Shown here: in pieces, positions 1 through 46,378 of the stretch | How the letters are laid out: every line of letters starts with the position of its first letter | Position numbering within the stretch: the first letter of the stretch is position 1 | NCBI GenBank assembly: GCA_913061275.1 | Contig: CAJXSR010000027.1 | Location: forward strand, 1 to 46,378 | DNA: 46,378 nucleotides | DNA from: an uncultured Paracoccaceae bacterium | GTDB taxonomy: Bacteria; Pseudomonadota; Alphaproteobacteria; Rhodobacterales; Rhodobacteraceae | Reading direction: 5' to 3' | Notes under the pieces: generated by a model | What the model saw: only the letters and a program-made list of their open reading frames with translations | The model's database searches: none | What the model was told of the DNA's origin: nothing | Translations under genes and position numbers: made by a program

Positions 1-742
1 CTTAAAGCCGAAGATAACCGGTTAATTTTGAATTGCATAAATGATTTCGATAGGCGTGATTTTACTACGCTTCCAAGCCCTGCTATCAAAGTAAACACAC
101 TACCTAATATTTGTTGTGTGTGAGATGATAAATCTAAATGGTTGTATCCAAAGCTGCGTATTCTCATTTAGCCAGTCCTTTGATAGTATCTCTGATACCA
201 ACTTTTGACTGACTAATCACTTAGGGCAATATTATTTACCTATTCTAATGGATGTCACTAAAAATAAATGATAAAATGCTTATTAATTATACTATTTGCG
301 ATAAATATGAGCAAAATATATACCCGCGTTACCACAGTTCGCATATAAAGTCGTCAGGTTTGCTTGACCGCCTGCTTATTCAAATCGCGGCGCAACAAAG
401 GACATCATCAGGCGAAGGTCTGGCTTGTCCGCAGACCGACGTTTAAGCTGGCAAAATGCTGCGCGATGCACGAATGGCCGGTCTGTGGAAGCTGCATCGC
501 AGCATTAGATCAACCGGTGAAAGGCAGCAACGGGCCGAGGCTGTGAGCTGACCTGGTAACTATGGGCGGGAAGCAGACATTCGCTGCGATTGAAATAATG
601 TTAATCCTCGATACGAAAGCGGACATTCATTACGGTTATGAGGTTTTCAACGCTCCGCGCTAAAGCGCAAAGTAGTACTAGCTACTCTCCATTTTAATTA
701 TCAAAGGCGATCTAATATTGATTAAATCCGATCAACCTACGC
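1..742. other. gene-poor region with repeat debris
   Basis: No convincing gene is visible. Two short overlapping ORFs (252-446 and 364-546) have no recognisable domain and low-complexity starts, and I treat them as chance ORFs. The right part (about 470-640) contains pieces resembling an intergenic repeat found elsewhere in the window: a GCAGCAA-GGGCCG core at about 524-536 and a GGTAACTATGGGCGG block at 555-586. The AT-rich left part shows nothing. Confidence 0.5.
555..586 (+). repeat. degenerate dispersed repeat, copy A
   Basis: This stretch shares the block GGTAACTATGGGCGG followed by AAGC-G-CAT-CGCTG with 35756-35787. Both lie in non-coding DNA with otherwise unrelated surroundings. The neighbouring GCAGCAA-GGGCCG core at 524-536 resembles parts of the repeats near 22.2 kb and 38.3 kb. 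This looks like an old, decayed member of a family of intergenic repeats. The family name is unknown to me. Confidence 0.45.
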
Positions 743-1300
743 CTAATCATCGGTGTCTTGGGCCTGTTCATATGTACCAGCCCTTAGCCGCAAGCTATCT
801 TCTAGGATCGAAGCAAACGCTGCAATACTGACAAGAACACCTGAAATCGGCACGATGGAGATTGCATATTTTTTTGGCATGTAATTTGGTTTGAAAACGA
901 AACCTCCATCTTCCCACGCAAAGTACCACATTTCCCAGTACTTGCCTCCCATCGTCTCGACCGCCTCGATACCATAGATGATCATCACAAGGCCAAGTCC
1001 GCAGATGACCAGAGACCAAAACTGTTGAACAGCAAAGGCAGCTTTGAGGGGAAGCCATGAGTAGATTAAATCAAGCGCGATATGGTCTTTGTCGCGGACT
1101 GTTAGGGCGAGTGCGAAGAAGACCAGCCAGATATTACTGAGCACCGTCAGAAGATCACCCCATACGGGTGGATTTGCAAAAACGTAGCGCATGATGACAG
1201 AATAAACAGTGAATACCACCATCATCAAAAGAAGCGTAGCGCAAAAAGCGGTCAGGACTTTTTTAACAGCGCGGTCCAAAAAAACTATGGCGTTTAGCAT
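743..1300 (-). CDS. dctQ: TRAP transporter small permease (DctQ type)
   Basis: This 185-residue membrane protein has four hydrophobic segments and the size and pattern of the DctQ subunit of tripartite ATP-independent periplasmic (TRAP) transporters. DctQ works with the large DctM channel and a periplasmic binding protein to import organic acids using a sodium or proton gradient. The ATG at 1300 is preceded by AAAGGGG at a suitable distance. It lies 40 bp after dctM and is the last gene of a dctP-dctM-dctQ unit. The usual order is P-Q-M, so the small permease after the large one is an uncommon arrangement. The tail after the last membrane segment is short, polar and acidic. The family assignment is secure from context and topology; the substrate is unknown. 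Confidence 0.9.
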   Translation of the reverse strand: MLNAIVFLDRAVKKVLTAFCATLLLMMVVFTVYSVIMRYVFANPPVWGDLLTVLSNIWLVFFALALTVRDKDHIALDLIYSWLPLKAAFAVQQFWSLVICGLGLVMIIYGIEAVETMGGKYWEMWYFAWEDGGFVFKPNYMPKKYAISIVPISGVLVSIAAFASILEDSLRLRAGTYEQAQDTDD

Positions 1301-1340
1301 GATATGGCCCCTTTAGTAGGATTGTTGATCTGAGTGCACA

Positions 1341-2630
1341 TCAGTTTACATATCCAAAGCTGCGCGGCAGAAACATTGTGAACTCTGGCACGACGATCAA
1401 TATAAACAGCAGGACAAAGAGTGCCGCAAGAAATGGCAACATCGCGATTGCTACTTTCTCTAATCGCACATTTGCAATTGCCCCCGCGGTAAAGAAGGCA
1501 ACACCAACGGGGGGTGTTACAGAGCCAATCAGAAAGCCGACAACGACAACCAATGCGGCCTGAACATCGGGATAACCTGCTTTTACCATTACATCGACCA
1601 ATACAGGGCCAACGATGATGATGTTGGCAGCTGAATCCATGACCATTCCCAACAGACAGATGAACAGAACCAGCACCAGTGCAAACTGCAATGGATTATC
1701 AGTGTAGCTGAGCAACCATTGTTCGAGTTCGCTGATCGCACCAAGTGAGGTTAACAACCAGCTGAATGGACCAGAGGCGGCGATGATGATGAAGACCATC
1801 GCGGAATTACGAAATGCGCGTACGAACGCGCCCTTGCAATTTGACCACGTGATTGTGCGATAGACAAACAGACCTACCAATAAGGCGATTGTTGCCGTCA
1901 ATGCGCCTGCTTCAACGACACCAGCAATACCAAAGACAACAGAGCCTACAAGAACGATAGGAATGAGTAACGCGAAAGAGGATTCATAGCTAGCAACAGC
2001 AATGGCCTTAAAGCTGAACGGCTCATCGCTGCGTTCAAAATTATTTCGGCGCGCGATGATATAGTTGATCACCATCAAAAGTGCACCAATCATTAAGCCC
2101 GGAATAATGCCACCTGCAAACAGTGCCCCAACAGAGATACCCCCTGCATTGGCCAAAACGATCATCATAATAGATGGCGGGAGGATACCGCCGATTGTGG
2201 AACTGACGGCCGTGATTGCCGCGGCAAATGCAGGGGGATATCCTGCACGTTTCATTGCGGGAATCATCAGTGATCCAACTGTGGCAGTGTCTGCGACAAC
2301 TGACCCATTCATGCCCGCAAAAAACATACTAACCAATACATTTGCCTGTGCCATGCCGCCACGCATCCGACCAATCAGACGTTGGCTAAGATTTACCAGA
2401 CGATCCGTGATCGTAGCACTGGTCATAAGTTCGCCGGTGAGCATAAAGAAGGGGATAGCCGTGAGTGGGACGGAATCGATGGCACTGAACATCTGACTGG
2501 GGATCAAGATCATCGGTGCTGCGTCGGTGAACAGAATATAGACGACGGGAATTAGGATTAGGGTGAAACCCACAGGTGCGCCGAGCATGATCAGCATCAC
2601 TAATATTATCAGTAGCATTACGCTTTCCAT
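1341..2630 (-). CDS. dctM: TRAP transporter large permease (DctM type)
   Basis: This 429-residue, very hydrophobic protein has about twelve membrane segments and the glycine- and proline-rich motifs of the DctM family, for example GGILPPSIMMIV near residue 150 and GSVTPPVGVAFF near residue 370. DctM forms the translocation channel of TRAP importers and belongs to the ion transporter superfamily. The ATG at 2630 has AGGAAA just upstream. It is the middle gene of the operon, between the binding protein and DctQ. A perfect hexanucleotide repeat occupies the leader between dctP and this gene. Length is normal for the family and no lesion is seen. The long ORF on the opposite strand here is a shadow. 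Confidence 0.93.
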   Translation of the reverse strand: MESVMLLIILVMLIMLGAPVGFTLILIPVVYILFTDAAPMILIPSQMFSAIDSVPLTAIPFFMLTGELMTSATITDRLVNLSQRLIGRMRGGMAQANVLVSMFFAGMNGSVVADTATVGSLMIPAMKRAGYPPAFAAAITAVSSTIGGILPPSIMMIVLANAGGISVGALFAGGIIPGLMIGALLMVINYIIARRNNFERSDEPFSFKAIAVASYESSFALLIPIVLVGSVVFGIAGVVEAGALTATIALLVGLFVYRTITWSNCKGAFVRAFRNSAMVFIIIAASGPFSWLLTSLGAISELEQWLLSYTDNPLQFALVLVLFICLLGMVMDSAANIIIVGPVLVDVMVKAGYPDVQAALVVVVGFLIGSVTPPVGVAFFTAGAIANVRLEKVAIAMLPFLAALFVLLFILIVVPEFTMFLPRSFGYVN

Positions 2631-2653
2631 GTGGGCGTTTCCTATTGTGACTT

Positions 2654-2713
2654 GAGAAGGAGAAGGAGAAGGAGAAGGAGAAGGAGAAGGAGAAGGAGAA
2701 GGAGAAGGAGAAG
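2654..2713. repeat. hexanucleotide microsatellite, ten perfect GAGAAG copies
   Basis: Exactly ten uninterrupted GAGAAG units (60 bp) lie in the dctP-dctM intergenic region. In the transcript they read as ten CUUCUC units, a pure pyrimidine tract about 23 nt before the dctM start codon. Such arrays change length by slipped-strand pairing. Being non-coding, this one could alter the dctP-dctM spacing, mRNA folding or relative expression rather than a reading frame. Confidence 0.97.
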
Positions 2714-2789
2714 AGAGTAATTGTTAGTGAAGAGCATGATGCAAGAGCGTATCCTGCACCATGCTTATTTTTAGATAGCTTAAGTTACG

Positions 2790-3830
2790 TTACAGAGCTC
2801 CTGCTGCTTCGAGCTGTGCGATAAAGTCAGTCATGCCTTGCTCTTCCAGAACACGACGTGCTGTTGCTGGGTCAAAGCTGCCTTTAGCATTCAACCAAGC
2901 GTCAATCGCACCTGCGCGCCACAGAGCCATTTCGTCTTCGTTGGGAACGTACCATTCTTTTATAGAGGCTTTGATTTCTTTTTCGCCTGCTTCAACCCAT
3001 GCACGGTCAAGCTCTTGAACTTTTTGACCGAAAGCTGTTGCCGCTGTGTGCAGCCATTCACGCTCTTGATCGCTCAGCGCATCGTATTGACGTTTATCGA
3101 TAGACAGCTGATTACCAGACCATGACCCACCGATTTCAGTGAAGTATTTTGCAACTTCGTGCAGCTTAGCAACGTGTTGCCAAGGCGTGGCAACATATTG
3201 ACCTGAAACAACACCGGTTTGCAGACCTTGATACAGTTGACCCCAATCATAAGGAACTGGTACAGCACCCCAATTTTTCACAAGTGTGTATTCAATGGGG
3301 CTTTTTGTAACGCGCCATTTGAGACCTGCCATGTCGGATGGAATATGAACAGGGCCTTTCGCGTTAGCCAACTGACGGAACCCACCAGAAGAATAAACTG
3401 TCAAACAAACGTGACCAGCCTCTTCTGCTGCGATGTCACACTGTTTTTTAGCAAGCCAATCAGACGAAATCCGGTCAGCGTCTTCGATACTTTTGAAGAT
3501 GTACGGCAGATCAAAGATCGACAAAGCCGTGCCAAAATTACCAAAGTTCGCTGTTGAACTTGTCCAAAGTGCCAAAAGGCCTTGGTTGGCTTGTTCGCCA
3601 CAGGATTGCTCACTGCACAAAGATTTGCGGTAGTGAGGCTCGATGGACATCTTGCCACCAGACACTTCTTCCAGTGTTGGAACCAGTGCTTGCTCAATCG
3701 CATCACCGATTGGCATGCCCAAAAATCCGACTGTTCCCAATTTCAGAACCTTTTCGGCGGCAGCAGGTTGCGCAAACGCCACCGCAACTGATGCGATGCA
3801 AAGCGCGTTGAATATCGTTTTAATTCTCAT
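2790..3830 (-). CDS. dctP: TRAP transporter periplasmic substrate-binding protein (DctP)
   Basis: This is the periplasmic receptor of the TRAP system, 346 residues from the chosen start. The N-terminus is a classic Sec signal peptide ending PAAA before EKVLKLGTVG. The body has the DctP pattern, including the LKWRV stretch with the conserved arginine expected to bind a substrate carboxylate, and the GLQTGVVSGQ motif near the domain crossover. I chose the ATG at 3830 because GGGAGA sits 8 nt upstream; two upstream in-frame ATGs (3839 and 3872) either overlap that site or add a charged extension before the signal peptide. Two cysteines in KSLCSEQSCGEQ are unusual for the family. It is the first gene of the operon, divergent from a MocR regulator. 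The substrate cannot be read from the sequence. Confidence 0.92.
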   Translation of the reverse strand: MRIKTIFNALCIASVAVAFAQPAAAEKVLKLGTVGFLGMPIGDAIEQALVPTLEEVSGGKMSIEPHYRKSLCSEQSCGEQANQGLLALWTSSTANFGNFGTALSIFDLPYIFKSIEDADRISSDWLAKKQCDIAAEEAGHVCLTVYSSGGFRQLANAKGPVHIPSDMAGLKWRVTKSPIEYTLVKNWGAVPVPYDWGQLYQGLQTGVVSGQYVATPWQHVAKLHEVAKYFTEIGGSWSGNQLSIDKRQYDALSDQEREWLHTAATAFGQKVQELDRAWVEAGEKEIKASIKEWYVPNEDEMALWRAGAIDAWLNAKGSFDPATARRVLEEQGMTDFIAQLEAAGAL

Positions 3831-4002
3831 TGAATTCATCTCCCATTGATAGATTTTTCTTCGCCTCATCATTCACGGCCTTACAGGTCAAGGAAAGTGA
3901 CAGATGACTTTAATGAAGGGGACAGTTAAAGATGGACCTCACTAGTCATACCGAACCAGACTAAGATCAGCGTAGGTATATAAAGTGCATGGGAGAGTGT
4001 AA

Positions 4003-5466
4003 GTGACTTCAACGACACCAAGGTTTGTAAAACTACCTGAAAGCTCTGGTCTGAGTTTACGAGATCAAATTTGCGAGGTTGTGAGCGCTGCGATTACGTC
4101 TGAATCGCTGGCAAACGATCGCCCCTTGCCATCTTGCCGCGAGCTTGCCAAACAATTTGGCGTCTCAAGGAACACCGTTTTCGCAGCTTATAATCGTCTA
4201 ATCGACCTAGACTTTTTAGTTTCACGCGACAGGTCAGGCTATTTCGTTAACCCTCAGATAGTTGCCATTAAGCAAGCCGAGAACGAGGCCAAGCTCGCAA
4301 CAAGGGATACCATTCCATGCCCTGTTAGCTTTCCTGAGAGTGATCTGATGCCGGTGGTCAATCCTCTGGACTGGAACGCGTATCCATATCCTTTTATTTA
4401 CAATCAGATTGATCCTGATTTGTTTCCTGTAGACGGCTGGCGAGAATGCACACGGCAAGCATTGGGTCGAAAAAATATGCCCGCTTGGGCCAGTGATGCC
4501 GTTGAAAGTGACAGTCCACTACTGGTACAACAACTGCGTCAACGCTTGTTGAATACACGCGGAATTTACGCCGAAGAAGATGAAATTCTGATTACGCTTG
4601 GTGCGCAGAACGCCCTGTATATCCTTGGTACTATTTTTGCAAAATCTGGCAAATCTATTGCACTAGAAGACCCTGGGTTTTTTGGCGCTCGCAATGCTTT
4701 TCTCCTTGCAGGTAATAAATTAGTTGGTGTTCCGATTGATGGTGACGGGATCATTCCTTCTGCGATACCCGCAGACTGCCAATTGGTTTTCACAACGCCA
4801 AGTCATCAATTCCCAACCATGGTCACAATGAGTCAATCGCGACGGGAAGAGTTACTAGAGGTTGCGAATAAAAAGGACTTCCTTATCATCGAAGACGATT
4901 ATGAGGCCGAAATGAACTATGTCGCCAAATCCTCTCCTTCTTTGCGATCAATGGATAAGACTGGGCGTGTTATTTATATTGGTAGCCTGTCAAAAACTGT
5001 GTCACCAGGTATTCGTATGGGTTTTGTCGTGGCGCACCGCGATATTATTCGACAGGCGCGCATTGCGCGCGGCGTTATGATGCGCCATCCACCTACAATT
5101 GTTCAGGAAATAGTCGCACTGTTTTTTCAGTTGGGTTATTATGATGCGCATCTTCGTAACATCGAGCGACGTTATAAAAAACGCTGGCATGCCATGGACA
5201 GCGCGTTGACCAAGCATCTTGGAATGCTGCAACGCACTAAATCCGAGGGGGGTACATCATTTTGGCTAACGGGCCCAAAAGAGTTTGACGCATCTGAATT
5301 GAAAGCTCGGCTCAGGCCGAAAGGCGTATTGGTGGACAGGGGTCAGGATTATTATCTGAACCAGACTGACAGCAAAAGTTTCCGGTTAGGATTTGCATAT
5401 GTTCCAATTTCAAAACTTGAAGATGGCATTCGGGTTATCGCCGAAGAAGTTCAATCCATGCTTTGA
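4003..5466 (+). CDS. MocR/PdxR-type transcriptional regulator (GntR domain + aminotransferase fold)
   Basis: This 487-residue regulator has an N-terminal GntR winged helix (about residues 15-80, with CRELAKQFGVSRNTVFAAYNRL) and a C-terminal class-I aminotransferase-like domain from about 125. The PLP lysine is K331 in IGSLSKTVSPGIRMG, and IIEDDYEAE near 295 carries the aspartate that normally contacts the pyridine nitrogen. MocR proteins such as GabR, TauR and PdxR sense an amino compound or PLP adduct and usually control a neighbouring gene. The start is GTG at 4003, with GGGAGAG at 3991-3997. It is divergent from dctP (172 bp between the chosen starts) and upstream of the epoxide hydrolase and aldehyde dehydrogenase, so it probably regulates both sides. 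The effector is unknown. Confidence 0.92.
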   Translation: MTSTTPRFVKLPESSGLSLRDQICEVVSAAITSESLANDRPLPSCRELAKQFGVSRNTVFAAYNRLIDLDFLVSRDRSGYFVNPQIVAIKQAENEAKLATRDTIPCPVSFPESDLMPVVNPLDWNAYPYPFIYNQIDPDLFPVDGWRECTRQALGRKNMPAWASDAVESDSPLLVQQLRQRLLNTRGIYAEEDEILITLGAQNALYILGTIFAKSGKSIALEDPGFFGARNAFLLAGNKLVGVPIDGDGIIPSAIPADCQLVFTTPSHQFPTMVTMSQSRREELLEVANKKDFLIIEDDYEAEMNYVAKSSPSLRSMDKTGRVIYIGSLSKTVSPGIRMGFVVAHRDIIRQARIARGVMMRHPPTIVQEIVALFFQLGYYDAHLRNIERRYKKRWHAMDSALTKHLGMLQRTKSEGGTSFWLTGPKEFDASELKARLRPKGVLVDRGQDYYLNQTDSKSFRLGFAYVPISKLEDGIRVIAEEVQSML

Positions 5467-5611
5467 CGTTTTTGGTCACTAAAATACATCTGTCCCTTCG
5501 ATTTGCACTACCTGTCTCTCGCCGCAGCCGAGAACTTTCGGTTATTTTCATTTCAAATATGCAAGTCGGCCCTGCAGCATGCACGCTGGATCAAACTAAG
5601 GAATTGGCTTT

Positions 5612-6784
5612 TTGAAAGACCGTAGTGAACTAAATACAAATATAACGCCATTCCAATACCACGTATCTGATGCAGTATTGGATGGCATCCGCAATCGTGT
5701 GGCAAATTATCCATGGCATGAAATGCCCGACGACGGTGGTTGGGAATATGGAACGAATATGGATTACCTGAAAAAGCTGTGCGCTTATTGGGTGGGTGGG
5801 TTTGATTGGCGCGCGCAAGAAGCCCGCATCAACAGCTTTTCCCATTTCAAAACCCCTGTTGATGGCATTGATATGCACTTTATCCGAGAGGAAGGTAGCG
5901 GGCCGAATCCAATGCCATTGATGATCAGTCATGGTTGGCCCGGTTCTGTTGCCGAGTTTTTTGACTTAATTGAACCATTAGCACATCCTGAGCGATTCGG
6001 CGGCAATGTCGAAGACGCATTCACGGTTATTGCACCTTCGTTACCGGGTTTTGGATTTTCTGGCCGCCCGCCACGCCCGTATGGGCCGCGTAAAATGGCA
6101 AGCGTTCTTAACTCTCTTATGACTGACGCTTTGGGCTATGAAAGCTATCTTGCACAGGGTGGTGACTGGGGCGGGGCAATTTGTTCTTGGCTTGGTTATA
6201 ATCATGCACCTGCTTGTTCTGCAATCCACATCAACGTGCTGACGATGCGCCATCCAGATGGCCCACAAACACCAGAAGAAGTGGCTTGGTCTGAACAGTT
6301 TGATCGTGATCAAGTAATGCAAAACGGGTACCGCACACAGCAAGCGACACGCCCACAAACACTTAGCTATGCGATGATGGACAGCCCTGTGGGTATTGCC
6401 GCATGGTTGGTAGAAAAATTCAATTCTTGGTCAGATGTTGAAAACAACGACATTGAAAGTGCGCATTCAAAAGACGAGCTGCTGACCAATATAATGATCT
6501 ATATCACCACGCGAACATTCAACTCTGCTTCATGGATATATTACGGTCGGCGCGAAGAAGGTGGACGTATATTGTCACCTGAAGGCCACCGTGTCGAAGT
6601 GCCCACAGGATGTGCCGTTTTTCCAGCAGAAATGTTGAATTGGCCACCGCGTTCTTATGTGGACCGCATTTACAACATTCAACATTGGACAGAAATGCCG
6701 CGTGGTGGCCATTTCGCCGCGATGGAGGAGCCAGAGATGCTCCTAAACGACATACGTAAATTCGCACGCACACTGCGCAGTTGA
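5612..6784 (+). CDS. epoxide hydrolase, alpha/beta-hydrolase fold with EHN domain
   Basis: This 390-residue protein matches microsomal-type epoxide hydrolases, which open epoxides to diols through a covalent aspartyl ester. The N-terminal EHN lid domain covers about residues 12-115. Visible catalytic features are HGWPGS (107-112, oxyanion hole), the nucleophile D185 in GGDWGG, a lid tyrosine in WIYYGR (about 311), and the base H367 in GGHFAAMEEPE. The start is TTG at 5612 with AAGGAA upstream; no ATG fits as well. It follows the MocR regulator by 145 bp and precedes the aldehyde dehydrogenase by 61 bp, so the two enzymes are likely co-transcribed. There is no signal peptide, so it is cytoplasmic. 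The substrate is unknown; related enzymes also include juvenile-hormone-type and general xenobiotic hydrolases. Confidence 0.9.
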   Translation: MKDRSELNTNITPFQYHVSDAVLDGIRNRVANYPWHEMPDDGGWEYGTNMDYLKKLCAYWVGGFDWRAQEARINSFSHFKTPVDGIDMHFIREEGSGPNPMPLMISHGWPGSVAEFFDLIEPLAHPERFGGNVEDAFTVIAPSLPGFGFSGRPPRPYGPRKMASVLNSLMTDALGYESYLAQGGDWGGAICSWLGYNHAPACSAIHINVLTMRHPDGPQTPEEVAWSEQFDRDQVMQNGYRTQQATRPQTLSYAMMDSPVGIAAWLVEKFNSWSDVENNDIESAHSKDELLTNIMIYITTRTFNSASWIYYGRREEGGRILSPEGHRVEVPTGCAVFPAEMLNWPPRSYVDRIYNIQHWTEMPRGGHFAAMEEPEMLLNDIRKFARTLRS

Positions 6785-6845
6785 AATCCAATCTAAACAC
6801 AGAATATCGGAGCAAACTGTTCCTTACTCATAACGGAGAAACCCT

Positions 6846-8342
6846 ATGACCCTTTCACATGCCGAGTATCAGACCATCGCAAACGGGTTGACCCCAAATG
6901 GGCAGGCTTTCATTGACGGAAAGTTCTGTGACGCGCTGGATGGAGAAAAATTTGAAACAACTAATCCAGCCACGGGGCAAGTTTTGGCCAGCGTTGCTCA
7001 TTGTAAAGCGGCAGATGTAGATCGCGCAGTCATCGCTGCACGACGTGTTTTCAATGCAGGTACATGGTCACGTGCAGAGCCAGAAGAACGCAAGGAAGTC
7101 CTGTTAAAAGTTGCGGGGCTTGTGCGTAAACACACCCACGAATTAGCGGTTCTTGAAAGCATGGATACGGGCAAAACCATCAACGATTGCATGGACGAAA
7201 TTGGCGGCGAAGTTCCAAACTTCTTCCAGTGGTACGCAGAACTCGCGGATAAAACGTTTGGGAAGATAGCCCCCACAGGTCCCGGCGCGTTGGCGTTGAT
7301 CACCAAAGAACCTGCTGGAATTGCAGGGGCAGTTTTACCTTGGAATTTTCCACTGGTTATGGCTGCATGGAAAATTGCACCTGCACTTTCTGTGGGGTGC
7401 TCAGCGGTGATTAAGCCTGCTGAACAGACATCGCTTTCTGCGATCCGTTTGGCGGAGCTGATGCAAGAAGCTGGTGTACCAGATGGTGTTATCAACATCG
7501 TTCCTGGTTTTGGTGAAACCGCAGGCAAGGCCATTGGATTACACAATGACATTGATACTGTGTCCTTTACGGGTTCGACCGAGGTTGGCCGCATGTTTAT
7601 GCGTTATTCTGGCGACAGCAATATTAAGGGCGTAGGTCTAGAGATGGGCGGCAAAAGCCCGTTTATTGTTCTCGATGATGCCTTGATAAATGACGATCTT
7701 ATCGAACATGCTGCGATGTCTGCATTTTGGAACGGCGGGCAGAACTGTACTGCTAACATGCGGCAACTGATTGCTGCACCGTTGGTAGAAGAATTCACCG
7801 GACGCATCTTGGAGCGGGTGAAAGCATTTAAATTAGGCGATCCATTGGATCCAGCCACCGATATTGGCTCGATGATCACCAAAGACCACAAGACTATGGT
7901 CATGAATTACATCCAAAGCGGAGTGGATGAAGGCGCGAATATGGTGGCGGGTGGGGCAAGTGATTTACCAGGGTATTTCATTGAACCCACAGTCTTTCAA
8001 AATGTCACACCTGATATGAAAATAGCGCGTGAGGAAATCTTTGGCCCTGTTTTGGGGATCATGCCGATCAAGAATGCCGAAGAAGCTTTGGCAGTGGCCT
8101 GCGATACGGAATATGGTCTACATGCCACGGTATTTACACAAGATATCGATCGCGCCATTCATATGGCCCGCTCACTTCCATGTGGAACAGTATCAGTGAA
8201 TGGGTTCTCTGAAGGTGACATCAAAACACCCTTTGGAGGCTACAAACAATCAGGCTCGCTTGCACGGGATAATGGCACAGAGGCGTTGGGGCAGTATCTC
8301 CAGACAAAGACAATTTGGATTCAAACAAAAGCTGTCCTATAG
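6846..8342 (+). CDS. NAD(P)-dependent aldehyde dehydrogenase (betaine-aldehyde / PuuC-like)
   Basis: This 498-residue aldehyde dehydrogenase is complete. PWNFP is at 165-169, the cofactor-binding lysine K190 in IKPAEQ, FTGSTEVG at 241-248, the general base E266 in LEMGGK, and the catalytic C301 in GGQNCTAN. The family oxidises aldehydes to carboxylic acids; this sequence resembles the branch with betaine-aldehyde and gamma-glutamyl-aminobutyraldehyde dehydrogenases. The ATG at 6846 follows an AACGGAGAAACCCT leader with a good ribosome site. It sits directly after the epoxide hydrolase and probably oxidises an aldehyde formed in the same pathway. Specificity within the family cannot be decided from the sequence. 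Confidence 0.93.
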   Translation: MTLSHAEYQTIANGLTPNGQAFIDGKFCDALDGEKFETTNPATGQVLASVAHCKAADVDRAVIAARRVFNAGTWSRAEPEERKEVLLKVAGLVRKHTHELAVLESMDTGKTINDCMDEIGGEVPNFFQWYAELADKTFGKIAPTGPGALALITKEPAGIAGAVLPWNFPLVMAAWKIAPALSVGCSAVIKPAEQTSLSAIRLAELMQEAGVPDGVINIVPGFGETAGKAIGLHNDIDTVSFTGSTEVGRMFMRYSGDSNIKGVGLEMGGKSPFIVLDDALINDDLIEHAAMSAFWNGGQNCTANMRQLIAAPLVEEFTGRILERVKAFKLGDPLDPATDIGSMITKDHKTMVMNYIQSGVDEGANMVAGGASDLPGYFIEPTVFQNVTPDMKIAREEIFGPVLGIMPIKNAEEALAVACDTEYGLHATVFTQDIDRAIHMARSLPCGTVSVNGFSEGDIKTPFGGYKQSGSLARDNGTEALGQYLQTKTIWIQTKAVL

Positions 8343-8679
8343 GAAATTTCTGCCATTTGACATTATATCTCAATTCTTAAATTTCCATACACATCAATAA
8401 TTTGATTTCACGTAGAAACCAAAAGTAATTAACAGTCCCATTTCTAAGTTTTAGTCTGTGGTGTCAATGTCTGCTTTCCTGAGAATGTATTGTTGATATA
8501 GCAGGTGATCTGAGCGTCCGCTAAGGGCCGTTCATGTCGATCAGACGAAAAGCCTGAGAGCCGTCAGTAAGGGCGGAATGCGGACATTGCACTACTAATG
8601 TTCTTAATGTAATGAAGGTCTGCTTAGAACCCATTGCATGAAAAGCTCAGCTGATCATTACCCAACAAATCCAAACATT
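8343..8679. other. intergenic region with a dispersed repeat
   Basis: This gap lies between the aldehyde dehydrogenase and tesA, which end facing each other. It contains no supported gene. Its middle (8523-8585) is a repeat present in inverted orientation at 22207-22269. No clear rho-independent terminator was found. Confidence 0.6.
8523..8585 (+). repeat. dispersed intergenic repeat, copy B (inverted match at 22207-22269)
   Basis: Sixty of 63 positions match the reverse complement of 22207-22269. The unit begins AAGGGCCGTTCATGTCGATC and ends near GCGGAATGCGGAC. Both copies lie between convergent gene ends. A shorter relative of its end, GGCGG-TGCGGACAT, occurs at 40382-40397. This high identity in non-coding DNA implies recent transposition or gene conversion. 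Confidence 0.9.
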
Positions 8680-9345
8680 TTATTCACGTGATTGCGTAAT
8701 TAACTTACGCACAATTGGGCCGATATTGTTTACGACTCTAGCAACACCAGAAGCATTTGGATGAATGCCATCCCCTTGCATAAATTTGGAATTCGGAATT
8801 ATTACTTTATCATCTTCAATAAGCGAGGTGAAAAAGTTTTTATAAAATAATGTTCCATATTTATGGCTTAGATCGTGGTAGATTGCATCAAATGCGACTT
8901 TGTATTCGGGCCCATAATTGCCAGGAGCAATGAAGCCAACAAGTAGGACGGGTACTGCATGCTCGCTCGCTATTTGCAATATGCCATCCAGGTTTGCACG
9001 GCTTGTTGCAGGATCAATCCCACGCAACAGATCATTCCCCCCAAGATTCACGATTAACGCATCGACTTCGGGTGTTAACGTCCAAGCTACACGTGACAGC
9101 CCACCCGCAGTTGTGTCCCCTGAAACACCTGCATTCAGAAGCCTAACATCTTCGCCGTTGCCCTGCAGCCATGTTTCCAGCTGAAGGACAAACCCGTTTT
9201 CACTCGACAAACCCAAACCCTGTGTCAGGCTATCACCAAGGGCTGCGATAACTACAGTTTCCGAAAATACGGGTATTGATGAAAAGAGCAGGAACAGTAA
9301 TGTAATTGTTTGCTTGAAGAATACTCGAAGCGGACAATATATCAT
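8680..9345 (-). CDS. tesA: SGNH-family esterase / multifunctional thioesterase I (TesA)
   Basis: This 221-residue exported hydrolase has the four SGNH blocks: nucleophile S39 in GDSLTQG, G78 in NAGVSGDT, N104 in GGND, and D192/H195 in DGIH. The family hydrolyses acyl-CoA, lysophospholipid and ester substrates in the periplasm. A hydrophobic signal segment covers about residues 10-28. The reading frame stays open to 9621, but that extension is antisense to ybbA and lacks signal-peptide logic, so I place the start at 9345, with AGGAT upstream. The start lies back to back with ybbA, about 20 bp apart, so promoters of the two units must overlap the opposite gene's 5' end. The tesA/ybbA/ybbP arrangement matches the known enterobacterial neighbourhood. 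Confidence 0.9.
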   Translation of the reverse strand: MIYCPLRVFFKQTITLLFLLFSSIPVFSETVVIAALGDSLTQGLGLSSENGFVLQLETWLQGNGEDVRLLNAGVSGDTTAGGLSRVAWTLTPEVDALIVNLGGNDLLRGIDPATSRANLDGILQIASEHAVPVLLVGFIAPGNYGPEYKVAFDAIYHDLSHKYGTLFYKNFFTSLIEDDKVIIPNSKFMQGDGIHPNASGVARVVNNIGPIVRKLITQSRE

Positions 9346-9364
9346 TGTAGAACAAATCCTAAGG

Positions 9365-10069
9365 ATGAAGATCTTGGCTAAACCCATACTATCCCTAAAA
9401 GATGCATGTCTTAAACTATCTGGCAATGCTGGTTCCGTTGATATATTACACAATATAACTCTTGATGTTATGCGTGGTGAAACACTTGGATTAGTGGGCC
9501 CCTCGGGTTCAGGCAAGTCATCGCTCCTTATGCTAATGGGTGGTCTTGAAAAGGCCACGAGTGGTGAAATCTTTGCGTTGGGGCAGAACCTATCGGTGTT
9601 AAACGAAGATGCGCTTGCCAAGTTTCGTCTTAATCATATGGGGATTGTCTTTCAATCTTTCCACCTTATTCCGACCATGACAGCCTTAGAGAATGTTGCA
9701 ATACCGTTAGAACTGGCTGGTGTAAAAGATGCTTTTGGACAAGCAGAGGCAGAACTGCGTACCGTTGGCCTAGAGACGAGGTTGGATCATTACCCGTCGC
9801 AGATGTCTGGTGGCGAGCAGCAACGTGTTGCCCTGGCCCGAGCAGCGATCACACGGCCAGATATTCTGTTGGGAGATGAACCAACTGGTAATCTGGACGG
9901 TGCTACGGGACAGATAATCATAGATATGTTGTTGGGTTTGCGTGACAAGTACGGGACTACTATTGTTCTGGTCACCCACTCGCCTGAATTGGCTTTACGT
10001 TGTGATCGTATTGTGCGGCTTGCAGATGGGCACATCGACCTTGTTGAACGTCAGAAGGCTGCGGAATGA
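9365..10069 (+). CDS. ybbA: ABC transporter ATP-binding protein, YbbA/LolD type
   Basis: This 234-residue ATPase has an intact Walker A (GPSGSGKS at 45-52), Q-loop in FQSFHL near 97, signature MSGGEQQ at 147-153, Walker B ILLGDE followed by PTGNLD at about 167-178, and the switch histidine in VTHSPE. It resembles MacB/LolD-type ATPases that pair with FtsX-like permeases. The ATG at 9365 has AAGG immediately before it, too close for a normal ribosome site; a TTG at 9371 with AAGGA about 8 nt upstream is a fair alternative, and a TTG at 9314 is less likely because it runs into tesA. The stop overlaps the ybbP start (ATGA), indicating translational coupling. Confidence 0.9.
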   Translation: MKILAKPILSLKDACLKLSGNAGSVDILHNITLDVMRGETLGLVGPSGSGKSSLLMLMGGLEKATSGEIFALGQNLSVLNEDALAKFRLNHMGIVFQSFHLIPTMTALENVAIPLELAGVKDAFGQAEAELRTVGLETRLDHYPSQMSGGEQQRVALARAAITRPDILLGDEPTGNLDGATGQIIIDMLLGLRDKYGTTIVLVTHSPELALRCDRIVRLADGHIDLVERQKAAE

Positions 10070-12600
10070 ATGCGTCTGTCGCTTGTAGTATAGCTTATCG
10101 CGAATTGCGCAGTGGGCTTCGCGGTTTCTGGATATTTATCACCTGTCTTGCTTTGGGTGTGGGGGCTATTGCGGGCATTGGTTCCGTAAAAATGAGCATT
10201 GAAAAAGGATTGCTGAAAGAAGGTGCTGTTATACTTGGCGGCGATGCCGAACTGGAGTTTACCTACCGTTTTGCTGAACCCGATGAACGCAAATGGATGG
10301 ACGAAATTAGTGTTAAGACATCTGAAATTGTTGATTTTAGATCGATGGCTGTGGTCGATAATGGTAATAGTGCAGAACGCGTCCTAACACAGGTTAAAGG
10401 CGTGGATGCGAACTATCCTTTATACGGCAAAGCTCTGTTAAAGCCCGATATATCTATGGCACATGCTTTGTCAGGAGATAAATCAACACCAGGTGCTGTC
10501 ATGCAGCAAATTCTGATCGATAGACTAGGGCTGTCTATCGGCGATACATTTCGTCTGGGGATAAAAGAGTTTTATCTATCAGCTGCTTTGTTACGTGAAC
10601 CTGATAATGTCAGTGCAGGATTTGGGCTTGGCCCGCGAACAATAGTCGCTCTGGATGCTTTAGAAGGGTCAGGGTTACTTGAGCCAGGATCGATTTTCGA
10701 AACAAAGTACAGACTTCTATTACCTGTCACAGTAGACCTGTCAAAGTTAACTGCGAAAGCAGAAGTACGCTTTGAAAATAAAGGTGCTCGCTGGCATGAT
10801 AGACGTAAATCTGCGCCTGGAATTCAACGTTTTGTTGATCGTATCGGAGCATTTTTGGTACTTGTTGGATTGGCAGGATTAACGGTAGGCGGCATAGGTG
10901 TGTCTGCCGCTGTACGCGCTTACCTTGATCGAAAAACACCTGTAATCGCGACCCTTAAAACGCTAGGCGCAAACGGGAAAACGATATTTCTTACCTATCT
11001 TATTCAGATCGGGGTTATGGCTTTGATTGGCATTGCTTTGGGGCTGGGGCTTGGAGCGATCCTACCGATCCTTCTATCGTCAGCGATCGAAGCTGCATTT
11101 CCTGTTCCTATCGCGGTTGGTTTACATCTATCGCCCTTACTTGAAGCGGCTCTTTATGGAGTTTTGTCTGCATTAATATTTACGCTCTGGCCGCTTTCCC
11201 AAGCTGAAAAGATACGGGCAGCTTCGCTGTTTCGCTCACCATCTGGCCAATTGCATGGCAAGCCACGTGCCATATTTATACTTTTAATATTTATACTGAC
11301 GGCACTCTTAATCGGATCTGCAGCATGGTATTCGGGATCACCAAAACTTGCGCTTTGGACGGCCGCTGGCATTTTGATTGCACTATGTGCACTTGTCCTA
11401 TCGGCCTTTGGGATCAGACGGTTTTCTGCGTATTTGGCGCGTTCTAAAACGGTGCGCAACCATCCCGCATTACGTCTAGCACTGGGCGCAATAGGGGGAG
11501 CGGGCAGTGAGACAACATCTGTTGTCCTTTCCCTCGGCCTTGGATTGGCTGTATTGGCATCTGTTGGTCAAATTGATGCTAATTTACGCAATTCTATTGC
11601 GCAGGATCTACCAAAGATCGCACCCTCATACTTTTTTTTGGATATACAGCCTGATCAGTTATCAACGTTTACTGACAAGATAAAACAAGATCCACGTGTC
11701 TCGCGGGTTGATACGGCCCCAATGTTGCGGGGGATCTTAACTCATATCAATAGTGTTGACGCACGAGTAATAGCTGGCGATCATTGGGTCATCCGTGGGG
11801 ATCGCGGTATAACATATTCCGCCTTAGCGCCTCTTAATTCAACTGTTACTAAAGGCGTTTGGTGGTCAGAAGACTATACAGGCCCGCCTCTTGTCAGTGT
11901 CGCTGAAGAAGAGGCTTTGGAAATTGGTCTGAATTTAGGTGACTCACTCACAATCAATATTCTTGGGCGTGAGATAGTTGCTACAATATCCAACTTTCGC
12001 AGTGTTGATTTCTCAAATGCCAGTATTAATTTTGTACTTGCCTTAAATCCCGCTGCCATTGCGGGTGCACCTCATACAAACATAGCCACTATATATGCAG
12101 ATGAAGCGGCAGAAGCTGATTTATTGCGGAATGTAGCGGGTGATTATCCAAATATCACTGCAATCCGTGTGCGCGATGCAATTGCACGCGTATCAGATGC
12201 GCTTAAAGGTATAGCAACGGCCACATCTTATGGCGCAGCAGTTACTTTGTTGAGTGGGTTTGTTGTTCTGATTGGTGCAGCAGCAGCAGGCGAGCCTGCG
12301 CGTGTATTTGAAGCTGCAGTGCTTAAAACGCTTGGTGCCTCTCGCAAACGTATCCTTGCAAGTTTTGCATTGCGATCCATAATTCTGGGTGCAGCAGCAG
12401 GCTGTGTCGCCTTATTAACGGGTGTGGTCGCTGGATGGGCTGTTATGGTTTTCGTGATGGAAGCAGAATATCAATTCATACCACAATCCGCTTTCACAAT
12501 CATCACAGGGGGCGTTTTGATCACACTTATAACCGGCCTGATATTCGCATGGCGCCCGCTTATGCTACGACCTGCACATATTCTGCGTGGGAGTGATTAA
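10066..12600 (+). CDS. ybbP: FtsX-like ABC permease, YbbP type
   Basis: This 844-residue permease has two FtsX-like regions: one around residues 255-380 with three membrane segments, and a C-terminal one around 715-840, separated by four central hydrophobic segments and large extracytoplasmic loops. This is the YbbP layout, and the partner ATPase YbbA overlaps it by four bases. The ATG at 10066 is fixed by that overlap. The complex is thought to act in lipid or lipoprotein trafficking or release of hydrophobic compounds from the inner membrane, but the substrate is not established. Proximity to the periplasmic thioesterase TesA is conserved in other proteobacteria and suggests a shared lipid-related role. 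Confidence 0.9.
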   Translation: MNASVACSIAYRELRSGLRGFWIFITCLALGVGAIAGIGSVKMSIEKGLLKEGAVILGGDAELEFTYRFAEPDERKWMDEISVKTSEIVDFRSMAVVDNGNSAERVLTQVKGVDANYPLYGKALLKPDISMAHALSGDKSTPGAVMQQILIDRLGLSIGDTFRLGIKEFYLSAALLREPDNVSAGFGLGPRTIVALDALEGSGLLEPGSIFETKYRLLLPVTVDLSKLTAKAEVRFENKGARWHDRRKSAPGIQRFVDRIGAFLVLVGLAGLTVGGIGVSAAVRAYLDRKTPVIATLKTLGANGKTIFLTYLIQIGVMALIGIALGLGLGAILPILLSSAIEAAFPVPIAVGLHLSPLLEAALYGVLSALIFTLWPLSQAEKIRAASLFRSPSGQLHGKPRAIFILLIFILTALLIGSAAWYSGSPKLALWTAAGILIALCALVLSAFGIRRFSAYLARSKTVRNHPALRLALGAIGGAGSETTSVVLSLGLGLAVLASVGQIDANLRNSIAQDLPKIAPSYFFLDIQPDQLSTFTDKIKQDPRVSRVDTAPMLRGILTHINSVDARVIAGDHWVIRGDRGITYSALAPLNSTVTKGVWWSEDYTGPPLVSVAEEEALEIGLNLGDSLTINILGREIVATISNFRSVDFSNASINFVLALNPAAIAGAPHTNIATIYADEAAEADLLRNVAGDYPNITAIRVRDAIARVSDALKGIATATSYGAAVTLLSGFVVLIGAAAAGEPARVFEAAVLKTLGASRKRILASFALRSIILGAAAGCVALLTGVVAGWAVMVFVMEAEYQFIPQSAFTIITGGVLITLITGLIFAWRPLMLRPAHILRGSD

Positions 12601-12620
12601 TTAGAATACTTGAATTGGTT

Positions 12621-12639
12621 CTAGTCAACATCTGACTAG
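12621..12639. terminator. inverted repeat after ybbP
   Basis: CTAGTCA and TGACTAG form a perfect 7-bp stem with a 5-nt loop, 20 bp after the ybbP stop. There is no T-run on either side, so termination at this site is only a possibility. It lies between the convergent ends of ybbP and the LysR gene. Confidence 0.3.
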
Positions 12640-12708
12640 CAGACATAATGCCGTTATCTAAGATTTAGATTTGAACTATCTAATGAAAGGTATATTTAGC
12701 CTCGATAA

Positions 12709-13638
12709 TTATTCCAGCACTAAAGATTCAAAATCTCGCTTGATGGTTTCGCGAATAAAATCTGCTAACTCATGGTAGATTGATGATCTTCCAGCCCCTT
12801 TGCGCCATACCAAGCCAATTGATCTTGATATGCTGCGCCCAGTAATTGGCAATGCAACGACATCCCCTAACTTGGAGACTTCGGATTGCGCATAAAGCGC
12901 AGGTAAGAAAGTGGCACCAATATTCATCGCCACCATTTGGCGCAAAGCGTCCAAACTGGTGCCTTCATAATCACGGATTACCTCTGCGCCAAAATCATTG
13001 CACAGCGTATGCACCTGATCATGCAAATGGAAATCGGGGGAAAGAGATAAGACAGACAGCCCTTTTAAATCCTTTATGGAAACGGATTTTTGCTTGGACA
13101 ATTGATTGTCCAACGAAACCGCTAGTAGAATTGGTTCTCGAAACAAGTGTTCAGTAACTAAATCAGATGCGCGGTTTGGTAATTGGGCCAAAATCACATC
13201 ATGGAGGCCAGATGTTAATTCATCTTCCAACTTATGTGGAATGCCTTCGCGGATGTAGATTTTCATATCGGCATGTTTTTGATGCAGTGATGCCACCACG
13301 CGCGGTAACAAATATGGGCCTAAGGTTGCTTTGACGCCTAGACGAATTGTACCCGTCATCCCATGCTCAGCCACTTCGATAAAATCGACCAGTGATTGGG
13401 TCTCCATCAGTATATGTCGTGCGCGTGCGACCACATCACGTCCAATCGGTGTAAAAAACACACCACTTCGACCACGTTCCACCAATCTGGTGCCGAGCAC
13501 TTCTTCCAAATTCTGTATCTGTACGCTGAGCGAGGGTTGACTGACGCCGCAATATTCAGCGGCATGTCTAAAGTGACCCATATCAGCCAAAGCAACGAGA
13601 TATCGAAACTGTTTTAAAGTCGCAGATGTCTTTTCCAT
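12709..13638 (-). CDS. LysR-family regulator, OxyR-like, lacking the peroxidatic cysteine
   Basis: This 309-residue regulator has an N-terminal LysR winged helix (LKQFRYLVALADMGHFRHAAEYCGVSQPSLS begins near residue 8) and a substrate-binding domain from about 95. Sequence style matches OxyR: FRYLVALA, QLPNRASDLV and ATFLPALY. In E. coli OxyR the sensing loop is GHCLRDQ-x4-C, with C199 reacting with peroxide and C208 resolving. Here the corresponding stretch is FHLHDQVHTLC (203-213): C213 remains but the first cysteine is replaced and the loop is one residue shorter. Direct peroxide sensing by the OxyR disulfide is therefore unlikely. The start at 13638 is consistent with the alignment. The gene is divergent from the small-RNA and zf-TFIIB relic region and has no obvious catalase or peroxidase neighbour. 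Confidence 0.88.
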   Translation of the reverse strand: MEKTSATLKQFRYLVALADMGHFRHAAEYCGVSQPSLSVQIQNLEEVLGTRLVERGRSGVFFTPIGRDVVARARHILMETQSLVDFIEVAEHGMTGTIRLGVKATLGPYLLPRVVASLHQKHADMKIYIREGIPHKLEDELTSGLHDVILAQLPNRASDLVTEHLFREPILLAVSLDNQLSKQKSVSIKDLKGLSVLSLSPDFHLHDQVHTLCNDFGAEVIRDYEGTSLDALRQMVAMNIGATFLPALYAQSEVSKLGDVVALPITGRSISRSIGLVWRKGAGRSSIYHELADFIRETIKRDFESLVLE

Positions 13639-13759
13639 TTATTGCCTTAATATAAAAATGCACCTATTTATTTAATAGTATAATCCTATCAATATTTCAA
13701 TCTTAATTGTATTTACATATTATAAATTAACCTCATATAAGCTGCTAAGAAACACAAAA

Positions 13760-13930
13760 GCACATGCATAATTTGAAATGTAAATGAACAAGGAAACGCA
13801 GGCTTAGTAGCCATAAATGACTGATTAAAAGCGACGATGCGAAGCGTATTAGCTTTAACCAAGGCCGTACTCCCCTGTGGTCTTAGGCAAAAGCGAATAG
13901 AGGGCCAGTCATTAAAATGGCTGGCCTTTT
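13760..13930 (+). ncRNA. candidate small RNA ending at a strong terminator
   Basis: A strong rho-independent terminator (13903-13930) points rightward, yet no rightward gene lies upstream: the LysR gene starts leftward at 13638. A transcript must therefore start between about 13640 and 13860 and stop here. The interval holds a hairpin near 13836-13848 (ATGCG-AAG-CGTAT) and a GC-richer stretch than its AT-rich flanks. I do not recognise the family; it does not resemble 6S, 4.5S or tmRNA. The 5' boundary given is a guess. Confidence 0.4.
13903..13930 (+). terminator. rho-independent terminator
   Basis: GGCCAGTCATT pairs with AATGGCTGGCC across a 2-nt loop (11 pairs, one G-T), followed at once by TTTT. 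The T-run is only on the plus strand. It ends the candidate small RNA and is not downstream of any gene in that direction. Confidence 0.8.
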
Positions 13931-13993
13931 ATAAAGCAAACTAACGATAATCCAACTTGCAACCAAACACTCTTAAAAGAGAATGGAACCAAC

Positions 13994-14234
13994 ATGAAAT
14001 GCACCGTAGATAACGACACCTTCATCATTACTGATAAAAGTGATGAGGAAATTGATTAATGCTCAACATGCCGCAGTGTTTGGTTAGATCACGGGTAGCT
14101 TGATAAATCCTCGAACGTAGCAGCAACTCTACATCCCAAAGGAACACTTCAAATCAAGAATATTCTCAAGAACGTGGAAGATCAGATCAAACGAAGAAGA
14201 GAAATCCATGTTAAGTGAATTATTCGAATTTTAG
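13994..14234 (+). pseudogene. decayed zf-TFIIB-domain protein gene
   Basis: Translation from the ATG at 13994 gives MKCTVDNDTFIITDKSDEEID, then TAA (14057-14059), then CSTCRSVWLDHG, then TAG (14096-14098), then LDK. Reading through the stops restores the zinc-ribbon pattern of the small zf-TFIIB family, which normally reads like MKCPVDN...EIDYCPQCRGVWLDRGELDK. The TAA replaces the expected tyrosine and the TAG the expected glutamate. The typical family ending, KSFLSELFDF, appears as KSMLSELFEF in a different frame, with its stop at 14232-14234, so at least one frameshift lies between. All four zinc cysteine codons remain readable. Two stops plus a frameshift make this a clear pseudogene. The family assignment is from memory of the motif. 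Confidence 0.85.
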
Positions 14235-14363
14235 TTAGAAACCCCGCAACCGTCAGCTTGAAGACCTCGAAACTAAATTTTCTTTTTTGGTTTCGATTTT
14301 GTGGGATCCCAACAAACTCATAAATACCTCAATGCCATCCCCCAACTTTAGAAATCTGGAACA

Positions 14364-15545
14364 ATGATCAAGAATTTAAACCCTGACGCAAAAGCTGGTC
14401 TTTTGCTTGCCCTCGCCGCCCTAATGGGGCTGTTATTTGAAAATATCGGTGCCTTGCGTCCTTTATACGATTCATTCCTAAATGTGTACTTTACAGTGGC
14501 AATAGGAGAAGCAGGCATATCAAAACCTGCCTTGTTGTGGATCAATGATGGGTTGATGGCAATCTTCTTTTTATACGTTGCTTTGGAAATAAAACGAGAG
14601 GCTTATGAAGGGTCTTTGTCTACTTGGAAACGTGCGGCTTTACCTGTTTATGGTGCATTTGGTGGCCTCGTAGTGCCAGCCTTAGTGTTTTTGTACATTG
14701 TGGGCTGGGATACCATAGAGGCACGTGGTTGGGCCATACCTGCTGCTACTGACATTGCTTTTGCACTGGGCGTATTAAGCCTATTTGGTAATCGCGTTCC
14801 AGCCGAACTTAAAACATTCCTATTGGCATTAGCTGTAGTTGATGATCTCGCTGCCATTATGATTATTGCAGTCTTCTACACAGCACAATTATCTATATTA
14901 GCCTTGGGGCTTGCAGCACTTGCAGGAATAGGACTGTTTATATTGAACTACATGGGCGTTAAACGTCTAACCCCATATGTATTGCTGGGCGCTGTGTTGT
15001 GGTGCTGTGTCTTGAATTCTGGCGTACACGCCACGTTAGCAGGTGTTGCACTTGGTTTTGCAATTCCTTTGTCACGTAACGCTAAAGGAAAAGCACTAGC
15101 AATCGAATTTGAACATGCATTGCATCCCTGGATCGTATTTATGATTATGCCTTTGTTTGCCTTCGCAAATGCAGGCGTACCGTTAGAGGGATTAAGTTTC
15201 GAGTTGTTGCTGCAACCCCTGACATTGGCAATCATTCTTGGATTGTTCTTAGGAAAGCAAATAGGTGTGTTCGGTTCTGTCTGGTTGGCTATTAAATTTG
15301 GTTTTGCAGAGGCACCACAAAAGGGATCTATGGCACAGCTCTACGGTGTCAGCTTGCTCGCAGGTATTGGCTTTACTATGTCCTTGTTTATTGGAGCCTT
15401 AGCATTCTCAGATCAGGATCATCAAACTTTGGTTCGAATTGGTGTAATATTCGGTTCATTACTCTCTGGTATTACAGGTGCGGTTGTTCTCACATTTGCA
15501 AAGAGGCGTGATGTGGGTGCCGCACTTGCACCAAATGCAATCTAA
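14364..15545 (+). CDS. nhaA: Na+/H+ antiporter NhaA
   Basis: This 393-residue membrane protein with about twelve segments has the NhaA signature sites: ATDIAFALG (ion-path aspartate, D133 equivalent in E. coli) and LALAVVDDLAAI (the paired aspartates, D163/D164 equivalents). The conserved LYGVSLLAGIGFTMSLFIG segment is near the C-terminus. NhaA expels sodium in exchange for protons, giving salt and alkali tolerance. The ATG at 14364 is chosen because it precedes the family N-terminus; the ribosome site is weak. The next gene, a voltage-gated sodium channel, begins 5 bp after its stop, so the two are probably co-transcribed. Confidence 0.95.
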   Translation: MIKNLNPDAKAGLLLALAALMGLLFENIGALRPLYDSFLNVYFTVAIGEAGISKPALLWINDGLMAIFFLYVALEIKREAYEGSLSTWKRAALPVYGAFGGLVVPALVFLYIVGWDTIEARGWAIPAATDIAFALGVLSLFGNRVPAELKTFLLALAVVDDLAAIMIIAVFYTAQLSILALGLAALAGIGLFILNYMGVKRLTPYVLLGAVLWCCVLNSGVHATLAGVALGFAIPLSRNAKGKALAIEFEHALHPWIVFMIMPLFAFANAGVPLEGLSFELLLQPLTLAIILGLFLGKQIGVFGSVWLAIKFGFAEAPQKGSMAQLYGVSLLAGIGFTMSLFIGALAFSDQDHQTLVRIGVIFGSLLSGITGAVVLTFAKRRDVGAALAPNAI

Positions 15546-15550
15546 AGGCA

Positions 15551-16339
15551 GTGGATCAAGCTATGATTACTAGTCTGAAGCGCTTTATTGAAGCACCCGC
15601 AACGGTAAACTTTATCCTTAGTGTGATCCTTTTTAATGCGGCCTTGTTGGGGATGGAAACCTCCCCAACACTTATGTCAAAAGCAGGGGCAATAATCCTT
15701 ATTCTGGACAGTTTATGTCTGACCATATTCGTGATTGAAATCACTATCAAATTACTGGTCTATAGGGTTAGCTTTTTCAAAACGGGTTGGAATCTTTTTG
15801 ACTTAGTAATTGTTGCAATTGCTCTGCTGCCATTTGGGCAAGGCTTGTCGGTTTTACGCGCTCTTCGAGTACTGAGGTTGCTGCGCGTGGTTTCAGTATC
15901 ACCAAGTTTGCGCCGTGTTGTGGAAGGTTTTATCGCGGCATTGCCAGGCATGGGATCTGTCGTTATTTTGATGAGCCTAATATTCTATGTCAGTTCTGTA
16001 ATCGCGACCAAGATCTTTGGACATGCGCATCCTGAATTTTTTGGTTCGTTAGGAGGATCCGCTTATTCATTGTTCCAGATAATGACGCTTGAAAGCTGGT
16101 CAATGGCGATCGTACGTCCAGTTATGGAAGTACACGCTTATGCATGGGTTTTTTTCATTCCCTTTATTTTAGTAACGACATTTTCTGTAGTAAACTTGTT
16201 GGTTGGTTTAATTGTGAATTCAATGCAAGACGTCGGCAACAAAGAGGCCGCAGGCGAAACAACAGACTACCGAGATGATGTCTTAGTACGGTTGGGAGCA
16301 ATTGAAAAACAACTTGATGCGTTGGCCCCAAAAGACTGA
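15551..16339 (+). CDS. bacterial voltage-gated sodium channel (NavBac family)
   Basis: This 262-residue protein is a single six-segment voltage-gated channel subunit, expected to form a tetramer. S4 carries arginines every third residue (R103, R106, R109, R112 in VLRALRVLRLLR). The pore has the NavBac sodium filter TLESWS at 179-184 in FQIMTLESWSMAIVRP, nearly the NavAb sequence, followed by the S6 helix (about 200-226) and a short polar C-terminal tail. Such channels admit sodium on depolarisation; in some alkaliphiles they aid motility and pH balance. The start is GTG at 15551, with AAAGG very close; an ATG at 15563 is an alternative that loses four residues. It follows nhaA by 5 bp. Confidence 0.93.
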   Translation: MDQAMITSLKRFIEAPATVNFILSVILFNAALLGMETSPTLMSKAGAIILILDSLCLTIFVIEITIKLLVYRVSFFKTGWNLFDLVIVAIALLPFGQGLSVLRALRVLRLLRVVSVSPSLRRVVEGFIAALPGMGSVVILMSLIFYVSSVIATKIFGHAHPEFFGSLGGSAYSLFQIMTLESWSMAIVRPVMEVHAYAWVFFIPFILVTTFSVVNLLVGLIVNSMQDVGNKEAAGETTDYRDDVLVRLGAIEKQLDALAPKD

Positions 16340-16538
16340 TCTTGTCTGAACGGTGGAAATATCCACTCGACGATTGGTTAATTAACAATAGTGTAGTCGC
16401 AGCCTTTTAATTTTGTAAAACAGTCTCTTCCACTGTTCTTGAGCTTAGGAAATAGCTTAACATATGAAATCTCTTGCTCAAAATCACAGAATTCGAACTA
16501 AAGATCGAACGGTTGCAAGGGTCACTTACTATCATTTC

Positions 16539-16709
16539 TCAATGGTTGAACTCGATATAATTCGTGAATGCCCGCTCAGTGATAGCGACACCGCAGCCAA
16601 ATTTGGTGCCTGTCAATTTCAATTCATCTCGGATCACCCACAAAACCGGTGTTCCTGGTTCGTCGTGAACGCTGTGTGTCTTGCCGTTCAGGTTTAGTGA
16701 TATAGCCAT
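16539..16709 (-). pseudogene. 5' fragment of a [2Fe-2S] molybdo-hydroxylase small subunit gene
   Basis: On the minus strand an ATG at 16709, with GGAG upstream, encodes 56 residues. The first 42 (MAISLNLNGKTHSV... to TKFGCGVA) match the N-terminus of the CoxS / isoquinoline 1-oxidoreductase alpha-subunit family, which continues as GCGVAQCGACTV. Here homology stops right after GCGVA and the frame runs into unrelated codons and TGA at 16539. Only the first of the cluster cysteines remains, so no [2Fe-2S] centre can form. This is a truncation, not a point lesion. It sits just upstream of the aldo/keto reductase on the same strand. No molybdopterin subunit is seen nearby. Confidence 0.75.
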
Positions 16710-16744
16710 GTTTTACTCCATCGAAGCATTGCAATTAATTTTTC

Positions 16745-17653
16745 TCAAATGCTGGGATCACCAGTTGCCCAAGCGACTCCATTCCCGCGATCCATTGTCT
16801 CAATCAGGGCCATATACGTGTCGTTGATCGAGAAAGACGACAAATTAATATTTTGTCGCATGCGATCTGGATTCAGGCTTTTCGGTAATACAGCATAGCC
16901 ATTTTGCACCCCCCAACGCAGCAAGAATTTTGCCTCGGAGACACCATATTTCTCAGCCATGCCTTTGAAGTTTTCAACATCACCTTTCATACCCGCCGTT
17001 TTGGCGCTGTCTTGGCCCTCTTCGATGCGCCATGTGGAAAGCGGCACCAGACTGCTGTAGGCGATTGGCGCGATATTATTCTCGGCCATATAAGCCGTCA
17101 AATCAGGTTTTTGTGACCATGGGTGCAGTTCGATCTGATTGGCATCTGGCGTGGGCAAATCTGCCGCTTTGATTTCCTCCAAATGCGCTTTGTTGAAGTT
17201 GCTTACGCCAATGGCACGGGCTTTTCCGGCTTTATGCAACTCCACCAGAGCCGCCCATTGCTCAAGACGCTTTTCGCCACCGTATGGTGCGTGAATGAGA
17301 TACAAATCCACATAGTCTAAGCCCATCCGTTCCATACTTGCATCACATTCCGCAATTGTCTGCACGCCCGATTTCGGAGCATCGCCCCAAGCGGGATTTC
17401 CGGGCCAAAGTTTAGCCGTGACGAAAAGTGCGTCGCGAGATAATCCAGTGGCCTCCAGACCTTCGCGAATACCAGCACCAACCGTCGCTTCGTTTTGGTA
17501 AGCCGCTGCGGTATCAATATGTTGATAACCATTTGCGATTGCAGTGCTGACAGCGGCCTGAGCGTCATCGTTTGATATTAGATAAGTCCCGAAACCAACG
17601 GCGGGAATTGTGGTGCCGACGTTGAGGCGAAATGTAGATTGCGTGACGGACAT
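16745..17653 (-). CDS. aldo/keto reductase (AKR5-like, diketogluconate-reductase type)
   Basis: This 302-residue cytosolic NADPH-dependent reductase has the full AKR tetrad: D47 in HIDTAA, Y52, K81 in TAKLW, and H121 in LIHAPY. VGFGTYLI and GVSNF are also present. The family reduces aldehydes and ketones to alcohols; the branch resembles 2,5-diketo-D-gluconate reductases but specificity cannot be read. I start at 17653 because AGGAGGG lies 7 nt upstream; the frame is open to an ATG at 17671. It is divergent from the AraC regulator, which probably controls it: an AKR next to an AraC gene with a cupin-like N-terminal domain is a common pairing in proteobacteria. Confidence 0.92.
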   Translation of the reverse strand: MSVTQSTFRLNVGTTIPAVGFGTYLISNDDAQAAVSTAIANGYQHIDTAAAYQNEATVGAGIREGLEATGLSRDALFVTAKLWPGNPAWGDAPKSGVQTIAECDASMERMGLDYVDLYLIHAPYGGEKRLEQWAALVELHKAGKARAIGVSNFNKAHLEEIKAADLPTPDANQIELHPWSQKPDLTAYMAENNIAPIAYSSLVPLSTWRIEEGQDSAKTAGMKGDVENFKGMAEKYGVSEAKFLLRWGVQNGYAVLPKSLNPDRMRQNINLSSFSINDTYMALIETMDRGNGVAWATGDPSI

Positions 17654-17815
17654 GTTCGCCCTCCTGAACAAGTTGCTGTTTATAACAAGCTAACGGCACT
17701 TAAGCAGCCTTGCCTGCCAAACTCTCCGATAGACTTGCCAATTCCTCCGAAACCTCAGCTAAACAGGTGAATCCATATGTGAATGATGCTACACGTCTCT
17801 TAAAAGGAGTTTACC

Positions 17816-18688
17816 ATGGCGCTCAACGATCTTACGGCTCTGACAGAGTTCTATTATGCTGAAAATCAGAAGAATTCTTTAAAAACGCTGCCAAACCTGT
17901 ATGTTGTTAAGCGCGAGGCACGCAGTGTTTTCGAGGCCACTGTCTATAATCCGGTCATCTGTATTGTCCTGCGAGGTTGTAAAGAAATACAGATTGGGAC
18001 ACAATCGGTCACTCTCACGGAAGGAGACGTATTGCTGGTTAGCCATGATCTACCTATTTCCGCGCGGATCACTGAAGCCAGTCCCGGCGCGCCTTATCTT
18101 TCACTCATTCTGGGATTGGAACTTGGCACCATTAGAAGCCTTTACGAACAGGTTGGCGAGGCTGTTTCAGAGGATAATGACGCAAGATCGCTTTGCACAA
18201 ACATAGCCCAACCGTCCCTGACGGATCCGCTTGGAAGATACCTTGCGTTAATGGGCAAACCTCTTGAAGCTCAGGTGCTTGGCCCCTTGATCAAACGCGA
18301 AATACATTTCCAACTCCTGATGTCACCAATTGGCGGCATGCTGCGCAATCTGCTGTCTGTCGACAGCCATGCAAGCCGGATTGCTAAGGTTATCGTAAAG
18401 ATAAGGGAAACCTTTCGTGAGCCACTTCTCGTGACAGAACTGGCACGCCTAGCAGGAATGAGCCAATCATCGTTCCACGAACATTTTAAATCAGTGACCG
18501 GAACTTCTCCACTGCAATACCAGAAAGACCTGCGTATGATTGAGGCGCGCAACTTGCTGCTGGCTGGTGCACGTTCAGTGTCGGCGACTGGCTTTGAAGT
18601 CGGGTATGAAAGCCCAACACATTTCAGCCGCGACTATTCCTGTAAATTTGGTTGCTCCCCGAAACACGAACTTGCTCAATCCCTTTGA
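17816..18688 (+). CDS. AraC-family transcriptional regulator with AraC_N domain
   Basis: This 290-residue regulator has an N-terminal AraC_N cupin-like sensing domain (about residues 15-165; VFEATVYNPVICIVLRG and LLVSHDLP) and two C-terminal helix-turn-helix motifs (about 190-288, with ELARLAGMSQSSFHEHFKSVTGTSPLQYQKDLR and GYESPTHFSRDYSCKFGCSPK). The ATG at 17816 has AAGGAG upstream. It faces away from the aldo/keto reductase, 162 bp apart, and probably controls that gene and itself. No signal for another target is visible. Confidence 0.92.
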   Translation: MALNDLTALTEFYYAENQKNSLKTLPNLYVVKREARSVFEATVYNPVICIVLRGCKEIQIGTQSVTLTEGDVLLVSHDLPISARITEASPGAPYLSLILGLELGTIRSLYEQVGEAVSEDNDARSLCTNIAQPSLTDPLGRYLALMGKPLEAQVLGPLIKREIHFQLLMSPIGGMLRNLLSVDSHASRIAKVIVKIRETFREPLLVTELARLAGMSQSSFHEHFKSVTGTSPLQYQKDLRMIEARNLLLAGARSVSATGFEVGYESPTHFSRDYSCKFGCSPKHELAQSL

Positions 18689-18752
18689 TTTCCCAGAGAC
18701 TACCACGCAAATGGTTGTATTTCCCTTAATATCAGCATAAGGAACACAAAAA

Positions 18753-21700
18753 ATGGAAAAGAGCCTTTTTCAGTTTATCTGGAAATATTCAAAAAAAAGC
18801 CAGTTGGTTCTATTAGCTGTCACTCTTCTAACTTTCCCAATTCTCTACGTTTCGTTGGAGTTACCTAAACGTATTATAAACGATGCCATTGGGGGATCTG
18901 GGGAAGACGTTTCTTTCTTGGGAGTAACATTAAGTCAGATCCATTTTTTGATGGTTCTATGTGTTGGTTTTCTATTGGCAGTATTGGTCAATGGGTTATT
19001 GAAGATGCGGCTTAACACCATGAAAGGTGTGTTGGCGGAACGTTTATTACGGCGATTTCGCTTTCAACTTTTAACCCGCATAATGAGGTTTCCACGCCCG
19101 TATTTCCGCACCACAAGCCAAGGTGAATTGGTTTCTATGGTGACGTCCGAAGCGGAACCAATGGGATCATTGATGGGGGATATGCTGTCTCAACCTGTGT
19201 TTCAGGCTGGGCAGATGTTGACAATTCTTGCGTTTCTATTTGCACAAAGTTTCTGGTTTGGGATGGCGTCCATAGCGTTGATCCCATTGCAAGCATGGAT
19301 CATCCCAAAATTACAACGTCAGATTAATTTTTTGAACAAAGCAAGGATACAAGAAGTCCGTAAATTGGCCGCTGATATTGGCGAAACAGCAGCAGGTGTC
19401 AGCGATATTCGCACGAACGGCGGATTGCGTCACAGAATGTCATTGTTTTCCAACCGTTTGGGGAATTTGTTCGGCATTCGTTTTGAGATTTATCAAAAGA
19501 AGTTCTTCATGAAGTTTCTGAACAATTTCATTAATCAATTAACGCCGTTCTTTTTCTATTCTGTTGGTGGGTATTTAGCGATCAAAGGAGAGATCACAGT
19601 AGGTGCGTTGGTTGCAGCGCTCGCAGCATACAAAGACCTGTCTTCCCCTTGGAAAGAGTTGCTGAGTTATTATAACCAGACCCAAGATATGGCCTTACGG
19701 TGGGAGGTAGTGACTGAACGCTTTGCACCTAAAACGCTGGTGAAAGACACATTGTTTGACGGGGCACCTAAGGCGTTTACAAGTCTTAATGGAGATATCG
19801 ATCTGAAAGGTGTTACTGTCTATGATGAAGAAGGGCATTCGGTACTTGAAGATATTAACCTGACCATTCCGAAAGGCGCACGTGTCGCAATTAAGACAAA
19901 CAATGAAACTGCTGCGTTAGCATTTGCCGATGTGTTAACGCGTGAGATTATCCCACAAAGGGGATCCGTACAGATAGCAGGGCATGGATTAAATGATTTG
20001 CATCAGACCGTGGTGGCCAATCGCATTGGATACGCCAGTTCCAAACCTTATATTTTTCAAGGTACGCTTGGTGAAAATCTATTAATGCCCTTTAATCATG
20101 AGCCGGCACTTGGCGCGGATACCTCAACAAATGTGATGGATTGGCAGGAAGAATCTGCGCGTTCTGGTAACAGTGTCGACCCATTTGAAGTTGATTGGGT
20201 CGCACCAAAATTGGCAGGATTCCAAACGTGTGATGATATTAAAGAGTGGTGGTTTCAGCTGACTGAAGCGATGGGCATCGACGATACTATGGTGCGTCGT
20301 GGGCTGCGATCACGACTTGAACCAGATACCCAACAGGAGCTGATGGATGCAATTGTACGGCTGAGACCCGAAATAGCGAAGCGGTTATCAGTAGCGGGTG
20401 TGGACGATATTGTGCATTCCTTTCACCCAGAAAAATTCAACCCAGTATCTCCTTTGGGTAGTAACCTGCTTTATGCTGTTCCTACACGATTGCTGACACA
20501 AATAGCGTTGTCACAAGAGGGTAATTTTGTGCAGATGTTGCGGGACGAAGGAATTGTAGAATATCTTGCGCAAATGTCTGCCAGTCTAATCGTAGGGCTG
20601 ACAGCAACATTTGGAACGGATGGAACAGATCACCCGTTGTTTCGCCGATTGAATATGGATGAAGATCTATATCAACGGCTTGGAGTAATCGTTACAAAAA
20701 GACGTGACGTTGGTGATATTGGATTGTCGCCCGAAGATTTCGCATTGATGCTAACTGTACCTTTTGCGTTTTCGGCCGAGCAGATGGGGCCAGCGTTTAG
20801 CGATGCGTTTAAAGAACGTATATTGGAAATTCGGATGAAGAGTGCTGCCGATATGGTGGCAAAATTGGATGGTTTGTTTCGGCCAATTGATCCACAGCAT
20901 TATCTTCCCGTTATGACGGTACTTGGAAATGCTATTTTCGGGCGGGTTTCCAACATGGCAGGCGCGCGAGAGAAATTGATTGAAGATATTGTTGTTGATG
21001 TCCTAAGAGAACACGGTTTAAGGCGATTAGTGGCACAATCCATCTATGATCTAGCAACGACCCAAGGCGGGGAAAACCTACCAGCCGTATTTAGGGAACG
21101 CGTGGCGTTCAGTCGTGCTGGGATCAAGAAACCTGACATCTTGATTCTTCGTGATGCGTTGGCTAGCCATGATGGCGATGCCCGCTCTTTGATGCGTGAG
21201 CGCATTAGTGAATTGATGCCTGACGCCACCAAAATTTTCATTGAGAACCAATTCCACAATCCTGAAAGCTACGATTTGTTCGTAGAAATAGTGGATGGGC
21301 GTATTGATGGAGTGGCACGGCAAGATGACCTACAAGATGAAGATGCGCGTCAGGATTTGAAGCATAAGTTACGTGTGGTAGCGCAAGCAGAATTATTTGC
21401 AGGGCTGGATCGTAAACAACAGCGCCTGCTCGCGTTTAGTGCGCAATGGTACAAAGTTAAAGCGAGGCATGTGATTTTTGAAACAGGGCAAGAAGCGGAT
21501 GCTTCCTATCTGTGCGTAAGGGGTTTGGCTGGATTATATTGGGCAGAAAATGAAGACAATAAGCTCTTGGTATCAGAAATTGCACCTGGGCGATTGATCG
21601 GAGATTTGGCAGTTATCCAAAATGAACCACGCCTATTAGATTTAATCGCCATTGAAGACAGTGTGTTCCTGCGACTTGGGGCTAGTGAGTTGTTGGCTGT

Positions 21701-21851
21701 GATCGAAAATGATGCGATGGTTGCAACAAGCTTATTGCGTTCGGTTGCGGGCCATTTGACAGACACATCGGCAAACCTGCGGTCAATACGGGCATTTGCT
21801 GTTGAACGTGGGATAGATTTCACTGAATTGGATGAAATGGATCAGGGCTAA
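18753..21851 (+). CDS. ABC exporter-like membrane protein with degenerate, interrupted ATPase domain and C-terminal cyclic-nucleotide-binding-like domain
   Basis: This 1032-residue protein starts with an ABC type-1 exporter membrane domain (about residues 5-325). The nucleotide-binding domain starts near 345 but the Walker A position reads AIKTNNETAALAF (379-391), with no GxxGxGK[ST]. The Q-loop equivalent PYIFQGTLGENL is near 432. A roughly 300-residue insertion, mostly helical in style and without recognised motif, follows before a degraded signature and Walker B: FRERVAFSRAGIKKPDILILRDALASHDG (780-808), lacking LSGGQ and the catalytic glutamate. The C-terminus (about 876-1005) resembles a cNMP-binding domain, with RLIGDLAVIQNEPR (947-960) at the phosphate-cassette position but D in place of the usual E. 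ATP hydrolysis by this chain is unlikely. AAGGA precedes the ATG. A membrane-domain paralogue converges on it from 23555. Confidence 0.82.
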   Translation: MEKSLFQFIWKYSKKSQLVLLAVTLLTFPILYVSLELPKRIINDAIGGSGEDVSFLGVTLSQIHFLMVLCVGFLLAVLVNGLLKMRLNTMKGVLAERLLRRFRFQLLTRIMRFPRPYFRTTSQGELVSMVTSEAEPMGSLMGDMLSQPVFQAGQMLTILAFLFAQSFWFGMASIALIPLQAWIIPKLQRQINFLNKARIQEVRKLAADIGETAAGVSDIRTNGGLRHRMSLFSNRLGNLFGIRFEIYQKKFFMKFLNNFINQLTPFFFYSVGGYLAIKGEITVGALVAALAAYKDLSSPWKELLSYYNQTQDMALRWEVVTERFAPKTLVKDTLFDGAPKAFTSLNGDIDLKGVTVYDEEGHSVLEDINLTIPKGARVAIKTNNETAALAFADVLTREIIPQRGSVQIAGHGLNDLHQTVVANRIGYASSKPYIFQGTLGENLLMPFNHEPALGADTSTNVMDWQEESARSGNSVDPFEVDWVAPKLAGFQTCDDIKEWWFQLTEAMGIDDTMVRRGLRSRLEPDTQQELMDAIVRLRPEIAKRLSVAGVDDIVHSFHPEKFNPVSPLGSNLLYAVPTRLLTQIALSQEGNFVQMLRDEGIVEYLAQMSASLIVGLTATFGTDGTDHPLFRRLNMDEDLYQRLGVIVTKRRDVGDIGLSPEDFALMLTVPFAFSAEQMGPAFSDAFKERILEIRMKSAADMVAKLDGLFRPIDPQHYLPVMTVLGNAIFGRVSNMAGAREKLIEDIVVDVLREHGLRRLVAQSIYDLATTQGGENLPAVFRERVAFSRAGIKKPDILILRDALASHDGDARSLMRERISELMPDATKIFIENQFHNPESYDLFVEIVDGRIDGVARQDDLQDEDARQDLKHKLRVVAQAELFAGLDRKQQRLLAFSAQWYKVKARHVIFETGQEADASYLCVRGLAGLYWAENEDNKLLVSEIAPGRLIGDLAVIQNEPRLLDLIAIEDSVFLRLGASELLAVIENDAMVATSLLRSVAGHLTDTSANLRSIRAFAVERGIDFTELDEMDQG

Positions 21852-22358
21852 GCGAGCGATCTGCTTTAATCCAACAGGCATCATGCTACCTATACTGGTT
21901 ATCAGTTTTCGGACAATCTACACTATTGCTGTGAACGGTTGCATCATCCCACCCAATGGCGAGCAAGCGGAATACCTCCAAATCGCTGCCAATGTCGGCT
22001 TTGGGAAAGCTACGATGCTAAGACAGAGGTGATGACGACCGGCAGCTTTGGGCCGTTTGTGTCAAATCTTACAAAAATTCGAACTGGTAATAAGGGCTTG
22101 ATCAAGACGGATACTCTTTGCCGCCATTGCCGGTAAGCTTTCCTCAATTGGGTGTCGAATGACTGCTTTTCGAAAATTGGACCTAAATGTTTGCGATCGC
22201 ACGAAGGTCTGCAATCCGCCCTTACTGACGGCTCTCAGGCTTTTCGTCCGATCGACATGAACGGCCCTTTGCTGCCGTTGGTTGGGTCAAATCCCTTGCA
22301 AATATCTGAATGTCCGGTGTGCGAACTTTCCTGTCGTTCTCTTTTTCAGATATTTTAA
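21852..22358. other. intergenic region between convergent ABC-like paralogues
   Basis: No supported gene. It contains dispersed-repeat copy C (22207-22269), a flanking GCAGC-GGGCCG-like core near 22265-22280, and a similar core near 22045-22060. No nucleotide-binding-domain motif that could complete the leftward paralogue was found on the minus strand. It appears to be repeat-derived sequence. Confidence 0.55.
22207..22269 (-). repeat. dispersed intergenic repeat, copy C
   Basis: This is the reverse complement of 8523-8585 with three mismatches in 63 positions. The unit lies 90 bp beyond the stop of the membrane-domain-only ABC paralogue, in the stretch where a nucleotide-binding domain would be expected. 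Confidence 0.9.
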
Positions 22359-23555
22359 CTAAGGGTTCAAAGCAGGTTTTGGAAAAAACTTAAATATCTC
22401 TCGATAGCGAACGCGTACATCCTCAAGAGCTTGATAGTATCTAAACAATTCTTTAATTGGTGCGGCCATTTCTTTGTGTGCTGCAAGAACAGCGACTAGA
22501 GCACCTAAAGTAATGCGTTCTTCTATAACAAAATATCCACCTAATGCATAAAAAAGAAATGGCGTTAGCGACATCAAAAAATTATTAAAAACCTTTATAA
22601 AGAATTTCATTTTATGAATTTCACGACGTATCCTTTCTAATTCTTTTAGGCTCACTGAAACTTCATAGATCTCTCGTGTAGATGATATTGTCCCATCAAG
22701 TTGTCCACCTAGTTTACTACCTAAGTTGCGAACTTCTTGAATACGTTCCCGTGCCAAAACGTTCACATACCTCTGGAAGCGCGGAAGCAATACTAATTGT
22801 ATAGGAAGAATTGCAAGTGCTGCTGCTCCAAGTATTGGGTCTTTAACAATCATAAATGTCATAATTGTCATGAATGTCCCAATTTGGAACACAGGCAATG
22901 TTAGTATGTCAGCGGCAAAACCACCGATGGGCTCCACTTCTTGTGATAATATTGGGATGATATCTGTTTTTCGATCAGCCGTTTTATCACCACGCCATTG
23001 CCTATAAACCAATAATCTCAGGCGGCGTAAAAAACGTTCAGCAACACGCCCTTTGAATACATTTAGCCAATATTTATGCACACCGTTCACAATAATTGCT
23101 AATAAGTAGAGACCGCATAATACCAACAAAAACCTGACCTGTGAAAATTCATAGTCTCTATAAGTAAAAGGGAAATGGTTTGAATCTAATGCATTATTGA
23201 TAATCTGTTTTGGCAACTCCAATGTACCGTAAAGAATTGGCATTGATAACAAGCTAGCAATAAAAAGTAAGATCTGTTGTTTTTTAGATGTATCAAAAAC
23301 AAAGCGGAATAGGTTTTTATCTAAACCGCGAATATATCCAGAAAAGGCAATCTTTGGGGTTACTGATTTGTAGCGGTAATAGCTTACTGCACTTTTAGTA
23401 AATAAATACGTAACAACAATTATTAAGAAAATTGGCGCAATAAGAATGACAAAATGCAATACTGGATGAAACCAGTCTGGCGCATTTTCATCAATTTTGT
23501 ATTCAAACAATAACGCTATCTTGTGAACTATATCGTGGTAACTTTCCATTTGCAT
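22359..23555 (-). CDS. ABC exporter membrane-domain protein without an ATPase domain
   Basis: This 398-residue protein is a paralogue of the first third of the protein at 18753. Residues about 85-390 are an ABC type-1 exporter membrane domain; SKKQQILLFIASLLSMPILYGTLELPKQIINNAL corresponds to SKKSQLVLLAVTLLTFPILYVSLELPKRIINDAI in the neighbour. It has an additional N-terminal part with one membrane segment (about 30-54). It ends at FFPKPALNP, precisely at the linker where the nucleotide-binding domain should start. The start at 23555 has AGGTAG upstream; 23549 is an alternative. The gene is visibly more AT-rich than the neighbour. It could be a natural half-protein partner or a truncated gene whose ATPase domain was lost by rearrangement at the repeat-filled gap. 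Confidence 0.78.
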   Translation of the reverse strand: MQMESYHDIVHKIALLFEYKIDENAPDWFHPVLHFVILIAPIFLIIVVTYLFTKSAVSYYRYKSVTPKIAFSGYIRGLDKNLFRFVFDTSKKQQILLFIASLLSMPILYGTLELPKQIINNALDSNHFPFTYRDYEFSQVRFLLVLCGLYLLAIIVNGVHKYWLNVFKGRVAERFLRRLRLLVYRQWRGDKTADRKTDIIPILSQEVEPIGGFAADILTLPVFQIGTFMTIMTFMIVKDPILGAAALAILPIQLVLLPRFQRYVNVLARERIQEVRNLGSKLGGQLDGTISSTREIYEVSVSLKELERIRREIHKMKFFIKVFNNFLMSLTPFLFYALGGYFVIEERITLGALVAVLAAHKEMAAPIKELFRYYQALEDVRVRYREIFKFFPKPALNP

Positions 23556-23645
23556 TTCTACTACCTGTAAGCTTCATTTTTAGGGATTAGACAGAACGAT
23601 ATTATTCAGAGCCGCCTCTGTCGAAAGTATTACGATTTTTGAATT

Positions 23646-23675
23646 CTAATGTGCCATCTTATAAAGATGGATTAG
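23646..23675. terminator. hairpin between the ABC-like gene and the copper operon
   Basis: CTAAT-gtg-CCATCTT-ATA-AAGATGG-ATTAG forms a stem of 7 plus 5 pairs. A second imperfect stem follows to the right (GCCCCCCACATTA with TAATGGGAGGC, about 23674-23703). They lie 14-70 bp past the end of the leftward copper operon and could end it, though no clear T-run follows. Confidence 0.35.
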
Positions 23676-23716
23676 CCCCCCACATTACTTTAATGGGAGG
23701 CCGTATTGGGGGAGGT

Positions 23717-24493
23717 TTATTTTAGATCAGTGACAACTAATTTACCCTTTAGTCGTTCAGCAACAAACTCAATGTTGTCGCCTGCATTCATCTTTTCAAG
23801 CATAGCTTTTTCAGCAACACGGAATACCATTGTCATTGCAGGCATACCTAAGTTTGCTAGTTTTTCATGGATGATTGTGACTTTGCCAGATTTAGCATTA
23901 ACCTTCTTAACAACACCTTTGGTATAAGATACCGCTGCAGCTTGACCAGCATCAGAAACCTCTATTGAGCTGTGCATACCAGCTTCGTAATGACCAGGTA
24001 TCAGGCAGGCGAACTCAAATGTGCCCGTTTTCGTAAATGACCATATGATTTCGCCAAACTGGCCTTCTTCAAGGCGCACAGAGTTAGGGTCGTCGTGTTC
24101 CATTTCTGGAAACTTCTCCATGATAGCTTTGTGCTCAGCATTTTTTTCTACGGTATCAAGAACGAACTCATGTTCTAATTCACCCTTGTTCAGAATTGCG
24201 AAGCGAACCGTTTCACCAGCTTTGATTTCAAGGGACTTTGGTTCAAAAACCATATCACCATCATCCGTTTCAATCATAGAAACATCGATGGTACGCGTTA
24301 CCATATCAACCATACCTGGCATACCTGTTGCCATTTCGTGATGGCCTGCTTCGCCATGGCCTTCAGAATGACCATGAGATCCATTTTCAACTGTTTTGGT
24401 TTTACCTTCGTGCCCACCCGTATGAGAGCCACTGGCATAAATCGGGCTTGCTAGTGTTAATATTAAGGCTGTTGAGAGTAGTTGCGTTTTCAT
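23717..24493 (-). CDS. exported cupredoxin-CusF fusion copper-binding protein
   Basis: This 258-residue periplasmic protein has a signal peptide (1-20), a His-rich linker (about 24-52), a cupredoxin domain (about 65-180) with type-1 copper ligands H108, C163, H168 and M173 (CLIPGHYEAGM), and a C-terminal CusF-like domain (about 188-258). In CusF, copper(I) or silver(I) is held by H36, W44, M47 and M49; here the equivalents are H209 and MPAMTM (217-222), with Met where CusF has the capping Trp. The protein probably buffers periplasmic copper and hands it to an export or oxidation system. GGAAAA precedes the ATG. It is the last gene of the leftward copper operon. Confidence 0.88.
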   Translation of the reverse strand: MKTQLLSTALILTLASPIYASGSHTGGHEGKTKTVENGSHGHSEGHGEAGHHEMATGMPGMVDMVTRTIDVSMIETDDGDMVFEPKSLEIKAGETVRFAILNKGELEHEFVLDTVEKNAEHKAIMEKFPEMEHDDPNSVRLEEGQFGEIIWSFTKTGTFEFACLIPGHYEAGMHSSIEVSDAGQAAAVSYTKGVVKKVNAKSGKVTIIHEKLANLGMPAMTMVFRVAEKAMLEKMNAGDNIEFVAERLKGKLVVTDLK

Positions 24494-24535
24494 AGTTTTT
24501 CCTTACTTGGATAAATTAGATGTCGAGTTGCTCGA

Positions 24536-25897
24536 TCATCCTTTTAAGATTGGTTTCTTTGTGATCTGGGTTTTTGGGCTGTTCATGCTTGCATGTTCGG
24601 GCAGCTCACCTGTCCATTCATATGCTTGCGTACCAGGAGGGTTTTCATACCAACCAGGGTCAGAGTAATCATCGGCACCGATGCCTTCGCGCACTTTAAC
24701 AACCGAAAACATTCCACCCATTTCAATCGGGCCATGTGGCCCCCAACCTGTCATCATTGGAACGGTATTGTCGGGTAACTCCATTTCCATCACACCCATG
24801 TCTGCCATGCCAGCCGTTCCCATCGCCATAAACTCAGGTTGGAACTTTTGAATTTTTTGCGACAAGCGGCGTTGGTCTGTTCCAATAAAAGTTGGCACAT
24901 CATGACCCATTGCATTCATTGTATGATGTGACTTGTGGCAATGGATTGCCCAATCACCGAGGTGAACGGCATCAAATTCAAATGCACGCATTCCGCCGAT
25001 AGGTAAATCAATCGTCACTTCTGGCCAACGTGCAGCTTCTGGAACCCACCCACCATCCGTACAGGTGACAGAGAAATCATAGCCGTGCATGTGGATCGGG
25101 TGATTGGTCATCGTCAGGTTCCCCACCCGAATACGAACGCGGTCATTATGATTAACCACGATTGGATCAATATCGGGAAAGATGCGACTGTTCCATGTCC
25201 ACAAATTGAAGTCGGTCATCGTCATGATACGCGGAACATAAGTGCCAGGTTCAATATCAAACGCATTCAGCATGAATACAAAATCGCGATCGACGGGCAT
25301 GAATGTTGGGTCTTTAGGATGCACGATAAACATTCCCATCATACCCATCGCCATTTGCACCATTTCATCGGCATGTGGGTGATACATAAACGTACCGCTT
25401 TTGGTCAAATCGAACTCATAAACAAACGTTTTACCAGGCGGAATACCTGGGTGACTAAGGCCGCCAACGCCGTCCATACCCGATGGTAAAATAAGACCGT
25501 GCCAATGAACTGTCGTGTGTTCTTGCAACTTGTTCGTCACATAGATACGAACGCGATCCCCTTCAACGGCTTCAATAGTTGGCCCAGTAGATTGGCCATT
25601 ATAACCCCAAAGATACGCTGTCATCCCATCTGCTAGCTCACGCTCAACGGGTTCTGCTACAAGGTGAAATTCTTTCACCCCGTTGTTCATACGAAACGGT
25701 AATGTCCAACCGTTTAGTGTCACAACAGGCTGATAGTCAGGCCCTGTTGGTGGGTGAAGTGGCCCCTGAGTTGAGGCACTCTCCATGACAGCGGCTTCGG
25801 GTAGTCCCGAGTTGGACGTGGCCCCCCAAGCACTTGCTGACAAAAGGGTCGCCCCTGCGGTTGCACCTGCTCCTAAAAGTTGTCGTCTATTTAACAT
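24536..25897 (-). CDS. Tat-exported multicopper oxidase (copper resistance)
   Basis: This 453-residue enzyme starts with a twin-arginine signal (NRRQLLGAG, cut near ASAWGA). The copper-cluster ligands are all visible: HWHG at 131-134, HPH at 173-175, HPIHMHG at 266-272 and HCHKSHH at 319-325, with the axial Met region after it. It should oxidise Cu(I) to the less toxic Cu(II) in the periplasm, as CueO and PcoA/CopA do. After residue 350 there is a methionine-rich tail (MAMGTAGMADMGVMEME and MMTGWGPHGPIEMGGM), a likely extra copper(I)-binding region. AGGA precedes the ATG at 25897. It lies between the TolC-like gene and the cupredoxin-CusF gene in one operon. Confidence 0.93.
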   Translation of the reverse strand: MLNRRQLLGAGATAGATLLSASAWGATSNSGLPEAAVMESASTQGPLHPPTGPDYQPVVTLNGWTLPFRMNNGVKEFHLVAEPVERELADGMTAYLWGYNGQSTGPTIEAVEGDRVRIYVTNKLQEHTTVHWHGLILPSGMDGVGGLSHPGIPPGKTFVYEFDLTKSGTFMYHPHADEMVQMAMGMMGMFIVHPKDPTFMPVDRDFVFMLNAFDIEPGTYVPRIMTMTDFNLWTWNSRIFPDIDPIVVNHNDRVRIRVGNLTMTNHPIHMHGYDFSVTCTDGGWVPEAARWPEVTIDLPIGGMRAFEFDAVHLGDWAIHCHKSHHTMNAMGHDVPTFIGTDQRRLSQKIQKFQPEFMAMGTAGMADMGVMEMELPDNTVPMMTGWGPHGPIEMGGMFSVVKVREGIGADDYSDPGWYENPPGTQAYEWTGELPEHASMNSPKTQITKKPILKG

Positions 25898-25951
25898 TGT
25901 TTAATCCTTTCGAATAAGAGGCGCTGATTTGAATAACAGCAACATCCATTT

Positions 25952-27370
25952 TCATTCTTCGCTTTGAGAGGTTTTGCCGCCATAAATGGCAGCGCGCAGG
26001 TTTGCCTTAGCTAACCAGAAATCCCGCTTTGCTTCGCCTGCTTCCATTTCAGATTCCAGTGTTTCCCTGGCATCTTCCAGCAGTTCGAAAGTATTGGTTA
26101 TCATGCCGTTATTACTTAAGAGAGCAGCATCATCGACAATCTTGCGAAGTGGCAAAACGGTATCACGGTAGTGTTTCGCAATCTGATATGTACCGTGATA
26201 GGCAACTTCCGCAGTACGGGCTTCAGTACGTACATTCACAGCCATTTCTGCAACCACATTAGCAGAACGCAAATAATCTAGTTCTGCTTTACGCAGTCTA
26301 GCTTTGCCCGTGTCATAGATCGGAATTGCAAATTCTAATTCCACCTGTGGCGTTGTATTGCTTGTCGTGTTGCCACCATCAGACTCGCGTTCTGTTTCAA
26401 ATCCTGCAAGCAATTCCAAGTCTGTTACAAATCGCGATGCATCCGTCATTCCATATGACTTAGCCGTTGCTTCCAAACCGAGCTTGGCGACCTTTAACTC
26501 AGCACGGTTTTTGAGCGCATCTATTTCTATCGATCTGCGACGAGGAATTGATTTGGGCAAACGCGGCAACGCGTTAGGAACGAAGTAATCCACATCTGTG
26601 CCCCAAAGCCCCATCAACTGCGTTAACTCGGCTTTAGCACCAACGGCTTCTAAACGCGCTTTTGCTGCCTGCGCTGCAAGATCAGCATTAAAAGCATGCT
26701 CTCTTGCTTGGCTGCCTTTATCTAACGAGCCAGCCAGCCCAAGACTTTGTGCTAATTCCGATGATGCATCAGATGTGGCACTCGCACTTTTTAGATTTCC
26801 AACAACTTCGAATGCAGATACTGCGTTTATCCAAGCTTGGCGTGTTTCTGATGCCAGCTTGAGGGTTTCATTAACGGCATTTAATTGGGCCTTTTTGAAT
26901 TGTGTATCTGCTAATGCAACGCGTTGTTTACGTGTTTTAGCATCCAAAAGATTGGTTGCAAACATACCCTCGATTGCTCGAAACACACCAAGCTCTGGTG
27001 CTGCTATCCCAAAAATACCTATTGATACGATTGGGTTCTCTGGTAGCGATTCCTGCCAAACTTCAGTAGCTGATACACCAACTTCTGCATATGCAGCCTG
27101 TAAACCTTTATTATTCAATAAAGCTACTTGAACAGCGGTTTCCGCCGTTATGGTCTTTTTGTGAACCATTGCGTGTACACGTTTGGCATTTGCATCAGCT
27201 TGTTGCTGCGACTGTATCCAAACAGTTTGCTTGCCAATAGATTTGTTTGTTCCATCAGTTACAGCATCAAAACCCGCAGCTTTGTTTGTGTACTGGGTTG
27301 GAACAGCTGTTGCACAAGCCCCTAAAAGAAGCGGCAAAGCAATGATCGCTGGTCTATAATAATTACGCAT
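25952..27370 (-). CDS. TolC-family outer-membrane efflux lipoprotein (CusC-like)
   Basis: This 472-residue protein has a lipoprotein signal (LPLLLGAC) and two TolC/OEP halves made of long amphipathic helices, with typical ARLEAVGAKAELTQLMG and AELDYLRSANVVAEMA stretches. It should form the trimeric outer-membrane duct of a tripartite efflux pump. The start at 27370 (MRNYY) is chosen because the stop of the upstream lipoprotein gene overlaps it as TAATG; the frame extends to 27385 with five extra residues. No RND pump or periplasmic adaptor is present in the window, so its partner must lie elsewhere or the channel works with an unknown partner. Copper is inferred from the operon. Confidence 0.9.
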   Translation of the reverse strand: MRNYYRPAIIALPLLLGACATAVPTQYTNKAAGFDAVTDGTNKSIGKQTVWIQSQQQADANAKRVHAMVHKKTITAETAVQVALLNNKGLQAAYAEVGVSATEVWQESLPENPIVSIGIFGIAAPELGVFRAIEGMFATNLLDAKTRKQRVALADTQFKKAQLNAVNETLKLASETRQAWINAVSAFEVVGNLKSASATSDASSELAQSLGLAGSLDKGSQAREHAFNADLAAQAAKARLEAVGAKAELTQLMGLWGTDVDYFVPNALPRLPKSIPRRRSIEIDALKNRAELKVAKLGLEATAKSYGMTDASRFVTDLELLAGFETERESDGGNTTSNTTPQVELEFAIPIYDTGKARLRKAELDYLRSANVVAEMAVNVRTEARTAEVAYHGTYQIAKHYRDTVLPLRKIVDDAALLSNNGMITNTFELLEDARETLESEMEAGEAKRDFWLAKANLRAAIYGGKTSQSEE

Positions 27371-27603
27371 TATTGTGTCCCCCAACCAGAGTTCTGTTGT
27401 TCATTTGACTTGCGCCAATCTTGCGGATCAGTTGCATCGCGATGTTCATAATCTTGAACAACAGGTCGATATTGCACAGGGCGATTAGGCGCATCTAATG
27501 ATGCAGGTTGGGATAATGCCGTAACATCAGGAAGCGGCGTGGGTGTTGGCGAACACGCCACGAGGATGATTGGAATACATCCCACAATGAGTGTGGTTTT
27601 CAT
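27370..27603 (-). CDS. small lipoprotein, function unknown
   Basis: This 77-residue protein begins with a signal ending in the lipobox IILVAC and continues with a Pro-rich then polar, acidic region. No domain is recognised. The stop overlaps the TolC-like start by one base (TAATG), so the two are translationally coupled. AGGTATC lies before the ATG. A role as an accessory to copper efflux is inferred only from its position. Confidence 0.75.
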   Translation of the reverse strand: MKTTLIVGCIPIILVACSPTPTPLPDVTALSQPASLDAPNRPVQYRPVVQDYEHRDATDPQDWRKSNEQQNSGWGTQ

Positions 27604-27688
27604 TTTAGATACCTATAGTCATAAATTTCAGTGGCTAAGGGGCAAGGCCCACAGCATATGCATGCTTACTCAAGCAATGTTTTGAAAT

Positions 27689-28066
27689 TTAAAGACTAGG
27701 TGGACGCATCAGGCGGGATTTACCAGCCGATGTCATTTTACTAATGGGCAAAGCGATATGAGCACGAACTTGATCTACTTCTGAAAAATTGTAATTCTCA
27801 ACAAGTGCTGCTGAAGAACACATACCAGTCTCGCAACACCCCACACCCTCATGTTCATGATTGGTGCTATCAAGTGATGTCATATCCATCGCAGAAATAT
27901 CGTGAGCATGATCAGATTGGGCAAGGTTCGTTCCATTATGAATAGATGTACCATTATCTGTCATGTTTGCATGTGCTGCCATTGGAAATGAAAGCGCAAT
28001 AGCCATAACGGTAACAAGTAAACTTGCCGTTTTAACAATGTGATTTATGATGCTTTTGCTTCTCAT
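27689..28066 (-). CDS. small exported protein of the copper operon, unknown function
   Basis: This 125-residue protein has a strong signal peptide (cut near AAHAN) and a polar mature part rich in His, Asp and Met, with a cysteine cluster CCETGMC (about 77-83) that could bind metal. It ends in RLMRPPSL. Small exported proteins of this kind sit beside copper genes in other proteobacteria; it may be a DUF2946-like protein but the match is not certain. It is the first gene of the leftward operon. The ATG at 28066 has no good ribosome site, and the nearest -10-like box is only 7-8 nt upstream, so the mRNA may be leaderless. Confidence 0.72.
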   Translation of the reverse strand: MRSKSIINHIVKTASLLVTVMAIALSFPMAAHANMTDNGTSIHNGTNLAQSDHAHDISAMDMTSLDSTNHEHEGVGCCETGMCSSAALVENYNFSEVDQVRAHIALPISKMTSAGKSRLMRPPSL

Positions 28067-28073
28067 GTCTTTT

Positions 28074-28103
28074 TGGATATTGCCAATCAGCTTTGAATGT
28101 CAA
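28074..28103 (-). promoter_or_regulatory. possible promoter of the leftward copper operon
   Basis: On the minus strand TTGACA (28103-28098) and TATCCA (28079-28074) are spaced by 18 bp. If used, transcription would begin at about the ATG at 28066, giving a leaderless message. Only sequence similarity supports this. Confidence 0.3.
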
Positions 28104-28153
28104 GTAAGAATTCGGTTTGATAAAGAGATTGTTATAATTATTCTTTTAGCATC

Positions 28154-28184
28154 TTGACCTTCCATCTACTGGAAGGCTTATATG
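28154..28184 (+). promoter_or_regulatory. CueR/MerR-type copper-responsive promoter and operator for copA
   Basis: TTGACC (28154-28159) and TATATG (28179-28184) are 19 bp apart, the stretched spacing typical of promoters controlled by MerR-family activators. The spacer contains the dyad CCTTCC-N7-GGAAGG (28158-28176), matching known CueR operators on copper ATPase genes. It is 37 bp before the copA start. No cueR gene is in the window, so the regulator must be elsewhere. Confidence 0.75.
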
Positions 28185-28220
28185 ATATGTTGAACATTAA
28201 AACTTCAACAAGGCTCAACA

Positions 28221-30686
28221 ATGGACATTCACAAAACCGCCATATACCCCATTGAAGGTATGACTTGTGCATCATGCATTAGCCGTGTTGAAAAATCTTT
28301 AAAATCAATACCTAGCATTATTAAAGCTTCGGTTAATTTAGCAAATGAAACAGCACTCGTTACATACGAATCAAATGATCCAACAGAATCCGTATCAAAA
28401 ACATTAGCACTAATTGGATACCCAATTATTACGGAAAACCTAACCTTTGAGATCGAAGGTATGACTTGTGCTTCATGTGTGGGGCGCGTTGAAAAATCGA
28501 TATTAGCAGGCAATGGTGTATTGCAAGCCTCTGTTAATCTTGCAACAGAGACGGCATTGGTAAAATTTGCAAATGGTACAATTACCCCATCAGAAATTAT
28601 TGGCTTAATTTCTAAATCTGGGTACCAAGCCAAATTAAAATCAATCAATCAAACGAAAGATAATGACCGTAAGGCAAAAGAAATTGTTACCCTTGGGCGC
28701 CAAACTTTTATTGCTGCTCTACTAGCACTTCCAGTCTTCGTTATTGAAATGGGAGCGCATGTAATTCCTAGCATGCATCAATTGATTAGCAATACCATTG
28801 GTCTTGAGAATAGTCGGTTATTACAATTTGTTTTGACAACGATTGTTCTATTTGGCCCTGGATTGCGATTTTATACAAAAGGGTTTCCTGCTCTATTTAG
28901 AGCTACTCCGGATATGAATTCACTGGTGGCTCTTGGCACTTCTGCTGCATATGGGTTTTCGCTTGTTGCAACATTTGCACCAAGCTTACTCCCATCAGGT
29001 ACTGCAAATGTATATTACGAAGCAGCGGCAGTTATTGTTGTTTTAATCTTACTTGGCCGCTTCTTAGAAGCCCGTGCTAAAGGTCGCACAGGACAAGCAA
29101 TTCGTAAACTTGTTGGTCTACAGGCAAAAACAGCACGTATTGAACGCCATGGTAAAGTTGTAGAAATTGCATTAGAGTCCATCATTCGCGACGATGTTAT
29201 TCATGTGCGTCCAGGGGAGAAAATTGCTGTAGATGGCATTGTACTCACTGGGAATAGTTTTGTTGACGAAAGCATGATTACTGGCGAGCCTATTCCTGTA
29301 CAAAAAGTAGATGGGGCTGAGGTTGTTGGTGGTACAGTCAATGGAACTGGTGCACTTACGTTTAAAGCAACAAAGGTTGGCAACGATACAATGCTTGCCC
29401 AAATCATCCAAATGGTTGAACAGGCGCAAGGTGCTAAACTACCAATACAAGGATTAGTAGATAAGATTACCGCATGGTTCGTACCTGTTGTGATCCTAGT
29501 TGCTGTATTTACGATAATGGTTTGGTTCTTATTAGGCCCAGAACCAGCTTTAAGTTATGCACTCGTCGCAGGTGTTTCCGTTTTGATAATAGCCTGCCCA
29601 TGTGCAATGGGTCTTGCAACTCCTACCTCCATTATGGTTGGCACAGGGCGTGCAGCAGAAATGGGTGTTTTATTTCGTAAAGGTCACGCTTTACAATTAT
29701 TGCATGAAGCAACCATCGTCGCTGTTGATAAGACAGGTACACTAACAGAGGGACGGCCAAAACTTACGGACATGCATGTTGCAGATGGGTTTGACGAAGC
29801 GCGTATCCTACGCTTGATTGCAGCCGTTGAAAGCACTTCTGAGCATCCTATTGCACAAGCAATTGTTCAAACGGCTAAGGAGAAAAAGTTAGAGCTGCCC
29901 ACGATAAAAGATTTCACATCGATCACTGGCTATGGAGTACAGGCCACCGTTGAGGGCAAAAAACTCCTTATCGGTGCGGACCGCCTGATGATCAAAGAAA
30001 ATATAGCATTATGGCAGCTAGCCGATATAGGGCAAAAATTAGGGCAATCTGGAAAGACACCGCTCTATGCAGCTGTAGACGGCGAAATAGCAGCGGTTAT
30101 TGCTGTTGCGGATCCAATCAAGAAAAGCACGCCTGCTGCAATCAACGCATTGCATGATCTTGGGTTGAAGGTAGCAATGATTACTGGCGACAATCAAGGA
30201 ACAGCAAATGCAATCGCAAAAGAGTTAGGGATAGATCATGTAGTGGCTGAAGTTCTACCAGAAGGTAAAGTCTCAACCATAGAAAAACTACGTTCGGAAG
30301 GTAACAAATTGGCTTTTGTTGGCGACGGAATTAACGATGCTCCTGCACTTGCCGCCGCAGATGTTGGAATAGCGATTGGGACAGGCACAGATGTTGCAAT
30401 TGAAGCCGCTGATGTTGTGTTGATGTCTGGTGATTTAAAAGGTGTTGTTAATGCATTTGACGTAAGCCAACGCACTATGAAAAACATCAGGCAAAATCTG
30501 TTCTGGGCATTCGGATATAATACACTTCTAATTCCCGTTGCAGCAGGGGTTATATACCCATTTAGCGGTCTATTACTATCACCTGTTCTAGCTGCAGGTG
30601 CGATGGCTTTATCGAGTGTATTTGTACTAACAAATGCGTTGCGATTGCGTTGGGTACAACCCGTTCTAAATGAAAAAAACATATAG
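28221..30686 (+). CDS. copA: Cu+-exporting P1B-type ATPase
   Basis: This 821-residue ATPase has two N-terminal heavy-metal domains with GMTCASC at 13-19 and 80-86, the CPC membrane metal site at 459-461 in [13 protein letters not shown], the phosphorylated D503 in DKTGTLT, the actuator TGEP, the SEHPI nucleotide motif and GDGINDAP. These are the marks of P1B-1 pumps that move Cu+ (or Ag+) from cytoplasm to periplasm. The ATG at 28221 has AAGG about 8 nt upstream. It is driven by a CueR-type promoter and divergent from the periplasmic copper operon; a cytochrome c gene follows by 8 bp. Codon use is AT-rich compared with the tam genes. Confidence 0.96.
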
Positions 30687-30694
30687 GTATAAAA

Positions 30695-31132
30695 ATGAAT
30701 AAAAAATATATGCTATTAATCGGCTTAATTGCCGCCGCCTTACTGCTTAGCTTTTGGATCAAACAAACACCGCAACATTCTATGCCGAGGGCAGGCAAAA
30801 TAGAGCAAGGAGCTTCTATCGTAGATGTAATATTACCAGCAGCATTAAGCAAAAATGCGAAAACTGGCGAAGCTATATTTAATGTTAAATGCGCTGCATG
30901 CCATGGTTCAAACGCAGCAGGTAAAAACGGAATGGGGCCACCACTTATTCACAAAATTTATGAACCAAGCCATCATGGTGACTTTGCTTTCTTAAGTGCA
31001 GCAAGAAATGGTGTGCAATCGCATCATTGGCCTTTTGGTAACATGCCAATAATTACAGGCTTAACTGACGGAGACATCAAAAGTATTGTTTTTTATATAC
31101 GTGTAGTACAAAGAGAAAATGGCATTAATTAA
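30695..31132 (+). CDS. membrane-anchored or exported c-type cytochrome next to copA
   Basis: This 145-residue protein has an N-terminal hydrophobic segment (5-20) without an obvious cleavage site, and one haem-c site, CAACH at 66-70, with a likely axial M117 in GNMPI. It is a class-I cytochrome c on the periplasmic side. AGGTATAAAA precedes the ATG and the copA stop is 8 bp upstream, so it is part of the same transcript. A cytochrome in a copper-induced unit is unusual; it might accept electrons from the multicopper oxidase pathway or be a passenger. This is inference. Confidence 0.85.
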   Translation: MNKKYMLLIGLIAAALLLSFWIKQTPQHSMPRAGKIEQGASIVDVILPAALSKNAKTGEAIFNVKCAACHGSNAAGKNGMGPPLIHKIYEPSHHGDFAFLSAARNGVQSHHWPFGNMPIITGLTDGDIKSIVFYIRVVQRENGIN

Positions 31133-31487
31133 TATTCTCAATTATGATGTAGTTCATGGCGGCATGACTGAGGTGTATCAATTTTATGGCATTCCTATTT
31201 TCACACAAAGGATCTAAGCTGACCTTTCTTACATAATGGAAATTACAAAATTGTTGTTAACTCAATGTCTCCTTTCCGCCCCTTATTAACTTTCGGTACA
31301 TATTCAGGAAACGTCGCATAGGCCCCACAAAGCAGTCATCTGGCCATTCTCCTCCAAGTCTCAAAATTTAAAAATCTAAGTGATTGTTTACATTTAAGTT
31401 GGAATCCCATTAATTGGATGATCTGTTACTTAGGAATGACGACACCACCAGCGAAGCAGTGCAACTTGATCTAATTTTGGAAGAAAA
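31133..31487. other. intergenic region between the cytochrome and the integrase
   Basis: No supported gene; the ORF at 31414-31689 is out of frame with the integrase and is a shadow. No terminator or repeat is recognised. Confidence 0.4.
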
Positions 31488-32553
31488 ATGCCGCTTGAAA
31501 CGTACCAAAGACCAAATACAAAAGCCTGGTGGGTTAAGGGTCGTATCGAATACAACGGGCAACCCATTAGCGAATACATCCGCTGCAGCACTGGTGCACG
31601 TACAAAATCAGGCGCGGTCGACTGGATTGCCCAGGAAACCCAAAGGCAAATCCGTCGTTACTTGCTTGGCGAGAAGGCACAAGAGCTAACTTGTTCAGAC
31701 GTTATTCTCACCTACCCGGCCAAACCTTACGAGGCCAAAGCCCTTATAAAGATCATCGAAGCGCTCGGTGACGACTTCCTCTACAAACCAGTTAAAGACA
31801 TAAGCGGTTCATATATCCGCGGCCTAGGGTTCCAGATTATGCCCAATGCTGCAACCGACACTATGCGGCGCGAAGTGGTGACGCCTATCCGGGCCGCGAT
31901 TAACTGCGCTCACGACCTCGGCAAATGCGATTATATCCGCGTCAAGGCCTACACGACCCAGGAGCGAATTGACCAAGACACAAGGCGCGGCAAGCAAAGT
32001 CGCGTTGAGCGTAGGCCTGCCGATCAAACCTGGATTGCCAAATTTTGCACACACGCCGACATGCACAACGCGGCCTTGGTGCGGTTTATGTTTGAAACCG
32101 CCGCCCGGATCGACCAGGCGATCAGCTTGACGCCCGAAGATTTGGATTTAAAGGGGAAACGGGTTTGGCTCAAAGCTGCCAAGGGCCACGCGGCGCAATG
32201 GGTTGCCATATCGCACGACATGATGATTCAACCTGCCACCCAAGCAACCCATGAATTGGAAAGAAAAATGCCGCATGGAACCGCGCGTGTTCGGCTACGG
32301 GTCATCTACAGGATATAATGGACGTTGGAAAACAATTTGCAAGAACGCGGGCATTGAATACCTCTCGGCGCACCAAGCGGGCCGGCATGGGTTCTATACA
32401 GAATTGGGGGTGCGCCAGGGCGTTGACCCGATAACGGCGGCCAAAGCGGGGCGTTGGAATGATGCGGCTCTGCCAGATCGTGTTTATGCCCACGCAGAAG
32501 ACGAACAAGCCGAATTGCGCGAAAAAATACGTGGTAAAGCGGGTTCCCAATAA
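31488..32553 (+). pseudogene. frameshifted tyrosine integrase
   Basis: The 5' part (31488-32318) encodes 276 residues of a phage-type tyrosine recombinase, including ETAARIDQAISL with the first catalytic arginine. The 3' part is in another frame and continues from about 32285 as VFGYGSSTGYNGRWKTIC, then HQAGRHGFY (the H-x-x-R box), AGRWND and the likely catalytic tyrosine in RVYAHAE, ending at 32553. Joining the two at about 32285-32295 restores a normal integrase of about 350 residues. A single small indel explains this. No protein with all catalytic residues can be made without frameshifting. It sits 368 bp before a tRNA 3'-end fragment, the expected place for an integrase by its attachment site. 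Confidence 0.85.
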
Positions 32554-33185
32554 CAAAAAATGGAGTAACGCATGATTGGAATTACAGACAATATACTGGT
32601 GACAACCTTGATTTTCTTTAGCTTGGAGATGCTCGAAAAGCTGGCCGAGCCATTCTCATAGCATGTACAATTTATGCCCTGCTTAATGGATGCAGTGAGG
32701 CGTTTATTAAAGTGATGCTTTTTAGGCTTCGAGGTTAATATTACACATACAATGCTACTTGGGTTTATTAAAATTGCAATATCAGTTTTGCTTGTAGTGT
32801 ATAGCAAAAGGAGAATTTGCAGTCTTCCCAACAACCATTAACCCGTACAAATCCCGTACAGTTAACTCAGATAAAACCAAGTAAGATACTGAAAAATAAC
32901 ATATATTTTGATAATTAATAACCCCCTACTAAGGGGCAGGTTGCAGGTTCGAATCCCGCCAGAGTCACCACCATAACTTGAATATCGATATAGCTATATA
33001 ATACTTGATATTACCCCGTGTTTTCAGGGGCATTCCTATATGTCTCGAGACCCCAGACACGTAATTAGTAGCAATATAGCCAGAATCTATGAAAAGTCTG
33101 GGAATGGCTTTTGCGCGGTCGCCGTTTGCGAGTTCGTGATGCAGTGATGATGGTACTGTAGGGGGATTTAAAACGACCCTGGCTC
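32554..33185. other. intergenic region with an att-like tRNA fragment
   Basis: Besides the tRNA fragment (32921-32970) there is only a 29-codon ORF at 32572-32661 with GGAG ahead of its ATG (MIGITDNILV...). It has no recognised domain and could be a small protein linked to the integrase or chance. Confidence 0.35.
32921..32970 (+). other. tRNA 3'-half fragment, probable attachment-site scar
   Basis: The sequence fits tRNA positions from the anticodon stem to CCA: anticodon 3' strand GGGGC, a 5-nt variable loop, T arm GCAGG-TTCGAAT-CCCGC, acceptor strand CAGAGTC, A and CCA. The preceding loop CTACTAA resembles an anticodon loop; by overall look the source may be tRNA-Arg(UCU), where CTTCTAA would be expected, but this identity is uncertain. 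The 5' half is missing: upstream sequence is AT-rich and unrelated. A 3' fragment beside an integrase gene is the usual right-end scar of an element integrated in a tRNA gene. Confidence 0.7.
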
Positions 33186-34850
33186 TTACAGAGGACGGAA
33201 CATTTCGCGTTGATCATGCCAGACGGCTGGAAAGGCATGACGCAACAACCATTCAGTCGTCAGACCTAATGGCTGGTTGCCTTCATAAACGTCACGAATG
33301 ACGTCCGGCGCCAGAAAAGCCAGTTCGATCAATTTCTGGACCCGATCTTTGGACACACCTTCTACTTTGGCAATCTCCACATATGTCTGACCAGATCGCG
33401 CTAATGCAAAATAGCGATGTGCCCGGGCGATGTTTTTGAACAGGACCTCATCGCGCTGTGCTGCTGAGCCAGCCAGAATCAGTTTGGTTTCAACACCGCG
33501 CTTGCGATGTTGGAATTCTGAACTGAACACCAGAAGAGCACTATTGATGCGCTCAAGGGGCCCGCCCAGATGCTCGGCGACGGCTTTTGCACAAAGCGCA
33601 ATCGTGATCCTTCCCGGTGTGATATCAACGCGGTCTACCAGAGTATCGGTGTCTGGATCTGCTATCTCAGGCCACTGATCTTGTAGCGAACGGCGCTCAC
33701 TTAGACCCGCAAGCTCATCGGTTGTGGCATCCTCTATAATATTGGCCACGATCTCTGGTGCGCTCAGATGCTGGGCGACAAGTTCAGCAACTGCAGCTTC
33801 AAGCGCAGGCCCGGGCAACCGCCATCCACCCGGGCTTTTCTGTTCGGGGCTGCGGATCAGACGGTGAGACACATAGTACCGAAGCCTGCGGCCCTTTGCT
33901 GTTTTGGTATGACTGGGTGTTAGCCTGTCACCTGTTTCATCAAATACTTTGCCGATGAGTAAAGACACCTGCATTTTCCCACGAACATCAATTTGTCCTT
34001 TCCCCTTACGCGGCTTAACTGCTCCCGCCTTCAGTTGTTCCTGCAATTGATCCCAGATATCAGGATTGATGATCGCTGCGTGCTGACCGGGATAAACCGC
34101 TGTCTTGTGGCGGATCCTGCCTGCATAGATCGGGTTAGCCAGGATATGATAGATATGGCCAAAGCTGAATCGCACACCACCTTTAACCCTGCCTGAAGGC
34201 AAAGTTCGCACTGCTGTTCTAAGGCCCAGTTTATCGGCCCTGTATTTCGTCACTCGAACATTGTCGTCCTGCCGGTAGAGATCATAGATCGCTCAGATGG
34301 TCTGCGCGCCCGGTTCACTGATCTTCAGTGTTCGTCCATCGGGCTCATAACCCATAGGCACATTGCCACCCATCCAAAGGCCCTTTTTTTTGGAAGCAGC
34401 AATCTTGTCGCGAATACGCTCGGCGGTAACCTCGCGTTCAAACTGGGCAAATGACAGGAGCATATTCAGCGTCAGGCGCCCCATGCTGGTGGCTGTGTTG
34501 AAGGATTGTGTAACAGATACAAATGTGGCACCCACATCGTCAAGAATATCAACGATCTTGGCAAAATCCGCGAGCGACCTGGTCAGGCGGTCTATCTTAT
34601 AGATGACAACCTGATCGACCTTACCTGCACGAATATCAGACAACAAGCTTTGCAAACCGGGTCGTTCCAGTGTTCCCCCTGACAAGCCACCATCATCGTA
34701 TTGTTCAGGTACCAGAACCCAACCCTCGATCTTCTGACTGGATATATAGGCAGCACAGGCTTCCCTCTGGGCATCAAGCGAATTGAATTCCTGCTCCAGC
34801 CCGTCTTCGGAACTCTTTCGCGTATATATAGCACAACGGATCTTCTTCAT
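33186..34850 (-). pseudogene. large serine recombinase interrupted by an in-frame TGA
   Basis: The ORFs 34293-34850 and 33186-34253 lie in the same frame and together encode about 554 residues. The N-terminal part is a resolvase domain (YTRKS with S13 as probable nucleophile, KIDRLTRSLADF, FAQFEREVTAERIRDKIAASKKKGLWMGG). Codon 186 is TGA (34295-34293) in the context QTI-stop-AIYDLYRQDD, where CGA (Arg) is the likely original, a one-base change. Downstream follow the recombinase domain (GHIYHILANPIYAGRI) and a C-terminal coiled region. The protein belongs to the family encoded with DUF3489 and DUF2924 proteins in alphaproteobacteria. Its start overlaps the DUF2924 stop (ATGA). The single nonsense codon in an otherwise good frame suggests recent inactivation; readthrough cannot be excluded. 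Confidence 0.87.
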
Positions 34851-35290
34851 TGGCTGGTCCCTGTCCCGCCCGTCAGGCCAAAGAACCGCGGCCCTGACCA
34901 GTTTGTGCCGGTAATGTGAAGGGCAATCGCGGACAGTGATTTGAAGTGCTCCTCACCCAACATATATCCGTTCTCGTTCACTTCAACGCTGTAACGTCTT
35001 CCGTTCCATTCCCGGATCAACTGGTTTCCCGGACTGACAATTATTGCAGACGACACCCCTGGTGAGGCCCGACCGTCAGCGACAGCCTTCAATGCCCTCT
35101 TTAAAGAAGGGGCAAGCCCGCCAAAGCGGCTGCACTGTTCATCCCAGATCAGTGCTTTGCGCATGAAGATCATCGATATGTGATGTGGCGGAGCTTTGCC
35201 AAACGCTTTTACCCAGGCGATGCGGAGGCCGGAGCGGTCCAGATCATTCAGTTCTGACATCCGCGCCTGAATATCATTATCGCCAGTCAT
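34847..35290 (-). CDS. DUF2924 domain protein of the recombinase cassette
   Basis: This 147-residue protein (start MTGDNDIQARMSELNDLDRS) matches DUF2924, a small family found directly upstream of large serine recombinases in alphaproteobacteria. Visible features are LDRSGLRIAWVKAFGKAPPHHIS and IREWNGRRYSVEVNENGYMLGEEHFKSLSAIALHITGTNWSGPRFFGL. Function is unknown; a DNA-binding or accessory role in recombination is inferred from constant linkage. Its stop overlaps the recombinase start (4 bp) and its start overlaps the DUF3489 stop by one base (TAATG), so the three genes are translationally coupled. Confidence 0.85.
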   Translation of the reverse strand: MTGDNDIQARMSELNDLDRSGLRIAWVKAFGKAPPHHISMIFMRKALIWDEQCSRFGGLAPSLKRALKAVADGRASPGVSSAIIVSPGNQLIREWNGRRYSVEVNENGYMLGEEHFKSLSAIALHITGTNWSGPRFFGLTGGTGTSQ

Positions 35291-35595
35291 TAGGCACCCT
35301 GCCCTGCAGGCAGGCTTGTGATACGGTAGCGGGTAAGCTTGCCACTTCCCGACTTGGCGGGCGTAATCACATAGCCCGATTTACGTAGTTTGCTCAGGGC
35401 CGCACGGGTCGTATGTGGTAACCAGCCCAACTTCTTACTGAAGCTGCCAATATCAGCCCCGTGATCTTTACTCAGAAAGCTGATCAACTTTGCTTTCTTG
35501 GTTACCTTGGAACGGCGCGGCACTTGTGTTTTTTTGCCAGGTCTTATGGGTGCTGTAGTCAGTTTCGGCGTCTTTTTAGTTGGGATGTTTGTCAT
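35290..35595 (-). CDS. DUF3489 domain protein of the recombinase cassette
   Basis: This 101-residue basic protein has a Lys/Pro-rich N-terminal tail and a winged-helix-like DUF3489 domain (about 37-95, with KLISFLSKDHGADIGSFSKKLGWLPHTTRAALSKLRKSGYVI). It is the first gene of the cassette and probably a DNA-binding regulator or recombination accessory. I start at 35595 because AAGGAG lies upstream; the frame is open to 35613. The domain and neighbours are recognised; the role is inferred. Confidence 0.85.
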   Translation of the reverse strand: MTNIPTKKTPKLTTAPIRPGKKTQVPRRSKVTKKAKLISFLSKDHGADIGSFSKKLGWLPHTTRAALSKLRKSGYVITPAKSGSGKLTRYRITSLPAGQGA

Positions 35596-36001
35596 GCTGT
35601 TCTCCTTTATCATAGAGCAAGGTCAGCTAGACCTGCTACTGATCAAAGCCCGGGGCGTTCGGGCGAAGGAGGCGACACATCCAAGTGTGTCGGTCGTGAC
35701 AGTACCGCTCGTTGAGCCACTGAAGTCCAGTCATGTTTGCGCTTCGTGATAATTGGGTAACTATGGGCGGAAAGCGGTCATCCGCTGTAGATGTTAATGT
35801 TTGAGTCAGTAGCCAAGAAGCAGACATTCCAAGGATCATTCGTGACTTGTTAGGATCATAATTTCCTGCTGGCATAAACTTAGCCAAGCCGAGATAATGG
35901 GTATTATCAGTTACATAAGTTTGACAATTTGTTGCTTCTTGTAATAGCAATTAATGAATTCATAATTAATTTATAAGATCGCTCGAAAGACTGAGGCACT
36001 C
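35596..36001. other. intergenic region between the recombinase cassette and cbpA
   Basis: No supported gene. It holds dispersed-repeat copy D (35756-35787). A TTGACA at 35921-35926 with TAATAG at 35942-35947 (15-bp spacing, short) could be part of a cbpA promoter. No heat-shock sigma-32 box was recognised. Confidence 0.4.
35756..35787 (+). repeat. degenerate dispersed repeat, copy D
   Basis: It shares GGTAACTATGGGCGG-AAGC-G-CAT-CGCTG with 555-586. The stretch after it (about 35800-35830) has an AAGCAGACATTC-like end. It resembles other intergenic debris in this window. Confidence 0.45.
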
Positions 36002-36931
36002 ATGAACAATAATCCATATGCCACTCTTGGTGTAAAAAAAACGGCTACTGCAGAAGAGATCAAGAAATCTTACCGCAAAATAGCACGCACCAGCCATCCT
36101 GATTTAAATCCCGATGATACATCTGCCGAGGAACGTTTCAAAGAAGCGTCAGCGGCATATGATATATTGAAAGACCCGGAAACCCGTGGGCGATTTGATC
36201 GTGGCGAGATTGATGCCACAGGGGCTGAGCGGCATGACCGACAATTTTATCGAGAGCATGCTGAAGCTTCTGATAATCCTTATCGTTCAAATCAACAATA
36301 TGAGGGTTTTGGAGATGCATCCGACATCTTCGCCGAAATATTGCGCCAAAGGGGTCAAGGTGGGGCCAATAATTCAAGTCAAGGATTTAACAAACGCGGT
36401 CAGGACCGACTATACTCACTTGAAGTGACCTTCATGGATGCAGCGAACGGAGGTAAAACCCAAATTACGTTACCTAATGGAGGTATACTTGATGTTCAAA
36501 TTCCCCAGGGCATCGCAGATGGTCAGAAGATCCGTCTGCGCGGCAAAGGTGGGGCTGGTTTTGAAGGTGGTAAAGCTGGAGATGCGATTGTAACCTTATC
36601 GGTGCGTTCCCATCATATCTTTCGCCGTGATGGCAATGATATCATTATTACCCTTCCTATTACTCTGTACGAAGCGGTGTTAGGCGGTAAGGTCGAAGCA
36701 CCAACAATTGATGGCAGTGTTAAACTGACCATTCCTAAAGGAGCTAGCGACGGGCAGCTTTTGCGATTGCGCGGGCGCGGCGTCAAACCTGTTGGAGAGG
36801 CCACGCATGGAGATCAGCGGGTCGAGCTTCGAATTATGACACCAGATAAGATCGATGATGGGTTAAAAACGTTTATGGAAAGTTGGCGTGAAACAAACGC
36901 TTATGATCCACGTAAGGGGTTTGAAGTATGA
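36002..36931 (+). CDS. cbpA: DnaJ-class co-chaperone CbpA
   Basis: This 309-residue protein has an N-terminal J domain (3-68) with HPD at 32-34 and the two C-terminal DnaJ substrate-binding folds (about 130-300), without the central zinc-finger region of true DnaJ. This is the CbpA layout. It stimulates DnaK ATPase and helps fold proteins under stress. The ATG at 36002 is the only fitting start; the ribosome site is weak. Its stop overlaps cbpM (ATGA), a conserved pair. Confidence 0.93.
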   Translation: MNNNPYATLGVKKTATAEEIKKSYRKIARTSHPDLNPDDTSAEERFKEASAAYDILKDPETRGRFDRGEIDATGAERHDRQFYREHAEASDNPYRSNQQYEGFGDASDIFAEILRQRGQGGANNSSQGFNKRGQDRLYSLEVTFMDAANGGKTQITLPNGGILDVQIPQGIADGQKIRLRGKGGAGFEGGKAGDAIVTLSVRSHHIFRRDGNDIIITLPITLYEAVLGGKVEAPTIDGSVKLTIPKGASDGQLLRLRGRGVKPVGEATHGDQRVELRIMTPDKIDDGLKTFMESWRETNAYDPRKGFEV

Positions 36932-37269
36932 CAGAACGGTATTCAGAAGACGAAGCCATTTCAGCTGTGACACGCCTGACGCGTACACAATTAATGTCGT
37001 TTGTAGAGACTGAAATCATTATACCCATCCACACCGACAATGGGTTATCTTTTCGTCGTGTTGATTTAGTCAGAATGGAGCTTTTGTGTGAACTTTCAGA
37101 AAATTTCAACATTGAAGATGACGCACTTGGTATCGTCATTTCACTGATTGATCAGTTACATGATGTGCGCGGCGAGCTTCGTTCTCTTTTGGAGGTGATT
37201 AACGCAGAACCAACAAAGGTTCGTGAAAGAATTGGTAAAGCGCTGATCCGAAATCGCTCCGGCGCATAA
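36928..37269 (+). CDS. cbpM: chaperone modulator CbpM
   Basis: This 113-residue protein has the CbpM/MerR-like form: N-terminal helix-turn-helix-like part (LTRTQLMSFVETEIIIPI) and a helical C-terminus (LRSLLEVINAEP). CbpM binds the J domain of CbpA and inhibits its activity. The overlap of four bases with cbpA supports coupled translation. The family assignment rests on sequence style and context. Confidence 0.88.
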   Translation: MTERYSEDEAISAVTRLTRTQLMSFVETEIIIPIHTDNGLSFRRVDLVRMELLCELSENFNIEDDALGIVISLIDQLHDVRGELRSLLEVINAEPTKVRERIGKALIRNRSGA

Positions 37270-37467
37270 TACCTCTTGTATTAAATCATTAATTTCTGAT
37301 TTATCACAATCAAGCATTCGGCGTGTTATGTACTATATCTGAAAAAGGGCGGAAACTCATTATATTCAAACGCCATACTGTGCTCCTTTCACCAACATAC
37401 CCCAGGTGCACACCGTTGATGTCAAGTTTCCTATTAGTTTCTGCGATATCAAACGGCTTCCAGCGTT

Positions 37468-37481
37468 TTGATCTAAGTCAA
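37468..37481. promoter_or_regulatory. FNR/Crp-family box (TTGA-N6-TCAA)
   Basis: TTGATCTAAGTCAA is close to the FNR/FnrL consensus TTGAT-N4-ATCAA and to Dnr/NnrR boxes. It lies 82 bp before the cytochrome c start at 37564, a reasonable activator position. Low oxygen or nitric oxide control is inferred from similarity only. Confidence 0.6.
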
Positions 37482-37563
37482 GGAACAATGCCTCACAGAT
37501 TGATACAAATGTGAAATAAATGCAGACAATATAATAATGATGCAAAAACAGAGGATGGAACGG

Positions 37564-37968
37564 ATGTTGATACGGTTGACAATGGCTATCTTAGCCACAA
37601 TCGGTACGGCTTCAGCGCAGGAACCAGATACTAAGGATGGGCGGATTCTCTACATGAGCCATTGCTTGCAATGCCATGGCATTGATGCCAAAGGCGATGG
37701 GCCGATGGCCGAGATGTTAGCTATCGATACGCCCGACCTGAGCGGCTTGGCCTTGCGCAACGACGGCGCTTTCCCAACAGAGGCTGTCGCGAGGCAAATC
37801 GACGGACGCGCGCAGATACTCGCTCATGGTGGAGACATGCCGATTTTCGGGCCATTTCTGGACAGCGATCAGTATGTAGCCCTGCGTTTGCCAACTGGGC
37901 AGCCGATGATGACAAGTCTGCCACTGGCCAATCTGGTGGTATATCTGGAATTGATCCAGGGAAAGTAA
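37564..37968 (+). CDS. periplasmic c-type cytochrome
   Basis: This 134-residue protein has a signal peptide (1-18, cut after ASA), one haem-c motif CLQCH at 34-38 and a likely axial methionine M92 in GGDMPIFGPF. It is a single-haem class-I cytochrome with an open C-terminus VVYLELIQGK. I start at 37564 because AGGA lies 8 nt before it; ATGs at 37537 and 37555 add a charged tail before the signal. An FNR-type box upstream suggests expression at low oxygen. No oxidase or nitrogen-oxide reductase is nearby, so its partner is unknown. Confidence 0.87.
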   Translation: MLIRLTMAILATIGTASAQEPDTKDGRILYMSHCLQCHGIDAKGDGPMAEMLAIDTPDLSGLALRNDGAFPTEAVARQIDGRAQILAHGGDMPIFGPFLDSDQYVALRLPTGQPMMTSLPLANLVVYLELIQGK

Positions 37969-38649
37969 GCACGAGCGCTAATGCCGCGCACACGAACTAC
38001 CTGTTATTTCTGGAATGGAGCTCTTCGAGTTTACCCAAGGCATCGCTATAATTCTCTGTGACGACGTACAATGTGATCGCGGTGGCGTAGATTTTTGTCC
38101 GTAAGATTCCCTTTGCCCGCTTGGCCGGCATTCCAATGCTTACGATGAACCAGAAATCCTCCGTTAGCTAAACCTTAAATCTGTCCCACGAGTGCTGACG
38201 TCAGACAACTAAACCGACATGAATCGTGTAGCGAGATTTGCAATGTGGGTCGCCGCGAGAAGCACGAAAGGCAGGTTTACAGTTCAATATAGGATTAAAG
38301 CTAAAGGCAGCAATGGGCCGTTATCCATGTTGTGTCGCTCCGCCGTTGCTTGCCAATTAGTATGGCATTGGTAAACATGCATATTACAGATTCAATTGAA
38401 CTGAAATTGTTATTTGGCGAATTGTTAACTGGTTGTTTCAGACAGTTTTGAGAAACCCGTCATTTGCGGGTTAAATTATCTGGCCATCAAGGCCTAAACA
38501 CTTTCTTAGCAAATAGCGCTATTTGGATCCATAGGCGCTGACGACGAACAGTGTTTTGCTTTTTGTCAAGCAATACAATGTACTTTTTATAATATGACAA
38601 TGCCTTCCGCAGGCATACGCTGGCGCGGCCGTAGGATCGCTAAAACTTG
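37969..38649. other. 680-bp region without a convincing gene
   Basis: A 44-codon ORF on the minus strand (38131-37997, MPAKRAKGILRTKIYATAIT...) reads as plausible protein, and its frame stays protein-like a little upstream, so it may be a gene remnant; I recognise no family. A GCAGCAATGGGCCGTT core at about 38307-38322 resembles the dispersed repeats. A stem AACCCG/CGGGTT is at about 38454-38472 and a perfect 16-bp palindrome at 38510-38525. Confidence 0.4.
38510..38525. repeat. 16-bp perfect palindrome
   Basis: CAAATAGCGCTATTTG is perfectly self-complementary. It lies 125 bp past the end of the leftward SDR gene, in non-coding sequence. It could be a protein-binding site; it has no T-run, so it is not a standard terminator. 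Confidence 0.6.
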
Positions 38650-39438
38650 TCAAGCGCCGACAACCGCCTGACTTGCAGACATACCACCGTCTATTGTCAA
38701 AACCGTGCCGCTAACAAAGCGGGCACGCGGACTAACAAAAAATCGCACAGCGTTGGCAATGTCTTCTGAATTAGCGACCGCGCCACCGGGTTGGTCGGCG
38801 TACATTTCACGCCATTTTTCGGCATCGCCAAGTTCTCTGGCAGCTTGTAAGCGTAAGAATTTTTCGCCGCGCTCGTTCTCCATATCTCCGGGATTAATGC
38901 CCAAAACACGGATGCCATCATTCAAACTGGTGCCACCAAGTGCCCGCGTTAATGTGATCAAAGCACCGTTAGCTGTAATTCCGGCGGCATAATCGGAGGG
39001 GGTTTGATTGCCGGCCGTTCCGCAAATGTTGAGGATCACACCACCGTCGCGCGCTTTCATATGGTCATAAATATTGCGCATCATATTGATGTACCCAAAG
39101 ACTTTCAGATCCCAAGACGAACGCCATAAGTCGTCTGAAACTTCCGCGAGGCTGCCGCCGGGAATAGCACCGGCATTATTCACCAGGATGTCTATTTCAG
39201 CACATTTATTTGCAAGTGCGCGAGTGTCATCGCTTTGCGATAAGTCACATGGGTGGATGTCGACCGAAACTGAAAATTCAGAAATGAGCTGCTGGCGGGC
39301 GGCGGCCAATTGATCTGCATTTCGGGCCGCAATGTGCAGATTAACACCTTCGGCAGCTAACCCTTTTGCAACCGCATATCCAATTCCTTTGGAGCCGCCT
39401 GTGATCAAAGCAGTTTTGCCGGTGAGTTCTAAATTCAT
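38650..39438 (-). CDS. short-chain dehydrogenase/reductase lacking the standard catalytic lysine
   Basis: This 262-residue protein has the SDR cofactor motif TGGSKGIG (13-20) and NNAG (87-90). The active site is unusual: Y150 is present in PSDYAAGITANG, but the YxxxK lysine position is I154, and the region where the catalytic serine normally lies reads ILNICGTAG (135-143). Related SDRs with YxxG-type sites exist, so it may be a divergent enzyme branch rather than a damaged one. AAGGAGG precedes the ATG at 39438. The DMSP-lyase-family gene lies 39 bp upstream on the same strand, so both are probably one transcript. The substrate is unknown. Confidence 0.85.
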   Translation of the reverse strand: MNLELTGKTALITGGSKGIGYAVAKGLAAEGVNLHIAARNADQLAAARQQLISEFSVSVDIHPCDLSQSDDTRALANKCAEIDILVNNAGAIPGGSLAEVSDDLWRSSWDLKVFGYINMMRNIYDHMKARDGGVILNICGTAGNQTPSDYAAGITANGALITLTRALGGTSLNDGIRVLGINPGDMENERGEKFLRLQAARELGDAEKWREMYADQPGGAVANSEDIANAVRFFVSPRARFVSGTVLTIDGGMSASQAVVGA

Positions 39439-39477
39439 GTTAGCCTCCTTTATTGTCTGGTCATCGTCGCTTGATAC

Positions 39478-40086
39478 TTATGCTTTTGGATCTTCCAATA
39501 ATCTATACGTATCAACATCGATATTGCCGCTCCAACGCCAAAAAGCCAAAAGAGGTGCGTCAAATATTTTAAACGCATGAGGCATATATGGCGTATGATG
39601 GATTATTTTACCGGGCCCATAGGTCTCGGTCACGTCGCCAGCCGTCCATTCGGCTTGGCCCTGTAATATGATATAAGTCTCAGCCGCTTCGTGATTATGA
39701 AGTTGATAGTATGAATTTGGCGTTTGCATATAGAGCCCGGCGCGCAGAGAATTATGCTCGATAAATTGTCCCGGACCCATTAGAGACACAGCCGTGAAAT
39801 GACGCGAAACCGAGCTGGGCGCGTAGTCGTCCAGTATTGACGTTGCTGCCCAATGCAAAACCGGATGCGCTTGGCGAACAGCAACAGCCCCTGGGTGAAC
39901 TGCCGAACGCAATCCGCTTTGGATCATGTCGTCCAGAACGTAAGGTGTTGCAAGCGCAGGCGCACCATTGCCGATGGCATCCCTTAGCGCTATCGAGGTT
40001 TGCAATGCCTTGTCAGTGCCTTCTAAGTCAAACAGAGCAGCCATCTCTGAGAGCATGTTGTAAAAGGCAGCTTCATTAGCATCCAT
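39478..40086 (-). CDS. cupin of the dimethylsulfoniopropionate lyase family (DddQ-like)
   Basis: This 202-residue protein has a helical N-terminal half and a C-terminal cupin like those of DddQ and relatives. The metal-binding pattern is H130 and H132 (YYQLHNHEAAETY), E136, the likely catalytic Y138, and H170 in IIHHTPYMPHAF. LQGQAEW and ending AFWRWSG also match the family style. DddQ cleaves DMSP to dimethyl sulfide and acrylate, a common Roseobacter trait. Family membership is likely, but DMSP activity is not proven: some members act on other substrates. The ATG at 40086 has only a weak ribosome site. The adjacent SDR may use the product of this enzyme. Confidence 0.72.
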   Translation of the reverse strand: MDANEAAFYNMLSEMAALFDLEGTDKALQTSIALRDAIGNGAPALATPYVLDDMIQSGLRSAVHPGAVAVRQAHPVLHWAATSILDDYAPSSVSRHFTAVSLMGPGQFIEHNSLRAGLYMQTPNSYYQLHNHEAAETYIILQGQAEWTAGDVTETYGPGKIIHHTPYMPHAFKIFDAPLLAFWRWSGNIDVDTYRLLEDPKA

Positions 40087-40644
40087 GATGAGATCCGATT
40101 ATGTCGACACCAACAGTATTGGTTCAAGTAACCTAAATGGATCATGTGCCCTGTCAATCATTATCGGATAGCTTGGAGAATGGAATTAAGCAGGAGGTTT
40201 TACTTCAACAAAGATAATATCAAGTCCTTGGCCTGCCCGAAGATAGTCAATGTCGGTATGGGTCGGAAGTGGATTTGTTCAGAAGGGCGTGAAGGAGACG
40301 TTCGCTATGGGTGCTAATATTTAAGTCGAGTTCAACAAAGCTGACATCCACATGAAATGTTTGCGTGGAAATTTAACCATTGGCGGTTTGCGGACATAGC
40401 TTATGAGTCCTTTAATACTTCACTCGATTAGTCTTTTTAGTTATTGAAAGGAACAGGAATTAATATGAAAATAAGGACGAATGGATGTGCTGATAGACAT
40501 GTAAAGGGTATCGCCAGAGCGCCATCCAATTCAACACCTATTGGCGGATAAATTCATGAGCGTGAGAGCTTATAATGCGATTACCTCCTTAGCTGGAACT
40601 AACCCTCTTGTTTTTCTTTCCATATTCAGAATGTAAAGTTTACA
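40087..40644. other. intergenic region before tamA
   Basis: It holds a repeat-like piece, GGCGGTTTGCGGACAT at 40382-40397, matching the end of copy B. A 28-codon ORF at 40465-40551 (MKIRTNGCADRHV...), with AAAGGAACAGG upstream, has no recognised family and may be chance. No clear promoter for tamA is recognised. Confidence 0.35.
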
Positions 40645-40746
40645 ATGATGGTATTTGCCTCTTTTAATCAGTTCCAGTTTCATGGGATATACATTCATGT
40701 CTGGCCACGATCGATACTACAAACAAATGAAAATCAGGATGCATTT

Positions 40747-42600
40747 ATGGCTAAATACAATAGCTTAAATGGATACAGAATTATGAGTTTTGAAAAGCTG
40801 GCCGTGCGATTTTCATGGATTTTATTCGTTTTTACAACCATATCCGCGCAATTATTAACGATAACGCCTGCATTTACACAGTCATCACTAATTAAATACT
40901 CTGTGAAAGAAGCGTTACTGGTTCAAGTTCAATCGATTTCTCTACTCGCAAAAGTAATAAATTTACCAACCAGTTCGGATGTAGAGATATTGGCAGCAGC
41001 ACAAGCCGATTATCAACGTATTATTCTTACACTTTACGAAAGTGGATATTACAACGCATCTATAAACATTCGAATTAATGGCCGCGAAGCCGCAGGATAT
41101 TCGCCATTCGATAAAATAGGCACTGTCAAATCTGCAGAAATTACTGTGAATGAAGGGCGTGTATTTTTGTTTGGAGCGGCGAAAATAACTCCATTACCAG
41201 AAGCAATAAAACTATCCCCTGAGTTTGCTTCAGGTCAAATTGCCAGATCACCAGTGATAGGTAAAGCCACTGATGTGGCCATAAATGGATGGCGTGAACA
41301 TGGCAGACCAAAGGCTAAAATATCGGGTCAAAACCTGACTGCGGATCATGCAGCAAGCCGGTTGGATGTCAGAATTCAAATTGAACCCGGAAGTGCGGCA
41401 AAATTTGGTACGCTGATTGTTACTGGAAATGAACGCATGCGTCCCAATCGTATTCGCAAAATAACTGGTTTGCCTGAGGGCGAGATTTTTACACTGTCTG
41501 AATTGAGAAAAGCGGCTGATCGTTTGCGGGAAACGGGAATTTTTTCAAGCGTTAGATTGATTGAAGCAGATGAAATTTCGGCCGAAGGTTATCTGGATGT
41601 GACGGCAGATGTGGTTGAGACGAAACTACGGCGCATCGGGGTTGGTGCGTCCATATCTACCGATGAAGGGGCATCTTTTGAAGGGTATTGGTTGCATCGA
41701 AATTTGCAAGGTGGTGGCGAACAGTTGCGCTTTGACGCAAACGTTTCAGGGATAGCTGGTGAAACCAGCGGTGTGGATTATGAAATAGGGGCCACTTTAA
41801 TCAGGCCTGCAACCTTCACACCAGACACGCGTGCAGCCTTAAATGTAAATTTTGGACGCGATGTAGAGCCAAATTACACGTTACAGGATTTTTCGATTGG
41901 TTTGAATTTTGATCACCGCTTTTCTGATACGCTCACTGGATCGTTCGGTGTTGCCTATAGTAATATTGATACGGTAGATGTTTTTGGTCAGCGAAATTTT
42001 AGCCTGCTTAACTTTCCCATTGGAGTGGCTAACGATACCAGAAATGATAGGTTATCAGCAAGCGATGGTTTTTTTCTGTCGTTGGATATCAGCCCATTTT
42101 TGGACTTGAAAGAAACGCACTCTGGTGCGCGCGTAACATTTGATGGACGTTCCTATAAAGGCTTAGGTGCAGAAAAGAACACTGTATTGGCAGGGCGGCT
42201 TCAATTTGGTTCCTTGATCGGACCAGATTTACAGAATGTACCTTCTGATTATTTATTCTACTCAGGTGGTGGGGGTACTGTTCGCGGGCAAGATTTTCAA
42301 TCTTTGGGCGTCACGCTACCAGGTGGACAAACAGTTGGTGGTAAATCATTTGTTGGAATTAGTGCGGAATTGCGAACACCAATCAAGAATAAGCTCGATG
42401 GTGTGCTCTTTGCCGATTTTGGATATATTGGGCGTAACTCTGCATTGGGAACCAATGGGGATAGCCATGCAGGTATGGGTTTTGGTCTAAGATTTAAAAC
42501 AGGTATTGGCCCCATACGTTTTGATATAGCAGTTCCAGCTAACCGTGGGTCGAAGTTAGATAATTTGAATTTTTACATTGGAATTGGGCAAGCGTTTTGA
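40747..42600 (+). CDS. tamA: outer-membrane assembly protein TamA (BamA/Omp85 family)
   Basis: This 617-residue protein (from the chosen start) has a signal segment (FSWILFVFTTISAQLLTITPAFTQ), a periplasmic POTRA region (about 50-295) and a C-terminal Omp85 beta-barrel ending in the aromatic YIGIGQAF. TamA, with TamB, helps insert or export outer-membrane proteins and move lipids. I start at 40747, where AGGA lies 7 nt upstream; the frame is open to 40645, and 40783 (MSFEKLAVRFSW) gives a more ordinary signal peptide, so the start is uncertain. The stop overlaps the tamB TTG start by four bases, confirming the TamA-TamB pair. Confidence 0.92.
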   Translation: MAKYNSLNGYRIMSFEKLAVRFSWILFVFTTISAQLLTITPAFTQSSLIKYSVKEALLVQVQSISLLAKVINLPTSSDVEILAAAQADYQRIILTLYESGYYNASINIRINGREAAGYSPFDKIGTVKSAEITVNEGRVFLFGAAKITPLPEAIKLSPEFASGQIARSPVIGKATDVAINGWREHGRPKAKISGQNLTADHAASRLDVRIQIEPGSAAKFGTLIVTGNERMRPNRIRKITGLPEGEIFTLSELRKAADRLRETGIFSSVRLIEADEISAEGYLDVTADVVETKLRRIGVGASISTDEGASFEGYWLHRNLQGGGEQLRFDANVSGIAGETSGVDYEIGATLIRPATFTPDTRAALNVNFGRDVEPNYTLQDFSIGLNFDHRFSDTLTGSFGVAYSNIDTVDVFGQRNFSLLNFPIGVANDTRNDRLSASDGFFLSLDISPFLDLKETHSGARVTFDGRSYKGLGAEKNTVLAGRLQFGSLIGPDLQNVPSDYLFYSGGGGTVRGQDFQSLGVTLPGGQTVGGKSFVGISAELRTPIKNKLDGVLFADFGYIGRNSALGTNGDSHAGMGFGLRFKTGIGPIRFDIAVPANRGSKLDNLNFYIGIGQAF

Positions 42601-45600
42601 GCCGTCTTATTTACAAACTCTACTTTATTTATGCATTTTTTATATGCGCCACGCAACTTTATGCTCAAGACGCAGAAAAATCTTACCTGGAAGCACTATT
42701 AGAATCCACTCTGTCTTCACCAGACATGATGGTCAGTGTGACTGGTCTGGAGGGTGCGTTCAGTTCATCTGCTAAAGTTGCAAAGATTAACATTTCAGAC
42801 TCCGATGGCGTCTGGTTGAGTATCGAAAGTGCCGAACTGGATTGGACGCGATCTGCATTATTGCAAAAACAGGTGGAAATCGAAACTCTATCCGCAGGTA
42901 AAATTACGGTTTTTCGAAAGTCAGTACAAAGCAAAAGCGCGCCTTCGCCAGAAGCTGGTACATTTCGCGTGCCAGAGTTGCCCGTATCCGTAAATATTCA
43001 AAACATCACGGCAAAGGAACTGGTGTTAAAGAAGCCAATTCTTGGTCGCGCTGCCAGGTTACAATTGGCGGGGCGCATAGAAATCGTGGATGGAAATTTT
43101 GATGTCGCGATAAAAGCGGATAACCTGGATAATGCTGGTGTGTTTGATTTAAAAGCTGTTTTTGACCCTCGCGAAGAAACAATACTACTCTCTTTGAGGG
43201 CAGAAGAAGCTTCAAACGGTCTGATCGTCAATGCGCTTGATATTCCCAACAAACCGTCCCTATCAATCAATTTAATGGGTCAAGGTCCGCAGGCTGCCTT
43301 TAAAACGGATATTAAAATTTCAACAAATGGTAGTGACCGGTTGGAAGGGCAGGTTATAATCTCACCCAATATTTTCGAAGGCAAGTCAGATGGCGTTCAA
43401 ATTATAGCAGACTTGGCAGGTAATTTAGCACCATTGTTTGAAATTCAATACCAGCGTTTCTTTGGACAGCGTGCCAGTTTGAATGCAATTGCAAAATGGC
43501 GTAAAAATGGTGAACTTGCTATTTCGAATTTAGACATAAAAACAGCCGCTCTAAGCATAGAAGGGCTGCTAGATCTGGCGTCTGATCGAACGCCTACGCG
43601 GTTCAATCTGAAAACTACTATCAAGAATCAAGATGGCCTTCCTGTATTGCTACCACTTACTGGACCTGAAACACATATAACTTCAGCAGAGCTTGCGTTA
43701 GATTATGATGCCCAAAAACCTTGGTCTGGTAGCCTTCAAGTTATGGAGTTGTCGCGTGATGGTTTATCCGTTGGTGATATTCAGTTAGAAGGTTCAGGCG
43801 AAATTCTGAACGCGTTTTCGATCAAATCACAGTCAGATTTATTATTTTCCGCCAAACTAAAAGCGATTGCGACATCAATCACACATACAAACACCGATTT
43901 GGATCAGGCAATTGGGAAAGATATTCGCGCAACTGGGAATGTATTATTTAAAAAGGGGGAACCTGTTCTCATATCTGAGCTGATGCTTTCAGACGGCAAT
44001 ATCAGTGCAGGTTTTAACGGCCAAATTGAAGGGCTGGAAACTGCACTACAAACCAGCGGAGAATTATCCGTTGAGATCGCAGATATATCTGTACTTTCAA
44101 AAATTGTTGCTCAGGATCTCAAGGGTGAAATTAACCTGAGTACCAGTGGAAATGTCACCCCGCTAACAGGGGCATTCGATTTAGAGATTGAAACGATCGG
44201 ACGTGCTGTCTCATTAGGAAGTTCAGGAATAGACCCTTTGTTAAAAGGAACCAGTACGGTGAATGTTTCGATCAAGCGGACTGAGGATGGGCTTTTCTTT
44301 GAGAAACTCACTTTATCAAATTCCCAGCTATCCGCAGAGGCTGGCGGGCAACTGCAAGATGATCAGGCAATAGTTAACCTTAGCGCCAGAGTAAATGATA
44401 TCAGTGTTATTTCTGATGCTTTGACAGGTCCGTTAAATGTGGATGGTTCCTTAAACCAAAATGGAAATACCATATTGGTTACGATGAAATCAAAAGGGAT
44501 AGGCGGGGTACAGGTTGATGTTTCTGGCACAATTCCTGTAACTGATGGTGCTTGGAACTTGCGTGTGAATGGTGTCGCACCGCTTGCTTTGGCAGATCAA
44601 TTTTTAACAAGCAGCTCTGCCAAAGCACGTGGGGCTGTTCAGTTCAATTTGGCGTTAAACGGATCGCCGTCTTTACAATATATTTCTGGAAAAATTTCAA
44701 CAAACGGAGCGAGTATAGCATTACCCACGCAAAGCCTGTCTGTTGACGATGTTATTGCGACAGCGAACATCACAAAAGGTATAGCTATTACGCGTGTTTC
44801 CGCATCGCTTTCGACAGGAGGGCAGGTCAATAGCGAAGGTCAAATATCGCTTAACCAACAGCAAGGGTTCCCAACAGACTTGAAGATGCAATTGATCAAC
44901 GTAATTCAAAGGGATCGCAATTTTTACAAGACAACACTTAATGGGAAAATTGCATTGACTGGACCAGTATTATTGGGGCCAAAGCTGAGTGGGCAAATTA
45001 ATCTGAAGGATACTGAGCTTAATTTGCAAGGAACTGCCGCACCAAAACTTAGGTTTATTCCTGAGATGGTTCACATAAACGAACGCGAAGCTTCGCGGGT
45101 AACACGCCAGCGTGCAGGATTAGTTGCAACAACTGATACTGGATCATCGAAAAGTCGCGCATTGAAACTTGATGTTGTGGTCAATTCTCCGACACGCATT
45201 TTTATTCGTGGTCGCGGATTGGATGCTGAACTTGGAGGGCAGTTTCGGTTGACAGGTACAACGCAATCTGTTGCCCCAATTGGTACTTTTAATCTAATTC
45301 GCGGACGCTTGGATATTTTAGGAAAACGTCTAACGCTAACCGAAGGTAATATTTCGTTGGCAGGTGCTTTGGACCCAAGGGTTAGGATCGTCGCTGCGAC
45401 CACTTCGAACGAGTATGAATTATCAGTCATCATTTCTGGATTGGTGTCCGACCCTCAGTTCACATTTGCATCATCTCCTGAGTTGCCAGAAGATGAAGTT
45501 GTCGCACAAATATTCTTTGGCCGTGGGCTAGATCAAATTTCTCCATTCCAAGCATTCCAACTTGCCTCTGCCGTAAGAGAATTAACTGGCAAAGGGGGAC

Positions 45601-45854
45601 GCAGCATTGGTGAACGCATACGAAGCAAGTTAAACATTGACGATTTCTCGATAGAAACCAGTGCTGATGGAACGACTGGCGCACGCGCAGGTAAGTATAT
45701 CTCGGAGAATGTTTATAGCGATGTTACTATCGCTGGAAACGGAAAGTCAGAAATATCGATCAACCTTGACTTAAATAAGAACCTATCAACATCAGGAGCG
45801 ATCACCCAGTCTGGAGGAAGCAAATTGGGTATATTTTTTAAGAAAGATTATTGA
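42597..45854 (+). CDS. tamB: translocation and assembly module protein TamB (DUF490)
   Basis: This 1085-residue protein has an N-terminal signal/anchor (about 7-22), a long repetitive beta-rich AsmA/TamB groove and the conserved C-terminal DUF490 region (RIFIRGRGLDAELGGQFRLTGT, then SPELPEDEVVAQIFFGRGLDQISPFQAFQLASAVRELTG). TamB spans the periplasm and works with TamA in outer-membrane assembly and phospholipid transport. The start is TTG at 42597, whose last two bases are in the tamA TGA stop, a coupled overlap. Length is somewhat short for the family but typical of alphaproteobacteria. No lesion is seen. Confidence 0.93.
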   Translation: MSRLIYKLYFIYAFFICATQLYAQDAEKSYLEALLESTLSSPDMMVSVTGLEGAFSSSAKVAKINISDSDGVWLSIESAELDWTRSALLQKQVEIETLSAGKITVFRKSVQSKSAPSPEAGTFRVPELPVSVNIQNITAKELVLKKPILGRAARLQLAGRIEIVDGNFDVAIKADNLDNAGVFDLKAVFDPREETILLSLRAEEASNGLIVNALDIPNKPSLSINLMGQGPQAAFKTDIKISTNGSDRLEGQVIISPNIFEGKSDGVQIIADLAGNLAPLFEIQYQRFFGQRASLNAIAKWRKNGELAISNLDIKTAALSIEGLLDLASDRTPTRFNLKTTIKNQDGLPVLLPLTGPETHITSAELALDYDAQKPWSGSLQVMELSRDGLSVGDIQLEGSGEILNAFSIKSQSDLLFSAKLKAIATSITHTNTDLDQAIGKDIRATGNVLFKKGEPVLISELMLSDGNISAGFNGQIEGLETALQTSGELSVEIADISVLSKIVAQDLKGEINLSTSGNVTPLTGAFDLEIETIGRAVSLGSSGIDPLLKGTSTVNVSIKRTEDGLFFEKLTLSNSQLSAEAGGQLQDDQAIVNLSARVNDISVISDALTGPLNVDGSLNQNGNTILVTMKSKGIGGVQVDVSGTIPVTDGAWNLRVNGVAPLALADQFLTSSSAKARGAVQFNLALNGSPSLQYISGKISTNGASIALPTQSLSVDDVIATANITKGIAITRVSASLSTGGQVNSEGQISLNQQQGFPTDLKMQLINVIQRDRNFYKTTLNGKIALTGPVLLGPKLSGQINLKDTELNLQGTAAPKLRFIPEMVHINEREASRVTRQRAGLVATTDTGSSKSRALKLDVVVNSPTRIFIRGRGLDAELGGQFRLTGTTQSVAPIGTFNLIRGRLDILGKRLTLTEGNISLAGALDPRVRIVAATTSNEYELSVIISGLVSDPQFTFASSPELPEDEVVAQIFFGRGLDQISPFQAFQLASAVRELTGKGGRSIGERIRSKLNIDDFSIETSADGTTGARAGKYISENVYSDVTIAGNGKSEISINLDLNKNLSTSGAITQSGGSKLGIFFKKDY

Positions 45855-46154
45855 TTTTATAGTGCTAATCTTCACTCTTAGATAGGAATCAAATATAGTG
45901 AATGTGATGTTAATATCCTCTAACACTGCCGTACTGTAGACGCGATGTCATACATGATCGAAATGGAAATTTCTTGATGGTCACCAATACAACGATCTTG
46001 TCTTAATGCACCAACAGCTGTGATTGGTTGTACGTGGTAAATGAAAGCCCCGCCCATGTTGTGGACCTATGTGTCCAAAATTCTGTAATTGTATGAACGA
46101 CCGCAATTCAAAGATCCAACGCAGCAACCAATGGGGCAATGGACGGCAGCTATG
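45855..46154. other. intergenic region after tamB
   Basis: No gene recognised. Near 46115-46158 are AACGCAGCAACCAATGGGGCAA and GGCAGCTATGGGCC pieces that resemble the dispersed-repeat core. No clear terminator for tamA-tamB was seen. Confidence 0.4.
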
Positions 46155-46378
46155 GGCCTATTCTGTTGAAAAACTCCCAAATTGGGATATTGAAAATTTC
46201 CACCAAAAGCACGCCTTTGTTAAAAGTTCGTGAAGCTTGCCACGAAAGGTTCCAAGAAGCGACATCAGGGCCGGTAGCCCATTTTAGCTGAACCCCTCGC
46301 TAAAGCTTTTCATTTGCACTGTGTGGGGAAATATTTTCCAATTTTGGCCGAAAACGGAGTTTTTCAACAGAATAGGCC
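46155..46378. mobile_element. MITE-like element with perfect 23-bp terminal inverted repeats
   Basis: GGCCTATTCTGTTGAAAAACTCC at 46155-46177 is the exact reverse complement of 46356-46378. The unit is 224 bp and has no transposase ORF. This ending type is like that of insertion sequences common in alphaproteobacteria, but I cannot name the IS. It may be a miniature non-autonomous element mobilised by a full-length relative, or the remnant of an internally deleted IS. The window ends exactly at the right repeat, so target-site duplication cannot be judged. Confidence 0.8.

Follow-up and report, generated by a model that had tools for sequence, protein, structure and literature searches.

An exporter-fold protein family with degenerate ATP-site motifs and a CRP-type ligand domain in Alphaproteobacteria

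ABC exporters are textbook ATP-driven machines, while in the eukaryotic proteins SUR and CFTR, both of which bind ATP, the exporter fold serves as a regulator or a channel and not as a pump. According to the available part of PMC7756269, TAP, TmrAB and MRP1 carry a degenerate nucleotide site in an exporter fold and keep one canonical site. HetC of Nostoc is an ABC exporter that carries a C39 peptidase and depends on a catalytic residue of its ATPase; its cNMP-type domain, situated at the N-terminus, is required in vivo and binds ppGpp (PMC10986499, as far as available).

The gene described here is situated in a window of 46,378 nucleotides, which is one whole contig of the 3.39 Mb genome of a marine bacterium (Table 1). 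The nearest structures to its protein are the Type IV ABC exporters TM287/288, TmrAB, PCAT1 and MsbA, from which it differs in lacking the consensus motifs of Walker A, signature and Walker B, in approximately 290 extra residues in the helical subdomain and in a C-terminal cNMP-type domain, and its family also differs in that the membrane part outranks the ATPase part in conservation. When compared with HetC, the cNMP-type domain of the family is C-terminal or separate, the ATP motifs are lost and no C39 peptidase domain was found by Pfam in the window protein at E values up to 1. The likeness to SUR and CFTR is one of fold alone, an exporter fold in what may be a non-pump role, and SUR2 chains were found among the structure matches. 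Sequence and model comparisons indicate that the family shares its fold and descent with ABC exporters, and place the window protein in a widespread alphaproteobacterial family of exporter-fold proteins accompanied by a CRP-type ligand domain.

Table 1. Features of the exporter-like gene and of a related gene in the window
Feature	Residues	Position	Strand	Basis
Complete gene for the exporter-fold protein of 1032 aa (degenerate ATPase domain, cNMP-type domain at the C-terminus)	1-1032	18753..21851	+	ORF, Pfam, model, dN/dS
Transmembrane domain, most conserved part of the family	1-330	18753..19742	+	Pfam ABC_membrane, pairwise identities, structure
ATPase fold, N-terminal half, to ENL motif	345-445	19785..20087	+	PDB search, model
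Degenerate Walker A position, no P-loop	381-389	19893..19919	+	Alignment
Family-wide insertion	446-735	20088..20957	+	Span in 152 sequences; AF2 model
First of the extra repeat units tested, ENL-like motif of its own near 571	500-645	20250..20687	+	Profile-profile match
Second repeat unit tested, ENL-like motif near 726, extends into signature helix	650-790	20700..21122	+	Profile-profile match, model
ATPase fold, C-terminal half	736-860	20958..21332	+	PDB search, model
Degenerate signature position	776-780	21078..21092	+	Alignment
Degenerate Walker B position	797-801	21141..21155	+	Alignment
cNMP-type (CRP-like) ligand domain	880-1005	21390..21767	+	Pfam 902-987, E 1e-11
Phosphate-binding cassette position, Asp951 in the window	946-966	21588..21650	+	Alignment
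Related gene outside the system: same membrane domain, no ATPase domain, in copper-resistance cluster		22359..23555	-	Pfam, comparisons

ATP-site motifs and the enlarged ATPase domain

The open reading frame runs from an ATG start through 1032 codons without internal stops. A Pfam search revealed ABC_membrane at residues 39-290 (E 3e-18), ABC_tran at residues 365-461 under its cut-off (E 0.003) and cNMP_binding (PF00027) at residues 902-987 (E 1e-11, 44.7 bits against a cut-off of 27.5). In a PDB sequence search canonical exporters aligned to residues 62-445 and 765-851, leaving the stretch between unaligned. The exporter membrane fold was found in the window protein, and structure prediction of the ATPase region, which the initial annotation had proposed, gave an intact ATPase fold over residues 345-860. 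The Walker A position (residues 378-389) reads VAIKTNNETAAL, the signature position LPAVF instead of LSGGQ and the Walker B region LILRDALA (residues 797-804), where residues 800-801 are RD and not Asp followed by the catalytic Glu. The lack of GxxGxGK, of LSGGQ and of the catalytic glutamate had all been noted earlier, together with a frame intact over 3.1 kb and a cNMP-binding-like domain ending the protein, and each of these observations was reproduced.

Homologous frames aligned over at least 700 residues numbered 180, of which 152 were distinct, after 14 shorter ones had been set aside. The distinct frames were divided at 42% identity to the window protein into clade A, above this value (n = 97, window included), and clade B (n = 55). 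Close homologues with intact Walker motifs had been named as a possible objection; when they were looked for, GxxGxGK[ST] was found in 0/97 clade A sequences and 0/55 of clade B, and the looser GxxGxGK in 0/97 and 22/55, respectively. The P-loop and the signature are both lost in clade A, where position 800 is Asp in 53/97 and Glu is outside the seven commonest residues at position 801, and no intact site was seen in any of the 97 sequences, unlike TAP, TmrAB and MRP1 (available part of PMC7756269). Clade B keeps G382 and G387 in 51/55 sequences each, Lys or Arg at 388 in 50/55 and an LS..Q-like signature (L in 53/55, Q780 in 50/55), while Asn or Ser occupies the Walker B Asp position in 42/55 and Asp in 4/55, with Glu following in 31/55. 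The residue after the P-loop Lys is normally Ser or Thr; in clade B residue 389 is Asp or Glu in 46/55. There is accordingly an apparent swap of the metal-binding acid between P-loop and Walker B in this clade (residues 389 and 800, window numbering), and the acid gained beside the P-loop, with the Walker B acid gone, may represent a rebuilt metal site. Judged by its motifs, the family falls outside the sequence definition of an ABC ATPase.

The ATPase domain was initially described as interrupted. This holds in so far as approximately 290 extra residues lie ahead of the signature, the P-loop and signature positions being 394 residues apart in the window protein and 104 in a canonical exporter encoded by this genome, but it is better to speak of a domain enlarged by an insertion that is present throughout the family and internally duplicated. 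The homologue search that the initial annotation had recommended found the insertion in all 97 clade A sequences and the 55 distant relatives, with a span from N442 to L776 of 322-349 residues in all 152 distinct sequences, the window's included. In an AF2 model of residues 440-775 (pLDDT 87) the order of elements repeats, and the repeat units were matched by profile-profile comparison at 98.5% (clade B) and 92.7% (clade A), against at most 2.9% in controls of 20 column shuffles each. As profiles and model show, a segment of the ATPase helical region is present in duplicate within the insertion. The fold predicted for the insertion gave no Foldseek match in the PDB and its sequence no Pfam match. 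In a further group, clade C (L198 to L202), the ATPase part and the insertion are kept and the membrane part is strongly diverged.

The gene had been proposed to be under selection and not dead, in agreement with a dN/dS of 0.088 over the whole gene, a ratio taken from the pair with the closest homologue (90% identity) only, as synonymous sites are saturated in the other pairs with the window. In the same comparison the ratio is 0.033 for the membrane domain, 0.058 and 0.016 for the two degenerate ATPase halves, 0.116 for the insertion and 0.099 for the cNMP-type domain, all within 0.016-0.12, and the last 27 residues alone drift (0.80). Selection on both degenerate ATPase halves is strong, so they do something. 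Signs of decay in relatives, which had been raised as an objection, were seen in 1 of 80 contig loci, L103, where the gene is split into two frames by a frameshift or a sequencing error, and are opposed by the low dN/dS across species.

When the two parts of the protein were compared pairwise, with the insertion left out of the ATPase part, the ATPase part surpassed the membrane part in conservation in 2 of 4656 clade A pairs and 40 of 1485 clade B pairs; among 30 orthologues of a canonical exporter it did so in 319 of 435 pairs. Relative to the canonical exporter measured, the family shows the opposite pattern, with its strongest conservation in the membrane part. The membrane domain is also more conserved than the insertion, in clades A and B alike.

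The ligand domain and neighbouring genes

Within the cassette of the cNMP-type domain Gly950 and Arg960 are invariant in clade A (96/96 rows with a residue there, one gap). In such domains the cassette Arg holds the phosphate and the cassette Glu, canonical at position 951, the ribose; in clade A this residue is Asp in 59 and Glu in 37 sequences, and the window protein, having Asp, departs from the canonical residue. The domain is fused to the exporter-like protein in 96/97 clade A members versus 6/55 of clade B. A profile search (cut-off E 1e-8) of the unfused clade B loci revealed a cNMP-type frame in 49/49, which in 47/49 is on the same strand, -250 to 1500 bases downstream of the exporter gene, and in 42/49 has the canonical cassette pattern; the profile was built with some of these loci, so that the search is not fully independent.

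A midpoint-rooted membrane-domain tree of 59 chosen rows, with canonical exporters and clade C on long branches, showed clade A as monophyletic (100/100) and nested in a larger set (98/90), the four non-A members of which are fused clade B proteins with motifs partly kept or lost. The simplest reading for the lineage of the window is that a separate sensor became fused and that the ATP site was lost thereafter. One fused clade B protein, L153, is placed elsewhere on the tree, so the fusion was not one single event and, as far as the tree tells, occurred at least twice in the family.

When analysing the gene neighbourhoods, with each family name taken from one representative, Glycos_transf_1-type genes were found in 27 of 40 clade B loci, the GT28_C type in 23, a histidine phosphatase in 15 and a deacetylase-like protein in 14; all fused clade B loci read fall among those without any of these four families. 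Glycos_transf_1 lies near 26/38 whole-genome clade B loci versus about 2.6 expected from a base rate of 584 matches in 172.5 Mb (0.07 per 20 kb). Glycosyltransferases were found in 2/82 clade A loci only, L148 and L093. The former, on a plasmid of Sulfitobacter dubius, encodes a relative of 72.6% identity, the gene being preceded on one strand by those for a nucleotide-sugar dehydrogenase, four glycosyltransferases, the phosphatase and a deacetylase.

In one clade A subgroup (L045 to L110) a gene for a CPBP-type intramembrane protease is located 3' of the exporter-like gene on the same strand (20/79 clade A loci, overlapping in 17 of the 20, e.g. L195:10101-10985), followed by accD and a folylpolyglutamate-synthase gene, and this protease is a possible functional partner. 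Another subgroup has a divergent DUF3307 gene upstream (26/79 loci). Neither gene is found beside the window's gene, and no exporter ATPase partner with a canonical site was found among those recurrent neighbour families that were annotated. Class III cyclases are located within about 12 kb in Rhizobium, Sinorhizobium and Mesorhizobium loci, and 7 clade A loci have a cyclase two or three genes upstream, of which the one scanned carries dCache and HAMP domains; the genome of the window contains one class III cyclase gene. Near clade B loci cyclases are not enriched (4/38 versus about 2.4 expected, base 542 matches).

Possible modes of action

The initial annotation proposed a signalling or gating device of exporter fold, not ATP-driven and under cyclic-nucleotide control, an interpretation which is partly supported. 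The preferred explanation, to which we give an even chance, is an exporter fold without ATP power whose state is set by what the cNMP-type domain binds, and which may act as a regulated gate or flippase for glycolipids. The ATPase-fold domain and the helical repeats would no longer hydrolyse ATP but join the two halves and transmit to the membrane domain which state the ligand domain is in, and binding of a nucleotide-like ligand would open or close a passage through which a substrate moves downhill or flips. The genes around the distant relatives suggest that the substrate was originally a surface glycan or glycolipid, and this has possibly changed in clade A since only 2/82 of its loci keep glycan genes. 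Because the cNMP-type domain of HetC binds ppGpp (available part of PMC10986499), the ligand may be something other than a cyclic nucleotide. Several points go against this explanation: cyclases are near their base rate, the cassette Glu is Asp in the window, L153 sits apart on the tree, the degenerate ATPase halves may bind nucleotide without hydrolysis and there may be a partner exporter with a working ATP site. More tentative is the full scenario, in which cNMP-type control has replaced the ATP power stroke. The product would be a flippase or conduit gated by a ligand and independent of ATP, with its ATPase helical segment in triplicate, a stepwise origin (separate sensor subunit, fusion, loss of the ATP site) and sisters without ATPase domain working in copper loci.

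A receptor or scaffold moving no substrate, the exporter fold of which regulates other membrane proteins as in the sulfonylurea receptor, would agree with the lost ATP motifs, with a sensor domain in every case, with clade A loci mostly outside glycan loci and with the SUR2 chains among the structure matches, and the CPBP-type protease would be a possible client. Such a role is considered improbable, as the membrane domain is the most conserved part and contains invariant charged residues, the CPBP gene is limited to one subgroup and missing beside the window's gene, and the distant relatives are located in glycan-synthesis loci, where flippase is the usual role. No better a chance is given to an exporter that is driven by ATP through an atypical nucleotide site, or to one half of a heterodimer whose partner has the working site. 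The P-loop is gone in 97/97 clade A sequences, no exporter ATPase is found among the part of the recurrent neighbour families that was annotated and the conservation pattern is reversed compared with the canonical exporter; in favour of an ATP-driven exporter or half-exporter are the intact ATPase fold of the model, the residues kept in clade B (G387 51/55, Lys/Arg388 50/55, Q780 50/55, catalytic Glu 31/55) and the fact that degenerate sites are normal in heterodimeric exporters (PMC7756269, available part).

An independent enzymatic or binding function acquired by the helical repeat insertion, with the exporter fold serving mainly as its membrane anchor, is quite unlikely: the insertion is large, family-wide and without Pfam or Foldseek match, and clade C keeps it on a strongly diverged membrane part, yet in both clades the membrane domain exceeds it in conservation. 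Decay of the gene is hardly credible. Loss of every ATP motif, the patchy occurrence in the genus (11/33 genomes) and the two frames of L103 would suit it, but the frame is open over 3.1 kb, dN/dS is low in each domain, the last 27 residues excepted, and full-length members are found across many genera among the best 80 loci. The family forms a natural series, in which the ATP site is dropped and relatives keep parts of it, for asking what an ATPase domain does besides hydrolysis, and it also bears on whether the membrane half works without ATP; the constant cNMP-type partner makes the control ligand directly testable and the glycan loci supply a guess at the substrate.

Distribution and relatives without an ATPase domain

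The gene is accessory, a full-length-type match being found in 11/33 genomes of the genus, its own included. Searches with alignment A1 gave matches in 135/385 genomes of the class Alphaproteobacteria at E 1e-30, some to part of the protein only, and in 32/398 genomes of a phylum sample at E 1e-40, of which 31 belong to the same class; the sole match outside it covers the membrane part only, on a short contig. The best 80 loci from named genomes are mostly of the Roseobacter group (Ruegeria, Sulfitobacter, Shimia, Phaeobacter, Tateyamaria) and include some Granulosicoccus and other gammaproteobacterial metagenome bins. The close relatives in Granulosicoccus-labelled bins (L039, L040, L044 and L093, 65-71% identity) may reflect transfer to Gammaproteobacteria or mis-binning. 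In L032 the membrane part is 57% identical to that of the window and the ATPase part just 29%, possibly a chimera. The genome of the window harbours a second full-length copy (48% identity) and two membrane-domain-only copies, one of them in the window. Copies are common in Alphaproteobacteria, yet the annotated ones seen bear generic names only, the NCBI names on public plasmids being "ABC transporter transmembrane domain-containing protein", "ABC transporter ATP-binding protein" and "cyclic nucleotide-binding domain-containing protein".

The membrane-only gene of the window is convergent to the exporter-like gene and retains 40 of the 46 membrane residues that are invariant in alignment A1. 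It belongs to the proteins of copper loci named as ABC transporter transmembrane domain-containing (or, again, ATP-binding) proteins, which have the same membrane domain and lack the ATPase domain, insertion and sensor that the window's exporter-like protein all has. Four other copper-locus or near relatives keep 34-40 of the 46 residues and four proteins of a more distant membrane-only group 26-30. Since proteins without ATPase domain keep invariant residues, much of the membrane domain is constrained independently of an ATPase domain; the more distant of these relatives overall keep just 26-37/46, which goes against the preferred explanation of an exporter fold set by a ligand. A similar layout of this gene with copper genes is found on Phaeobacter, Sulfitobacter and Thalassospira plasmids.

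The copper-resistance cluster (22359-30686) further contains genes for a CusF/cupredoxin protein, a multicopper oxidase, an outer-membrane efflux protein, a weak CopL-like match and a heavy-metal P-type ATPase. The multicopper oxidase shares 81% identity with those on conjugative-typed plasmids of Phaeobacter and Sulfitobacter. Elsewhere in the window a small ion-channel gene (Pfam Ion_trans, 15551-16339) is located directly after an NhaA sodium/proton antiporter gene (14364-15545).
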